A DNA stretch of 48,208 bases from Chloroflexota bacterium (lineage in GTDB: Bacteria; Chloroflexota; Dehalococcoidia; Bin125), in contig JAPPJZ010000015.1 of assembly GCA_028874365.1 (NCBI GenBank), positions 1 to 48,208 on the forward strand, read 5' to 3'. Shown here piece after piece: positions 1 through 48,208 of this stretch (position 1 is its first letter; each line of letters opens with the position of its first letter). Made by a program: the position numbers and the translations under genes. The notes beneath the pieces are model-generated. The model was not told the DNA's origin, ran no database searches, and was given only the letters and a program-made list of their open reading frames with translations.

Positions 1-263
1 GGATGTCCAAGATTGATCGCGACGGAGCGTTTGCCACGGTTGAACTTGGCGAAGTAGGCGGAAGCGTCGAGCGAGCTGTCGCCGGCCGGCCGCGGTCCGC
101 CGGAACGGAACGTATCGGGCCGGTGCGAGGACTCGACCCGGATCACCTCGGCGCCGTGGAAGGCCATCTGCATCGTCGCGTTCGGACCGACGCCGACCCA
201 GGCGAAGTCGGCGATCCGGATGCCGTCGAAGACGCGGGCGCCTGGAACGTCGTTGCTGGTCAT
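1..263 (-). CDS. CaiB/BaiF family CoA-transferase, N-terminal part (cut by left edge)
   Basis: The reading frame starts at an ATG at 263 on the minus strand and runs off the window, giving the first 87 residues. The segment FDGIRIADFAWVGVGP followed by GAEVIRVES and the later FNRGKRSVAINL is the normal start of class III CoA-transferases, which move CoA between carboxylic acids in the cytoplasm. The gene lies 14 bases after the enoyl-CoA hydratase gene on the same strand and is probably co-transcribed with it and with the CaiB gene at 1073-2275. Substrate cannot be told, and the catalytic Asp region lies outside the window. Family call is firm; specificity is unknown. Confidence 0.85.
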   Translation of the reverse strand, partial: MTSNDVPGARVFDGIRIADFAWVGVGPNATMQMAFHGAEVIRVESSHRPDTFRSGGPRPAGDSSLDASAYFAKFNRGKRSVAINLGH

Positions 264-277
264 CAGGCCAGTCGACC

Positions 278-1069
278 CTAGCGCCGCTGAAACTGAGGGT
301 CGCGCTTCTCGACAAACGAGCGCGCGCCTTCTCTGGCGTCAAGCGAGCCGCGCAGCCAGGACTGGTAGAGCTCTTCCAGCTGCGCCTGCTGGGTGGCGTC
401 GTTGTTCAGCGCGGCATAGATCGCGCGCTTGGTCAACCCAACCGCGAACGGCGCCATGGTCGCGAGTCGATCGGCGAAGGCCAGCGTCTCGGTCATCAGC
501 TCGTCGTGCGGGAACACACGGTTGGCGAGTCCGATTGCGACGGCCTGTTGGGCGTCAATCGGATCGGACGTCCAGAACAGTTCCATCGCCTTCGCGTGTC
601 CGACGAGGCGGGTCATCGTCCACGAGGCGGCCCAGTCCGGGCCGAGTCCGATCTTGAGGAAGCCCGGGTGAATGCGGGCGCGATCGGACATCAGGCGGAT
701 GTCGCAGGCGAGGGCGATCGCCATGCCGGCGCCGGCGGCCGCGCCATTGACGGCGGCGATCACGGGGATTTCCAGCTGTTGCAATTCGGCGGCAAAGCCG
801 TAGCGCAGTTCGGTCGATGCGAGTCCGGGCGCGTTCTCCGCGGCGACGCGCTCGTCTCGATTGGAGAGGTCGGCGCCCGAGCAGAATCCCCGGCCGGCGC
901 CGGTGATCACGAGGGCGCGCGCGTCGGGGTCATCGCGCAGGTCGGCGGCCATTTCTCGCAGACCGTCGCGAATCCGCGGTGAGAGCGCATTCAACACTTC
1001 TGGCCGATTCAACGTGGCCACTACCACGCCGTTGTCACGTCGTTCGATCAGCAGATGGTCATCACTCAT
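278..1069 (-). CDS. Enoyl-CoA hydratase/isomerase family protein
   Basis: A full-length (263 aa) crotonase-fold protein acting on acyl-CoA thioesters. The oxyanion-hole segments are GRGFCSGADL (about 60-69) and NGAAAGAGMA (about 108-117). The position of the first hydratase Glu (around 137-139) carries no Glu, while an Asp at 145 in GLGPDW sits where PaaG-type isomerases keep their catalytic Asp; Glu163 in AMEL is retained. This suggests an isomerase or a PaaG-like enzyme rather than a classical hydratase (inference). The start codon lies 3 bases after the stop of the upstream CaiB gene, so the two are very likely one transcript. Cytoplasmic. Exact substrate unknown. Confidence 0.9.
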   Translation of the reverse strand: MSDDHLLIERRDNGVVVATLNRPEVLNALSPRIRDGLREMAADLRDDPDARALVITGAGRGFCSGADLSNRDERVAAENAPGLASTELRYGFAAELQQLEIPVIAAVNGAAAGAGMAIALACDIRLMSDRARIHPGFLKIGLGPDWAASWTMTRLVGHAKAMELFWTSDPIDAQQAVAIGLANRVFPHDELMTETLAFADRLATMAPFAVGLTKRAIYAALNNDATQQAQLEELYQSWLRGSLDAREGARSFVEKRDPQFQRR

Positions 1070-1072
1070 GGG

Positions 1073-2275
1073 TCAATCTCCGACTGGCTGAGGGTGTGCT
1101 CGGTCCACGAGAACCTCGTGATTGTGTTGGCCCGGCGTCGGCGCGGCGCGGGTTTGCCAGGGTGTTGCGGACATTTTCAGCGGCGCCCCCGGGACCTTGA
1201 TTCGTCCCAGCGCCGGGTCTTCGACTTCGTCGAAGAACTCGCGCGCATGTAGCTGCGGGCTGTCGACGATGTCCTGCATCGTGTTGACTGGACAGATCAT
1301 CACGTTGAAGTGTTGTCCCGACTCGTAGAGCGCCTGCGCTCCACGGGGGGCGAAGAACCGCTCGATCTCTGATTCGAGTTCGGTCACCTCGTCCTGCGTG
1401 GGCAGATCGTCGCCGGCGATGGCGATGCTCGCCCATCGCTCAGCGTCGAACTGCGGGTCCACGCCTTCGGCCACCATCCAGCGATGCAACCGAGTGATGG
1501 AGGCCGGAACACGGACGAACGCCACGTAGCCGTCGGCGCAGGGATAGATGATCCTCGTGGCGCGATCGGCGAAGGCGCGCGCGCCGCCGGCCCGCTCGGT
1601 GATGATTCCGTCCGATTCGTAGTAGAGCCGCGCGTTGCCAAGGGTGTTGGCCATTGCTGCCTGCATCGAGACGTCGACATGCTGGCCGCGCCCGGTCAGG
1701 TGTCGGGCATGGAGTGCGATCATGGCGGCTGAACCGGCGTTGAGCGCGGTGATGTTGTAGGCCTGCTCGACCGAAGGCCGCAATGGTGCGCGGTCGGGAT
1801 CGCCGACGAGCGAGCTGAGGCCGCCGGAGACGTGGCCGATCAGATCGGAGGCGGCCCACATGGATTTCGGGCCGGACTGGCCGAAGGGCGTGATCGAGAC
1901 GTAGATGAGCTGCGGCGCGCGGTCACAGAGGTCTTCGTATCCGAGACCGAGCGCCGACATATTGCCGGGCGCTTCCGACTCGAAGAGGAAATCGGCGGTT
2001 TCGCACAGACCGCGCAGGCGCTCGCGGTCACGCTCATCCTCGAGGTCGAGTGTGATTGACCGTTTGCCGGCGTTCATCTGGGCCCAGTACAGGGATGAGG
2101 TCTCGTCTTCCCGCAGCATCGGACCGCGTTGCCGTGTTGGATGGCCAGCAGGCGGCTCGACACGGATGACATCGGCGCCAAGGCCTGCCAGCACCATGGT
2201 CGAGAGAGCGCCGAGATCGGCCGTGAGATCAATGACTCGGTAGGGACCAAGCGCAGCGTTCGTAGCCTGAGACAT
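1073..2275 (-). CDS. CaiB/BaiF family CoA-transferase with atypical active site
   Basis: 400 residues, the usual length for class III CoA-transferases. Family landmarks are YRVIDLTADLGA (12-23), GADVIRVEPPAG (33-44), NAGKRSITLDL (68-78) and TGRGQHVDVSM (194-204). In characterised members a catalytic Asp lies about 22 residues before the GRGQ segment; here that stretch reads VEQAYNITALNAG (169-181) with no Asp, so the acyl-aspartyl mechanism may be lost or moved. No Shine-Dalgarno is seen before the ATG at 2275; instead TACTGT ends 7 bases upstream, suggesting a leaderless mRNA. First gene of a three-gene acyl-CoA cassette, divergent from argC. Confidence 0.88.
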   Translation of the reverse strand: MSQATNAALGPYRVIDLTADLGALSTMVLAGLGADVIRVEPPAGHPTRQRGPMLREDETSSLYWAQMNAGKRSITLDLEDERDRERLRGLCETADFLFESEAPGNMSALGLGYEDLCDRAPQLIYVSITPFGQSGPKSMWAASDLIGHVSGGLSSLVGDPDRAPLRPSVEQAYNITALNAGSAAMIALHARHLTGRGQHVDVSMQAAMANTLGNARLYYESDGIITERAGGARAFADRATRIIYPCADGYVAFVRVPASITRLHRWMVAEGVDPQFDAERWASIAIAGDDLPTQDEVTELESEIERFFAPRGAQALYESGQHFNVMICPVNTMQDIVDSPQLHAREFFDEVEDPALGRIKVPGAPLKMSATPWQTRAAPTPGQHNHEVLVDRAHPQPVGD

Positions 2276-2282
2276 AGTGAAT

Positions 2283-2288
2283 ACAGTA
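2283..2288 (-). promoter_or_regulatory. Candidate leaderless -10 box (TACTGT) for the CaiB gene
   Basis: TACTGT on the minus strand is followed by exactly 7 bases and the ATG at 2275, and no ribosome-binding site is visible between them. Transcription from such a box would begin at or next to the start codon. The same TAnnnT-spacer-start layout recurs at other SD-less genes in this window. No convincing -35 hexamer is seen. The 101-base gap (2276-2376) also has to serve argC on the other strand, where I see only a weak TATCTT at 2317-2322. Confidence 0.4.
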
Positions 2289-2376
2289 CGACAGGTAGTG
2301 CGCTCGACATTCCGTGTATCTTCTTCTTTTCTGACGGACGAGTCGGCAACAGTGCCGCAGTTGAACGGAACGGGTT

Positions 2377-3450
2377 GTGAGCACCTCGGCCTCCGGATCG
2401 CCGATCCGGGCAGCGATCATCAATGTGACGGGTTACGTCGGAGCGGAGTTGGCGCGCCTGCTCGCGCAACACCCGCGTGTTGAGATCGTCTGCGTGACCG
2501 GTCGTTCCGAGGTGGGTAAGCGTCTGCCGGAGGTCTTCCCGCACCTCTGGTCGCTCGATCTGCCGATCGTGTCCGAGGTCGACGAGGATGTCGACGTGAT
2601 CTTCTCCGGCCTGCCGCACGCAGCAGCCGCGGAGCGGTTGACGCCATTCATCGAGCAAGGCACGCCGGTGGTCGACGCGTCGGCGGACTTCCGTCTCTAC
2701 GACGAGGAGACCTATGAACAGTGGTACGGCGAGCATCCCTCGCCCCACCTGCTGCCCGAATCGGTATACGGCTTGCCCGAGCTACATCGCGACGCGATCG
2801 CGGAATCGCGGTTAGTAGGGGTGCCGGGTTGCTACCCGACATCAGCGATTCTCGCCCTGGCGCCCCTGGCCGCGAAGGGCTGGCTGGACGGCCGCACGGT
2901 CGTTGACGCCAAGTCGGGCGTTTCCGGCGCGGGTCGCGCGCTGAAGATCACGTCTCATTTCTCAGAGGTCGATTCCAACTTCTCCGCCTACGGACTGAGC
3001 GGTCACCGGCACCAGCCGGAGATGGTGCAGGAACTCACCACGCTGCAAGACAGGGCCGATGGGGACAGGGAGTTGAGCGTCACGTTTGTCCCGCATCTGG
3101 TGCCGATGACAAGAGGCATCCTGGCGACCTGCTATCCGTCGATCGCGGACGGCTCCCTGCCTGAGAACTCGGCTGAACGGGCCGAAGCGTTGCGTGACGT
3201 GTACGAGTCCTACTACGCGGACGAGCCGTTTGTACACGTTGCTCCGAACGCGCCGTCGACCAAGCAAACGCTCGGCTCGAACGCCTGCATCGTCTATCCG
3301 ATGGTCGACCCGATGACCGGCGAGGTGATGGTGATCAGCGCGATTGACAACCTGGTCAAGGGCACGGCCGGGGCGGCGGTGCAGTGCTTCAACCTGATGT
3401 TCGGTCTGCCCGAGGAGTTGGGCCTGAGCAAGATCGGGGTCTACCCGTGA
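2377..3450 (+). CDS. argC: N-acetyl-gamma-glutamyl-phosphate reductase
   Basis: Third step of arginine synthesis: NADPH-dependent reduction of N-acetylglutamyl phosphate to the semialdehyde. The 357-residue protein starts at GTG 2377. It has the nucleotide-binding loop in INVTGYVGAEL (15-25), the catalytic Cys152 in GVPGCYPTSA (148-157), and the conserved SGHRHQPEM (208-216) with the active-site His. KSGVSGAGR (179-187) is typical of the family. argJ begins inside its stop codon, so translation is probably coupled. Divergent from the CaiB cassette. The GTG has only a weak GGA-type ribosome site upstream, so the exact start is slightly uncertain. Confidence 0.96.
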   Translation: MSTSASGSPIRAAIINVTGYVGAELARLLAQHPRVEIVCVTGRSEVGKRLPEVFPHLWSLDLPIVSEVDEDVDVIFSGLPHAAAAERLTPFIEQGTPVVDASADFRLYDEETYEQWYGEHPSPHLLPESVYGLPELHRDAIAESRLVGVPGCYPTSAILALAPLAAKGWLDGRTVVDAKSGVSGAGRALKITSHFSEVDSNFSAYGLSGHRHQPEMVQELTTLQDRADGDRELSVTFVPHLVPMTRGILATCYPSIADGSLPENSAERAEALRDVYESYYADEPFVHVAPNAPSTKQTLGSNACIVYPMVDPMTGEVMVISAIDNLVKGTAGAAVQCFNLMFGLPEELGLSKIGVYP

Positions 3451-4664
3451 GCACGAACCATGATACCTTGAGCGCCAATCCCGACGCCGAAGGGGCTGTC
3501 ACCAGAGCGCAGGGTTTCTCGGCGTGCGGTTTCACCGCCGGGATCAAGGAGTCAGGGCTCCCTGATCTGGCCCTGCTGGTCTCGGATCGCCCGGCGACGG
3601 CGGCGGCTGTCTACACGAAGAATCAGAGCACTGCGGCGCCAGTTCACATCAGCAAGGCGCACACGGCGAACGGCTCTCTGCAGGCGGCTGTCGTTAACTC
3701 GGGCAATGCCAATTGCGCGACCGGTGAGCAAGGGCTGGCCGACGCTCGCGAAATGACGCAACTCGCGGCCGCGCTGGTCGGCTGCGAAGCGGAGGACGTG
3801 TTCGTCAACTCGACGGGAGTCATCGGCCACTACCTGCCCATGGGCCTGTTGCGTGCCGCGATTCCCCAACTATCGCCGGTGGCGGAGGGCGGCGCCGATT
3901 TCGCCCGTTCGATTATGACCACCGACACCTTCCAAAAGGAAGCGGTTGTCAGCTTCGAGGCGAACGGAATCAGCTACACCGTCGGCGGATGCGCCAAGGG
4001 GGCGGGCATGATCCACCCCGACATGGCGACAATGCTGGCATTCTTCACCACGGATGCGCCGGTCGAATCGGGTGCGCTGGACTCTTGCTTCCGCTCCGCC
4101 ATGGATCGTTCATTCAACATGGTTACGGTCGACGGCGACACCTCGACCAACGACTCGTCGGTCATCCTCGCCAATGGGGCCGCGGGTGGTGAGGCTCTGA
4201 CAGGAGCAGCGCTTGAAGCATTTGGCTCTGCCCTGCTCAGTGCGTCTACGGCCCTGTCCAAGATGATGGCCCGCGACGGCGAGGGCGCGACCAAGCGGAT
4301 TTCGATCACGGTGTCGGGCGCGAAGTCCTGGGACGACGCCCGCGATGTTGCCCGGACCATCGCTGTGTCACCGCTGCTCAAGGCCGCGCTGAGCAAGTAC
4401 GACCCAAACTGGGGCCGGATCCTGATGGCCGCCGGTCGCGCCGGTGTGCCGTACGACCTGGACCAGGTGCGGATCTGGATCTCGGATCTGTGCGTCTTCG
4501 ATGGAACCGCCACGGGTGTGCCTGAGGAGGAGGCATCGGCTAAGACGCAGGGCGAAGAGGTCTTCCTGCGGATGGATCTCGGCCAGGGCGATGCGGAAGC
4601 GACCGCCTGGGGCTGCGATCTGACCGAGGAGTACGTCCGCTTCAACGCGGACTATGTGACGTAG
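3447..4664 (+). CDS. argJ: Bifunctional ornithine acetyltransferase / N-acetylglutamate synthase
   Basis: ArgJ recycles the acetyl group from N-acetylornithine to glutamate and in many bacteria also makes N-acetylglutamate from acetyl-CoA. The proenzyme cleaves itself before a Thr that becomes the N-terminal nucleophile of the beta chain. That signature, KGAGMIHPDMATML, is at about residues 184-197 with the cleavage Thr at 195. The oxyanion-hole motif NSTGVIG is at 121-127. I chose the GTG at 3447, giving 405 residues, because it overlaps the argC stop as GTGA; an earlier in-frame start would lie deep within argC. No argA is visible, so this enzyme may supply the acetylglutamate. Confidence 0.96.
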   Translation: MSTNHDTLSANPDAEGAVTRAQGFSACGFTAGIKESGLPDLALLVSDRPATAAAVYTKNQSTAAPVHISKAHTANGSLQAAVVNSGNANCATGEQGLADAREMTQLAAALVGCEAEDVFVNSTGVIGHYLPMGLLRAAIPQLSPVAEGGADFARSIMTTDTFQKEAVVSFEANGISYTVGGCAKGAGMIHPDMATMLAFFTTDAPVESGALDSCFRSAMDRSFNMVTVDGDTSTNDSSVILANGAAGGEALTGAALEAFGSALLSASTALSKMMARDGEGATKRISITVSGAKSWDDARDVARTIAVSPLLKAALSKYDPNWGRILMAAGRAGVPYDLDQVRIWISDLCVFDGTATGVPEEEASAKTQGEEVFLRMDLGQGDAEATAWGCDLTEEYVRFNADYVT

Positions 4665-4697
4665 CGGATCTCCTATCGTGGACACGTGGAGGGTCTG

Positions 4698-5054
4698 ATG
4701 ACGACGCGACACGTCTGGCGCCGACCCGGCCAGGAGCCATCGAAGCTTCCTCCGGTGCAGATTGGTGAGGCATGGTATGACGCTGATACCTGCGCTGAGA
4801 TCCAGCGGCTGATCGACGAACACGACGTGCGCGACGATGGTCTCACGGAGGACCGCTACTTCGTGCTTGAGTCCGGCCAGACGCCGCACGAGGCTATCGA
4901 AGCGACTGGTCTCACCGACCGGGAAATCGCTGAGCAGTTCGGCATGGATCGCGACCAACTAGCTGCGTCACTCGGCTTGCCCAGCCGCGAAGAGCTCACC
5001 ATCTTCAACCACCTGCGCGCGGCGCGACATGCCCTTCGCAGTCCAGTGGACTGA
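4698..5054 (+). CDS. Small protein of unknown function, possible antitoxin-like partner
   Basis: 118 residues from the ATG at 4698, chosen over a GTG at 4686 because GGAGGG (4688-4693) sits right before it. The first part is polar and acidic. The second half, around GLTDREIAEQFGMDRDQL, reads like a short helix-turn-helix or helical DNA-contacting segment, followed by another helix. I recognise no family. It begins 33 bases after argJ, and its last 26 bases overlap the start of the next small gene, so the two are probably translated together. An antitoxin role is only inference from that layout and the neighbour's fold-like pattern. Confidence 0.6.
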   Translation: MTTRHVWRRPGQEPSKLPPVQIGEAWYDADTCAEIQRLIDEHDVRDDGLTEDRYFVLESGQTPHEAIEATGLTDREIAEQFGMDRDQLAASLGLPSREELTIFNHLRAARHALRSPVD

Positions 5055-5283
5055 TCCAGCCAAGCTCGAAACGCTGGAACAGAGAGGTACCGTCCGGTAC
5101 CTCCTGGTGCGTCAGCTCGTTGGCAGCTTCAAGCACGATAGGTGGGCGCACGGCCGGATCGTCTCTGATCCCACAGCAACAGGCGTCGATCTACGCGAGT
5201 TACGGAACGGTCCCATACGGCTGAGGTACGAACTCCTGGTCGTCGAGGAATCTGTCAGAATCACTTCGGTCCGAGTCGCCTGA
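5029..5283 (+). CDS. Small protein, possible RelE/ParE-fold
   Basis: 84 residues. The pattern of a first strand (MPFAVQWTDPA), a helical middle and a C-terminal run of strands (RLRYELLVVEESVRITSVRV) resembles the compact RelE/ParE fold, including a basic-aromatic RLRYE segment where those toxins have RV/RxxYE. The resemblance is by eye only. It overlaps the preceding 118-aa gene by 26 bases in another frame, the usual order being antitoxin then toxin. The pair is wedged between argJ and a minus-strand oxidoreductase, splitting argCJ from argB. It could equally be an unrelated small housekeeping protein. Confidence 0.5.
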   Translation: MPFAVQWTDPAKLETLEQRGTVRYLLVRQLVGSFKHDRWAHGRIVSDPTATGVDLRELRNGPIRLRYELLVVEESVRITSVRVA

Positions 5284-5298
5284 GTCTGCACCTGTCGG

Positions 5299-6339
5299 CT
5301 ACTGCAGCGGCAGCGGCGATTGCCACCATGCGGGTTTGTTGCTGACTTCGATCGAGGTCACCCACTTGACCCAGTTGTATCCGCGACGGCCGGGTGCGAC
5401 CAGCCTGAGGGGAAATCCGTGGCCGGATGAGAGCGGCTCGCCCGCGATGTGAGTGGCGAGGAGCAGTTGTTCCGCGTCAGCAATGGGGAATCTGCGGTCG
5501 AATCCGGTCGCGGACTGGACTACGACACTCTCTGCTTCATCTCCAACCTGGACTTGGGCCAACGCATCCGACAGTCTGACGCCGCTCCAGTCCTGGACGG
5601 TAAACCAGCCGCCGGTGCAGTCGAGTGTTGCGGTCGTGGAGCGGTTGGCGATCGTCCGGATCTCCTCGTAAGTGAGCCTCGCGGGCTCACGGACCCGCCC
5701 GTGGATGGTCAAGGTCCAATCATCCGCATCGATTCGCTGGCGGCTGTCGAAGAGCCATTGAGTGACCGGGTGCGCGTTGCCCTGTCCGCTGGCTTCCTCT
5801 CGCGAGCCGGTAAATCGGGGGCGTTGGCCGGCCACGGGCGCGGCGGCTGACGCGCCCTGCCAAAGAACGAGGCCGCCCACGCCAACAGCAATCAGCCGCA
5901 GCGCGGCGCGTCGGTTGGTGAAGTCTGTGCGCCTGACACGACGCGGCCAGCGCATGGCCGCGTGGACGATCAATGGGATGGTCAGCGCGAGACCCAGCGT
6001 CGTGTGAATGACGAGTAGCCGCGCGTTGCCGTAGAAGGGAATGTCGAGGCCGCCGCGGCCGAGGATCGCCCAGAGCGTGCCGGTGGTCAGGACGCCGACG
6101 AAGAGCAGGACGAGGACGATCGAGCCGACGGTCTCCGATGCGACGCCACGGCGCCGAAACGAGCGCAGGACGATGCGGTACTTCCAGATCACGAGGCCGA
6201 CGAGAGAGAACCCGGCGATTCCATGTAGCCAGAAGACCCACTCGCCGCCAGGTCGACCGATCGTGAACGACACCAGGCCGGAGAGTAGTTCGACGCTAAG
6301 CAAGAAGAGGATGGCGTGGTTGGTCGCGCGGGCGCTCAT
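5299..6339 (-). CDS. Membrane cytochrome b-like / sulfite-oxidase-fold molybdopterin oxidoreductase fusion
   Basis: 346 residues. Residues 1-130 hold about four membrane helices with well-placed histidines (His8, His39, His112, His126), as in diheme cytochrome b561/YedZ-like proteins. A fifth hydrophobic stretch (about 146-162) precedes an oxidoreductase molybdopterin-binding domain (about 195-346). In that domain Cys241 in TLDCTGGWF is the expected molybdenum ligand, and HGFPLRLVAPG and GYNWVKWV are conserved. It looks like a one-chain version of the MsrP/MsrQ (YedYZ) pair, with the catalytic domain probably outside the membrane. Substrate unknown. No Shine-Dalgarno; TACCGT lies 6 bases before the ATG. 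Its stop is 15 bases from the 84-aa gene, convergent. Confidence 0.85.
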   Translation of the reverse strand: MSARATNHAILFLLSVELLSGLVSFTIGRPGGEWVFWLHGIAGFSLVGLVIWKYRIVLRSFRRRGVASETVGSIVLVLLFVGVLTTGTLWAILGRGGLDIPFYGNARLLVIHTTLGLALTIPLIVHAAMRWPRRVRRTDFTNRRAALRLIAVGVGGLVLWQGASAAAPVAGQRPRFTGSREEASGQGNAHPVTQWLFDSRQRIDADDWTLTIHGRVREPARLTYEEIRTIANRSTTATLDCTGGWFTVQDWSGVRLSDALAQVQVGDEAESVVVQSATGFDRRFPIADAEQLLLATHIAGEPLSSGHGFPLRLVAPGRRGYNWVKWVTSIEVSNKPAWWQSPLPLQ

Positions 6340-6345
6340 ACGCCG

Positions 6346-6351
6346 ACGGTA
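6346..6351 (-). promoter_or_regulatory. Candidate leaderless -10 box (TACCGT) for the molybdopterin oxidoreductase
   Basis: TACCGT on the minus strand is followed by 6 bases and the ATG at 6339. No ribosome-binding site is present in the short leader. It shares the 61-base divergent gap with the argB box. No -35 element recognised. Confidence 0.35.
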
Positions 6352-6387
6352 TCGCTTTCGCCGTCAGAAGCGCTGACCATCGTGGGC

Positions 6388-6393
6388 TACGCT
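6388..6393 (+). promoter_or_regulatory. Candidate leaderless -10 box (TACGCT) for argB
   Basis: TACGCT is followed by 7 bases and the argB ATG at 6401. No Shine-Dalgarno is present, so transcription probably starts at the ATG. No -35 hexamer at the expected distance. Confidence 0.42.
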
Positions 6394-6400
6394 TGCATCC

Positions 6401-7180
6401 ATGAGCGCATCGCAGAACGGGAACGCACCGATCGTGATCAAGATCGGCGGCTCGACCCTGGGCGAGCATGACACATCGTTGTCCGACTGCGTTGAGTTAC
6501 ACCGCGAGGGTCGCCGGGTCGTGGTCGTCCACGGCGGCGGAGCGGCGGTCACCGACTGGCAGCGCAGACTCGGCGCGGAGGCGACCTGGGTCGACGGTCT
6601 GCGCTCGACGACGCCTGAGTCACTGAGCGTGGTGGTGGCGGTGCTGGCCGGGTTGATCAACAAGGAGCTGACCAGGCAGTTGCAGTCGTTGGGCGCTCAG
6701 GCCGTTGGTCTCAGCGGCGTTGACGCTGGAACGCTGTGTTCTCCGATATCTGACCGGATCGGTCTTGTCGGGGAGAGACCGCGCTGTAACCCGCGTACCT
6801 TGCGCTGGGCGTTGGATGCCGGTTTGCTGCCGGTTCTGGCTCCGGTTGGTCTCGCGAACGACCTGTCGACGACCCTGAACATCAACGCCGACGCCGCGGC
6901 CGGCGCGGTCGCCTCCGCGCTTGGCGCCTCGTCGTTGATCTTCCTGACCGACGTGGCGCAGGTGTTGGACGCTGAAGGGATGGGGATCGACTCGCTGGGC
7001 GCGGAGCGGCAACGGGAACTGATTGAGCATGACGTGATTGAGGGCGGGATGCTGCCCAAGCTGCGCGCCGGTCGCGAAGCGTACGGTTGCGGCGTCCAGG
7101 TTCGTATCGTGGACGGCAGACAACCGCGCGTCGTGCGACAGGCGGTTGACGGCGAAGAGGTGGGGACGGTCCTGTCGTGA
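6401..7180 (+). CDS. argB: Acetylglutamate kinase
   Basis: Phosphorylates N-acetylglutamate with ATP, the second arginine step and usually the one inhibited by arginine. 259 residues of the amino-acid kinase fold. The ATP-site Lys is in VIKIGGST (about 12-19), the glycine loop is VVVHGGG, the substrate/ATP segment is NINADAAAGAVA, and the second Lys is in EGGMLPKLRAG. The length suits the shorter, non-hexameric forms, and I see no clear long N-terminal helix of the arginine-sensitive type (inference). It is separated from argCJ by the two small genes and the minus-strand oxidoreductase. The UPF0182 gene starts within its stop codon. Confidence 0.95.
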   Translation: MSASQNGNAPIVIKIGGSTLGEHDTSLSDCVELHREGRRVVVVHGGGAAVTDWQRRLGAEATWVDGLRSTTPESLSVVVAVLAGLINKELTRQLQSLGAQAVGLSGVDAGTLCSPISDRIGLVGERPRCNPRTLRWALDAGLLPVLAPVGLANDLSTTLNINADAAAGAVASALGASSLIFLTDVAQVLDAEGMGIDSLGAERQRELIEHDVIEGGMLPKLRAGREAYGCGVQVRIVDGRQPRVVRQAVDGEEVGTVLS

Positions 7181-10100
7181 GCAACGTGAACATTCGGTGG
7201 TCGAGCTGGATTCACCGCACCGAGGGCGGCTGGCGCAACGGCAACGACGGACCCCGCGACGTACCGCCGTCGGACGAGGGGCGTTCCGGCGAGCTCGGAC
7301 CCCCGCCTCCGGTGTTCCGCGAAGGCCTCGGTGGCGGAGGCGGCGTCGGCGACGACGAGCCGCCGCCGTATACCGCGGCTGAGGGTCAGCCGCCCAGCCG
7401 CGGTCGCACCTGGCCTCGAGTCGTGGTCGCCGGGGTCGCCCTGTTGGTGGCGCTGATCTTGCTCAACATCGGCATCGACATCTACGTCGATCGGCTCTGG
7501 TTCGACAACGTCGGCTACCGCGGCGTGTTCGACTTGCGGATCGTGACCCAGGTGTGGCTGTTCGCGGCCGGCGCAGGGGTCTCGCTGGTTGTACTCGGCG
7601 CGATGTATCTGATCGCCTGGCGGATGCCGGTCGAGGCACTGGGTCCGGCGGTCGACGATCCCCGTCTGAATCGGGTGGTCCACATCATCGCCGCCGTCGC
7701 GATGATCCTGTTGGCGATCATTTTCGGCTCCGTTGCCGCCGGCCAGTGGGAGCTGATTCTGCAGTTCCTGCACGCCAAGCCGTTCGGCCAGACCGACGCG
7801 CAGTTCGGCCGCGATCTCGGTTTCTATGTCTTCGAGCTAGAGGCGCTCCAGTTCATGAAGGGCTGGGCGACCGGTTTGGCGATCATGGCGATGCTGACCA
7901 CTGCCGCCACGTACGGCGTGCGCTTGATGCTGCATCGCGGTAACGCCCGCTCGACGGTCGGCGTTCGGCTGCATCTCGCGCTCACGATCGCCGCCGTGAT
8001 GGGTCTGTTCGTCTGGAGCTATTGGCTGGCTCGTTTCGAGTTGGCGCTGAATCCTGGCGGTTTCGTCTTCGGCGCGACATTCACCGACGACAACATCCGC
8101 TCACCGGTCCAGATCGTGAAGATGATTGCCGGCATCGTAGTCATCCTCGGCGTGCTCTCCTGGCCGTTCCACGAGCGCTTGCGTTACGCGTTGACGCCGA
8201 TCGCGTTGCTCATCGTCGTCTCAATCGTTGGCGGTGCGATCTTGCCGGCGGCGATCCAGCGCTTCACTGTCGAGCCGAACGAGCTCCAGCGCGAGACGCC
8301 CTACATCGAACGCAACATCGCGGCGACCCGCGCGGCGTTCGCCCTGGACACGATCGAGGAGCGCGAGTTCCCGGCCGCAGACTTCGTCGGTGAAGCAGAC
8401 CTCTCGCTGAATCCCGAGGCGCTGCAGAACGTTCGGCTGTGGGACCATCGACCGCTCAATGACACGCTGAACACGATCCAGACGATTCGTCCGCTCTATG
8501 TCTACCCCGATGTGGACGTTGACCGCTATGACGTCGGCGGCGAGGACCACCAGGTCTTCCTCGCAGCTCGCGAACTCTCGCAGGCGAACCTGCAGTCGAC
8601 GCAGCAGGGATGGGTCAACCGCCGACTGCAGTTCACGCACGGCTTCGGCGTCGTGATGACGCCAGTGGACGAGGTCTCGCCCTCGGGCGAACCGGTTTTC
8701 TGGGTCTCTAACATCCCACCCGAAGTGATCGACGAGACATCATCCGGGCCGTTGGACCTGGAGATTGTTGAGCCTCGCATCTATTACGGCGAGGTCACCG
8801 ACGCATACGTCATCGCCAACAGCGAGACTGAGGAGTTCGACTACCCGCTCAGCGGCGAGGATTCGGATGGCGTGGCTGATCAAGCCACCACGCGATACTC
8901 GGGCGACGGCGGGATCGAGCTGGGTGGGTTCTTCCGTCGGCTGGCATTCGCCTGGTCGTTCGGCGACGCCAACATCCTGATTTCCGGATCTGTGGACGGC
9001 GACAGTCGAATCCTCTTCCGCCGCCTGATCCAGGAACGCGTGACGGAGTTGGCGCCGTTCCTGCAGCTGGATGCCGACCCCTACATCGTGGTCGGCGAGG
9101 ATGGTCGTTTGTACTGGATCCAGGACGCCTACACGGTCACCGACCGTTACCCCTACTCCCAGCCTCACCCATGGGGTTACAACTACGTCCGCAACTCGGT
9201 CAAAGCCGTGATCGACGCCTATCACGGCAGCGTCGAGCTGTACATCGTCGACGACTCCGACCCGATCATCCAGGTCTGGGAGGACATCTTCCCGGAGCTG
9301 TTCAAGCCGGCGGCGGCGTTCCCAGGGGACCTGCAACAACACTGGCGCTACCCGCAGGATTACTTCCAGATCCAGGCCGACCAGTACCTGACGTATCACA
9401 TCGAGTCGGCGCGCGGCCTGTTCAACCGCGAGGACCTCTGGGCGATCCCGCAAGAGCTGCTGCGACAGCAGGAGATCGCGGTCGAGCCGTACTACGTCAC
9501 TCTGCGTCTGCCAGACCAGGACGAACCGGAGTTCCTGTTGATCCTGCCCTTCACGCCGAGAAACCGGCTCAACTCGATCGCCTGGATGGCCGGCCGCTCG
9601 GACGGGGAGAACTACGGCAAGTTGTTTGCGTTCCGCTTCCCCGCGAACAAGAACGTGGACGGCCCCAAACAGATTGAGAACCGGATCGACCAGGATGTCG
9701 CCGTATCGCGGCAGTTCACGCTGTTGGGGCAGCAGGGTTCGGAGGTGATTCGGGGCAACCTGCTCTTCATCCCGGTTGGCGATTCCTACGTCTACGTTGA
9801 GCCCATCTATCTGCAAGCCGAAACGGGCCGCTTCCCGCAACTCAAGGGGGTGATCGTCGTCAACGGCGACACGATTGCCTTCGAGGACACGTTTGCCAAC
9901 GCCGTGCAGGTGGCGCTGGGCAACCGAGCCGCTCAGGGCCTGTCGTTCCTCGGCGACGTGCCGGGCGAGGTCGCAGCCGAGGACGTTTCCGCGGAAACGG
10001 AACAAGAGGCCGCGCGCGAGCCCGCGCAGCAGGAAGAGCCCGAGCAGCGAGAGCCGATCGTATTGTCGGATGATGCGGCAGAGCTCACCGCACAGGCGCA

Positions 10101-10215
10101 GGAAGCGTTCGAAGAGGCTCTGGAGAAACAGCGCGAGGGCGACTGGGCAGGGTATGGCGAGGCAATCGAGCGGCTTGGTCAGATCCTCGATCGCCTGGCG
10201 TCGGGGTCGGAGTAG
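7177..10215 (+). CDS. UPF0182 family large integral membrane protein
   Basis: 1012 residues from a GTG that overlaps the argB stop (GTGA). A proline/glycine-rich cytoplasmic leader (1-78) precedes seven predicted membrane helices between about 81 and 395, the first at 81-103 and the second at 122-148. After them comes a roughly 520-residue soluble part, probably outside the membrane, ending in a Glu/Gln-rich linker and a short helical tail (about 935-1012). The helix pattern, the early DRLWFDNVGY segment and the size fit UPF0182, a family of unknown function found in Actinomycetota, Cyanobacteria and relatives. Its position between argB and argD implies shared expression, not necessarily a role in arginine synthesis. 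Confidence 0.9.
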   Translation: MSNVNIRWSSWIHRTEGGWRNGNDGPRDVPPSDEGRSGELGPPPPVFREGLGGGGGVGDDEPPPYTAAEGQPPSRGRTWPRVVVAGVALLVALILLNIGIDIYVDRLWFDNVGYRGVFDLRIVTQVWLFAAGAGVSLVVLGAMYLIAWRMPVEALGPAVDDPRLNRVVHIIAAVAMILLAIIFGSVAAGQWELILQFLHAKPFGQTDAQFGRDLGFYVFELEALQFMKGWATGLAIMAMLTTAATYGVRLMLHRGNARSTVGVRLHLALTIAAVMGLFVWSYWLARFELALNPGGFVFGATFTDDNIRSPVQIVKMIAGIVVILGVLSWPFHERLRYALTPIALLIVVSIVGGAILPAAIQRFTVEPNELQRETPYIERNIAATRAAFALDTIEEREFPAADFVGEADLSLNPEALQNVRLWDHRPLNDTLNTIQTIRPLYVYPDVDVDRYDVGGEDHQVFLAARELSQANLQSTQQGWVNRRLQFTHGFGVVMTPVDEVSPSGEPVFWVSNIPPEVIDETSSGPLDLEIVEPRIYYGEVTDAYVIANSETEEFDYPLSGEDSDGVADQATTRYSGDGGIELGGFFRRLAFAWSFGDANILISGSVDGDSRILFRRLIQERVTELAPFLQLDADPYIVVGEDGRLYWIQDAYTVTDRYPYSQPHPWGYNYVRNSVKAVIDAYHGSVELYIVDDSDPIIQVWEDIFPELFKPAAAFPGDLQQHWRYPQDYFQIQADQYLTYHIESARGLFNREDLWAIPQELLRQQEIAVEPYYVTLRLPDQDEPEFLLILPFTPRNRLNSIAWMAGRSDGENYGKLFAFRFPANKNVDGPKQIENRIDQDVAVSRQFTLLGQQGSEVIRGNLLFIPVGDSYVYVEPIYLQAETGRFPQLKGVIVVNGDTIAFEDTFANAVQVALGNRAAQGLSFLGDVPGEVAAEDVSAETEQEAAREPAQQEEPEQREPIVLSDDAAELTAQAQEAFEEALEKQREGDWAGYGEAIERLGQILDRLASGSE

Positions 10216-10242
10216 TCAGCCGTCCAAGCGCTATCGCCTGCA

Positions 10243-10271
10243 TAGACGCGCATCGAGCGCTCGCGTAATCT
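10243..10271 (+). promoter_or_regulatory. Candidate sigma-70 promoter with palindromic spacer upstream of argD
   Basis: A -35-like TAGACG (10243-10248), a 17-base spacer and a -10-like TAATCT (10266-10271) lie in the 98-base gap before argD, predicting a leader of about 35 bases. A perfect 10-base palindrome, CGAGCGCTCG (10254-10263), sits inside the spacer where a repressor would block RNA polymerase. Whether it is a true operator is inference. Confidence 0.45.
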
Positions 10272-10313
10272 GAATCGGTCGAATGTCCTGTCGGCGTAAC
10301 CGGAGTGACGAAC

Positions 10314-11498
10314 ATGCCCACCACTGCTGAGCGCGAGTCCGCTGTCTTCATGATGTCGGCGGGCCGTTTGCCCGTCACGCTGGTGCGCGGCGAGGGCACG
10401 AAGGTCTGGGATGACGAAGGCAATGAATACCTTGACTTCGTCGCCGGTATTGCGGCCGACAACCTTGGCCATTGCCACCCGCGGATCGTCGAGGCGATCA
10501 AGCAGCAGGCCGAAACGCTGCTGCACGTCTCGAACTATTTCTACACGATCCCCCAGCTCGATCTGGCCGATGTCATCCTCGAACAGTCAGGTATGACCCG
10601 GATTTTCTTCTGCAACAGCGGCGCCGAGGCGACTGAGGGCGCGATCAAGATTGGGCGTAAGTGGGGTCAGACGCGGCGCGACGGGGCCACCGAGATCATC
10701 GTCATGGACGAAGCCTTCCACGGACGCACGCTGGCCTCGGTCAACGCGTCCGGCAATCCGAACTATCGCGAGCCGTTCGGTCCGCTGGAGGGATTCCGCC
10801 ACGTGCCGTACAACGACGTTGATGCCGTGCGCGCGGCCGTCGGTCCGCAGACGGCGGCGATCCTCGTTGAGCCGCTGCAGGGCGAGGGCGGCGTCAACGT
10901 CGCCGACGAGGGTTATCTCGTGGCGCTTCGAGAAGTTTGCGACGAGCACAATCTCCTGCTGATGTTGGACGAGGTGCAGACCGGTATTGGTCGGACCGGC
11001 AAACTCTTCGCGTGGCAGCACGAGGATGTGCAGCCCGACGTGATGGCGCTGGCCAAAGGCCTGGGCAGCGGCGTGCCGATCGGCGCGATCGTGGCCAATG
11101 AGCGCGGAGACATCCTCGAGCCGGGCGACCACGGGACGACGTTCGGCGGTCAGCCGTTCACCACGTCGGTGGCGCTTGAGACGCTACGCGTGATGATCGA
11201 AGAGGACATTCCTGCCCGAGCGCAGGACGCCGGCGAACGACTGATGTCCGGCATTCGCGCGTTGGAAGATCGTCATCAGCTGATCGACCATGTGCGCGGC
11301 AAGGGACTGTTGGTTGCGGTTCAACTCAGCGAGGATGTTGGTCCGGCGCTGGTCGCGGCGATCCGCGACCGCGGCCTGATCTGCAACGTGGTCAAGCCGA
11401 ATGTGCTGCGGCTGGTGCCGCCGTTGACGATTTCCGACGACGAGATAGACCAGGCGATAGGGATCATCGACGACGCCCTCTCGTCGATCTCCGAGTAG
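10314..11498 (+). CDS. argD: Acetylornithine aminotransferase
   Basis: PLP enzyme that transaminates N-acetylglutamate semialdehyde to N-acetylornithine. 394 residues from ATG 10314, preferred over a GTG at 10305 because GGAG at 10302-10305 is well spaced for the ATG. Class III aminotransferase features: NSGAEATEGAIK (about 101-112) for phosphate binding, LDEVQTGIGRTG with Asp219 facing the pyridine nitrogen, and Lys248 in ALAKGLGSG, which forms the Schiff base. TTFGGQP follows. It may also accept related ornithine or succinyl substrates, as the family is hard to split. It stands 38 bases before argG and likely shares its transcript. Confidence 0.93.
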   Translation: MPTTAERESAVFMMSAGRLPVTLVRGEGTKVWDDEGNEYLDFVAGIAADNLGHCHPRIVEAIKQQAETLLHVSNYFYTIPQLDLADVILEQSGMTRIFFCNSGAEATEGAIKIGRKWGQTRRDGATEIIVMDEAFHGRTLASVNASGNPNYREPFGPLEGFRHVPYNDVDAVRAAVGPQTAAILVEPLQGEGGVNVADEGYLVALREVCDEHNLLLMLDEVQTGIGRTGKLFAWQHEDVQPDVMALAKGLGSGVPIGAIVANERGDILEPGDHGTTFGGQPFTTSVALETLRVMIEEDIPARAQDAGERLMSGIRALEDRHQLIDHVRGKGLLVAVQLSEDVGPALVAAIRDRGLICNVVKPNVLRLVPPLTISDDEIDQAIGIIDDALSSISE

Positions 11499-11536
11499 CG
11501 CGCGGGCAGAGCACACGAACCGGACAGGAGACCCGG

Positions 11537-12790
11537 GTGGCAAGACGAACTGACGACAAGCGGGTGGTGTTGGCGTACTCGGGTGGGCTGGATACGTCGG
11601 TGGTGACCCGTTGGCTGACCGAGCGCGGATGGGAAGTCATCTGCATGACCGCCGACATGGGCTATCTCGAGGAGGACGAGGAACTGGAATCTCGCGCCTA
11701 CGCCGCCGGCGCGGTCGGCTTCGAAATGCTCGACCTGCGCGACGACTTCGCTCGCGCCTTCTGCTTCCCGGCGCTGATGGCCGGAGCGCTCTACGAGGGC
11801 CGCTACCCTCTCGCCACCGCACTGGCGCGACCATTGATCGCGAAGGCGCTGGTCGATGTGGCTCGACGACACAATGCGACAGCCGTCGCTCACGGTTGCA
11901 CCGGCAAGGGCAACGATCAGGTTCGCTTCGATGTGTCTGTACAGGCACTCGCGCCCGACCTGCGTATCCTCGCGCCGGTTCGCGAGTGGGAGCTAACCAC
12001 GAGAGAATCGGAAATCGTTTACGCGCAGGCGCACAGCATTCCGATCACCGTGAGTGTCGACAAGCAGTACTCGACCGACGAGAACCTCTGGGGCCGCTCG
12101 ATCGAGGCGGGCCCGCTCGAGGATCCGTGGACCGAACCGCCCGACAACGTGTGGGAGTGGACGGTCAATCCCGAGCAGGCGCCCAACGAAGCGACATACA
12201 TCGAGATCGGATTCGAGCAGGGGCGCCCGGTGTCGCTCGACGGAGAGGACATTGATCCCGTCACGCTGATCAGCCGCGTGCACGATGTCGCCGGAGCGAA
12301 CGGCGTTGGACGGATCGACATGGTTGAAGACCGGCTGGTCGGGATCAAATCCCGTGAGGTCTACGAGGCGCCGGCTGCGACCACGCTGCGGATTGCGCAT
12401 GAGGCATTGGAGACCCTGACGCTCTCGAAGAGCCAGCTCCGAATCAAGCACCGGCTGATGCAGGACTACGCCGATCTGATCTACGACGGCCTCTGGTTCA
12501 CCGGCTTGCACCAGGATCTGGCCGCACTGACATCATCGATGCAACGTCACGTGTCCGGCACGGCGAGGGTCAAGCTATACAAGGGGCAGGCCGTCACGGT
12601 GGGCGTCGAAAGCCCCAACAGCCTGTACCAGTATTCGCTGGCCACTTACGACGAAGGCGACATCTACGACCAGACCTCGGCGGTCGGATTCATCGACATT
12701 TTCGGCCTGCCTGTGCGGGTTCAGGCGGAGAAGCAGTTGTTGCGGCAACCTGGAGGTGTGCTCGACGTATCATCGGGACGTAGTTCATAA
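11537..12790 (+). CDS. argG: Argininosuccinate synthase
   Basis: Joins citrulline and aspartate with ATP to argininosuccinate. 417 residues from a GTG preceded by AGGAG (11526-11530). The ATP-pyrophosphatase P-loop is VLAYSGGLDTSV at about 10-21; HGCTGKGNDQVRF (about 118-130) and the later SVDKQYSTDENLWGRS are family signatures for substrate binding. Slightly longer than the usual 400 residues because of a short polar N-terminus and C-terminal tail. It lies between argD and a 119-aa unknown gene followed by argH. The ornithine carbamoyltransferase needed to make citrulline is not in the window. Confidence 0.96.
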   Translation: MARRTDDKRVVLAYSGGLDTSVVTRWLTERGWEVICMTADMGYLEEDEELESRAYAAGAVGFEMLDLRDDFARAFCFPALMAGALYEGRYPLATALARPLIAKALVDVARRHNATAVAHGCTGKGNDQVRFDVSVQALAPDLRILAPVREWELTTRESEIVYAQAHSIPITVSVDKQYSTDENLWGRSIEAGPLEDPWTEPPDNVWEWTVNPEQAPNEATYIEIGFEQGRPVSLDGEDIDPVTLISRVHDVAGANGVGRIDMVEDRLVGIKSREVYEAPAATTLRIAHEALETLTLSKSQLRIKHRLMQDYADLIYDGLWFTGLHQDLAALTSSMQRHVSGTARVKLYKGQAVTVGVESPNSLYQYSLATYDEGDIYDQTSAVGFIDIFGLPVRVQAEKQLLRQPGGVLDVSSGRSS

Positions 12791-12828
12791 CTGGAAGTCA
12801 GCAGAACGGCCAGCGAGGGCAACGCACG

Positions 12829-13188
12829 ATGACGACTGACGCCTCCGACATCGAGATCGACATCGAGTACGAAGCGGCCGTACCCACGGCCGGCGGGCCA
12901 GACGCGGCGGACTTCCAGATTCGCCGACCGGGTCACCCGACCCTGGAAGTCGCGCTCTACCTGGCGCTCGACGCGAAGCAGGCCTTCGAGGCCGCCTGCG
13001 GTCCACTCTCCGATGCGCAGACACAGGCAGTGATCCGGGCAATTGCCGGTGGGCTCTATCCGGCCCTAATTGCCGACGGTGTCCAGCCGCCCGCGATCAT
13101 CACGATGCGCGCTACGGATTTCGATGGCGAACAGTTCGACGCCACAATCACCGCAGCAGGACTGACCAGGCTGCCCGCAGACGAATAG
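12829..13188 (+). CDS. Unknown 119-aa protein between argG and argH
   Basis: 119 residues with a GAGGG ribosome site at 12814-12818. The N-terminus is acidic (DASDIEIDIEYE). The centre contains a helical stretch around ALYLALDAKQAFEAACGPLSDAQTQAVIRAIAGGLY, here described in pieces because I recognise no family, and the end alternates hydrophobic and polar residues as in a small beta sheet. No membrane helix, signal peptide or cysteine pair. It lies 38 bases after argG and 10 bases before argH on the same strand, so it is almost certainly co-expressed with them. Codon use and GC match the neighbours. Function unknown; an accessory or regulatory role in arginine synthesis is a guess. Confidence 0.7.
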   Translation: MTTDASDIEIDIEYEAAVPTAGGPDAADFQIRRPGHPTLEVALYLALDAKQAFEAACGPLSDAQTQAVIRAIAGGLYPALIADGVQPPAIITMRATDFDGEQFDATITAAGLTRLPADE

Positions 13189-13198
13189 CAGGCGGCGC

Positions 13199-14752
13199 AT
13201 GGCTGAAGCCGGCAACCAACAGGACGACTCGCAACGGCTCTGGGGTGGACGCTTTGAGGAAGCGCCCGACGCGCTCGTGCAGGCTTACACGTCCTCGATC
13301 CAGACCGACCTGTTGCTCTTCCGGCACGACATCGCCGGCTCACGCGCCCATGCCCGCATGCTGGCGGCGCAGGGAATCATCGACGCCGAAGACGCGGCCA
13401 GCATTCTGCAAGGCCTCGACCAGGTTGAATCGGAGATCGAATCCGGCGGATTCGAGATCAACCACGAGCTCGAGGACATCCACACGCACGTTGAGGCTCG
13501 GCTGAGCCAGATCATCGGTGCGGACGCCGCGGGTCGGTTGCACACCGCGCGCTCGCGCAACGATCAGGTCGCGCTCGATACGCGCATGTTCGTGCGTGAC
13601 GCGATTGTCCAGGCCGTGGGCGCCGTGCGCGGCCTGCAAGCCTCGTTGATCGAGCTGGCCGAGCGTTCACTTGATGTGTACCTGCCCGGCTACACACACC
13701 TCCAGCGAGCGCAGCCGGTGCTGCTCTCGCATCACCTCCTGGCGTACCTGGAGATGCTGGATCGAGATGCCGAGCGCCTGGTCGACTCGTTCGCCAGAGC
13801 CGACATCATGCCGCTGGGTAGCGCGGCGCTCGCCGGCGCGGCCTATCCGCTTGACCGCCAGGCCGTCGCCGATGAGCTCGGCTTTGAGCAGGTCTCCCGC
13901 AACAGCATGGATGCCGTTTCGTCACGCGACTACATCGTCGAGTTCATCGCCAACGCAGCGATCTGCATGGTCAACGTTTCGCGCCTTTGCGAGGACGTGA
14001 TCCTCTGGAGTTCGGCCGAGTTCGGCGTGCTGCAGTTCGGCGACGCCTTCACGACCGGCTCATCGATCATGCCGCAGAAGCGCAATCCAGATATCGCCGA
14101 ACTCGCCCGGGGCCGCAGCGGCAAGGTGTTGGGTCACCTGACCGGGCTGCTAACGATGCTCAAGGGCCTGCCACTCGCCTACAACCGCGACCTGCAGGAG
14201 GACAAGTCCGGCCTGTTCGACACGGCCGAAACGCTGATCGGCACACTGCACGTCCTGGCGCGGGCGCTGCTGACGGCGAACGTTGATGGCGATCGGGCTC
14301 GGGCTATGGTCGACCGAGACCCATTCATCCTGGCCACCGACTATGCCGACTACATCACGCGCAAGGGCGTTCCGTTCCGCGAAGCGCATGGCGTCGTGGG
14401 ACGCCTGGTCCGGCTCTGTGAACAACGCGGTTGCGGGCTTGCCGACCTCTCTCTTGAGGACCTGCAAGCGGAGCATTCCGCGTTCGAGGCGGATGCTGTC
14501 GGGATGACGGTGCATTTTGCCCTGGAATCGCGGGACGTGCCCGGCGGTACCGCTCCGAAGCAGGTGAGAGCAGCGCTTGAGGAGGCGAAGCAACGCCTCC
14601 AGCTAGAACCGGCTGCCCAGCCTCCTAATCAGGACGCCGCGCCCGCGCAGGAGCCGAGTCTGGAGACCGGTCTCAACCGGGCCCAACGACGGGCCGCCGA
14701 GCGCGCCGCGGCAAAGCAACAGGGCCGGCGCGAACAGCAGGGTCGATCATGA
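13199..14752 (+). CDS. argH: Argininosuccinate lyase with extra C-terminal tail
   Basis: Splits argininosuccinate into arginine and fumarate, the last step of the pathway. The fumarase/aspartase superfamily signature GSSIMPQKRNPD is present, as are the early LWGGRF, HTARSRNDQVA and GYTHLQRAQPV segments with the catalytic residues. At 517 residues it is about 50 longer than usual. The surplus is a C-terminal tail (about 468-517), first Pro/Gln/Ala-rich, then basic and helical with NRAQRRAAERAAAKQ. The catalytic body is complete, so the tail is an addition rather than a frameshift. rpe begins inside the argH stop (ATGA overlap). Confidence 0.95.
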   Translation: MAEAGNQQDDSQRLWGGRFEEAPDALVQAYTSSIQTDLLLFRHDIAGSRAHARMLAAQGIIDAEDAASILQGLDQVESEIESGGFEINHELEDIHTHVEARLSQIIGADAAGRLHTARSRNDQVALDTRMFVRDAIVQAVGAVRGLQASLIELAERSLDVYLPGYTHLQRAQPVLLSHHLLAYLEMLDRDAERLVDSFARADIMPLGSAALAGAAYPLDRQAVADELGFEQVSRNSMDAVSSRDYIVEFIANAAICMVNVSRLCEDVILWSSAEFGVLQFGDAFTTGSSIMPQKRNPDIAELARGRSGKVLGHLTGLLTMLKGLPLAYNRDLQEDKSGLFDTAETLIGTLHVLARALLTANVDGDRARAMVDRDPFILATDYADYITRKGVPFREAHGVVGRLVRLCEQRGCGLADLSLEDLQAEHSAFEADAVGMTVHFALESRDVPGGTAPKQVRAALEEAKQRLQLEPAAQPPNQDAAPAQEPSLETGLNRAQRRAAERAAAKQQGRREQQGRS

Positions 14753-15423
14753 CGTTGCCGGTTGCCATCGCGCCGTCAATCCTGAGCGCCGATTGGACGC
14801 GCCTGGCCGAGCAGATCGCGGAAGCGGAGGCGGCGGGTGTCGATTGGATCTCGCTTGACGTGATGGACGGCAACTTCGTTCCGCCGATCACGTTCGGTGC
14901 GCAGATGGCATCGGCGGTTCGCCGGCTGACATCGCTGCCGATCGAGGCGCACCTGATGGTCGAGCATCCCGAGGAACACATCGGCGACTTCATCGAGGCC
15001 GGCGTCAACTGCGTGACGATTCACATCGAGTCCACTCGGCATCCCCACCGATTGCTGCAGCAGATTTCTGAGTCCGGCGTCGACGCGGGTGTGACGCTCA
15101 ATCCCGGTACGCCGCTCAGCGAGATCGAGCCGGTCGTGGCGATCTGCGACCGCATCCAGATCATGAGCGTGAACCCCGGTTGGGGCGGGCAACAGTTCAT
15201 TCCCGAGTCCCTGGGACGGATTCGCCAGGCTCGGTCCATGCTTGACGGCTGCGGACGCGAGCACGCGCCGGTCGCCGTGGACGGCGGTGTCAACGAGTCG
15301 ACGATCGCCTCAATCGTCGAGGCCGGCGCGAACTGGTTGGTGGCGGGGTCGGCGGTCTACAACGACCGCGAATCTGTGGCCGATGCGGTGGCGCGGCTGC
15401 GCCGGGCGCTGAGCAATAGCTAG
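14749..15423 (+). CDS. rpe: Ribulose-phosphate 3-epimerase
   Basis: Interconverts ribulose 5-phosphate and xylulose 5-phosphate in the pentose phosphate pathway. 224 residues, full length for this TIM-barrel family. Visible landmarks are APSILSADWTRL (7-18), LDVMDGNFVPP with metal-binding Asp, EAHLMVEHP with metal-binding His, the loop MSVNPGWGGQQFIP and VAVDGGVNEST with the second catalytic Asp. Its ATG overlaps the argH stop, so it is translationally coupled to the arginine genes. Its stop codon shares bases with the stop of the convergent GNAT-like gene. Confidence 0.96.
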   Translation: MTLPVAIAPSILSADWTRLAEQIAEAEAAGVDWISLDVMDGNFVPPITFGAQMASAVRRLTSLPIEAHLMVEHPEEHIGDFIEAGVNCVTIHIESTRHPHRLLQQISESGVDAGVTLNPGTPLSEIEPVVAICDRIQIMSVNPGWGGQQFIPESLGRIRQARSMLDGCGREHAPVAVDGGVNESTIASIVEAGANWLVAGSAVYNDRESVADAVARLRRALSNS

Positions 15424-16553
15424 AGCGACTTCTCGTAGATCCGGTAGACCTTGTAGACCTCCGCGTCGGTGCGTCGCAGGGCGTGGTTGAGCAGATGGTT
15501 GTCCTCCAGGACCCAACCCAGCTCGGCCCACTTGTAGCCGCGGGCCGCGCCTCGCACGTGAACTTCGGCGGTCAGCATCATCCCGAGCTGCGCGAACTCC
15601 CGGGTTCGCCACTTCTGCCGTACTCCGAGCAGCATCACGCGGCCACTCTCCGGTCCGCGCCGCAACCGCCAGAGCACCTTGGCCCAGCCAAAGGGGAAGA
15701 GCCGTCCGTCGATGTCGCGGGCGCACTCATTCAGGTTGGGGATCGAGATCACCATCGCCGCCGGATCGCCATCGATCTCCACAAACGCGGTCAGCTCTGG
15801 ATCGGCGAACTGGATCAGGTCGGCGGCCAGGCGGTCCGCTTCATCCGGCGTGATCGGGACGGAGCCCCAGTTTTCGACCCACGCCTCGTTGAAGATCTCC
15901 GCCGCGATGCGCACGTCACGGCGGAGGTTGCGCTTGGAGAACGGTCGCACCGTCACTCGCGGATGCTCGTGGATGCGCTGCCACGCGCGCTCGCGCCGGT
16001 CACCCAGTGCGGCGTCCACGGGATAGTGATAGGCCCAGAGGTCCTTGGCCTTCGCGTACCCGTTCGCTTCGATCAAGGCCGGGAACCAGCGCCGTCCATG
16101 AGGCATGGCGACCATCGGCGGCGAATCAAATCCTTCGACCAGGCAGCCCGACTCGTCGTTGATCGTGAAGCTGAACGGCCCGCGCGAGAACTCGGCCCCG
16201 CGCGAGCGCAGCCAGGATTCGGCCGCTTCGAAGAGCGCAGTCGCTGCTTCGCCGTCGTCAATGCAGTCGAAGTGGCCGAAGAACCCGGCGGACTCGTCCC
16301 ACTTCTCGTTGTGCAGCGGATTGATTTGTGCCGAGATGCGGCCGATGTCGCGACCATTGCGTTCGGCGATGAAGAGCTGCGCCTCGCCGTAGCGCAGGAA
16401 CGGAGTCTTCTCCGGATCGAGCCGCTCCACCTGCGCACGACGCAGCATCGGGATCCATGTCGGATCGCCGTCGTAGACGGTCCAGAGGACATCGATGAAG
16501 GGTGCGGCCTGACGCCCGAATCCGATTGCTCGGACTCGGACGTCGGATGTCAT
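15420..16553 (-). CDS. GNAT-like N-acetyltransferase family protein
   Basis: 377 residues. The N-terminal half begins with an FIDVLWTVYDGDPTWIP segment and contains GRISAQINPLHN, as in a large family of GNAT-fold proteins that is sometimes mis-named dATP pyrophosphohydrolase. The C-terminal half has a second GNAT-like core, around AMVISIPNLNE and the final GYKWAELGWVLEDN, LLNHALRR and EVYKVYRIYE. Probably cytoplasmic; acceptor substrate unknown. It starts 36 bases after the RNA-binding protein gene on the same strand and could be in an operon with it. No clear ribosome site before the ATG at 16553. Its stop overlaps that of rpe. Confidence 0.75.
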   Translation of the reverse strand: MTSDVRVRAIGFGRQAAPFIDVLWTVYDGDPTWIPMLRRAQVERLDPEKTPFLRYGEAQLFIAERNGRDIGRISAQINPLHNEKWDESAGFFGHFDCIDDGEAATALFEAAESWLRSRGAEFSRGPFSFTINDESGCLVEGFDSPPMVAMPHGRRWFPALIEANGYAKAKDLWAYHYPVDAALGDRRERAWQRIHEHPRVTVRPFSKRNLRRDVRIAAEIFNEAWVENWGSVPITPDEADRLAADLIQFADPELTAFVEIDGDPAAMVISIPNLNECARDIDGRLFPFGWAKVLWRLRRGPESGRVMLLGVRQKWRTREFAQLGMMLTAEVHVRGAARGYKWAELGWVLEDNHLLNHALRRTDAEVYKVYRIYEKSL

Positions 16554-16589
16554 GGCATTGGTTCGGGCGAAGCCTGGTCGATGCCGACG

Positions 16590-17048
16590 CTACCAGCGGC
16601 GCCCACGGTCGGCGTAGCTGTCGCGCGAGCCGCGGTCGTCGTAGCGAGGCTCACGGTAGCCGCCGCCACCGCCGCCGCCGCGGTTCTCGCGGTAGCCGCC
16701 ATCGCGGTACCCACCGTCGCGCTGCCCACCTTCCCGGTAGCCGCCGCGCTCCTCTCGGTACCCGCCGCCGCCACCGCCGCGGTAGCCGCCACCACCACCG
16801 CCGCCACCGCCGCGTGGCCGTGCTTCGTTGACGCGCAGTTGGCGACCGTCGAGGTCGTAGCCGTCGAGCGCAGTGATCGCGTTACGCGCTTCCTCGTCGG
16901 CCATATCGACGAAGCCGAATCCTCGGGATCGACCGCTGTCTCGATCGACAGGGATGACGCAATCCTGGACATCGCCATGCTCGGCGAACAGGTCGCGTAG
17001 TTCTTCGGTGTTGGTTCGGAAGGGCAGGTTTCCAACGTAGATTCGCAT
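16590..17048 (-). CDS. RRM-type glycine-rich RNA-binding protein
   Basis: 152 residues. Residues 1-77 form one RNA-recognition motif with RNP2 IYVGNL (3-8) and RNP1 RGFGFVDM (42-49), giving the aromatic RNA-contact positions. Residues 80-132 are glycine runs mixed with YRE/YRD repeats, then a basic DRGSRDSYADRGRRW tail. This is the architecture of bacterial cold-inducible Rbp proteins, thought to act as RNA chaperones; the role here is inference. A GAGGAAT ribosome site precedes the ATG. A 145-base leader, with a 7-bp hairpin, separates it from rpmB upstream on the same strand. Confidence 0.93.
   Translation of the reverse strand: MRIYVGNLPFRTNTEELRDLFAEHGDVQDCVIPVDRDSGRSRGFGFVDMADEEARNAITALDGYDLDGRQLRVNEARPRGGGGGGGGGYRGGGGGGYREERGGYREGGQRDGGYRDGGYRENRGGGGGGGYREPRYDDRGSRDSYADRGRRW
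16653..16811 (-). repeat. Coding low-complexity repeat: glycine runs with YRE/YRD units
   Basis: Within the RNA-binding protein, residues 80-132 consist of runs of 6-9 glycines broken by YR, YREERGG, GGYRDGG and similar units. The DNA is a GGC/GGT-type trinucleotide-biased tract. It is prone to length change by slippage and probably gives a flexible, disordered RNA-binding tail. Confidence 0.85.
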
Positions 17049-17111
17049 ATTCCTCGGTCTCGGTGTGGCGGCGCAGGCGCGCCGGCTTCGGGCTCGTACA
17101 GGTGGTCAGGT

Positions 17112-17128
17112 GCGGACGCTTCGTCCGC
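17112..17128 (-). other. Perfect 7-bp hairpin between rpmB and the RNA-binding protein gene
   Basis: GCGGACG and CGTCCGC pair perfectly around a 3-base loop in the 145-base gap between rpmB and the RRM gene. No run of T follows on the minus strand, so it is a poor intrinsic terminator. It may be a leader structure of the RRM mRNA, a processing site or a weak attenuator. Confidence 0.4.
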
Positions 17129-17193
17129 GGCTCTGGCTCTCAGGGCTTGGGTAATCCGATCCGGCTCAGACTTGCTCGGTCATGGTCGATGAG

Positions 17194-17409
17194 TCAGGCG
17201 GCGAGCCGCTTCATCATCGTACGTAGGCATGCGGTGCAAACGTTAAGACGTTGCGTTTTACCGTCAACGGTTACTTTGTGTCGGTGAATATTCGGCTTGA
17301 ACGTACGAGATGTGCGCGGGGCCTTGCGCTTCCAGCGACCAGAGTGCTTGTGGCGAATGTTGCGGCCAAACGTGGTCCGCTTGTCACAGAGGTCACACTT
17401 GCCGGCCAT
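17194..17409 (-). CDS. rpmB: 50S ribosomal protein L28, zinc-ribbon form
   Basis: 71 residues from ATG 17409, supported by AAGGA seven bases upstream; a TTG just before it would add one Met. Two CxxC pairs (CDLC near the start and CTAC near the end) mark the zinc-binding form of L28. RTFKPNIHRHKVTV and the basic KHSGRWKRKAPR segment are family typical. Structural protein of the large ribosomal subunit. It faces fakA across a 139-base divergent gap holding a good extended -10 box, and precedes the RRM gene. Confidence 0.96.
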   Translation of the reverse strand: MAGKCDLCDKRTTFGRNIRHKHSGRWKRKAPRTSRTFKPNIHRHKVTVDGKTQRLNVCTACLRTMMKRLAA

Positions 17410-17474
17410 CAACCCGTCCTTAATCCATCCTCGACGCAGCCATCAACTTCAACAGTCGCCGGCGCGTGGCAGGT

Positions 17475-17483
17475 ATCATATCA
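17475..17483 (-). promoter_or_regulatory. Extended -10 promoter for rpmB (TGATATGAT)
   Basis: On the minus strand TG, one base, then TATGAT gives a textbook extended -10 with five of six consensus bases. It predicts a start near 17467 and a leader of about 57 bases before the rpmB ATG. The -35 position is unconvincing, as is usual for extended -10 promoters. The same bases read TATCAT on the plus strand, so a weak divergent promoter for fakA could overlap. Confidence 0.5.
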
Positions 17484-17548
17484 GCACCTCGGCCCGGTTC
17501 CGCGCCGTGCCGTGGGCTCACGTTGGCACTCTATACGGGAGGCTACAC

Positions 17549-19165
17549 ATGGTCGAACCAGGCGCCTCTGACGTCGGAATCACCGGCCTCAGCGGGCCCG
17601 ATGTTCGACGCATGATCCGGGGTGCGGCCGGCTGGGTTGCCCTGCACCGCGAGGCGCTCAATCTGATCAATGTCTTTCCCGTCCCTGACGGTGACACCGG
17701 CGCCAACCTGGGTCGGACCCTGGCGGCCGCCAGCGAGGCGCTGGATGAGATCTCTGAAGATGCGTCGGCGCGCGAGATCGCGTCGCGGGCCGCCTCGGCC
17801 GCGCTGCTCGGCGGCCGGGGCAGTTCAGGTGTGATCGGTGCCCAATGGCTGCGCGGTTTCGCCGCCGGACTGTCCGAAGACGGTGACGCATCGCTCAGCG
17901 CCGCCTTCGCCGGTGCAGCCGAGGCCGCGCGCAACGCCGTCGCTGAACCCCGCGACGGCACCATGATCTCGGTCGCGGCCGATACGGCGTCGGCGGTTGA
18001 ATCCTCAGCTGGAAGTCCACTGACGCAAATGCAGTGCGCCGTCGAGGCGGCGTACGAGTCGGTCGAGTACACGCCGGAACAGAATCCGGTGCTCAAGGAC
18101 GCTGGAGTCGTCGACGCCGGGGCGCGTGGGCTCGAGTTCATGTTGCGCGGTATGGCCGGCGCGCTGGCCGGCGAGGCGATTCCCGATGTGCCGGCCGAGC
18201 TCGGCGCAATCGATCCCGGTTGGCTCGCGCGTCGGCTCGACGACGACGGCGAGTTTGACGGCTTCTGCACCGAGTTGGTCGTGGCCAACGTCGATGACAT
18301 CGACGGCCTGCGCGAAGTGCTGTCTGGAGACGACGAGACCGTGATGCTCGCCCCCGACGGCGAGGACCTGCGCATCCACCTGCACACGACCGAACCCGCC
18401 GACGCCTACGCCGCCGCTGATGACGCAGGACGAATTCGCGTCTTCCGCGCTGTTGACATGCGTATGCAGGCGGCTCGCACTCACGAGTCGGAGTCGGGCG
18501 CAGCCGTCGTCGCCGTTGCTCAGGGCAGTGGGTTTGTCCGCGTGTTCACTGAACTGGGGGCGGCAGCGATCGTTTCCGGAGGCGCGGCCGACAATCCCTC
18601 CGTCGAGATGCTGTTCTCGGCGGCCGAGTCAGTCAAGGGCGACGACGTCATCATCCTGCCTAACAACCACAACGTCACGCCGGCCGCCGAACGAGCCGGG
18701 GAACTCGCTGCCGAGGCCGATGAGCCGCAAACGATTCACGTGATCCACAACGACAGCCAGGCCGAGGGCGTCGCAGCGCTGGCCGCAATCATCGGTGGTG
18801 TGCCGGCCGAGGATGTCGTTGCCGAGATGCAGGAAGCGCTCGAGTCGGTTCGGATTGGTCGCGTCACGCACGCCGCGCGCACGCTTGAGGGCGACATACC
18901 CATCAGCGAGGGACAGCCCTTCGCGATGCTCGATGGTGAGATCGTCGACGCGGGCGAATCGATCGACCAGGTCGCATTGTCGCTTGCCGGCTCAATGGCC
19001 GAGTCACTTGCGGGCGCGTCTCTGTTCACGGCGTACGTTGGCGAGGATGTTTCCGAAGAGGAAGCCGATGCGTTGGCGCAATCGATCGAGGATTCGACGG
19101 GCATCGAGGTCGACCTGATCGAGGGCGGCCAGCCCCACTATCCCTGGCTCCTGGCGCTCGAATAG
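17549..19165 (+). CDS. fakA: FakA/YloV-type fatty acid kinase (DAK2-domain protein)
   Basis: 538 residues from ATG 17549, preceded by GGGAGG at about 17538-17542. The N-terminal DhaL-like ATP domain (about 1-205) has NVFPVPDGDTGANL (41-54) with Mg-binding Asp residues and GGRGSSGVIGAQ. A middle domain follows (about 230-330), and the C-terminal EDD-type domain ends at 538. In characterised systems FakA phosphorylates a fatty acid presented by a DegV-family FakB protein, feeding exogenous fatty acids into phospholipids. A degV gene follows 51 bases downstream, which supports this role. Longer upstream reading in the same frame has no start with a ribosome site. Confidence 0.92.
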   Translation: MVEPGASDVGITGLSGPDVRRMIRGAAGWVALHREALNLINVFPVPDGDTGANLGRTLAAASEALDEISEDASAREIASRAASAALLGGRGSSGVIGAQWLRGFAAGLSEDGDASLSAAFAGAAEAARNAVAEPRDGTMISVAADTASAVESSAGSPLTQMQCAVEAAYESVEYTPEQNPVLKDAGVVDAGARGLEFMLRGMAGALAGEAIPDVPAELGAIDPGWLARRLDDDGEFDGFCTELVVANVDDIDGLREVLSGDDETVMLAPDGEDLRIHLHTTEPADAYAAADDAGRIRVFRAVDMRMQAARTHESESGAAVVAVAQGSGFVRVFTELGAAAIVSGGAADNPSVEMLFSAAESVKGDDVIILPNNHNVTPAAERAGELAAEADEPQTIHVIHNDSQAEGVAALAAIIGGVPAEDVVAEMQEALESVRIGRVTHAARTLEGDIPISEGQPFAMLDGEIVDAGESIDQVALSLAGSMAESLAGASLFTAYVGEDVSEEEADALAQSIEDSTGIEVDLIEGGQPHYPWLLALE

Positions 19166-19180
19166 CGCCATGAAACCGAC

Positions 19181-19209
19181 TGGACTCGCGTCTGCACAGC
19201 AACTAGGAT
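19181..19209 (+). promoter_or_regulatory. Candidate promoter for degV (TGGACT - 17 - TAGGAT)
   Basis: TGGACT (19181-19186) and TAGGAT (19204-19209) are separated by 17 bases, and the -10-like box ends 7 bases before the degV ATG. Transcription would start at or beside the ATG. The AGGA inside the box could instead act as a weak ribosome site in a read-through transcript from fakA, so the call is tentative. Confidence 0.4.
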
Positions 19210-19216
19210 AGAACAT

Positions 19217-20065
19217 ATGTCCATTGCCATAGTTACCGACTCTGCCTCCGATCTGGAACAGGGCGAGATCGAAGGAATCGCCGTCGTCCCGCTGCACCTG
19301 CACTTCGGCGACGAGGTTTTCAAGGACGGCGTCACTCTGACCAAACCGGAGTTCTGGACGCGGCTCGATCGTGTTGTCGAGGAGGGCGGCGTGCTGCCCA
19401 CGACCTCCCAGCCGTCCCCCGGCGCATTTCGCGACATCTACCAGCGGTTGATCGACGATGGGGCCGAAGGCGTGATCTCGATCCATATCAGTGGCAAGCT
19501 TTCGGGCACGCTCAACTCGGCCCGCCAAGGTGCGTCACTGCTGGACGATCCGCCGCCCTTCGAGTTTGTCGATACGGAATCCGCCTCGATGTCTGTCGCG
19601 TGGGCCGCGCAGGCGGCGCTCGATGCTATCAACCAGGATGAGAGCATCGAGCAGGCCGCCGACGCCGCACGGGCAAGCGCCGCTCGTTCACGAGCTGTGC
19701 TGTTCGTCGAGACGCTTGACTACCTCCAGCGCGGCGGCCGGATCGGACGCGCGCGGCATCTCGCCGGGCGCCTGTTGCGAATGCGCCCGCTGCTGGAAGT
19801 GATCGACGGCGAGATCGTCGATATCGAGAAACCTCGCACCCGCAAGAAGGCGCTCGACCGGCTCTACGCGCAGATCATGTCAGAGGGCCCGCCCGAGCGC
19901 GCCGCGATCATGCACGGCGGCGCCGAATCTGATGCCCATGCCCTCGCCGAACGCGTCTCCGCTGCCTGTGACGGCATGTCTGTGCCCGTCGTCCTCTCGG
20001 CGCCCGTGATCGGGGCGCACGTCGGGCCGGGAACCGTCGGAGCGTCGGTCCTGCGACGAGCCTGA
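19217..20065 (+). CDS. DegV family fatty-acid-binding protein (FakB-like)
   Basis: 282 residues, normal DegV length. Conserved lipid-carboxylate contacts are visible: IVTDSASDL (5-13), TTSQPSPGAF, ISIHISGKLSGT and DTESASMS. The second domain contains ETLDYLQRGGRIGRA, and LLRMRPLLEV matches family segments near the acyl pocket. Such proteins carry a fatty acid for phosphorylation by FakA. The gene lies directly after fakA. recG begins inside its stop codon (TGATG), so the downstream helicase is translationally coupled. Confidence 0.92.
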   Translation: MSIAIVTDSASDLEQGEIEGIAVVPLHLHFGDEVFKDGVTLTKPEFWTRLDRVVEEGGVLPTTSQPSPGAFRDIYQRLIDDGAEGVISIHISGKLSGTLNSARQGASLLDDPPPFEFVDTESASMSVAWAAQAALDAINQDESIEQAADAARASAARSRAVLFVETLDYLQRGGRIGRARHLAGRLLRMRPLLEVIDGEIVDIEKPRTRKKALDRLYAQIMSEGPPERAAIMHGGAESDAHALAERVSAACDGMSVPVVLSAPVIGAHVGPGTVGASVLRRA

Positions 20066-22620
20066 TGACCACCAGACGCCGGCCCACGCAAACCCTCCAG
20101 CTGATGCTGGAGCGTGAGGCCAAGCTCGGATTCCAGGATCGGGCTGTCGTCGGTGGCCTTGACGGGTTCCTCCGCAACGTCCTCAGGGAGGGCGAGCAGG
20201 CCCAGTTCTTCAAGCGCATCGTCGCCGCGTTGCCGCAGGAAGGCTATGCGGCGCTGAGCATCGACGAGCGCCAGCGCTGGACCGCCGATGTCCGCGCCGC
20301 CCTGCGCCCCGGCGCCTCACCGGGGACGTTCAACCGCTCGGACACGTCTGGAACAACTGCGAAAAGCGCCGATCAATCAGGGAACAATCTGGATCAATCC
20401 GGACGAAATCTGGACAAATCTGGACAAACCCGGACACCAAAACGAACGAAATCCAGCCGTAGACGGCCCGTTGCTGCGTTCGACGACGAAAATCCGCTCG
20501 CCCGCGACGTTTCGGTTCTCGGCCGCATCCCGCCGATCTCTCGCAAGGCCATGACCACGATCGGGCTGAACACGGTCTACGACCTGCTGTGGCACTTGCC
20601 GCGCCGGTACGAGGACTGGCGCAATGTGCGCACGATCTCCGATGCGCTGGAGGGGATCGAACTGACGATCGTCGGCGAGATCGCCAGCATCGGCGTCAAG
20701 TATCTGCGAGGCGGTCGAACGGCAACAGAGGCGGTGGTGCGCGACGGCTCAGGCAGCCTGCGGATCTGGTGGTGGCAACAGCCCTACCTGGCGCGCTCGC
20801 TCAAGCCTGGGATGCGCGTCGGACTGTCCGGCAAGATCGAGATTCGCGGGCGGCAACTGCAGATGGTCTCACCGGAATGGGAACGGCTCGACGACCCCAA
20901 CGACGACACCGTCCACGTCGGCAGGTTGTCGCCGGTCTACCCGAGAACCAAGGGTCTCCCAAACCGCACGATTCGCCGTCTCGCCCACGCCGCAGTGCGC
21001 GACTATCTACCGCTGCTGGCCGAGTCACTGCCACCTCGGGTCGTCGCCGAGGAGCGATTCCCCCCGGAGGCAGAGGCCCTATCGACGATCCACTTCCCCG
21101 AGCGGCTCGAGGATGTGGACCAGGCGAAGGAACGGATCGCCTTCCAGGAACTGCTCTCGATCCAGCTCGCGGTACTCGGTCGCAAACGTGAAGCGCGACA
21201 ACGGGCGGATGCGCCACCGATTCCAATGCCCGGAGACTTCCTCGACCGCTTCATCGGCGCGTTGCCGTTCCAGCTCACCGGCGCGCAACAGCGCGTCCTG
21301 ACAGAAATCCGCAACGACATGTTCCGGCGCGAGCCGATGGCGCGGCTGTTGCAGGGGGACGTCGGATCGGGCAAGACGGTGGTGGCCGCGGCCGCGATGC
21401 TCGCCGCCGTGCGCGCCGGACATCAAACCGTACTGATGGCGCCGACCGAGGTGCTCGCGTCGCAGCACTACGAGACGTTCCAGCGGCTGTTCGCCGGCAA
21501 GGAACTCTCGGGAGACGATCAGCTCTGGCACAACTTCAGCCTGGCGCCGGCGCTCGGACGGCCGGTGCGCATGGCGCTGCTGACCGGCAGCATGCGCTCG
21601 GCCCGCAAGCGGCAGATTCACCAGGAAATGGAATCGGGGATGCTCGACCTCGTGGTCGGGACGCACGCGCTGATCCAGGAGAGCGCCAACTTCAAGGACA
21701 TAGGCCTCGCGGTCGTCGACGAACAGCACCGTTTCGGCGTCCTGCAACGAGACGCGCTGCGCAGCAAGGGTCGCAGCCCGCATCTACTGGTCATGTCGGC
21801 GACGCCGATCCCGCGCACGTTGGCGTTGACCGTTTACGGAGAGCTCGACTCATCGGTGATCGACGAGCTGCCGCCGGGGCGCCAACGCGTGCGAACACAG
21901 ATTGTCGAGCCATCGCAGCGCGAGGAGATCGTCTACTCGCGGATCCGCGAAGAAGCACGCAAGGGTCGGCAGGCGTTCGTCATCTGTCCGCTGGTGGAGG
22001 AGTCGGACAAGCTGGAATCGGAAGCCGCAACCGAGCAGTTCGACTTCCTGCGTTCGGGGCCGCTGCGGGCGCTGGCCTCGAGGATTCGGCTGCTGCATGG
22101 ACGGATGTCATCGGAAGAGAAGCAGGCGGCGATGAGCGACCTCGTCAAGGGCGAGGCCGATGTGCTGGTCTCGACGATCGTGGTTGAGGTTGGCGTCGAT
22201 CTGCCGCGGGCGACAGTGATGGCGATCGAGGGAGCGGAGCGATTTGGGTTGGCGCAACTGCACCAACTCCGCGGTCGCGTGGGTCGCAGCGACATCGAGT
22301 CGGTCTGCTTCCTGATCTCGGACACGGACATCGCGCAGAGCCAGCGGCGGCTCGACCTGATGGTGCAAACGTCGAACGGATTCGAACTCGCCGAGGCCGA
22401 TCTCGAGATGCGCGGGCCGGGCGAGTATTTTGGCACGAGGCAGTCTGGCTTGCCCGAGCTTCGGGTGGCGAAGCTGACAGATCACCGCACGCTCGGTCTG
22501 GCCAGGAACTGGGCCAACCGGATCCTGGACGAGGATCCGAACCTGCGCGCGCCGGAGCATCGGCTACTCCGACTTCAGGCACAGAACCTGAATGTGTCGG
22601 GTGCTACCGCGGTCCACTAG
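20065..22620 (+). CDS. recG: ATP-dependent DNA helicase RecG
   Basis: Branch-migration helicase that remodels stalled forks and Holliday junctions. 851 residues. An unusual N-terminal part (1-150) includes a Ser/Asn/Asp-rich repeat at 93-123. The wedge OB-fold follows (about 200-330), then helicase domain 1 with Walker A QGDVGSGKT (430-438) and the DEQH box (552-555), then SATPIPRT. Helicase domain 2 has VVEVGVDLPRAT and QLHQLRGRVGRSD. The length exceeds the roughly 700 residues of E. coli RecG because of the N-terminal extension, as in some deep-branching bacteria. It overlaps the degV stop by one base. Confidence 0.96.
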   Translation: MTTRRRPTQTLQLMLEREAKLGFQDRAVVGGLDGFLRNVLREGEQAQFFKRIVAALPQEGYAALSIDERQRWTADVRAALRPGASPGTFNRSDTSGTTAKSADQSGNNLDQSGRNLDKSGQTRTPKRTKSSRRRPVAAFDDENPLARDVSVLGRIPPISRKAMTTIGLNTVYDLLWHLPRRYEDWRNVRTISDALEGIELTIVGEIASIGVKYLRGGRTATEAVVRDGSGSLRIWWWQQPYLARSLKPGMRVGLSGKIEIRGRQLQMVSPEWERLDDPNDDTVHVGRLSPVYPRTKGLPNRTIRRLAHAAVRDYLPLLAESLPPRVVAEERFPPEAEALSTIHFPERLEDVDQAKERIAFQELLSIQLAVLGRKREARQRADAPPIPMPGDFLDRFIGALPFQLTGAQQRVLTEIRNDMFRREPMARLLQGDVGSGKTVVAAAAMLAAVRAGHQTVLMAPTEVLASQHYETFQRLFAGKELSGDDQLWHNFSLAPALGRPVRMALLTGSMRSARKRQIHQEMESGMLDLVVGTHALIQESANFKDIGLAVVDEQHRFGVLQRDALRSKGRSPHLLVMSATPIPRTLALTVYGELDSSVIDELPPGRQRVRTQIVEPSQREEIVYSRIREEARKGRQAFVICPLVEESDKLESEAATEQFDFLRSGPLRALASRIRLLHGRMSSEEKQAAMSDLVKGEADVLVSTIVVEVGVDLPRATVMAIEGAERFGLAQLHQLRGRVGRSDIESVCFLISDTDIAQSQRRLDLMVQTSNGFELAEADLEMRGPGEYFGTRQSGLPELRVAKLTDHRTLGLARNWANRILDEDPNLRAPEHRLLRLQAQNLNVSGATAVH
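20341..20433 (+). repeat. In-frame 21-bp tandem repeat inside recG
   Basis: Three adjacent 21-base units (20371-20391, 20392-20412, 20413-20433) encode DQSGNNL, DQSGRNL and DKSGQTR. A diverged fourth unit encoding DTSGTTA lies at 20341-20361, offset by 9 bases. The stretch is richer in A and uses AAT/AAA/CAA codons unlike the GC-rich surroundings. It probably forms a disordered linker (residues 93-123) between the N-terminal extension and the RecG core. Confidence 0.85.
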
Positions 22621-22711
22621 CGGTGACATCAGCCCGATCGGCGATATCCTGCATCTTTGGCCCTCAGCGGTCTACTGTGTGAATCTGACGATTTGAGAAT
22701 GCGATAGCGAC

Positions 22712-24394
22712 ATGGCGCGTGCGACGCGGGATCTGGTTGGGGAGTTGGTGCGCAACGCGCTGGAGTTGGCGCAGGCCGATGGCGCCCTGCCGCCGATCCC
22801 GCCGATCGAGTTGCGAATCGAGCGTCCCAAGGAGCGTGAGCACGGCGATTACTCCTGCAATGTCGCTTTGAGGCTGGCCAGTGCGGTGCGACGTCCGCCC
22901 ATGGACGTCGCCTCGGCGATCTCGGAGCGCATCATGTGCACAGAGCCGATCGCCACGGTTGACGTCGCCCGACCGGGATTCATCAACATCAGGCTGGACG
23001 AAGAGTGGCAGCGCGGTCAGTTGCTCTCGGTGATCGATGCCGGCGAAGCATGGGGACGGATCGATCTGGGCGTCGGACATCGGGTGCAGGTGGAGTTCGT
23101 CTCGGCCAACCCCACCGGCCCGCTGCAGGTCGGCAATGGACGCGGAGCGGTGCTGGGCGACGCGCTCGCATCGGTCCTGGATGCAGCGGGCTTTGAGGTC
23201 GAGCGCGAGTACTACGTCAATGACGCCGGCGCGCAGATTCGACTGTTCGGCCGCACACTGTTCACTCGATATCAGCAGCAGTTCGGACGCGAGGTTCCAC
23301 TCCCCGATGGCGGCTACCAGGGCGCGTACATGATCGACCTCGCCGCACAGATCAAGGATGAAGCGGGCGAGCGCTGGCTCAACAGTGCGGACGATCCACC
23401 TGAGGAGTTGGCCGAACGAGGCTTGCAACTGATGGTCGACCAAATCCGAGACGATCTCGGTTTGCTTCGGGTTGAGTTCGACCATTGGAAGCGGGAATCA
23501 GCGCTCTATGACGGCGCAAGCGGTTCGTCCACGTACGACGTGGCTATGGGACGGCTGCGCGACGGCTCATATGTGATCGAGAAGGAGGGCGCGGTCTGGT
23601 TCCGCTCTGATGATCTGGGCGAGGACAAGGACAACGTGCTGATCCGGTCGTCCGGCGAACCGACGTACTTCGCCTCCGATGTGGCCTACCACTACGACAA
23701 GTTCCTGTCGCGCGGTTTCGACACCGTGATCGACGTCTGGGGCGCCGACCACCAGGGTCACGTGGCGCGCACGAAGGCTGCAGTCACCGCCGTCGGTGGT
23801 GACGGCGACGCCTTAGAGGTGCTGCTCTACCAGCTCGTCCACCTGCGACGCGGGGACGAGCGGGTGCGGATGTCGAAGCGGACCGGTGAGATCGTGACGC
23901 TGCGGGAGTTGATCGAAGAAGTTGGTGCGGACGCGGCGCGGTTCTTCATGCTGCAGCGATCAGCCGACGCGCAAATGGATTTCGACCTCGCGGCAGCAGC
24001 TTCCGCCGACCCGCGGCAAAATCCAGCGTCATATGTGAAGTATGCCCATGCACGCTGCGCGAGCGTGATGCGCAACGCGGCAGAAGCCGGGCTCTCGGCA
24101 TCGTCGGACCATCTGCAACTGCTGGTCGAGGAGCAGGAGACCGTACTAATCGGGGAAATCCTACGTCTACCGGAGCTCGTCGCTGACATGGCCACGCGAC
24201 GAGAGCCGCATCACCTGACCTACTACGCGCAGGGCCTGGCCCAGGCGTTTACGCAGTTTTACGACGCCCACCGGATCGTCGTCCCAGACGACCCGGAACG
24301 GTCGGGAGCACGACTGACTCTGACGCTGGCTTCGCAAGCGGCGCTGGCGGCGTCGCTGCGGCTGATCGGGGTAGACGCGCCCGACGAAATGTAG
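22712..24394 (+). CDS. argS: Arginine--tRNA ligase
   Basis: Class I synthetase charging tRNA-Arg. 560 residues. The N-terminal Add-1 domain (1-95) contains HGDYSCNVALRLA. The catalytic Rossmann fold begins at VEFVSANPTGPL, but the HIGH-type signature reads QVGN (139-142) where HVGH or HVGN is expected. The KMSKS-type loop is RMSKRTGEIVTL, normal for ArgRS. The C-terminal anticodon domain has NPASYVKYAHARC. I see no strong ribosome site before the ATG at 22712 and no T-box in the 91-base gap after recG. trpS follows 39 bases downstream. Confidence 0.95.
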   Translation: MARATRDLVGELVRNALELAQADGALPPIPPIELRIERPKEREHGDYSCNVALRLASAVRRPPMDVASAISERIMCTEPIATVDVARPGFINIRLDEEWQRGQLLSVIDAGEAWGRIDLGVGHRVQVEFVSANPTGPLQVGNGRGAVLGDALASVLDAAGFEVEREYYVNDAGAQIRLFGRTLFTRYQQQFGREVPLPDGGYQGAYMIDLAAQIKDEAGERWLNSADDPPEELAERGLQLMVDQIRDDLGLLRVEFDHWKRESALYDGASGSSTYDVAMGRLRDGSYVIEKEGAVWFRSDDLGEDKDNVLIRSSGEPTYFASDVAYHYDKFLSRGFDTVIDVWGADHQGHVARTKAAVTAVGGDGDALEVLLYQLVHLRRGDERVRMSKRTGEIVTLRELIEEVGADAARFFMLQRSADAQMDFDLAAAASADPRQNPASYVKYAHARCASVMRNAAEAGLSASSDHLQLLVEEQETVLIGEILRLPELVADMATRREPHHLTYYAQGLAQAFTQFYDAHRIVVPDDPERSGARLTLTLASQAALAASLRLIGVDAPDEM

Positions 24395-24433
24395 TGTTTG
24401 AGTAGAGACGGCCAACCAGAGCAGGAGACGACC

Positions 24434-25444
24434 ATGCAGCAGGGGCAGGATCGCGTGTTCGCGGGCATCCGCTGTACCGGCCGGCAGCACATCGGCAACT
24501 ACCTCGGAGCGATCCAAAACTTCGTCGCGCTGCAGGACAAGTACGAGTGTGTCTACTCGATCGTTGATTTGCATTCGCTCACCACCCTGACCGACACCGA
24601 GGAGCTGCAGGACAATGTGCGTGAAACGGCGCTCGACCTGCTCGCCTCTGGCATCCGTCCTGAGGAGACGATCCTCTACGCGCAGAGCCACGTGCCCGAG
24701 ATCTCCGAGCTGCACCTGCTGCTCTCGATGGTCACGCCGATCGGGCGCTTGATGAACGTGCCCACGTTCAAGGAGAAGGCCAAGGCCCAGCCGGAGAACG
24801 TCAACTACGGTCTGGTCGGCTATCCCGTCTTGCAGACGGCCGACATCGTGCTCTACCGGGCGAACAAGGTACCGGTCGGCGAGGACCAGCTTCCCCATCT
24901 GGAGTTGGCCCGCGAGATCGTGCGCCGGTTCAACAACATCTTCGGCGACACGTTCCCCGAGCCCGAGGCCGAACTGACCAGTGCCCCGATGGTGCTGGGT
25001 TTCGACAATCGCAAGATGTCGAAGTCCTATGGCAACTCTCTCGACATGGCCGCCACGCCGGAGGAGACTTTCCAGGCGATCCGCACCGCGATTACCGACC
25101 CACAGCGAGTCCGCCGCACCGACCCGGGCCGCCCCGAGGTCTGCAACGTCTACTCGTTGCACGGATTCTTTGGCCCGGAGAAGCAAGCAGAAATCGACCC
25201 GGCCTGCCGCAGTGCCGAGATCGGCTGCGTGGATTGCAAGAAGATGCTGTCCGATTCGGTCAACGACTACTTCGCCCCGATTCGAGCGCGCCGCGAAGAA
25301 CTGTCGGCCAACCCCGAAGCGGTGGACGAAATCCTGATCGACGGAGCTCGCCGCGCTCGCGTGATCGCGGCCGAAGTGCTCGCAGATGTGAAGGCTGCGA
25401 TCGGCTTGCCAGCGTCACTGCCCGAGGTCGCGAAGGTCCTGTAG
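24434..25444 (+). CDS. trpS: Tryptophan--tRNA ligase
   Basis: 336 residues from ATG 24434, chosen because AGGAG (24423-24427) precedes it; an upstream in-frame start at 24398 lacks this. Class I signatures are intact: the HIGH-type RQHIGNYLGA close to the N-terminus and KMSKSYGNSL at about residue 195. SIVDLHSLTT and GYPVLQTADIVLY are standard tryptophan-pocket segments, and GEDQLPHLELARE follows. Length is usual for bacterial TrpRS. Probably in the same transcript as argS. It ends immediately next to the convergent nitroreductase-family gene, with no intergenic base. Confidence 0.96.
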   Translation: MQQGQDRVFAGIRCTGRQHIGNYLGAIQNFVALQDKYECVYSIVDLHSLTTLTDTEELQDNVRETALDLLASGIRPEETILYAQSHVPEISELHLLLSMVTPIGRLMNVPTFKEKAKAQPENVNYGLVGYPVLQTADIVLYRANKVPVGEDQLPHLELAREIVRRFNNIFGDTFPEPEAELTSAPMVLGFDNRKMSKSYGNSLDMAATPEETFQAIRTAITDPQRVRRTDPGRPEVCNVYSLHGFFGPEKQAEIDPACRSAEIGCVDCKKMLSDSVNDYFAPIRARREELSANPEAVDEILIDGARRARVIAAEVLADVKAAIGLPASLPEVAKVL

Positions 25445-25906
25445 CTACTTCCGCTCCAACACCACTATCGGGATCTGCCGACCGGCGCCGCCAGCGCGGA
25501 TGGCGTAGTCGAGGTACGGGTCGAAGTCCTTGGCCATCATGGCGAAGAGCTTGTCTCGCTCGGCGCCTTCGGCGGTTCGGGCCGTCGCCTCGAACTGCTC
25601 CGTGCCGACCATGAGCTGGACATCCGGGTTGGCGTCGATGTTGAGGTACCAGGCGGGGTGACTTCTGGCGCCGCCTTTGCTGGCGACGATCACGTAGGCG
25701 TCGTCGGCCTCGCCGTAGATCAGTGGCAGCGTGCGCCACTCACCGGAGCGTCGGCCTTTGGCCGCGAGCAGCAAGCACGGGATCGGGCCGGAGCCGTCGG
25801 GGCGGTCCCACAGGTGGCCCTCTTCGCCGCCGGAGTCGAGGTACTGCTCGGTGTGAGTTCGGATCCAGTCCGGGAGATTGGGGTCGACAGTGAAGATGTC
25901 GGACAT
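25445..25906 (-). CDS. Deazaflavin (F420)-type nitroreductase-family oxidoreductase
   Basis: 153 residues. The segment LLLAAKGRRSGEWRTLPLIY (46-65) followed by YVIVASKGG and HPAWYLNIDANPDVQL is diagnostic for the split-beta-barrel family that includes mycobacterial Ddn and other F420H2-dependent reductases. The cofactor is presumably F420, which suggests the host makes it; no F420 synthesis gene is in the window. Substrate unknown. It lies 44 bases after the carboxyltransferase gene on the same strand. The start at 25906 has only a weak GAGAG upstream. Confidence 0.88.
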   Translation of the reverse strand: MSDIFTVDPNLPDWIRTHTEQYLDSGGEEGHLWDRPDGSGPIPCLLLAAKGRRSGEWRTLPLIYGEADDAYVIVASKGGARSHPAWYLNIDANPDVQLMVGTEQFEATARTAEGAERDKLFAMMAKDFDPYLDYAIRAGGAGRQIPIVVLERK

Positions 25907-25950
25907 GTTGGTGCTCTCTGTTCGGTCGTCTTGGGTCGTCGTGTTTGAGT

Positions 25951-27519
25951 CTAGGGCCGCACCCCGGCTTTGCCTTTGACTCCGAGATTCGCCGAGATCG
26001 TTTCGTAGGCGTGCTCGAGGAAGCGGTAGATGTACGAGCGGGTCTGGCGCGGGTCGATGATGTCCTCGATCCCGAACGCCTCAGCGGTGCGGAACGGGTT
26101 TCGGAACTGGAGCAGGTGCTCCTCGATCTCGCGGCGGCGTTTATCCGGATCGGGCGCGCTCTCGATCTCACGACGGTAGGCGGCTGCGACGCCGCCCTCA
26201 ATCGGAATCGAGCCCCAGTCACCCGAAGGCCAGCCGACGCGGTAGTTGATCGTGCCCACGTTGGCGGTGGCCTGTCCGGCCATGCCGTAGTTCTTGCGCG
26301 TGATCACAGTGAAGACGGGCACGGTCGCGAGATACGTCGCCCAGTAGGCGCGCATCCCGTGACGCAACGTGCCGGTCGCCTCGGCCTGCGGCCCGAGCAT
26401 GAAGCCGGGGACGTCAGCGATGAACACGATTGGGATGTGGAAGTGGTCGCAGAGTTCAACAAAGTGGCCTTGCTTGTCGGCCGAGTCAGCCGTCATTGCT
26501 CCGGCCAGCATGCTTGGGTTGTTGGCCACGATGCCGACGACGTAGCCGCCGACGCGAGCGAATAGTGTGTGCACGGTGGTACCGAACTCGGGCTTGATCT
26601 CGAAGAAGACGCCGTCGTCGACCAGGAACTCGACCAGCTTGAGCATGTTGTAGGGCTTGGTTCGCTTGCGCGGGACGATGCTGAGCAGCGCCTCTTCCTC
26701 GCGGTCGGGGGAATCCTCGGTAGGCTTGAACGGCGGCTGCTGGTAGACGTTCTGCGGCATGTAGCTGAGGAACGCCTTCATCTGCTCGATCGCGTCGAGT
26801 TCGTCTTGGGCGCGATTGTCGATTGCGCCGGACTGGCCGACGTGGATGTCGGGACCGCCCAACGCGTCCTTGGTGATTTCCTGACCGAGCGCTCGCTCAA
26901 CTAGTGGCGGTCCACCTGCGAACAGCGCGCCGTTGGGCGTCATCACGGTGAAGTGTCCAAGCATGGCGCGGGCTGCGACGCCGCCCGCGGTCGCGCCGGA
27001 GACGCTAAAGACGAGCGGCACTTCCTGGCCGGCGCGGATGTCGGGTCCAAAGACATCGAAGCTGCTGGGCAGGTGGCCGTGACCGTCCCCCTCGGCCGCA
27101 ACATTGGCGCCGGCGCCCTCATGGAAGACGAAGAGCGGCACCCGGTACTCGCGAGCCATGTCGGCGAGGAAGAGGCTCTTGAAGCGTTCCTGGGTGCTGA
27201 TGTCGGCCGCGCCGCCACCGACCGTGAAGTCCTCGCCTCCGACGACGACCGAGCGACCGTCGACCTTCGCCAGGCCGCCGATGTAGGGCAGCGGCTTGAA
27301 GTCCTTGAACTCTCGGTCTTCGTACGTGCCGTACCCGGCGAGACCGCCGATCTCGTGGAAGCTCCCGGGATCGACCAGCGCGTCGATCCGTTCGCGGATG
27401 GTTAACTTGCCCAGTTCATGTTGACGGTTGACGCGCTCTTCGCCGCCCATCTTGAGGGCCAGCTTGCGGCGCAGGTTGAGTTCGTCAACTTCGGATTGCC
27501 AGTCGGTCGGTTCGGACAT
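25951..27519 (-). CDS. Acyl-CoA carboxylase carboxyltransferase (beta) subunit
   Basis: 522 residues from the ATG at 27519, preferred over one at 27531 because GGAG lies 6 bases before it. Both halves of the carboxyltransferase crotonase fold are present: GKLTIRERIDALVDPGSFHE and GGEDFTVGGGA in the first, SGATAGGVAARA for the acyl-CoA oxyanion hole, and in the second FIADVPGFMLG and GQATANVGTINYRVGWPS. Such subunits move CO2 from biotin to propionyl-CoA, acetyl-CoA or a branched acyl-CoA. No biotin carboxylase or biotin carrier gene is nearby, so its partner lies elsewhere and the substrate is undecided. Confidence 0.92.
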   Translation of the reverse strand: MSEPTDWQSEVDELNLRRKLALKMGGEERVNRQHELGKLTIRERIDALVDPGSFHEIGGLAGYGTYEDREFKDFKPLPYIGGLAKVDGRSVVVGGEDFTVGGGAADISTQERFKSLFLADMAREYRVPLFVFHEGAGANVAAEGDGHGHLPSSFDVFGPDIRAGQEVPLVFSVSGATAGGVAARAMLGHFTVMTPNGALFAGGPPLVERALGQEITKDALGGPDIHVGQSGAIDNRAQDELDAIEQMKAFLSYMPQNVYQQPPFKPTEDSPDREEEALLSIVPRKRTKPYNMLKLVEFLVDDGVFFEIKPEFGTTVHTLFARVGGYVVGIVANNPSMLAGAMTADSADKQGHFVELCDHFHIPIVFIADVPGFMLGPQAEATGTLRHGMRAYWATYLATVPVFTVITRKNYGMAGQATANVGTINYRVGWPSGDWGSIPIEGGVAAAYRREIESAPDPDKRRREIEEHLLQFRNPFRTAEAFGIEDIIDPRQTRSYIYRFLEHAYETISANLGVKGKAGVRP

Positions 27520-27578
27520 CTCGGGCTCCATGAGTATGCGCGATCAACCTAACCGATGCTGCAACGCGTGCGCGTTGC

Positions 27579-28493
27579 TCAAGCCGATGCCGCCGCACCG
27601 AGCCAGCAGACAAGCAGGATTGGCAGGGCGGGCACGATTAGTAGTCGCTGCAGGCGGAGCCGCGCCTCAGTCACGCGGCGAATCAGCATCGCGATACAGA
27701 ACAGTCCCGCGAGGATGATGTAGAGCAACGGCCCAAGCAGCCAGGCGAGGTGACCGCCGGAGAGGTTGATCGAGGCAGCAGCCAGGGCAAGTCCCCCCGC
27801 GAGGATCGCCCAGGACATCGGAATGGCAGTGTCGATCCCTAACCCATGGAGGATTGAACGTGACCCATCGAAGTCGTCGAGCTCAAAGTCGGGCAGCTTG
27901 TAGATCAGAAAGGTGGCTGCGCCCGTGAGCGCGCCTACAGGAATCACCCAGAGCAGGTGTGCATCGGCGAAGCTGACGTCAGCCGTTTGGATCGCGCCGA
28001 CCGGCATCAGTACGCCGATCAGGGCGAACGAGGCGAAACCCAAAATCGAGCCCCGCCAGCCGACGTTGTACATAACGCTGGCGCCGAGCATGGCCAGCCC
28101 AATGATGCTCACCCGCCAGTCGGTAGAGAACCCGATCGCCGCCCCGATGGCCGTCGGAATGGCGGCCGCCAGGAGCACCGATCTGGTCCCGATCTTTCCG
28201 GCGGGGATCGGACGCATCAAGCGGCTCTTGCCATCGATCTCGGCATCGAGGGCGTTGCCGAGCAAGCCGGCGGCGCAGCTGAAGGCGACGACCATCGCTC
28301 CGTACTGCAACGGCAGGGCCCAGAAGAGCGAGCCCTCGGCAGCGGTCAGGACCATGAGTGCGGATGAGAGCAGCAGCAACGTGGCCGCGTGCGGTCGGCA
28401 CAGTTCGAGCCAGGCGACAGCACGGCTGCGTGCCAGCCTGACTTGCCACGAGACTGCCGACTCGGGCAGAGGTTCGCGTTCGGGTTCGTTCAC
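27579..28493 (-). CDS. UbiA family prenyltransferase
   Basis: 304 residues and about nine membrane helices. Both Asp-rich motifs that hold the Mg-prenyl diphosphate are present: N80-x2-D83-x3-D87 in GNALDAEIDG followed by RPIPAGKI, and the second at about 202-209 in YKLPDFELDDFDG. Enzymes of this family attach prenyl chains to quinone, heme or other aromatic acceptors in the membrane. The acceptor here is unknown. The start is a GTG at 28493 with no ribosome site; TAAGCT lies 7 bases upstream, a leaderless layout. Divergent from the SPFH gene. Confidence 0.9.
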   Translation of the reverse strand: MNEPEREPLPESAVSWQVRLARSRAVAWLELCRPHAATLLLLSSALMVLTAAEGSLFWALPLQYGAMVVAFSCAAGLLGNALDAEIDGKSRLMRPIPAGKIGTRSVLLAAAIPTAIGAAIGFSTDWRVSIIGLAMLGASVMYNVGWRGSILGFASFALIGVLMPVGAIQTADVSFADAHLLWVIPVGALTGAATFLIYKLPDFELDDFDGSRSILHGLGIDTAIPMSWAILAGGLALAAASINLSGGHLAWLLGPLLYIILAGLFCIAMLIRRVTEARLRLQRLLIVPALPILLVCWLGAAASA

Positions 28494-28500
28494 ACAGGGC

Positions 28501-28506
28501 AGCTTA
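28501..28506 (-). promoter_or_regulatory. Candidate leaderless -10 box (TAAGCT) for the UbiA gene
   Basis: TAAGCT on the minus strand is followed by exactly 7 bases and the GTG start at 28493; no Shine-Dalgarno is present. No -35 hexamer at the right distance. Same layout as at the CaiB, argB and protease genes. Confidence 0.4.
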
Positions 28507-28571
28507 TTCGGCAGTCACCATGTCGCGCCGACGATCTCACGCTGTGTACCTTTGGATCGAATGCGAGTCCA

Positions 28572-28577
28572 TATACT
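28572..28577 (+). promoter_or_regulatory. Possible -10 box (TATACT) upstream of the SPFH gene
   Basis: TATACT matches the -10 consensus at five of six bases and lies 54 bases before the SPFH start, leaving room for a leader with the strong GGAGGAG ribosome site. No good -35 is seen at 16-18 bases, so this is tentative. Confidence 0.35.
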
Positions 28578-28631
28578 CGCTGCGAACGAACAACAGACAG
28601 TCGGCAGTCCCGGCCGATGGAGGAGTCTCCG

Positions 28632-29498
28632 ATGGCGATCATCAACATGGTCCGAGATTACGAACGAGTCGCGAAGTTCCAGCTTGGTCGCTACGTCGGA
28701 ATGAAGGGTCCGGGACTCGTCTGGATCATTCCAATCATCCAGGCCGGCACCAAGGTCGATACACGTGAGCAGTACTTCGACGTTCCTCCGCAGCGCAACA
28801 TTACGCGCGACAACGCGGGCGTCGATGTCGACTTCGTGGTCTACTTGCGAGTGATGGATCCCGAGCGCACGGTGCTCGAGGTCCGCGACTATCTCGGCGC
28901 CGCGAGACAGCTTGCGACCACGACGCTGCGCGCGGTGGTCGGCGAGATGAACCTGGACGAGGTGCTGTCCCGCCGTGACGACATCAACGACCAGATGCAG
29001 GTCAAACTGGATGAGGTGACGAACCGCTGGGGCGTGAAAGTGACCGCGGTGGAAATCCGAGAGATCGAGCCGCCGCCTGCGATCGCCGAGGCGATGACCC
29101 GGCAGATGTCGGCGGAGCGGACGCGGCGCGCTCAGATTACCGAGTCTGAGGGTTCCCGTGACGCGCAGATCAACGTGGCTGAGGGTGAGCGGCAAGCCGC
29201 CATTCTTGAGGCTGAGGGTGAGAAGCAGGCCCAGATCCTGCGCGCCGAGGGTCACCGCGAGGCGCAGATTCTCGAGGCGCAGGGCTACGCCGACGCACTG
29301 AACTCGATCAACACGGCGGCGCAAGTGGCGCACGGCAACACCATGGGGCTGCAGTATCTGGAGACGCTGCGCAACCTGGCCAACAGCGAGAGCACCAAGT
29401 GGATCATTCCGATGGAACTGACCAACGCGGCGCGCACGATCGCCGAGCGCTTGGGCGTCGGTGTGGCTTCGGGGAATGGCGACAACAGCGACGAGTAG
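28632..29498 (+). CDS. SPFH-domain (stomatin/slipin-like) protein without membrane hairpin
   Basis: 288 residues from ATG 28632, selected because GGAGGAG lies just upstream; an in-frame ATG at 28617 overlaps that site. The SPFH domain spans about 20-190, with REQYFDVPPQRNITRDN and EIREIEPPPAIAEAM. A helical region follows, built of 11-residue repeats (AEGERQAAILE, AEGEKQAQILR, AEGHREAQILE), the usual oligomerisation coil. Classical slipins start with a membrane hairpin; here only a short hydrophobic stretch (about 28-36) is seen. No NfeD partner is adjacent. Likely a membrane-associated scaffold, by family knowledge. Confidence 0.88.
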   Translation: MAIINMVRDYERVAKFQLGRYVGMKGPGLVWIIPIIQAGTKVDTREQYFDVPPQRNITRDNAGVDVDFVVYLRVMDPERTVLEVRDYLGAARQLATTTLRAVVGEMNLDEVLSRRDDINDQMQVKLDEVTNRWGVKVTAVEIREIEPPPAIAEAMTRQMSAERTRRAQITESEGSRDAQINVAEGERQAAILEAEGEKQAQILRAEGHREAQILEAQGYADALNSINTAAQVAHGNTMGLQYLETLRNLANSESTKWIIPMELTNAARTIAERLGVGVASGNGDNSDE

Positions 29499-29504
29499 AC
29501 GGGC

Positions 29505-30227
29505 TCACTGCGGGCCCGCGTGCTCGTGGACGAACTGGTGCATCTCCGTCAGCACCGCCTCCGGATCCTCTGCGAGGCCGTGGCCTCCATCGGGGATCAG
29601 CACTAGCTTTTTCGGTTCGTTTGCTCGTCCGTAGATGTCTTCTGATGCCATGTGATGGAGGATGGCATCAGCCGTGCCATGGATCAGCAGCAGCGGCTTG
29701 GCCATCCCCTCGACCTGTCTCGTTCCGAAGAGTTGAGGCGACAGTGAGATTACGCCAGCTACCTGTGGCATGATCTGCGCGGTCTTGATCACGACCGCGC
29801 CGCCGAATGAGTGGCCCGCGAGGATGATCCGTTCCGCTCCGACTCCGCTCAAGAATGAGCAGGCGCCGAGCAGATCGAGCACGCACTCCTCGAACTCGCC
29901 GGCGATCCGGTAATGAATACGCAACGCGGAGATACCTTCGGCTGGCAGTCGTTCTGCCAGGCGTTCGTAGACGCTGTCGGCCGGGCCGCGGACCTCGTGC
30001 TCGCCACCCATCGCGCCGGAGCAGGTAACCAGCGCGCCGGTTTGTCCTTCGCTGACATCGAGCAGAGCGCTGATTTCGCCGCGGGTGGTACCCAGCTTCA
30101 ACTCCAATCGCGACGGATCCGGTTCGCCGTCCCTGACCGGGCGCGGACGCGCCTGGACGCCGGTGATACGGAGCGTCAGATCTTCAGGGTCGGGCTGGTC
30201 CTCGGGGGGCTTGAGGCGGAACGTCAT
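29505..30227 (-). CDS. Alpha/beta hydrolase family protein
   Basis: 240 residues. After a 40-residue polar leader and a beta-rich start, the hydrolase core shows the nucleophile elbow AGHSFGG with Ser140, a probable Asp187 in HGTADAILHH and His216 in PDGGHGL, giving a full Ser-Asp-His triad. HYRIAGEFEECVLDLLGA matches dienelactone-hydrolase-like or peptidase S9-like small hydrolases. Substrate unknown, cytoplasmic. It lies 40 bases after the aminotransferase gene on the same strand and is the last gene of the gatC-to-hydrolase run. It ends 6 bases from the convergent SPFH gene. Confidence 0.85.
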   Translation of the reverse strand: MTFRLKPPEDQPDPEDLTLRITGVQARPRPVRDGEPDPSRLELKLGTTRGEISALLDVSEGQTGALVTCSGAMGGEHEVRGPADSVYERLAERLPAEGISALRIHYRIAGEFEECVLDLLGACSFLSGVGAERIILAGHSFGGAVVIKTAQIMPQVAGVISLSPQLFGTRQVEGMAKPLLLIHGTADAILHHMASEDIYGRANEPKKLVLIPDGGHGLAEDPEAVLTEMHQFVHEHAGPQ

Positions 30228-30267
30228 TGGCGCAGGCTAGCGCCTGGCCGACCGGATCAATGCCCTG

Positions 30268-31551
30268 CTATTTGGCCATCGGAGCGTGGTGCAGAAAGCG
30301 GCGGATGCGCCTGAGCGCTTCCTCGATGTCCTCGTAGCTGGTCGCATAACAGGCTCGGACATGGTCAGCGCCGGCTTCGCCGAATGCGGAACCAGGAACG
30401 ACCGCCACTTGCTCTCGGAGGAGCAGCTCTTCGGCGAAGGTCTCGTCGTCGTAGCCGGTCTGAGCGACCGAGGGGAAGGCGTAGAAGGCACCGCGCGGCT
30501 CGGCACAGGCGAGGCCAAGGTCGTTGAAGCCGCGCCACATGAGTTGGCGGCGGCGGTCGTATTCCTCGCGCATCGAGACGACGTATTCCTCGCCGGCGCG
30601 GACCGCTTCGAGCGCGGCGTACTGTGCGACAGTAGGCGCCGACATCATCGCGTACTGGTGGATTTTGAGCATGCCGCCGAACAAGTCGGGCGGCGCCGCG
30701 GCCCAGCCGACACGCCAACCGGTCATGGCGTGCGACTTGGAGAAGCCGCCGAGGGTGATGGTGCGATCCTTCATACCGGGCAGCGAGGCGATCGGCGTGT
30801 GCACGGCACCCCCGTACACGAGGCGGTCATAAATCTCGTCGGAGATGACGAGCAGGTCGCGTCGACGCGCGATGTCGGCCAGCGCCTCGAGGGTGGGACG
30901 CTCCAGCACCGCGCCGGTGGGGTTGGAGGGGTAGGCAATCAGCAGCGCCCGAGTGTTGGGCGTGACCGCTGCCTCGACGGCCGCAGGATCAAGCTCGAAG
31001 TTGTGGGCGGCGTCGGTCTTGATCGAGACCGGAACCCCGCCGGCCAGGAATATCGCTGGCGCATGCGCCGCGTAGGAAGGATCGGCGACGATCACCTGGT
31101 CGCCGGGATTGATGATGGCGCGGGCGGCGAGGTCGAGGCCCTCAGACACGCCGGTCGTGATCAGCAGCTCCTCGCGCGGATCCCATGTCACGCCGTAGCG
31201 GCGTTCGAGGTCCCGCGCGATCGCTTCCCTGAGCTCGAGCAGGCCCAGGTTGGAGGTGTAGTGCGTGTGGCCCTGCTCAATCGCCCGGATTGCCGCCTCA
31301 CTGATCGGCCAGGGGGTGACGAAGTCGGGTTCGCCGACACCCAGCGAGATGACGTGGTCCATCGAGGCGATGATGTCGAAGAAGCGCCGGATGCCGGAAC
31401 CGGGCACCGCTTGCACCCGCTCGGCAACTCGAGCCGCGCCATCCGCCGATCCTGTTCCTTGCGCCGCAGCAGCCGATCCGGCACCCGCGGCGCCGGTACG
31501 CCGGGGATCGTCGTCGCTGGCAATTGGGCGGTCGTTGGACGCTATCGGCAT
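30268..31551 (-). CDS. Class I/II PLP-dependent aminotransferase
   Basis: 427 residues. The fold-type I aminotransferase is complete: SLGVGEPDF, HYTSNLGLLELREAIA, ITTGVSEGLDL for phosphate binding, AYPSNPTGAVL with the PLP Asn, ISDEIYDRLVY with Asp/Tyr, and the Schiff-base Lys272 in GGFSKSHAMTGWRVGW. The first 45 residues are an Ala/Gly/Ser-rich low-complexity leader not seen in most relatives, so a later start is possible. The adjacent upstream Lrp-type gene recalls the alaR-alaT pair of Bacillus, which hints at an alanine or aspartate aminotransferase (inference). Confidence 0.9.
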   Translation of the reverse strand: MPIASNDRPIASDDDPRRTGAAGAGSAAAAQGTGSADGAARVAERVQAVPGSGIRRFFDIIASMDHVISLGVGEPDFVTPWPISEAAIRAIEQGHTHYTSNLGLLELREAIARDLERRYGVTWDPREELLITTGVSEGLDLAARAIINPGDQVIVADPSYAAHAPAIFLAGGVPVSIKTDAAHNFELDPAAVEAAVTPNTRALLIAYPSNPTGAVLERPTLEALADIARRRDLLVISDEIYDRLVYGGAVHTPIASLPGMKDRTITLGGFSKSHAMTGWRVGWAAAPPDLFGGMLKIHQYAMMSAPTVAQYAALEAVRAGEEYVVSMREEYDRRRQLMWRGFNDLGLACAEPRGAFYAFPSVAQTGYDDETFAEELLLREQVAVVPGSAFGEAGADHVRACYATSYEDIEEALRRIRRFLHHAPMAK

Positions 31552-31596
31552 GGCTGAACTCGCTTTGAACTCGTTCCTGCTACTGCGATGGGCGGG

Positions 31597-32088
31597 TTAG
31601 AAGACGACCTTCTGGCGGTCGTTTTGCAGATCGGCATCGAGGAAGACGCCGTCTTCCTTGTAGCGGCGCATGAGGACTCGGGTCGTGGTGCCTTTGACAC
31701 CCGACATCGTGGCCAGGCGGTCGCCGACGAAGTCGGAGATGCCCCGCATGTTGTCCGCTTCGACCATGACCAGCAGGTCATAGGCGCCGGAGACGAAATA
31801 GACCGTGCGCACCTCATCGAAGCGGGCGATGCGCCGGGCGACGGCGTTGTAGCCAACGTTCTCCTGCGGCTCAACGGTGACTTCGACGACGGCGTAGACG
31901 GTCGAGAGACCGAGCGTTTCCCAATTGATCTTCGCGCCTCGTCCGAGGATGATGCTGCGCTCCTCGGCCTCACTGACCGCGTCAGTAACCGCCGATTCCT
32001 CGACGCCGAGGGTGGCGGCGATCTCGCCTGCGGAGAGGCGGGCATCGCGTGCGAGTTCGCGCAGTACCGATTCCAGGATTGAGTCCAT
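31597..32088 (-). CDS. Lrp/AsnC family transcriptional regulator
   Basis: 163 residues. The N-terminal winged helix-turn-helix (about 5-60) has LSAGEIAATLGVEESAVTDA. The C-terminal RAM ligand-binding domain (about 65-145) shows VYAVVEVTVEPQ and VYFVSGAYDLLVMVEADN. Such proteins sense amino acids as dimers or octamers and usually control a neighbouring amino-acid gene; the aminotransferase gene starts 45 bases downstream on the same strand. A good promoter sits just upstream (-35 CAGACA, -10 TAAAGT), giving a leader of a few bases at most and no ribosome site. Confidence 0.93.
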   Translation of the reverse strand: MDSILESVLRELARDARLSAGEIAATLGVEESAVTDAVSEAEERSIILGRGAKINWETLGLSTVYAVVEVTVEPQENVGYNAVARRIARFDEVRTVYFVSGAYDLLVMVEADNMRGISDFVGDRLATMSGVKGTTTRVLMRRYKEDGVFLDADLQNDRQKVVF

Positions 32089-32097
32089 CAGTGTTGA

Positions 32098-32126
32098 ACT
32101 TTACGTGAAGAACAGGGCCCTGTCTG
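32098..32126 (-). promoter_or_regulatory. Promoter of the Lrp-family gene (CAGACA - 17 - TAAAGT)
   Basis: On the minus strand CAGACA (32126-32121) and TAAAGT (32103-32098) are 17 bases apart, each matching its consensus at four of six bases. The -10 box ends 9 bases before the ATG at 32088, so the transcript would have a leader of only about 2-3 bases and no ribosome site. It lies inside the 65-base gap after gatA and would give lrp-aminotransferase expression separate from gatCA. Confidence 0.5.
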
Positions 32127-32153
32127 CGGGGATGGGTAACGGTGGTCGACTCG

Positions 32154-33644
32154 TTACGTTGAGCCAACAATCGACGGCGGAGTCGTATTCCAACCGGTCA
32201 GTTTTTCGTACGCGTTGGCGACGCCCAGCAGCACGGATTCGTCCAGGCGTTGTCCAACGAATTGGAGACCGACCGGCATGCCATCGGCGCCGAATCCACC
32301 GGGAATCGAGATCGCAGGAAGCCCCGCAATGTTGGCCGGGATCGTGAAGATGTCGTTGAGGTACATCTGATACGGGTCGGTGATCGCGCCCTGTTTGAAG
32401 GCGACGGTCGGCGCGGTGGGTGCAACGATGACGTCGTGGTCGGCGAAGACACGATCGAACTCGCGCCGGATCAACGTTCGAACCTTCTGCGCTTTCAGGT
32501 AGTACGCGTCGTAGTAGCCAGCGGAGAGCGCATACGCGCCGAGCAGTATGCGCCTCTTGACCTCGCGGCCGAAGCCGTGCTTGCGGGTCGCCTCCATGTC
32601 AGCCCACATCGACTCGCCCTGTCGGGCGCCGTGGCCGTACTTGACGCCGTCGAAACGGGCCAGGTTGGCGGAGCACTCGGAGGGAGCGAGGATGTAGTAC
32701 ACCGGCAGCGCCATCGGCACCGAGGGCATCGAAGGCGAACGATCGACCATCGCGCCGTTAGCAGATAGCAAATCAAGCGCGGTTTCGATCACGGCGGCGA
32801 CATCGTCGTCCATGCCGCCGGTGAAGAACTCAACCGGCGCAGCGACGCGGAGGCCGTCGAGGCCGCGGTCCAATTCCGCGCTGAAGTCGGGCACCGGGGC
32901 GTCGTAGCAGGTTGAGTCGAGTGGATCCGGTCCGGCGATCTCCTGAAGCAGCAAGGCGGCGTCCTCGACGGTTCGCGTGAACGGACCGATCTGGTCGAGG
33001 GAGCTGGCGAAGGCGATCAAGCCGTAGCGGGAGACGCGTCCGTAGGTTGGCTTGAGTCCGACCACGCCACAGAATGAGGCCGGTTGGCGGATTGACCCCC
33101 CAGTGTCGGAGCCGAGCGTGGCGATGCACTGCTGCGCCGCGACCGCCGCCGCCGAGCCGCCGGATGAGCCGCCCGGAACGCGATCAAGGTCCCAGGGATT
33201 CGCCGTCGGGAACCACGCGGAGTGTTCGGTCGACGAGCCCATTGCGAACTCGTCCATGTTGAGTTTGCCCAGTGAGATTGCGCCGGCCTGGCGCAACCGA
33301 CCGACGACCGTCGCGTCGTACGGCGGAATGAGCGTATCCAGCATGCGCGATCCGGCCGTCGTGCGGACGCCCCTGGTCATCAGGACGTCCTTGAGCCCGA
33401 TCGGCAGACCGGTCAGCGGCGCGGTCGCGTCTCCGCTGGAGAGAATCTCGTCGGCTTGTTCTGCCGCGGCCAACGCCGATTCCTCAGTCACGGTGACGAA
33501 GGCGCGCACCTGATCGTCGGTAGCAGCGATCCGATCAAGGAACGCGCGCGTCAGCTCTTGAGCCGTGATCTCGCCGGCCCGTAACCGCCTCGCGCCCTCG
33601 GCAAGCGTGATCGTGAGCAGATCACTGTTCGCAGTAGCGCTCAT
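32154..33644 (-). CDS. gatA: Glutamyl-tRNA(Gln)/aspartyl-tRNA(Asn) amidotransferase subunit A
   Basis: 496 residues. Amidase-signature subunit of GatCAB, which releases ammonia from glutamine to correct mischarged Glu-tRNA(Gln) or Asp-tRNA(Asn). The Lys-Ser-Ser triad is intact with the canonical spacing: Lys85 in PIGLKDVL, Ser160 in PGGSSGGSAAA and Ser184 in SDTGGSIRQPASFCG. Late landmarks are YYDAYYLKAQKVR and NIAGLPAISIPGG. Its ATG overlaps the gatC stop, the usual coupling. gatB is not next to it and must lie outside the window. Confidence 0.96.
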   Translation of the reverse strand: MSATANSDLLTITLAEGARRLRAGEITAQELTRAFLDRIAATDDQVRAFVTVTEESALAAAEQADEILSSGDATAPLTGLPIGLKDVLMTRGVRTTAGSRMLDTLIPPYDATVVGRLRQAGAISLGKLNMDEFAMGSSTEHSAWFPTANPWDLDRVPGGSSGGSAAAVAAQQCIATLGSDTGGSIRQPASFCGVVGLKPTYGRVSRYGLIAFASSLDQIGPFTRTVEDAALLLQEIAGPDPLDSTCYDAPVPDFSAELDRGLDGLRVAAPVEFFTGGMDDDVAAVIETALDLLSANGAMVDRSPSMPSVPMALPVYYILAPSECSANLARFDGVKYGHGARQGESMWADMEATRKHGFGREVKRRILLGAYALSAGYYDAYYLKAQKVRTLIRREFDRVFADHDVIVAPTAPTVAFKQGAITDPYQMYLNDIFTIPANIAGLPAISIPGGFGADGMPVGLQFVGQRLDESVLLGVANAYEKLTGWNTTPPSIVGST

Positions 33645-33952
33645 GATTGGTCGAGCACCGCGTGGACCCGGAAGTAGTCGTCCTCGCGCTGTGGCGCGTT
33701 GGCGAGGACTTCATCGCGCGGCATCGCGGGTTGGGAGACGTCGGCGTCCTGGACGTTGAGCAGGTCTGCGCCGTTGTTCGTGGGCGGAACGCCTTCGGTG
33801 TCGATCTCCGAGAGTGCATCAATGTGGGAGAGGATGCTGGCCAGTTCGCTGCGGAACTCCTCGACTTCTGATTCCGTTAACTCAATACGGACCAACGACG
33901 CCAGGTGACGTACCTGTTCGCTTGTGAACTGCGTCGTGTCGACTTCGGACAT
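33641..33952 (-). CDS. gatC: Glutamyl-tRNA(Gln)/aspartyl-tRNA(Asn) amidotransferase subunit C
   Basis: 103 residues, standard GatC length. It begins with the helical VRHLASLVRIELTESEVEEF (14-33), then SELASILSHIDALSEID and the conserved VPPT...N segment, ending in an extended DEVLANAPQREDDYFRV that wraps around GatA in known structures. GatC bridges GatA and GatB. The stop overlaps the gatA start in the same operon. No clear ribosome site precedes the ATG at 33952, and no firm promoter was found in the 112-base divergent gap to the penicillin-binding protein gene. Confidence 0.95.
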   Translation of the reverse strand: MSEVDTTQFTSEQVRHLASLVRIELTESEVEEFRSELASILSHIDALSEIDTEGVPPTNNGADLLNVQDADVSQPAMPRDEVLANAPQREDDYFRVHAVLDQS

Positions 33953-34064
33953 GTCGGTTGGGCCGCTGAGAAGTGTTCGTTATCGGTGCGTGAAACGCAG
34001 CCTATCGCGCATCAAGGTTGTGAGGGACAAGACGTAATGTGGAGACGGAGACGGAGCGTGACCG

Positions 34065-36890
34065 TTGCCGCCGGAACGTAACGCGGAACTCAGCCGGCGC
34101 CTGAGCCTGGCCACTCGATTGGCGATTCGCTCGCGCCGGCGCAACCGAGGCGAGCAGGTCGAACCGGCGCGCATGCGTGGATGGATGATCGCGCTCGTGC
34201 TTCTGCTGGGCGTCCCAACGGTGATGCTTGGCGCGGCGGCCGGCGCTGCCTACTTGATCTACTCGGACTTCGCCAACGACCTGGCTCCGCCCGACCGGAT
34301 CGAGGAGACGCAACGACTACTCGGCAGTAGTCGAATCTTCGACCGCAATGGCGAAGACGGCGTCCTGCTGTTCGAGTACTCCCGCCCCTCTGATGGGCTG
34401 CGAGCGCCGGTGCGGCTGCACGGAGTGTCGCAACACATCGTCGATGCCACGGTGGCGACCGAGGACTCCTCGTTCTGGACCAATCAGGGGATCAACCTTC
34501 GCGGACTGCTGCGGGCTGCCTGGGAGAATTTCGGTGTCGGCAGCTCGGAGTTTCTCGGAGGATCGGGCGGATCCTCGATCACGCAACAGCTGGTCAAGAA
34601 CGTCCTGATTCCACCTGAGGAGCGAACCGGCCGCACGATGAATCGGATCCGAGGCAAGCTCAAAGAGACGATCCTTGCCGTCGAGCTGACCGACGAGTAC
34701 AGCAAGGAGCAGATTCTCGAGTGGTACCTGAACTCGATCTACTACGGGAACTTCTCGTACGGGATCGGCGCAGCCAGCCAACGCTATTTCGGCAAAGCGC
34801 CTGCGCAGCTCACGCTGGCAGAGTCGGCGATGCTCGCCGGTTTGCCCCAGGCACCATCGCTCTTCAATCCGCTAGAGAATCTGGATCGGGCGAAGCAGCG
34901 GCAGTTGCAAGTCCTCGAGCTGATGGTGCGGCACGGCTACATCAGCCAGTCGGAAGCAGACGCGGCCTGGGAAACAGAGTTGCAGTTCGAGACCGCCGAG
35001 TTCGACATCGAGGCGCCGCACTACGTGCTCTACGTCCGCGAGCAGGTGGAACAACTCTGTCGACTGGAACGATTCGTGCCGCCATCGGGAGCAGGCGGCT
35101 GCGAGAACCTGATGGACAACGGCGGCTTGCGGATTCGCACTTCGCTCGATTTCGCTCTGCAGGAACGAGCGGAAGTCGAGCTACGCGCGGCGATCAGCGA
35201 GTTCGAAGCGTCTACGGGCGCACACAACGGTGCGCTGGTCGCTATCGACACGAGCACTGGTCAGATCCTCGCGATGGTCGGCAGCCGCGACTTCTTCGAC
35301 GAGAAGATCGATGGGCAAGTCAATCTGGCCACGGCGACACACTCGCCGGGTTCGGCACTCAAGCCGTTGACGTACCTAGCCGCATTCCAGATCGATCCCC
35401 GCACGTGGCACCCCGCGACGGTGCTGTGGGACGTTCGGACCACGTACGTCGAGGCGGACGGGACGGAGTTCCGGCCGGTCAACTTTGACGGAGTCTTCCG
35501 CGGGCCGGTCACGGTGCGCAGCGCGCTGGCGAACTCGATGAATGTACCGGCATTCAAGGTCGCCGAGCGCCTGGGCAGCCCGGCGCTGCTCGACACCATG
35601 CATCAGCTCGGGATCACGACAATGCACGACCCCGGCTCCTACGGACCGTCGATCACGCTCGGCGGAGGCGAGGTCTCGTTGCTCGACATGACGTATGCCT
35701 ACGCGACGCTTGCGAACGGTGGCGAGATGAAGGGACATCCCACCGTTCTCGCTTTGCCAGATGGATTCCGCAAACTTGATCCGGTGGCGGTGCTGGAGAT
35801 TCGCGACGCTGAGGGGCGCTTGCTCTACGAGTGGTCGCCGACGGGCGAGGCTGAGGTTCGCCTGGTTGCCCAACCGGGACAGGTCTACCAAATCACCGAC
35901 ATCTTGTCTGACAACCAGGCGCGTGCGTTGCTCTACGGGACTGACAGTCCACTGCTGTTGGACCGACCGGCCGCAGCCAAGACCGGCACCGCAGGCGATC
36001 CGGAGATGGACGATGTGAGGCGCGACTACTGGACGATGGGCTACACGCCGCAACTCGCGGTTGGCGTCTGGATCGGTAACGCGGACGAATCGCCGATGAC
36101 GGGTGGCTCGTCCGTTCAGACGGCCGGTCTGATCTGGAGCGAGTTTATGCTCGCGGCGCACGCGGGTCTGGAATCGGAAGAGTTCCTCGAGCCCGAAGGC
36201 ATGCATCGAGCGATGGTCTACACACCGCAGGTGGCTCCTCTGTGGGCTGCCACCGACAGTGTGACCGAGCTGCGGAATCCGTGCGCGTTGCCTCGCGAGG
36301 AAGTGTTCGTCTCCATTCGCGTTGCGCCTCCTGTTGACAACCACATCTGTTACGAGGTCGAGGTCGATCGCCGGACCCTCCAGCGTGCAACGGTTGGCAC
36401 GCCAGAGAGCTTCCTGCGGCAAGGCGTTTGGCTCGAACCTCCGACCGTCGCCCGTGGGAGCGCGGCTGCGCTGGACCCGGTCGTGGTCGATTGGTTGAGG
36501 CGAAATCGGGTGGCCTACCTCCAGCCCGGAACCGTTGACGAAGCGCTCGCGCCGGTGCGTCTCGATTCTCCTGATGATGGAGCCGTCGTCCGCCGGGGAA
36601 CGCTGGTGATTACCGGACGCGCGGATAGCGGTGACCTGCTGGGCTGGTCGTTGGTCGCCACCAGACTGGGCAGCGACGAACCGGTCACCCTGGCATCGGG
36701 AGACAGCAAGGTCCAAGGCGGGGTGCTCGGTCGGTGGCAGAGCGATGAGATTTCCAGCGGCGTCTACTCGTTGCGCCTGGAAGTCAACGACGCATATCTC
36801 GGAACCATCTCGCACGAGATTGTGGTGGCGTTGCCGGACGAGTCGAGCGTGGCCGAGCTTGAGGAGGCGCTCGAGGATGCCAAACCGTGA
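34065..36890 (+). CDS. Class A penicillin-binding protein (PBP1A-type) with C-terminal extension
   Basis: 941 residues. A basic cytoplasmic leader precedes one membrane helix (about 40-66). The GT51 glycosyltransferase domain (about 85-300) has catalytic Glu133 in ATEDSSFW and GGSSITQQLVKN. The transpeptidase domain (about 380-700) has Ser430-x-x-Lys433 (SPGSALKPL), Ser491-Met-Asn493 and Lys639-Thr-Gly641, so both activities look intact. The last 140 residues form a beta-rich, Ig-like domain common in Chloroflexota/Actinomycetota PBPs. I keep the TTG at 34065 because GGAG lies 8 bases upstream; an ATG at 34173 would still keep the helix. Polymerises and cross-links peptidoglycan outside the membrane. 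Confidence 0.94.
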   Translation: MPPERNAELSRRLSLATRLAIRSRRRNRGEQVEPARMRGWMIALVLLLGVPTVMLGAAAGAAYLIYSDFANDLAPPDRIEETQRLLGSSRIFDRNGEDGVLLFEYSRPSDGLRAPVRLHGVSQHIVDATVATEDSSFWTNQGINLRGLLRAAWENFGVGSSEFLGGSGGSSITQQLVKNVLIPPEERTGRTMNRIRGKLKETILAVELTDEYSKEQILEWYLNSIYYGNFSYGIGAASQRYFGKAPAQLTLAESAMLAGLPQAPSLFNPLENLDRAKQRQLQVLELMVRHGYISQSEADAAWETELQFETAEFDIEAPHYVLYVREQVEQLCRLERFVPPSGAGGCENLMDNGGLRIRTSLDFALQERAEVELRAAISEFEASTGAHNGALVAIDTSTGQILAMVGSRDFFDEKIDGQVNLATATHSPGSALKPLTYLAAFQIDPRTWHPATVLWDVRTTYVEADGTEFRPVNFDGVFRGPVTVRSALANSMNVPAFKVAERLGSPALLDTMHQLGITTMHDPGSYGPSITLGGGEVSLLDMTYAYATLANGGEMKGHPTVLALPDGFRKLDPVAVLEIRDAEGRLLYEWSPTGEAEVRLVAQPGQVYQITDILSDNQARALLYGTDSPLLLDRPAAAKTGTAGDPEMDDVRRDYWTMGYTPQLAVGVWIGNADESPMTGGSSVQTAGLIWSEFMLAAHAGLESEEFLEPEGMHRAMVYTPQVAPLWAATDSVTELRNPCALPREEVFVSIRVAPPVDNHICYEVEVDRRTLQRATVGTPESFLRQGVWLEPPTVARGSAAALDPVVVDWLRRNRVAYLQPGTVDEALAPVRLDSPDDGAVVRRGTLVITGRADSGDLLGWSLVATRLGSDEPVTLASGDSKVQGGVLGRWQSDEISSGVYSLRLEVNDAYLGTISHEIVVALPDESSVAELEEALEDAKP

Positions 36891-36896
36891 GGGCAG

Positions 36897-38045
36897 CTAG
36901 GGCGGCAGCAGCGAGTCGGCTTCGTCGGGTGAGCCGATCTCGCGTACCAACTCAACGAACTCGGGCAGAGAAGCCGTCGAGGCCCGAAGCGCCAGGAGGC
37001 GATTGCCCCATGGGCTAGGCGAGGCCGGGCTCGCGCCGTAGCCGCCGCGGAAGGCGAGGAACGCTTGATTGATCCTTCTGAATGGCCGGCCGAGATCCAT
37101 CAGCTCTTGGCGAACGTCAGCCATCAGCCGTTCCGCCTCGTCGATCCGTCTTGCAGACAGGAGGTCATCCACGTCAAGCCGAAGCTGGCGCAGGATTGGG
37201 TCGGTTGCCGCGCGAATCTCACCGCGGCGTTCGTCCTGGTCCGTGTGCGCTGCGGGGACGAACCCGGGCAACCGCGCAGCGGCTTGGCCGAGTTCATCGC
37301 CGACGATGTCGGCCACGGTTTCGTTGATCGTGCGCATGTCGGAACCGCGGCCGTAGGCCAGGCCCAGGGGATAGAAGCCGAGGTAGTGATGGGTCCATTC
37401 ATGCGCCATGATCTGCAGCGTGCTGAGATAGTCCCGCGACGAGACCACCGATGCCGGGTACAACGCCACACCGCCTACTCGTCCGACCCAGGCGGACCAA
37501 CGCCCGTCCGCTTCGATCGCCGCCTCGATGCGTTCGTACTGCTCCCGATCAATGTCTGAGGTCAACAATACGGAGCGGACCATCCGCACTTCGTCGCGAG
37601 GCGAGACAGCGAGCACATGGAGCCGTTCGCTCAGATCCACGTCGATCGGCGGCCAGACGACGCGCACGCGGCCAAAGAGCGGCAATGGCGTGTCCAGTTG
37701 CAGTTGCGAGACGGCTCGACCCAGCCGGCGTTCGAGGAGCAGCTCCGCCCGCTTGCGGTCGTGTTCATCGGTGCGGTCGAACCATCGTCGCAATATCGCC
37801 TCTTCGTCGAGGTCCGGCTCCTCTAGCCATCCGGCGACATTGGTCAACCAGCGGTTGGGCAGGTGTGTCAGTTCGTAAGACAGCAGTGAGAACCGATGCG
37901 TTTCCGTCGCGTCGGCAACGACATCACCCAGACTCGGTGTCGACTGAGCCTTCAGTGTCGAGGCAGCGAAGAGCGCCGAGGCGATGCACAGTGCGACGGT
38001 GAGCGCCGAGAGCATCAGAGCGAGGAACATGCGTCTGTCGGCCAT
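36897..38045 (-). CDS. Secreted or membrane-anchored HExxH metalloprotease-like protein
   Basis: 382 residues from the ATG at 38045. A signal anchor (about 6-30, MFLALMLSALTVALCIASAL) exports the rest. The zinc site is MAHEWTHHYLG, with His215, Glu216 and His219, followed 23 residues later by Glu242 in NETVADIVGDE, the third-ligand spacing of gluzincin peptidases. The rest is helical and acidic; I recognise no named peptidase family. The ATG has no ribosome site but TAGCAT lies exactly 7 bases upstream, which favours this start over one at 38207 that would run under the divergent RDD gene. It ends 6 bases from the convergent PBP gene. Confidence 0.75.
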   Translation of the reverse strand: MADRRMFLALMLSALTVALCIASALFAASTLKAQSTPSLGDVVADATETHRFSLLSYELTHLPNRWLTNVAGWLEEPDLDEEAILRRWFDRTDEHDRKRAELLLERRLGRAVSQLQLDTPLPLFGRVRVVWPPIDVDLSERLHVLAVSPRDEVRMVRSVLLTSDIDREQYERIEAAIEADGRWSAWVGRVGGVALYPASVVSSRDYLSTLQIMAHEWTHHYLGFYPLGLAYGRGSDMRTINETVADIVGDELGQAAARLPGFVPAAHTDQDERRGEIRAATDPILRQLRLDVDDLLSARRIDEAERLMADVRQELMDLGRPFRRINQAFLAFRGGYGASPASPSPWGNRLLALRASTASLPEFVELVREIGSPDEADSLLPP

Positions 38046-38052
38046 GGATTCG

Positions 38053-38058
38053 ATGCTA
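38053..38058 (-). promoter_or_regulatory. Candidate leaderless -10 box (TAGCAT) for the protease gene
   Basis: TAGCAT on the minus strand is followed by exactly 7 bases and the protease ATG at 38045, with no Shine-Dalgarno. It overlaps by two bases a plus-strand box for the RDD gene. Confidence 0.42.
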
Positions 38059-38062
38059 CGCT
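38057..38062 (+). promoter_or_regulatory. Candidate leaderless -10 box (TACGCT) for the RDD gene
   Basis: TACGCT is followed by 8 bases, a TTG (38071) and the ATG at 38074. The hexamer is identical to the one before argB. It overlaps the oppositely directed TAGCAT box by two bases, so the two promoters could exclude each other. Confidence 0.38.
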
Positions 38063-38073
38063 CAAGCCCGTTG

Positions 38074-38520
38074 ATGGCCCGTCCAGCGTCTGAAGCTCTG
38101 TACATTCCGGTCGTTCGCCGCGAGGCGCGCCTGGTTGCTGCGGCGATTGACTTCGTGGTGATCGGGCTGTTCAGCGCGCTCTGCGGGGCGTTTGCCGTGC
38201 TGGCCATGCTGCTCCAGGTGGATCCGCTCGAACGAGACCCGACAGCCGGAGAGTGGGGCGTCGGTTACGCGATTGCGTTGCTCTGGTTTCTGCTGTCGTC
38301 GTTGTACGCGGGGCTGGGAGCGCGGACTGTAGGTGCTCGCGCGCTTGGATTTCGGGAATTGCGGGGCGGCAGGCGGACGTTTGTCATCCGCGGGCTGATC
38401 TGGTGGCCTTCGGTTGTGCTGCTTGGCATCGGACTGTGGTGGCCGTGGATTGACGGACAGGGGCGCAGCCTGCCGGACATGCTCTCCGGCTCTCTCCTGA
38501 TCGACAGCCACGCAGCGTGA
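38074..38520 (+). CDS. RDD family membrane protein
   Basis: 148 residues from ATG 38074. Three to four membrane helices. The family residues are visible: Arg and Asp in RREARLVAAAIDF, GARTVGARALGFRELRG in the cytoplasmic loop, and the closing DGQGRSLPDMLSGS, which carries the last Asp of the RDD pattern. Function of RDD proteins is poorly known; some have been linked to ion transport. The gene diverges from the protease gene with only 28 bases between starts, and the next membrane protein starts within its stop codon, so the three probably work in one membrane process (inference). Confidence 0.85.
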   Translation: MARPASEALYIPVVRREARLVAAAIDFVVIGLFSALCGAFAVLAMLLQVDPLERDPTAGEWGVGYAIALLWFLLSSLYAGLGARTVGARALGFRELRGGRRTFVIRGLIWWPSVVLLGIGLWWPWIDGQGRSLPDMLSGSLLIDSHAA

Positions 38521-39359
38521 CTACGCGCTCGAGGTTGTCTCGGTCGGAAGCGGCGACCGACTCGGCCTGGCGTCGCTGGGCGCTGTTCATCACGATCCTG
38601 CTGACCGCGGCGGTATCGGCGGTGGCCGTGTTGTTCGTTACGGCTGCGCAACTCACCAGTCGGGCAACTGCCCAGCACTATCTGGCGCGCGCCGTGGACT
38701 CTCTATTGGAGGTCGATCAATTCGTCGCCAATGCCTGGCCGGCTCTGCAGACGGCTGCAGAGGAAGGTGGTCCGATTGCGCTCAAGGGCTATCCGGTCTC
38801 GCTGCAACTCGAACCGGGCGGCCTGTCTGAGGGGCCCGACGCAGTCGCCGACGCGATATCTGCCACCACTGCTTCCCTGATTTACGACGATGGGTTCGAA
38901 GTGCTGGCCGAGTCGCGGCAGGTGTTCCGGCTCGTCTCTCGCGGCGGCGCATTTGACGGCACCATCGGGCGGCTAACCAGTGGCGGCCATGAGGTCGCAA
39001 CCGTGGCTCTGATCGTGAGCGGCTCGTTTGTCATTCTCCTGGCGCTGGCGACTGCTGCGCAGGTTCGTGGCTTGAGTCGCATCGGGACGCCGGGATTCGC
39101 CATTGGGCTGGGCGCCGCCCTGCTCTGGCTGGTCGCCACCCTGGTACGGGGGTCGTTCGAGGGTCGAGCGGATGCGACTGCTGACCCGTTTGCAGCCGAT
39201 CTCTGGTTGATCGCAGCCGACGCGGGTTCGCTGCTGGTGCGGAATGCCGCCATCGTCGCGCTTGCCGGGGGAGTCGTCGCTGCATCGTCGACTGCTGGTG
39301 GCGGGTTGCTGCGTGTCATCGAGACACGCGGGCGGCGGCAACCGGGTGCTTACGCGTGA
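38517..39359 (+). CDS. Unknown integral membrane protein
   Basis: 280 residues from a GTG that overlaps the RDD stop (GTGA). One membrane helix near the N-terminus (about 22-46), then a roughly 110-residue region predicted outside the membrane (about 47-155, with DSLLEVDQFVANAWPALQ), then three helices between about 160 and 262. The arrangement recalls a small sensor or channel-associated subunit, but I recognise no domain. It is translationally coupled to the RDD gene and followed 102 bases later by tRNA-Gly. No terminator seen. Confidence 0.7.
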   Translation: MTTRSRLSRSEAATDSAWRRWALFITILLTAAVSAVAVLFVTAAQLTSRATAQHYLARAVDSLLEVDQFVANAWPALQTAAEEGGPIALKGYPVSLQLEPGGLSEGPDAVADAISATTASLIYDDGFEVLAESRQVFRLVSRGGAFDGTIGRLTSGGHEVATVALIVSGSFVILLALATAAQVRGLSRIGTPGFAIGLGAALLWLVATLVRGSFEGRADATADPFAADLWLIAADAGSLLVRNAAIVALAGGVVAASSTAGGGLLRVIETRGRRQPGAYA

Positions 39360-39461
39360 GGTATTGGAGTGGATACCGCTCGATGTCTCAACGACGTGTA
39401 CGATGCAACCAACCGGACGGCATTGACGGAGCGATGCTGGATGCACGCTCCGTGCGTGCTT

Positions 39462-39536
39462 GCGGGAGTAGCTCAGTGGTAGAGCATCTGCTTCCCAAGC
39501 AGAGGGTCGCGGGTTCGAATCCCGTCTCCCGCTCCA
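39462..39536 (+). tRNA. tRNA-Gly, anticodon CCC
   Basis: A complete cloverleaf: acceptor stem GCGGGAG pairing with CTCCCGC, D arm AGCTCAGTGGTAGAGC, anticodon stem TCTGC/GCAGA around the loop TTCCCAA (anticodon CCC, reading GGG), T arm with GGTTCGAATCC, discriminator T and an encoded CCA at 39534-39536. It lies alone between the unknown membrane protein and the acyl-CoA dehydrogenase. A small hairpin (GCACG/CGTGC, 39443-39455) lies in the upstream leader. No firm promoter identified. Confidence 0.97.
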
Positions 39537-39581
39537 ACAGGCCCAGGAATCCCCAGACAACGGATTGGTGAGGTGGTACAA

Positions 39582-40763
39582 ATGGAACTGCGATTCTCCG
39601 AGACTGAGGAAGCCCTGCGCGGCGAGGTCCGCCAGTTCCTGCTCGACAACATCCCAGAACCGGCGTCGAGCGAGGGCCCCGGCGGCGCGCGCGAGAACGA
39701 AGAGGACTTCGAAAACGCGGTCGAGTTCAACCGCAAGCTCGCCGATCGCGGTTGGATCGCTCCGGCCTGGCCGAAGGAATATGGCGGTTTGGGCGCCTCG
39801 ATCTACGAGCAGATTGTGTTCAACGAGGAGTTCGGTTACCACGGAGCGCCCGATACTGGGACGCGCGGCTTCGGCGTCGGCATGATCGGCCCGACCCTGA
39901 TCATCCATGGCTCGGACGAGCAGAAAGCCGATTACCTGCCCAAGATCACCTCTGGCGAACACATCTGGTGCCAGGGCTACTCCGAGCCCGGCTCGGGCTC
40001 CGACCTCGCCTCGCTGCAAACCCGCGCGGTCCGCGATGGCGACGACTACATCATCAACGGCCAGAAGATCTGGACCTCAGGCGGTCACCGCGCCAACCAG
40101 ATGTTCTGCCTCGTCCGCACCGACCCCGACGCCCCCAAGCACCGCGGTATCTCGTTCCTGCTGATTGACGACATCAAGAACACGCCCGGCCTCTCGGTCC
40201 GACCGCTGATCAACATGGCCGGACGCCACCACTTCAATGAGGTCTTCTTCGAGGACGTCCGCGTGCCGGCCAAGAACCGAATTGGCGAGGAGAACCGCGG
40301 CTGGTACGTCGGCATGACGCTGCTCGACTTCGAGCGCTCCGGGATCGGCACGACGGCCGGTCAGCGCAAGACGCTTGAGGGCATGACCGAGGAGTTGCAG
40401 AACGGCCCGGCCGATGACCGCGAGCGTTACCGGCTGGGTCTGTCCGACCTGGTGATCAGCAACAACGTGGCCAAGTACCTCGGCTACCGGATTGGTCACA
40501 TCCAGGCCACCGGCAACGTGCCCAACTACGAGGCATCTGTGATCAAGATCTTCCAGTCCGAACTGGGCCAGAAGATCTACAACTACGGGATCAAGATGTT
40601 CGGCCTCAGCGGCCAGCTCATCCCCGAAGAACCGACCGCTCCCTGGTCCGGAGACATGCCCGAGCAGTACCTGCTCGCCGTACCCAGCACGATCTACTCG
40701 GGTACCAACGAGATCCAGCGAAACATCATCGCGACGCGTGGTCTCGGTCTGCCGCGGTCGTAG
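39582..40763 (+). CDS. Acyl-CoA dehydrogenase family protein
   Basis: 393 residues from ATG 39582 with GAGGTGG just upstream; a GTG at 39573 overlaps that site. FAD flavoprotein that makes 2-enoyl-CoA from acyl-CoA and passes electrons to ETF. Family segments: WCQGYSEPGSGSDLASL (129-145), IINGQKIWTSGGHRA and the closing TIYSGTNEIQRNII. The position of the MCAD catalytic Glu376 is Ser373 here, while Glu251 in LLDFERSG aligns with the base of isovaleryl-CoA dehydrogenase, so the base has probably moved to helix G. Chain-length preference unknown. Followed by a strong terminator. Confidence 0.93.
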   Translation: MELRFSETEEALRGEVRQFLLDNIPEPASSEGPGGARENEEDFENAVEFNRKLADRGWIAPAWPKEYGGLGASIYEQIVFNEEFGYHGAPDTGTRGFGVGMIGPTLIIHGSDEQKADYLPKITSGEHIWCQGYSEPGSGSDLASLQTRAVRDGDDYIINGQKIWTSGGHRANQMFCLVRTDPDAPKHRGISFLLIDDIKNTPGLSVRPLINMAGRHHFNEVFFEDVRVPAKNRIGEENRGWYVGMTLLDFERSGIGTTAGQRKTLEGMTEELQNGPADDRERYRLGLSDLVISNNVAKYLGYRIGHIQATGNVPNYEASVIKIFQSELGQKIYNYGIKMFGLSGQLIPEEPTAPWSGDMPEQYLLAVPSTIYSGTNEIQRNIIATRGLGLPRS

Positions 40764-40789
40764 CTACTGTCGTTCCGAAGTCAACAACG

Positions 40790-40822
40790 CTGCGGCGCGT
40801 CAAGGACGCGCCGCAGTTGTTT
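40790..40822 (+). terminator. Intrinsic terminator after the acyl-CoA dehydrogenase gene
   Basis: A perfect 12-bp GC-rich stem (40790-40801 with 40805-40816) closes a 3-base AAG loop and is followed by TTGTTT. On the other strand the hairpin is followed by GTTGTTGACTT, also T-rich, so it may stop both this gene and the convergent gene at 40822-41769. It is the clearest terminator in the window. Confidence 0.85.
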
Positions 40823-41769
40823 CAGCGGCCGCAGAGCGAGCGGAAGACCGGTGGGTTTCGCTCTGCCTGGTCCTGCTCTACTTCGATTCGCTGTTCACTC
40901 AGCATGGAGTTCCCGCGGGCGTAGATCACTTGTAACGTCCCCGCCGGTTCAGCTGCGACTGGGGCGTTGACCGCGATGGCGATGCTTCCGACGTTGGCGT
41001 TGGTCAGGGCATCGTCGGCTAAGGCCCAGAGCGCGGTGACTGAGGAGTCGCCCGCCGACCCGGGTTCCGGCCAGACCAGGAGGGGCCTTCTGCCAAGTTC
41101 TTGCTCGACCAGTGCCAATACCCACTGATGCACGACCGCCTCGTCCCACAGTCGACCGCAACCTCCGGCAGCCTGTAACTCGTCGGCCATCTTTGAGGTG
41201 AAGGCGCTCGCGAGGACAGTGCGGCCCCGGTCGGCCAACTCTTCCACGTTTGAGCGCAGGCCGTAGTGCTCGATTCGATGGTCGATGTCGGGGTTGTTGA
41301 TGGTCCGTCGGGCCATGTGGTCGTGGAGGCCTCCGAGGAACGGCAATAGCGGCGGATGCGATGGGAACTGGCCCTTCATCTTGACCGGTTTGTCGCGTGA
41401 GAGGTGGCCGTACTCCCGCTGGGCTCGAGCCTGGATTTCGGCGTCGCCGTTGTAGATCGTCCAGCCGATTGGCAGGATGGCGTTGTAGTCTCCGTCGATC
41501 TCGGTGTCAGCCTCGGCGGCCGGTCCGGCGCCGACCTCGATCTTGCCTCCCGAGATGGTGAACCAGAAGCCCGCGACGTTGTCCTCAAAGCCAAGGTGCG
41601 GCGGGGCGTTCTGCCAGCGCTCCGTCACCGACCACTCGACGCCGTCGAGAGCATCAGGGTGCAAAGCGGCCTGGTCCTGCAGATAGCGGTTCGCCTCTTC
41701 GCACCATTCCCTGGATGCGAACTCCACCCATTCGCTCTCCGGGATTGGCGGCTTGGTGCTCGTCGACAT
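40822..41769 (-). CDS. Uncharacterised protein, possible SCP2-like N-terminal domain
   Basis: 315 residues with a strong GAGGAGG site 5 bases before the ATG at 41769. The first 140 residues include FWFTISGGKIEVGAG, a run of acidic residues and EIDGDYNAILPIGW, a pattern like the sterol-carrier-protein-2 sheet, which binds lipid or acyl chains. The region after about 150 (LGGLHDHMARRTI) is unassigned, and the last 100 residues look like a separate small alpha/beta domain. No signal peptide or membrane helix. A lipid or acyl-CoA related role would suit the neighbourhood but is inference. Its stop codon lies at the edge of the shared terminator. Confidence 0.6.
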   Translation of the reverse strand: MSTSTKPPIPESEWVEFASREWCEEANRYLQDQAALHPDALDGVEWSVTERWQNAPPHLGFEDNVAGFWFTISGGKIEVGAGPAAEADTEIDGDYNAILPIGWTIYNGDAEIQARAQREYGHLSRDKPVKMKGQFPSHPPLLPFLGGLHDHMARRTINNPDIDHRIEHYGLRSNVEELADRGRTVLASAFTSKMADELQAAGGCGRLWDEAVVHQWVLALVEQELGRRPLLVWPEPGSAGDSSVTALWALADDALTNANVGSIAIAVNAPVAAEPAGTLQVIYARGNSMLSEQRIEVEQDQAERNPPVFRSLCGR

Positions 41770-41821
41770 CTCGGCCTCCTCGGGCTACTCGGCGAAGATA
41801 GCGAACCGAACGGCGCGGAAA

Positions 41822-43426
41822 TTAGCCCTGCCAGAGCTGGCCGTTGTCGGTCTGGTTGGTGATGGCGAACCAATAGGCATTGTGTCCGCCGACCCTTGGA
41901 AGCACCTCGCCGTCCGGTCCGAGCAGACTGTCCTCTCGGATCTTCCAGACTCCGCCATCGGCATCGATCAGCGTTCCGCTCTGCGGAACAGCCGACTCGA
42001 ATCGGACATTGCCCGACTCATATGAGCGGCCGCCTTCGCCGTCGGCGGTCGCGACGACGACGATCGGCAAGCCGCCGACCTCGTCCTGTGCGAACGTGCG
42101 CTGTGCCAGCAGTTCGATTGGGTAGGCAGTCAGCGCCTCGCCGACTCGCACCGCGTAGACATTGTCCTTTTGGGCCAGACGATCGTCCTCAACCGGGACG
42201 TTGAACCAGGTGAGCGGGCTGTTGAAGTAGTCGTTGTAGGCCACTCCCGGTCCATAGTCACGCACGAAGCCGGTGTTGATGCTCAACACTGTCGTGTCGG
42301 GATGGCGCTCGTACCAGTCGCCCCAGGTGGTGACAACTACGGGCAGCACCGTGAGTCGGATGTCCTCTCCGACCAGCGGGCCCCAGGCGGGTTTGCCGCT
42401 GAATTGGTTCCAGAGCGTGCGCGTGTTGCGGTCGTACATCAGCTTGTTCGAGCGGTAGAGCAGTCCGCTGGTGCCGAAGCGGTAGACCTCGGGGCCAACG
42501 CGACCGTCGAACAGGATCGGCGAGCCGCAGAGCGTGCAGTAGGCGAGGGACACGGGGACCCCGCCGATCGTGTCGTTGACCATTTCGTGCCAGGCGATGA
42601 TTCGGATCGGGTAGGCGCGGGCGTCGCCGTCGATCTCGACGCCTACGACGACATCCGTGTCATTGATCCAATCGGCTGCTTCCTCGGGGAAGATCTGAGC
42701 GGGGAACTCGAGTGGCGGGATGCCGTCGACGCGGACGCCTCCCCACTGGATTTCTCGCGCGTCGATCACGATCGCCGCCTCAGGATCCATCATCTCGGCC
42801 ATGTCTTCGAACTGGCCGCCGAACAGTGCCTGCTTGAAGCGCAGATAGGCGGTTGTCGCGCTGTCGTCTGGGTGGAAATCGAAGATCTCGGGGAAGTCGT
42901 AGACCGTGCGCAGCGAGTCCCCGAAGCGCGCCTTCAGATGTTCGAGGGCCTGCTCCCAATAGGGGCTGGGGAACGCGGCGAGGTCGACGATGTACTTGTC
43001 GATTGCCGGGGAGTCGGAGGCGAGCAACCGGTCGATCAGCGCCTGTGCAGCGGCGGGAATCGGTAGGTAGCGACCGTAGAAGCCGTCCAACGGCCCCCAG
43101 AACACCAATTCAGCCATCTCCACGGCGTCGGGATCGAATGGGCCGTCAGCGACGGTCTCTGTCTGTTGCTGAGCTTGTTGTTGCGGCTCAGCTGCGTCCT
43201 GTTGGCTCTGCTGGCGCGTCTGCGCGACCGATTCCTCGGCTTGCTCGGCGACCTGGCGCTGCTCCGGGTCGGGCTCGTCGGGCTCCGGCTGCTCGCTTGC
43301 GGGCTGAGCTTGAGTGGTTGCCTGTTGCTCCGCGTGCTCGACCGCTGACGGCGCCGGAGTTCGCTCGGATCCACCACAGGCGGATAGAACCATTACGCAC
43401 GCGAGAGTCGCGATCAGCCAACGCAT
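41822..43426 (-). CDS. DUF3179-domain lipoprotein
   Basis: 534 residues from the ATG at 43426, preceded by GGGAGG. A lipoprotein signal peptide ends in the lipobox LSAC with Cys17, so the protein is exported and lipid-anchored. Residues 20-90 are a Glu/Gln/Pro-rich linker. The DUF3179 domain follows (about 190-460), with DARAYPIRIIAWHEMVND, AYCTLCGSPILFDG and GTSGLLYRSNKLMYD. The CTLC cysteines and the nearby His are suggestive of a metal or redox site (inference). Function of the family is unknown. A much longer upstream reading is rejected because it runs under the divergent hydratase gene. Confidence 0.88.
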   Translation of the reverse strand: MRWLIATLACVMVLSACGGSERTPAPSAVEHAEQQATTQAQPASEQPEPDEPDPEQRQVAEQAEESVAQTRQQSQQDAAEPQQQAQQQTETVADGPFDPDAVEMAELVFWGPLDGFYGRYLPIPAAAQALIDRLLASDSPAIDKYIVDLAAFPSPYWEQALEHLKARFGDSLRTVYDFPEIFDFHPDDSATTAYLRFKQALFGGQFEDMAEMMDPEAAIVIDAREIQWGGVRVDGIPPLEFPAQIFPEEAADWINDTDVVVGVEIDGDARAYPIRIIAWHEMVNDTIGGVPVSLAYCTLCGSPILFDGRVGPEVYRFGTSGLLYRSNKLMYDRNTRTLWNQFSGKPAWGPLVGEDIRLTVLPVVVTTWGDWYERHPDTTVLSINTGFVRDYGPGVAYNDYFNSPLTWFNVPVEDDRLAQKDNVYAVRVGEALTAYPIELLAQRTFAQDEVGGLPIVVVATADGEGGRSYESGNVRFESAVPQSGTLIDADGGVWKIREDSLLGPDGEVLPRVGGHNAYWFAITNQTDNGQLWQG

Positions 43427-43559
43427 TTCTCCGCCCCTCCCGTCCGCTCTCCACAGCGTATGACGCAACCGTATGCCTCGGATCTCAGCCCGACTCTGCG
43501 TCAGTGGGATTGCCCGTATCTTCGCACTACATCGTTCGGTCCACTCCTGGAGACTCGCA

Positions 43560-44348
43560 ATGCCGGAACCGCCTCTGCTATTCGAACCAGATCGCGCCAA
43601 CCGGCGGGCGGTGATGACATTCAACCGCCCCGAGCGCATGAACGCGATTAGCCCGGAACTACAGGCGCTCCAGCGCGAGGCGATCGAAGAGTTCAAAGCG
43701 GATCCGGACCTCTGGGTGCTGATCGTGACCGGGGCCGGCGAGCGAGCGTTCTCGGCCGGCGCCGATCTGAGCAGCACGATCCCCAACGCAACGGCGGCGA
43801 CCCGCGATGAGCCGCTGAAGGTGAACGAGACCCGCGGACTGCACGATGTGCACAAGCCGGTGATCGCGGCGGTCAATGGCTACTGCATCGCCGGCGGGCT
43901 CGAGTTCATGCTGGGCACCGACATCCGCGTGGCCGCCGAACATGCCGAGTTCGGACTGCAGGAAGTGCGATGGGGGATCATTCCGATTGGCGGCTCGCAC
44001 ATCCGCCTGCCGCGGCAGATACCCTGGTGCTGGGCGATGGAGATCTTGCTGACCGGTCGCCGGCTTTCGGCGGCTGAGGCGTTGCAGTGCGGATTGATCA
44101 ACCGGGTCGTGCCTGCTGATCGGCTGATGGAGACGGCGAACGGGATCGCCGATCTGATCTGTCGCAACGGCCCGTTGGCCGTGCGGACGGCGAAGGAGAT
44201 CGCGGTGCGCGGGGCGATGGGGATGTCGTGGGAGCAGGCCTGGAGCCTGGAGTCGCTGCTTGGGGCGAGAGCGTTCGGCAGCGAGGATGCGATCGAGGGT
44301 CCGCGGGCGTTCATGGAGAAGCGCGACCCGGTGTTCAAGGGTCGATAG
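43560..44348 (+). CDS. Enoyl-CoA hydratase, first of a tandem pair
   Basis: 262 residues from ATG 43560, with GGAG 7 bases upstream; earlier in-frame starts lack this. Crotonase fold with oxyanion-hole segments GERAFSAGADL and NGYCIAGGLEFM. Both hydratase glutamates appear present, in FGLQEVRWGI and WAMEILLTG, so water addition to 2-enoyl-CoA is plausible. The protein ends in SEDAIEGPRAFMEKRDPVFKGR-like sequence shared with its neighbour. The second copy starts 37 bases downstream, and the two probably form one transcript. Substrate unknown. Divergent from the DUF3179 lipoprotein. Confidence 0.92.
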   Translation: MPEPPLLFEPDRANRRAVMTFNRPERMNAISPELQALQREAIEEFKADPDLWVLIVTGAGERAFSAGADLSSTIPNATAATRDEPLKVNETRGLHDVHKPVIAAVNGYCIAGGLEFMLGTDIRVAAEHAEFGLQEVRWGIIPIGGSHIRLPRQIPWCWAMEILLTGRRLSAAEALQCGLINRVVPADRLMETANGIADLICRNGPLAVRTAKEIAVRGAMGMSWEQAWSLESLLGARAFGSEDAIEGPRAFMEKRDPVFKGR

Positions 44349-44384
44349 CGGGATAGGCTCTGATTCGAGCCAAGGAGAGTGCCG

Positions 44385-45173
44385 ATGTCCGATCTGCCGC
44401 TGATCTATGAGAAGGATCCCGCCAACAGGCGTTGTGTGATCACGTTCAACCGCCCTGAGCGGATGAATGCGATGTCGCTCGAGCTGCTTTCGCTGCTGCG
44501 CGACGCGACCGAGGACTTCAACAACGACCCGGATCTGTGGGTCGCGATCATTACCGGGGCGGGAGAACGCGCCTTCTGCGCCGGCGCCGACCTGAGCAGC
44601 ACGATTCCGGCCAAGGCCGGCGGCGCTCGCAACGAGCCGCTCAAGGTGAACGAGACGCGCAATCTGCATCGAGTGTTCAAGCCGGTGCTCTCGGCGATCA
44701 ACGGTTACTGCATCGCGGGCGGACTTGAGTACATGCTGGGCACCGACATTCGCGTCGCGGCCGAGCACGCCGAGTTCGGGTTGCAGGAGGTCCGCTGGGG
44801 CATCGTTCCCGACGCCGGGGCGCACATTCGCCTGCCGCGCCAGATTCCCTGGGCGTGGGCGATGGAGATCCTGTTGACGGGCCGGCGGCTGAGCGCGCAG
44901 GAGGCTCTGCAATGCGGGTTGATCAATCGCGTCGTCCCGCTTGACGAGCTGATGCCGACGATCCATGCGATCGCCGACCTGATCTGCGCGAACGGTCCGC
45001 TCGCCGTGCGCACGGCCAAGGAGATCGTGATTCGCGGCTCGATGGGCATGTCCTGGGAGCAGGCGTGGAGCATGGAGTCGTTGTTGGGCGCCCGAGCGTT
45101 CGGCAGCGAGGACGCGATCGAGGGGCCACGGGCGTTCATGGAGAAGCGGACGCCGCAGTTCAAGGGGCGCTGA
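44385..45173 (+). CDS. Enoyl-CoA hydratase, second of a tandem pair
   Basis: 262 residues from ATG 44385, preceded by AAGGAG; a GTG six bases earlier is too close to that site. It is clearly a paralogue of the preceding gene over its whole length, with the same GERAFCAGADL, NGYCIAGGLEYM, FGLQEVRWGI and WAMEILLTG motifs and an almost identical C-terminal 30 residues. Substitutions cluster in the N-terminal third and in the stretch after SSTIP, which borders the acyl pocket, hinting at a different substrate (inference). The epoxide-hydrolase-like gene follows 21 bases downstream. Confidence 0.93.
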   Translation: MSDLPLIYEKDPANRRCVITFNRPERMNAMSLELLSLLRDATEDFNNDPDLWVAIITGAGERAFCAGADLSSTIPAKAGGARNEPLKVNETRNLHRVFKPVLSAINGYCIAGGLEYMLGTDIRVAAEHAEFGLQEVRWGIVPDAGAHIRLPRQIPWAWAMEILLTGRRLSAQEALQCGLINRVVPLDELMPTIHAIADLICANGPLAVRTAKEIVIRGSMGMSWEQAWSMESLLGARAFGSEDAIEGPRAFMEKRTPQFKGR

Positions 45174-45194
45174 GCGATCGAGTTGGATTGCACA

Positions 45195-46349
45195 ATGACC
45201 GAACTCACGGGCTACGGAGCGGGCACGCTGGACTCGAGCATTCGCTCGCGGTTCGTTGAAGGCGTCAATGGTCTGACGATGCACATCCTGGAAGCCGGCT
45301 GGAGCGGTGAGGATCGTCCCCGCCTGCTGTTGCTGCATGGCTTCCCCGAGATCGCCTACAGCTGGCGCAGGGTGATGCCGTTGCTGGCGGAGGCCGGGTT
45401 TCATGTGGTTGCGCCGGATCAGCGCGGCTACGGCCGGACGACCGGTTGGACAGCGAGCTACGACGACAGCCTGATTCCGTATGGAATGTTGAATCTGACC
45501 AGGGACGCGGTGGGGCTGGTCAGCGCGCTGGGATGGGACAGCGTCGACGGCGTGTTCGGGCATGATTTCGGCTCGCCGGTGGCGGCATACTGCGCGTTGA
45601 TTCGGCCCGACATCTTTCATTCGGTCGTGACGATGAGCGGACCGTTTGGCGGTCCGCCCGGTCTGCCGGCGGGTGAGCTTCGCGGGTCGGGGGCGGCGGG
45701 GTCGGCGAGCATCGCCGACGACCTGGCGGCGCTGGAGCGTCCGCGCAAGCACTACCAGCTCTACTACTGCACGCGGCCGGCGGATGGCGACATGACGAAC
45801 GCCCCGCAGGGCGTTCATGACTTCCTGCGCGCCTACTACCACCACAAGAGCGCCGACTGGACGCAGAACCGGCCGCATCCGCTGGAGGCGTGGACGGCGA
45901 CGGACCTGGCCAAGCTGCCGACCTACTACGTGATGGACCTGGCAGAGGACATGCCGACGACGGTGGCTGGTGAGATGCCGTCGGCGGAGGAGGTCGCGAA
46001 CTGTTCGTGGCTGACGGAGTCGGAGATGGCGGTCTACGCGGGCGAGTATGAGCGCAACGGGTTTCAGGGCGGGCTGAACTGGTACCGGGCGACGCGCGAT
46101 CCGGAGTGTGTGGCTCAGTTGCAGCTGTTTCACGGTCGGACGATCGATGTGCCGGCGGCGTTCATCGGCGGTTCGTCGGACTGGGGCGTGTACCAGTCGC
46201 CGGGCGGCTGGGATCGGATGGCTGCTGCCTGCACGAAGTTGATGGGCATGCACCTGGTCGATGGCGCCGGCCACTGGGTCCAACAGGAACAGCCCGAGGC
46301 GGTGACGGAGTTGCTGCTGAAGTTCCTCGATGAAGCGGCCTCGGTTTGA
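45195..46349 (+). CDS. Alpha/beta hydrolase, epoxide-hydrolase-like
   Basis: 384 residues from ATG 45195. The order LLLLHGFPEIAYSWR (with the HGxP oxyanion element), VVAPDQRGYGRT and the nucleophile elbow FGHDFGSPVA with Asp124 is that of soluble epoxide hydrolases and haloalkane dehalogenases, which use Asp rather than Ser. The catalytic His lies near the end in GAGHWVQQEQPE. The cap region is long (about 150-300) with several Tyr residues that could be the ring-opening pair. Epoxide hydrolase is the better guess because of HGFPE. Downstream of the hydratase pair, probably the same operon; convergent with the monooxygenase genes, 3 bases apart. Confidence 0.85.
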   Translation: MTELTGYGAGTLDSSIRSRFVEGVNGLTMHILEAGWSGEDRPRLLLLHGFPEIAYSWRRVMPLLAEAGFHVVAPDQRGYGRTTGWTASYDDSLIPYGMLNLTRDAVGLVSALGWDSVDGVFGHDFGSPVAAYCALIRPDIFHSVVTMSGPFGGPPGLPAGELRGSGAAGSASIADDLAALERPRKHYQLYYCTRPADGDMTNAPQGVHDFLRAYYHHKSADWTQNRPHPLEAWTATDLAKLPTYYVMDLAEDMPTTVAGEMPSAEEVANCSWLTESEMAVYAGEYERNGFQGGLNWYRATRDPECVAQLQLFHGRTIDVPAAFIGGSSDWGVYQSPGGWDRMAAACTKLMGMHLVDGAGHWVQQEQPEAVTELLLKFLDEAASV

Positions 46350-46352
46350 CCC

Positions 46353-47420
46353 TTAGCGCCTGAGCTGTGGGGCGACGTCGCTGACGAAGCGCTCGCTGCA
46401 CTCGGAGTCGGGGTGGCTGGGGTCGAGGGTGGCGCCGGGGATGAAGAAGCGGGTGATTCCCAGTTCAATCAGCTCTCCGAGGCGTTGGACGCAGTGGTCG
46501 GGCGGGCCGAAAATTCCGAAGCTGCCGGCGAACTCCTGTGTGACCTGTGCCGACTGCGGGCTGCCCTCTCGCGCGTGGCCATGCATATCGTAGCTGTCGT
46601 GGATTTTCGTCAGTACGTCACGCTGGTAGTCGGTGACCGGCCCGACGATCTGGCCGTACATGTTGGAGAAACGGGCGAAGAGTGAGAGGCCCGCGGAACC
46701 GATCGAGAGCGCGACCTCCGGGTCGTCGTGGACGACCGTGGGAATGTAAGCGGCGAATGCGATTTCGGGGTCGAGACCCGCTGCCGATCGCGCTTCGCGG
46801 GCGACCTCCATGCCCCACTTGATCCGCTCGGGGTCTCCGCCAACGGCGAGGCTGACCTGCTCGGCGTGGCGGGCGGCTGCGGCGATGACGCGCGGCCCGG
46901 TGGCGGCCACGTCGACGGGCACCTTGGGATATGACGGGTTGAGCCATTCGATGCGGCTGGTTTCGGGCGTGTCGGCAAGGCCGAGGACGTGGACGTCGGT
47001 CTCGCCGAACTCCACATCGTCGCCGCGCAGGTAGCCCTGGAGCTGTACCAGGTAGTGCTCGAACCTGGACACCGCGTGCGGCGCCAGTCCAAGATGGGCC
47101 AGCGCCGAGTCGCCCCGTCCGATGCCCAGATAGGCGCGACCGCCGCTCTCGGCCTGGATCGCGGCGATTGCCGAGGCGGTCACGGCGGGATGCCGGGTGT
47201 AGGAGTTGGTCACTCCGGTGCCCAGCTTGAGCCGTGTGGTCGCGTGAGCGGCGACGGTCAGCGCGACGTAGCAGTCGCTGGCGCGATTCTGGCTGTCGAC
47301 GAAGGTGATGCCGTCGAAGCCCAGCTCCTCGGCGCGCTGAGCCTGCCGCGCGGAGGTGAACGCGGATGGATCGCCGCTCGAGGCGAGGCCTCGGCCCGAT
47401 GTCCAGAATTCGACCGGCAT
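46353..47420 (-). CDS. Luciferase-like flavin-dependent monooxygenase (LLM class)
   Basis: 355 residues. TIM-barrel bacterial-luciferase family: RAEELGFDGITFVDSQNRASD, LKLGTGVTNSYTRHPAVTA and GRAYLGIGRGDSALAHLG are the flavin and phosphate-binding segments. VPVDVAATGPRVIAAAARHA is typical of the F420/FMN-using members. Likely oxidises or reduces an organic substrate with FMNH2 or F420; the substrate is unknown. It starts 5 bases after the stop of a paralogous gene on the same strand, so the two are a tandem pair in one transcript. Confidence 0.9.
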   Translation of the reverse strand: MPVEFWTSGRGLASSGDPSAFTSARQAQRAEELGFDGITFVDSQNRASDCYVALTVAAHATTRLKLGTGVTNSYTRHPAVTASAIAAIQAESGGRAYLGIGRGDSALAHLGLAPHAVSRFEHYLVQLQGYLRGDDVEFGETDVHVLGLADTPETSRIEWLNPSYPKVPVDVAATGPRVIAAAARHAEQVSLAVGGDPERIKWGMEVAREARSAAGLDPEIAFAAYIPTVVHDDPEVALSIGSAGLSLFARFSNMYGQIVGPVTDYQRDVLTKIHDSYDMHGHAREGSPQSAQVTQEFAGSFGIFGPPDHCVQRLGELIELGITRFFIPGATLDPSHPDSECSERFVSDVAPQLRR

Positions 47421-47425
47421 GGCGC

Positions 47426-48208
47426 TCAGCCTTTCAACTGCGGAATCACTTCCTGGGTGAAGCGGACGCTCGATTCGGTGTCGGGGTTGGACGGGTCGAG
47501 CGGGGAGCCGCGGAAGATGAAGCGGTCGATGCCGATATCGATGAGTTCTCCGAGGCGTTGTACGACGTAGTCGGGCGGTCCGAAGACGCCGAAGGAGCGT
47601 TCGAACTCGGCCGGGATCACGCCCGCCTGGGCGCTGCCGGGGCGTCCGTGTCCGTGCATGTCGTAGTTGTCGTGGATGTCGGTCAGGACCTTGGTCTGCT
47701 GCTCGGTCGCCGGTCCGACGACCTGGCCGTACATGTTGGAAAAGCGGGCGAAGAGGGAAACCTGTCCCGCTCCGATTTGCATGGCTCGCTCGGGGTCGTC
47801 ATGGACGGCGAGGGGAATGTAGGCGGCAAACGGGATTTCCGGGTCGAGACCGGCTTCGACACGGGCTTCGCGGGCGACTTGCATGCCCCAGAGCGTCCGA
47901 TCGACGTCGGCGCCGACGTTGAAGCTGACCCGGTCGGCGTGCCGGGCGGCGGCCTGGATCACGCGAGGACCCGTGGCGGCGACGTCGACGGGCACTTTGG
48001 GTCCCATGCCGTTGATGTAGCGAATGCTGCTGGCCTCGGGCGTATCGGCAAGCCCGAGCGCTTCGACGTCGGTCTCGCCAAAGGCGAGGCTGTCGCCGCG
48101 CAGGTATGCCTGGAGTTCCTCGAGGTATCGCTCGAACGGATCGACTGCGTGTGGGGCGAGTCCGAGATGCGCCAGGGCGGAGTCGCCGCGGCCGATGCCC
48201 ATGTGGGC
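47426..48208 (-). CDS. Luciferase-like flavin-dependent monooxygenase, cut by right edge
   Basis: The C-terminal 260 residues of a second LLM-class protein; the frame continues open past the window edge, so the apparent Met at 48202 is internal and the true start is outside. GIGRGDSALAHLGLAPHAV, GLADTPEASSI, VPVDVAATGPRVIQAAARHA, FARFSNMYGQVVGP and NYDMHGHGRPG line up with the preceding paralogue almost residue by residue. Differences are concentrated in the insertion after GLADTPE and near the C-terminus. Same probable cofactor range; substrate unknown. Confidence 0.9.
   Translation of the reverse strand, partial: AHMGIGRGDSALAHLGLAPHAVDPFERYLEELQAYLRGDSLAFGETDVEALGLADTPEASSIRYINGMGPKVPVDVAATGPRVIQAAARHADRVSFNVGADVDRTLWGMQVAREARVEAGLDPEIPFAAYIPLAVHDDPERAMQIGAGQVSLFARFSNMYGQVVGPATEQQTKVLTDIHDNYDMHGHGRPGSAQAGVIPAEFERSFGVFGPPDYVVQRLGELIDIGIDRFIFRGSPLDPSNPDTESSVRFTQEVIPQLKG

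Follow-up and report, generated by a model that had tools for sequence, protein, structure and literature searches.

How are two divergently oriented genes transcribed when only 28 bases separate their start codons? This question is raised by a locus of an uncultured member of the Dehalococcoidia (GenBank assembly GCA_028874365.1, contig JAPPJZ010000015.1), of which the whole analysed stretch of 48,208 nucleotides is referred to here as the window. A gene for a putative metalloprotease starts on the minus strand (ATG 38045-38043) and a gene for an RDD-family membrane protein on the plus strand (ATG 38074-38076), and the hexamers TAGCAT and TACGCT, which lie between them on opposite strands, overlap at two bases (TA, 38057-38058). 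An earlier inspection of the letters alone (the sequence-only reading) had proposed that the gap holds two overlapping back-to-back leaderless promoters which could act as a built-in switch, and the gap with its 28 bases, the two start codons and the two hexamers were indeed located where it had put them. We consider it likely that the gap is a bidirectional promoter of the sigma-70 type, the overlapping -10 elements of which would serve the protease gene on one side and the RDD operon on the other.

Layout of the gap and its flanking genes

The TACGCT hexamer stands 11 nt from ATG 38074 and 8 nt from an in-frame TTG at 38071, a codon that is not present in every relative. The invariant block around the two hexamers (Table 1) coincides exactly with positions -5 to -20 of both predicted promoters. 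As judged by sequence match, the overlap of -10 elements on opposite strands agrees with the definition of a bidirectional promoter used by the Grainger laboratory.

Table 1. Features of the protease/RDD locus in window coordinates.
Feature	Position	Strand	Remarks
Putative membrane/exported metalloprotease, 382 aa, N-terminal hydrophobic segment	36897-38045	minus	HExxH and downstream E
RDD-family membrane protein, 148 aa	38074-38520	plus	Pfam PF06271, E 1.1e-08
Membrane-like protein, 280 aa	38517-39359	plus	Overlaps RDD stop; membrane nature from sequence only
-10 element TAGCAT, protease promoter	38053-38058	minus	7 nt before ATG, leaderless geometry
Extended -10 element TGC-TACGCT, RDD promoter	38054-38062	plus	Invariant in 15/15 genomes, ATG at spacer 11
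Invariant 16-bp block, both -10 elements and 3 bases on each side	38050-38065		Minus-strand reading TTGAGCGTAGCATCGA
Predicted mRNA start of the protease gene, A of ATG (leaderless)	38045	minus	Inferred from genome-wide spacing peak
Predicted mRNA start of the RDD gene, 4-nt leader	38070	plus	7-nt spacer as on the protease side

With respect to the protease, H215, E216, H219 and E242 are invariant in 14 aligned sequences, in agreement with the gluzincin-like combination of an HExxH motif and a downstream glutamate. No Pfam or NCBIfam family was found above the cut-offs for the 382-aa protein and no peptidase among its sequence matches in the PDB, and its structure model is of low confidence (pLDDT 55.8). 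The former designation as an exported protease is based on the invariant HExxH motif and the N-terminal hydrophobic segment. The family (window 36900-38045) has invariant HExxH and RTINE motifs within the genus, and a search of named genomes found relatives in other Chloroflexota at 53 loci. On the other side of the gap, the gene for the 280-aa protein, for which no family match was found, is likely to be part of the same operon as the RDD gene.

Conservation within and beyond the genus

The genus set consisted of the genome of the window (3.12 Mb, G000) and 14 relatives, i.e., 15 genomes. The protease gene was found in all 15 of them, and each contains one mismatch-free copy of the 16-mer; further matches with one mismatch occur once each in G000 and G013, and the reversed pattern taken as a control gave a single match among the 15 genomes, in G009. 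When the actual codons were checked, the spacer between TACGCT and the RDD ATG was found to be 11 nt in all 15 genomes, and that between TAGCAT and the protease ATG 7 nt in 14 of the 15, with G004 as the exception. Conservation of the gap in related genomes, which had been suggested as a check on the sequence-only reading, is thus confirmed, the 28-base spacing being kept in 14 and the 16-mer in 15 of 15 genomes.

Outside the block the bases of the gap vary within the genus, except for C38069 and, with the contig end of G004 excluded, G38046; the positions just before ATG 38074 (38066-38068 and 38070-38073) are variable. In the two flanking genes, the third base is invariant at only 2 of 83 four-fold degenerate sites (14 uninterrupted genomes, invariant amino acids only), which means that silent sites near the gap are nearly saturated. 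Since the block is conserved in all 15 genomes while these nearby silent sites are nearly saturated, it constitutes a real signal. In 13 of the 15 genomes the 200 nt before the RDD ATG contain no other TANNNT hexamer, the exceptions being G004 (in its inserted end) and G008 (at 161 nt). The same is true of the protease ATG in 13 of the 14 genomes without the interruption, where the exception is G013 (at 34 nt).

The genes for PBP, the protease, the RDD protein, the second membrane protein and an acyl-CoA dehydrogenase are found together in 13 of the 14 relatives. In G003 the outer two of these five syntenic genes are cut by contig ends, and the RDD start of the window corresponds in the alignment to an in-frame ATG that lies 12 nt further into the gene. 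In G004 the protease and RDD genes reside on separate contigs with an insertion-like break between the box and the protease ATG; the 16-mer remains on the RDD side of the break, and the G004 stretch contains only PBP and protease of the five genes searched. As the break cuts the protease gene off the block, the pairing is not indispensable in G004. The breakpoints (L065 1-64 and L216 1-62, at the contig ends of C22 and C37) have near-identical inverted ends, of which the genome contains 4 copies, each lying at positions 32-54 of a contig; the two contig ends share 8 host bases, and the ends of the presumed insertion element bear an outward TATAAT.

How much of this overlap might be due to chance can be estimated from the frequency of the hexamer. 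In about 448 kb of the genome (the window plus 400 kb of the same genome) TANNNT occurs 992 times on both strands, i.e., 1.1 times per kb and strand, and 110 of these hexamers (11%) have an inverted TANNNT partner sharing the TA. The overlap in a single genome, being not far above chance, is therefore weak evidence; its recurrence throughout the genus exceeds chance by far. A survey of divergent gene pairs comprised 57 pairs and left out the protease/RDD pair, because the RDD gene was absent from the gene calls.

In three genomes of the same family outside the genus (G016, G017 and G018; start codons judged by eye) the divergent pair is kept and the 16-bp block is absent. Between the genes of G016 lies CCTATCATAGG, with overlapping inverted hexamers TATCAT and TATGAT that share five bases (L076 9212-9222) and with longer leaders. 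No fitting TANNNT was seen in the gap of G017, and the gap of G018 contains one TANNNT, which is located 7 nt before an ATG outside the RDD frame, and no fitting boxes. In G020, which is outside the family, no RDD match was found beside the protease gene. Of the 53 loci from the named-genome search, 15 have a divergent RDD match, 13 of these with and 2 without the 16-mer; the flanks of loci L115-L151 from that search had no match to the RDD protein of the window at E 1e-3.

Two further divergent pairs were noted. In G000 (C2, ATGs 16128 minus and 16148 plus) a gap of 19 nt contains a second overlapping pair with the shared box TACCCTA and spacers of 8 and 6; this pair (L080 16129-16147) is kept in all 15 genomes, with only TAG..TA of the shared box being invariant, and is flanked by a phosphomannomutase-like gene, so named from its sequence, and an unknown gene. 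Within the window itself, a divergent pair at 6339-6401 has a gap of 61 nt with non-overlapping boxes of the leaderless type (TACCGT on the minus and TACGCT on the plus strand), of which the plus box TACGCT is lost in some relatives.

Promoter classes on the two sides

In the 448 kb, 378 genes were called and the occurrence of TANNNT before start codons was profiled. Of 425 near-start ATGs, 21 have the hexamer at spacer 6 and 9 have it at spacer 7, as compared to 0.0% of 2159 internal ATGs at those spacers, and 49 of the 378 genes have a candidate start with TANNNT 5-8 nt upstream. Because of this peak at 6-7 nt before starts, a signal of leaderless promoters can be considered present in the genome. 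The last base of the spacer is usually C (0.71 of 28 spacers of 6 nt and 0.64 of 11 spacers of 7 nt), and this also applies to the protease gene. With TAGCAT at spacer 7, and thus within the range of 6-7 nt, in 14 of 15 genomes (G004 being interrupted), the protease side has the geometry of a leaderless promoter. The RDD side does not, as its spacer of 11 in all 15 genomes, found for 1 of 425 ATGs in the genome profile, lies off the genome-wide peak, which makes a strictly leaderless RDD mRNA unlikely. Of the two leaderless promoters originally proposed, the one on the protease side is therefore retained and the one on the RDD side is not.

Extended -10 promoters have the form TGN-TANNNT. On the RDD side, TGCTACGCT places TGC directly before TACGCT and thereby shows this signature. 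The RDD mRNA probably starts at 38070 with a 4-nt leader; the base at 38070 is always a purine (G in 9 genomes, A in 6) and is preceded by C in all 15 genomes.

A search of the genus for cobalamin riboswitches gave 24 matches in 14 of the 15 genomes, and TGN-TANNNT is present just upstream of 23 of them; the odd one out is the weakest match (L315, 44.3 bits), which lies at a contig end and is not preceded by any TANNNT within 45 nt. The one-mismatch copy of the 16-mer in G000 (L033 1501-1516, corresponding to C14:136737-136752) is located in the RDD orientation directly before one of these riboswitches (RF00174, 93.8 bits, L033 1518-1729), and its mismatch removes the last T of the -10 element in the opposite direction. 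This copy provides independent support for the RDD-side promoter. The presence of overlapping back-to-back promoters is accordingly well supported, on the one hand by their conservation and on the other by promoters of matching class elsewhere in the genus, and positions, spacings, conservation and these promoter classes are direct observations.

The proposed bidirectional promoter, its alternatives and known systems

From this arrangement we infer the start sites, promoter activity and mutual exclusion as follows. With the -10 elements on opposite strands sharing TA (A-TGC-TA-CGC-T), RNA polymerase would be able to bind in either direction. In the leftward direction, it would produce a leaderless mRNA for the putative protease, starting at ATG 38045, and in the rightward direction a short-leader mRNA of the RDD membrane operon with its start near 38070, and there would be room for one polymerase at a time. 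According to the sequence-only reading, opening of the site by one polymerase precludes its opening by a second; this is physically reasonable, but it holds for any promoters so close to each other. At ordinary strengths the two directions would most likely fire independently, and they might become coupled only if one of them were strongly activated.

That mutual exclusion turns the protease and the membrane module into alternative states, i.e., that the gap is a built-in switch, appears decidedly unlikely. Predicted starts 25 bp apart would make simultaneous occupancy impossible, but exclusion by itself confers no memory, and the E. coli cases in the consulted part of PMC12825309 showed no competition at basal activity; since competition appears there only on activation, a switch would need an activator of one side. 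Alternatively, TACGCT might be a chance match and the protease promoter the only real one, with the RDD gene transcribed from elsewhere. The distance of TACGCT to the ATG (11 nt), which does not fall into the leaderless peak, as well as the 11% of TANNNT that have an inverted partner by chance, might be taken in this sense. However, no base of TGC, TACGCT or CAA varies among the 15 genomes, in 13 of which the 200 nt upstream of the RDD ATG offer no other TANNNT, and nearly the same sequence is found before a cobalamin riboswitch, so that this explanation is very improbable. The invariance of the block could also stem from coding if either gene started further upstream and the block formed part of an N-terminal extension; it is open in both gene frames in the genome of the window, with in-frame plus-strand ATGs at 38053 and 38044. 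However, silent positions inside the block are invariant as well, in contrast to the four-fold sites of the genes, and the bases just before ATG 38074 vary. A coding origin is thus extremely improbable and was rejected on the basis of the silent-site comparison (2 of 83 sites unchanged in the flanking genes).

While the bidirectional promoter thus remains the preferred explanation, the 16 bases seem more conserved than two core promoters need, since by our own count these would account for about 7 of its 16 positions and leave unexplained the nine others, at 38050-38052, 38056, 38059, 38060 and 38063-38065. A conservation control drew on those 86 of 159 called genes which had matches of at least 45% identity near the N-terminus in enough genomes for alignments of at least 6 rows. 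Among the 15 upstream regions represented by at least 11 genomes, a tRNA gene (run of 75) is the single case above 16, and the next longest run called noncoding is 7; in regions with only 6-8 genomes, noncoding-called invariant runs of 20, 20, 18 and another of 16 were found. In two other leaderless promoters (13 and 11 genomes) 4 of the 6 core bases are fixed, and of the 10 bases upstream 3 and 2, respectively; the protease promoter in the same comparison (13 genomes) kept 6 of 6 core and 7 of 10 upstream bases. Two promoters of the leaderless type in the 6-8-genome regions kept 7 and 8 of 10 upstream bases, like the protease promoter.

A tentative and less likely explanation is that the 16 bp are also, or even mainly, the site of a putative regulator (loose dyad TYGA-N8-TCRA) lying over both promoters, such that one protein would set or flip the direction. 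In line with this, bases which usually vary in core promoters are invariant in the block, the corresponding positions vary in the riboswitch promoters of the genus, and G000 contains 42 matches at up to 3 mismatches in comparison to 13 for the reversed control. However, the regulon search with the exact 16-mer in the 15 genus genomes found one copy per genome and no further exact sites, so that no regulon of exact sites is seen. The 42 near matches in G000 correspond to 30 loci, of which 29 including the site itself were inspected, and of the 28 besides the site (out of 41 matches) 20 fall in frames whose coding score is high (at least 20), and the other 8, among them the one-mismatch copy before the riboswitch, have a low score. 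In addition, the dyad is equally explained by the symmetry of two facing promoters. The more specific notion of a composite block, in which the bases not needed by the two-way promoter would be recognised by a dedicated regulator or by a specialised sigma factor selecting the direction, is rather unlikely; if it were true, the membrane protease and the RDD module would be alternatives governed by a single unit that is unchanged throughout the genus.

With respect to the bidirectional promoter as such, conservation alone indicates that an overlapping two-way promoter has been kept by selection between two protein-coding genes of an uncultured lineage. Conservation likewise indicates that the mRNAs made in both directions from such a promoter can be leaderless or almost so, and the extra invariance provides a 28-bp target for asking whether there is more to a two-way promoter than a pair of promoters with bases in common. 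The class of bidirectional promoters in which -10 elements overlap was reportedly described by Warman et al. in 2021.

In the consulted parts of the more recent literature, bidirectional promoters are defined by divergent starts 7-25 bp apart (Middlemiss et al. 2023, PMC10268837), with 18 bp as the commonest start distance and 10 and 23 bp being also common (Warman et al. 2026, PMC12825309). According to the latter source, five bidirectional promoters of E. coli were tested and their basal activity proved too low for competition, and activating one direction can repress the other. Like these known promoters, the gap described here has opposite-strand -10 elements that share bases and divergent genes on both sides. 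Its predicted start distance of 25 bp (38045/38070) is at the edge of the range given in the consulted part of PMC10268837, and with two shared bases it would come nearest to the 23-bp class in that of PMC12825309, as estimated by our own geometry. It is unlike them in that one mRNA is predicted to be leaderless and the other to have a 4-nt leader, in that 16 bp are invariant throughout a genus, and in its occurrence in uncultured Dehalococcoidia. The promoter class is therefore already known, and the protease/RDD gap is an exceptionally conserved case of it, not a demonstrated switch.

Among the titles and abstract openings surveyed, no literature on two-way promoters of leaderless genes was found, which is not proof of absence. 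Leaderless genes with TANNNT about 12 nt upstream were reported for 4 of 12 Chloroflexi genomes (BMC Genomics 2011, PMC3160421, as far as its consulted part goes). The protease side resembles them in its TAGCAT, its spacer of 7 and its ATG, whereas the RDD side differs by its spacer of 11 and its extended -10 element. The same part of that source gives TAtaaT for medium-GC Chloroflexi, in contrast to the middle bases here, which vary as reported there for high-GC groups. The RDD side in turn shares with extended -10 promoters the signature in TGCTACGCT, which is also found before the cobalamin riboswitches of the genus; in contrast to these riboswitch promoters, where the letters of the hexamer vary, they are fixed at the protease/RDD gap.
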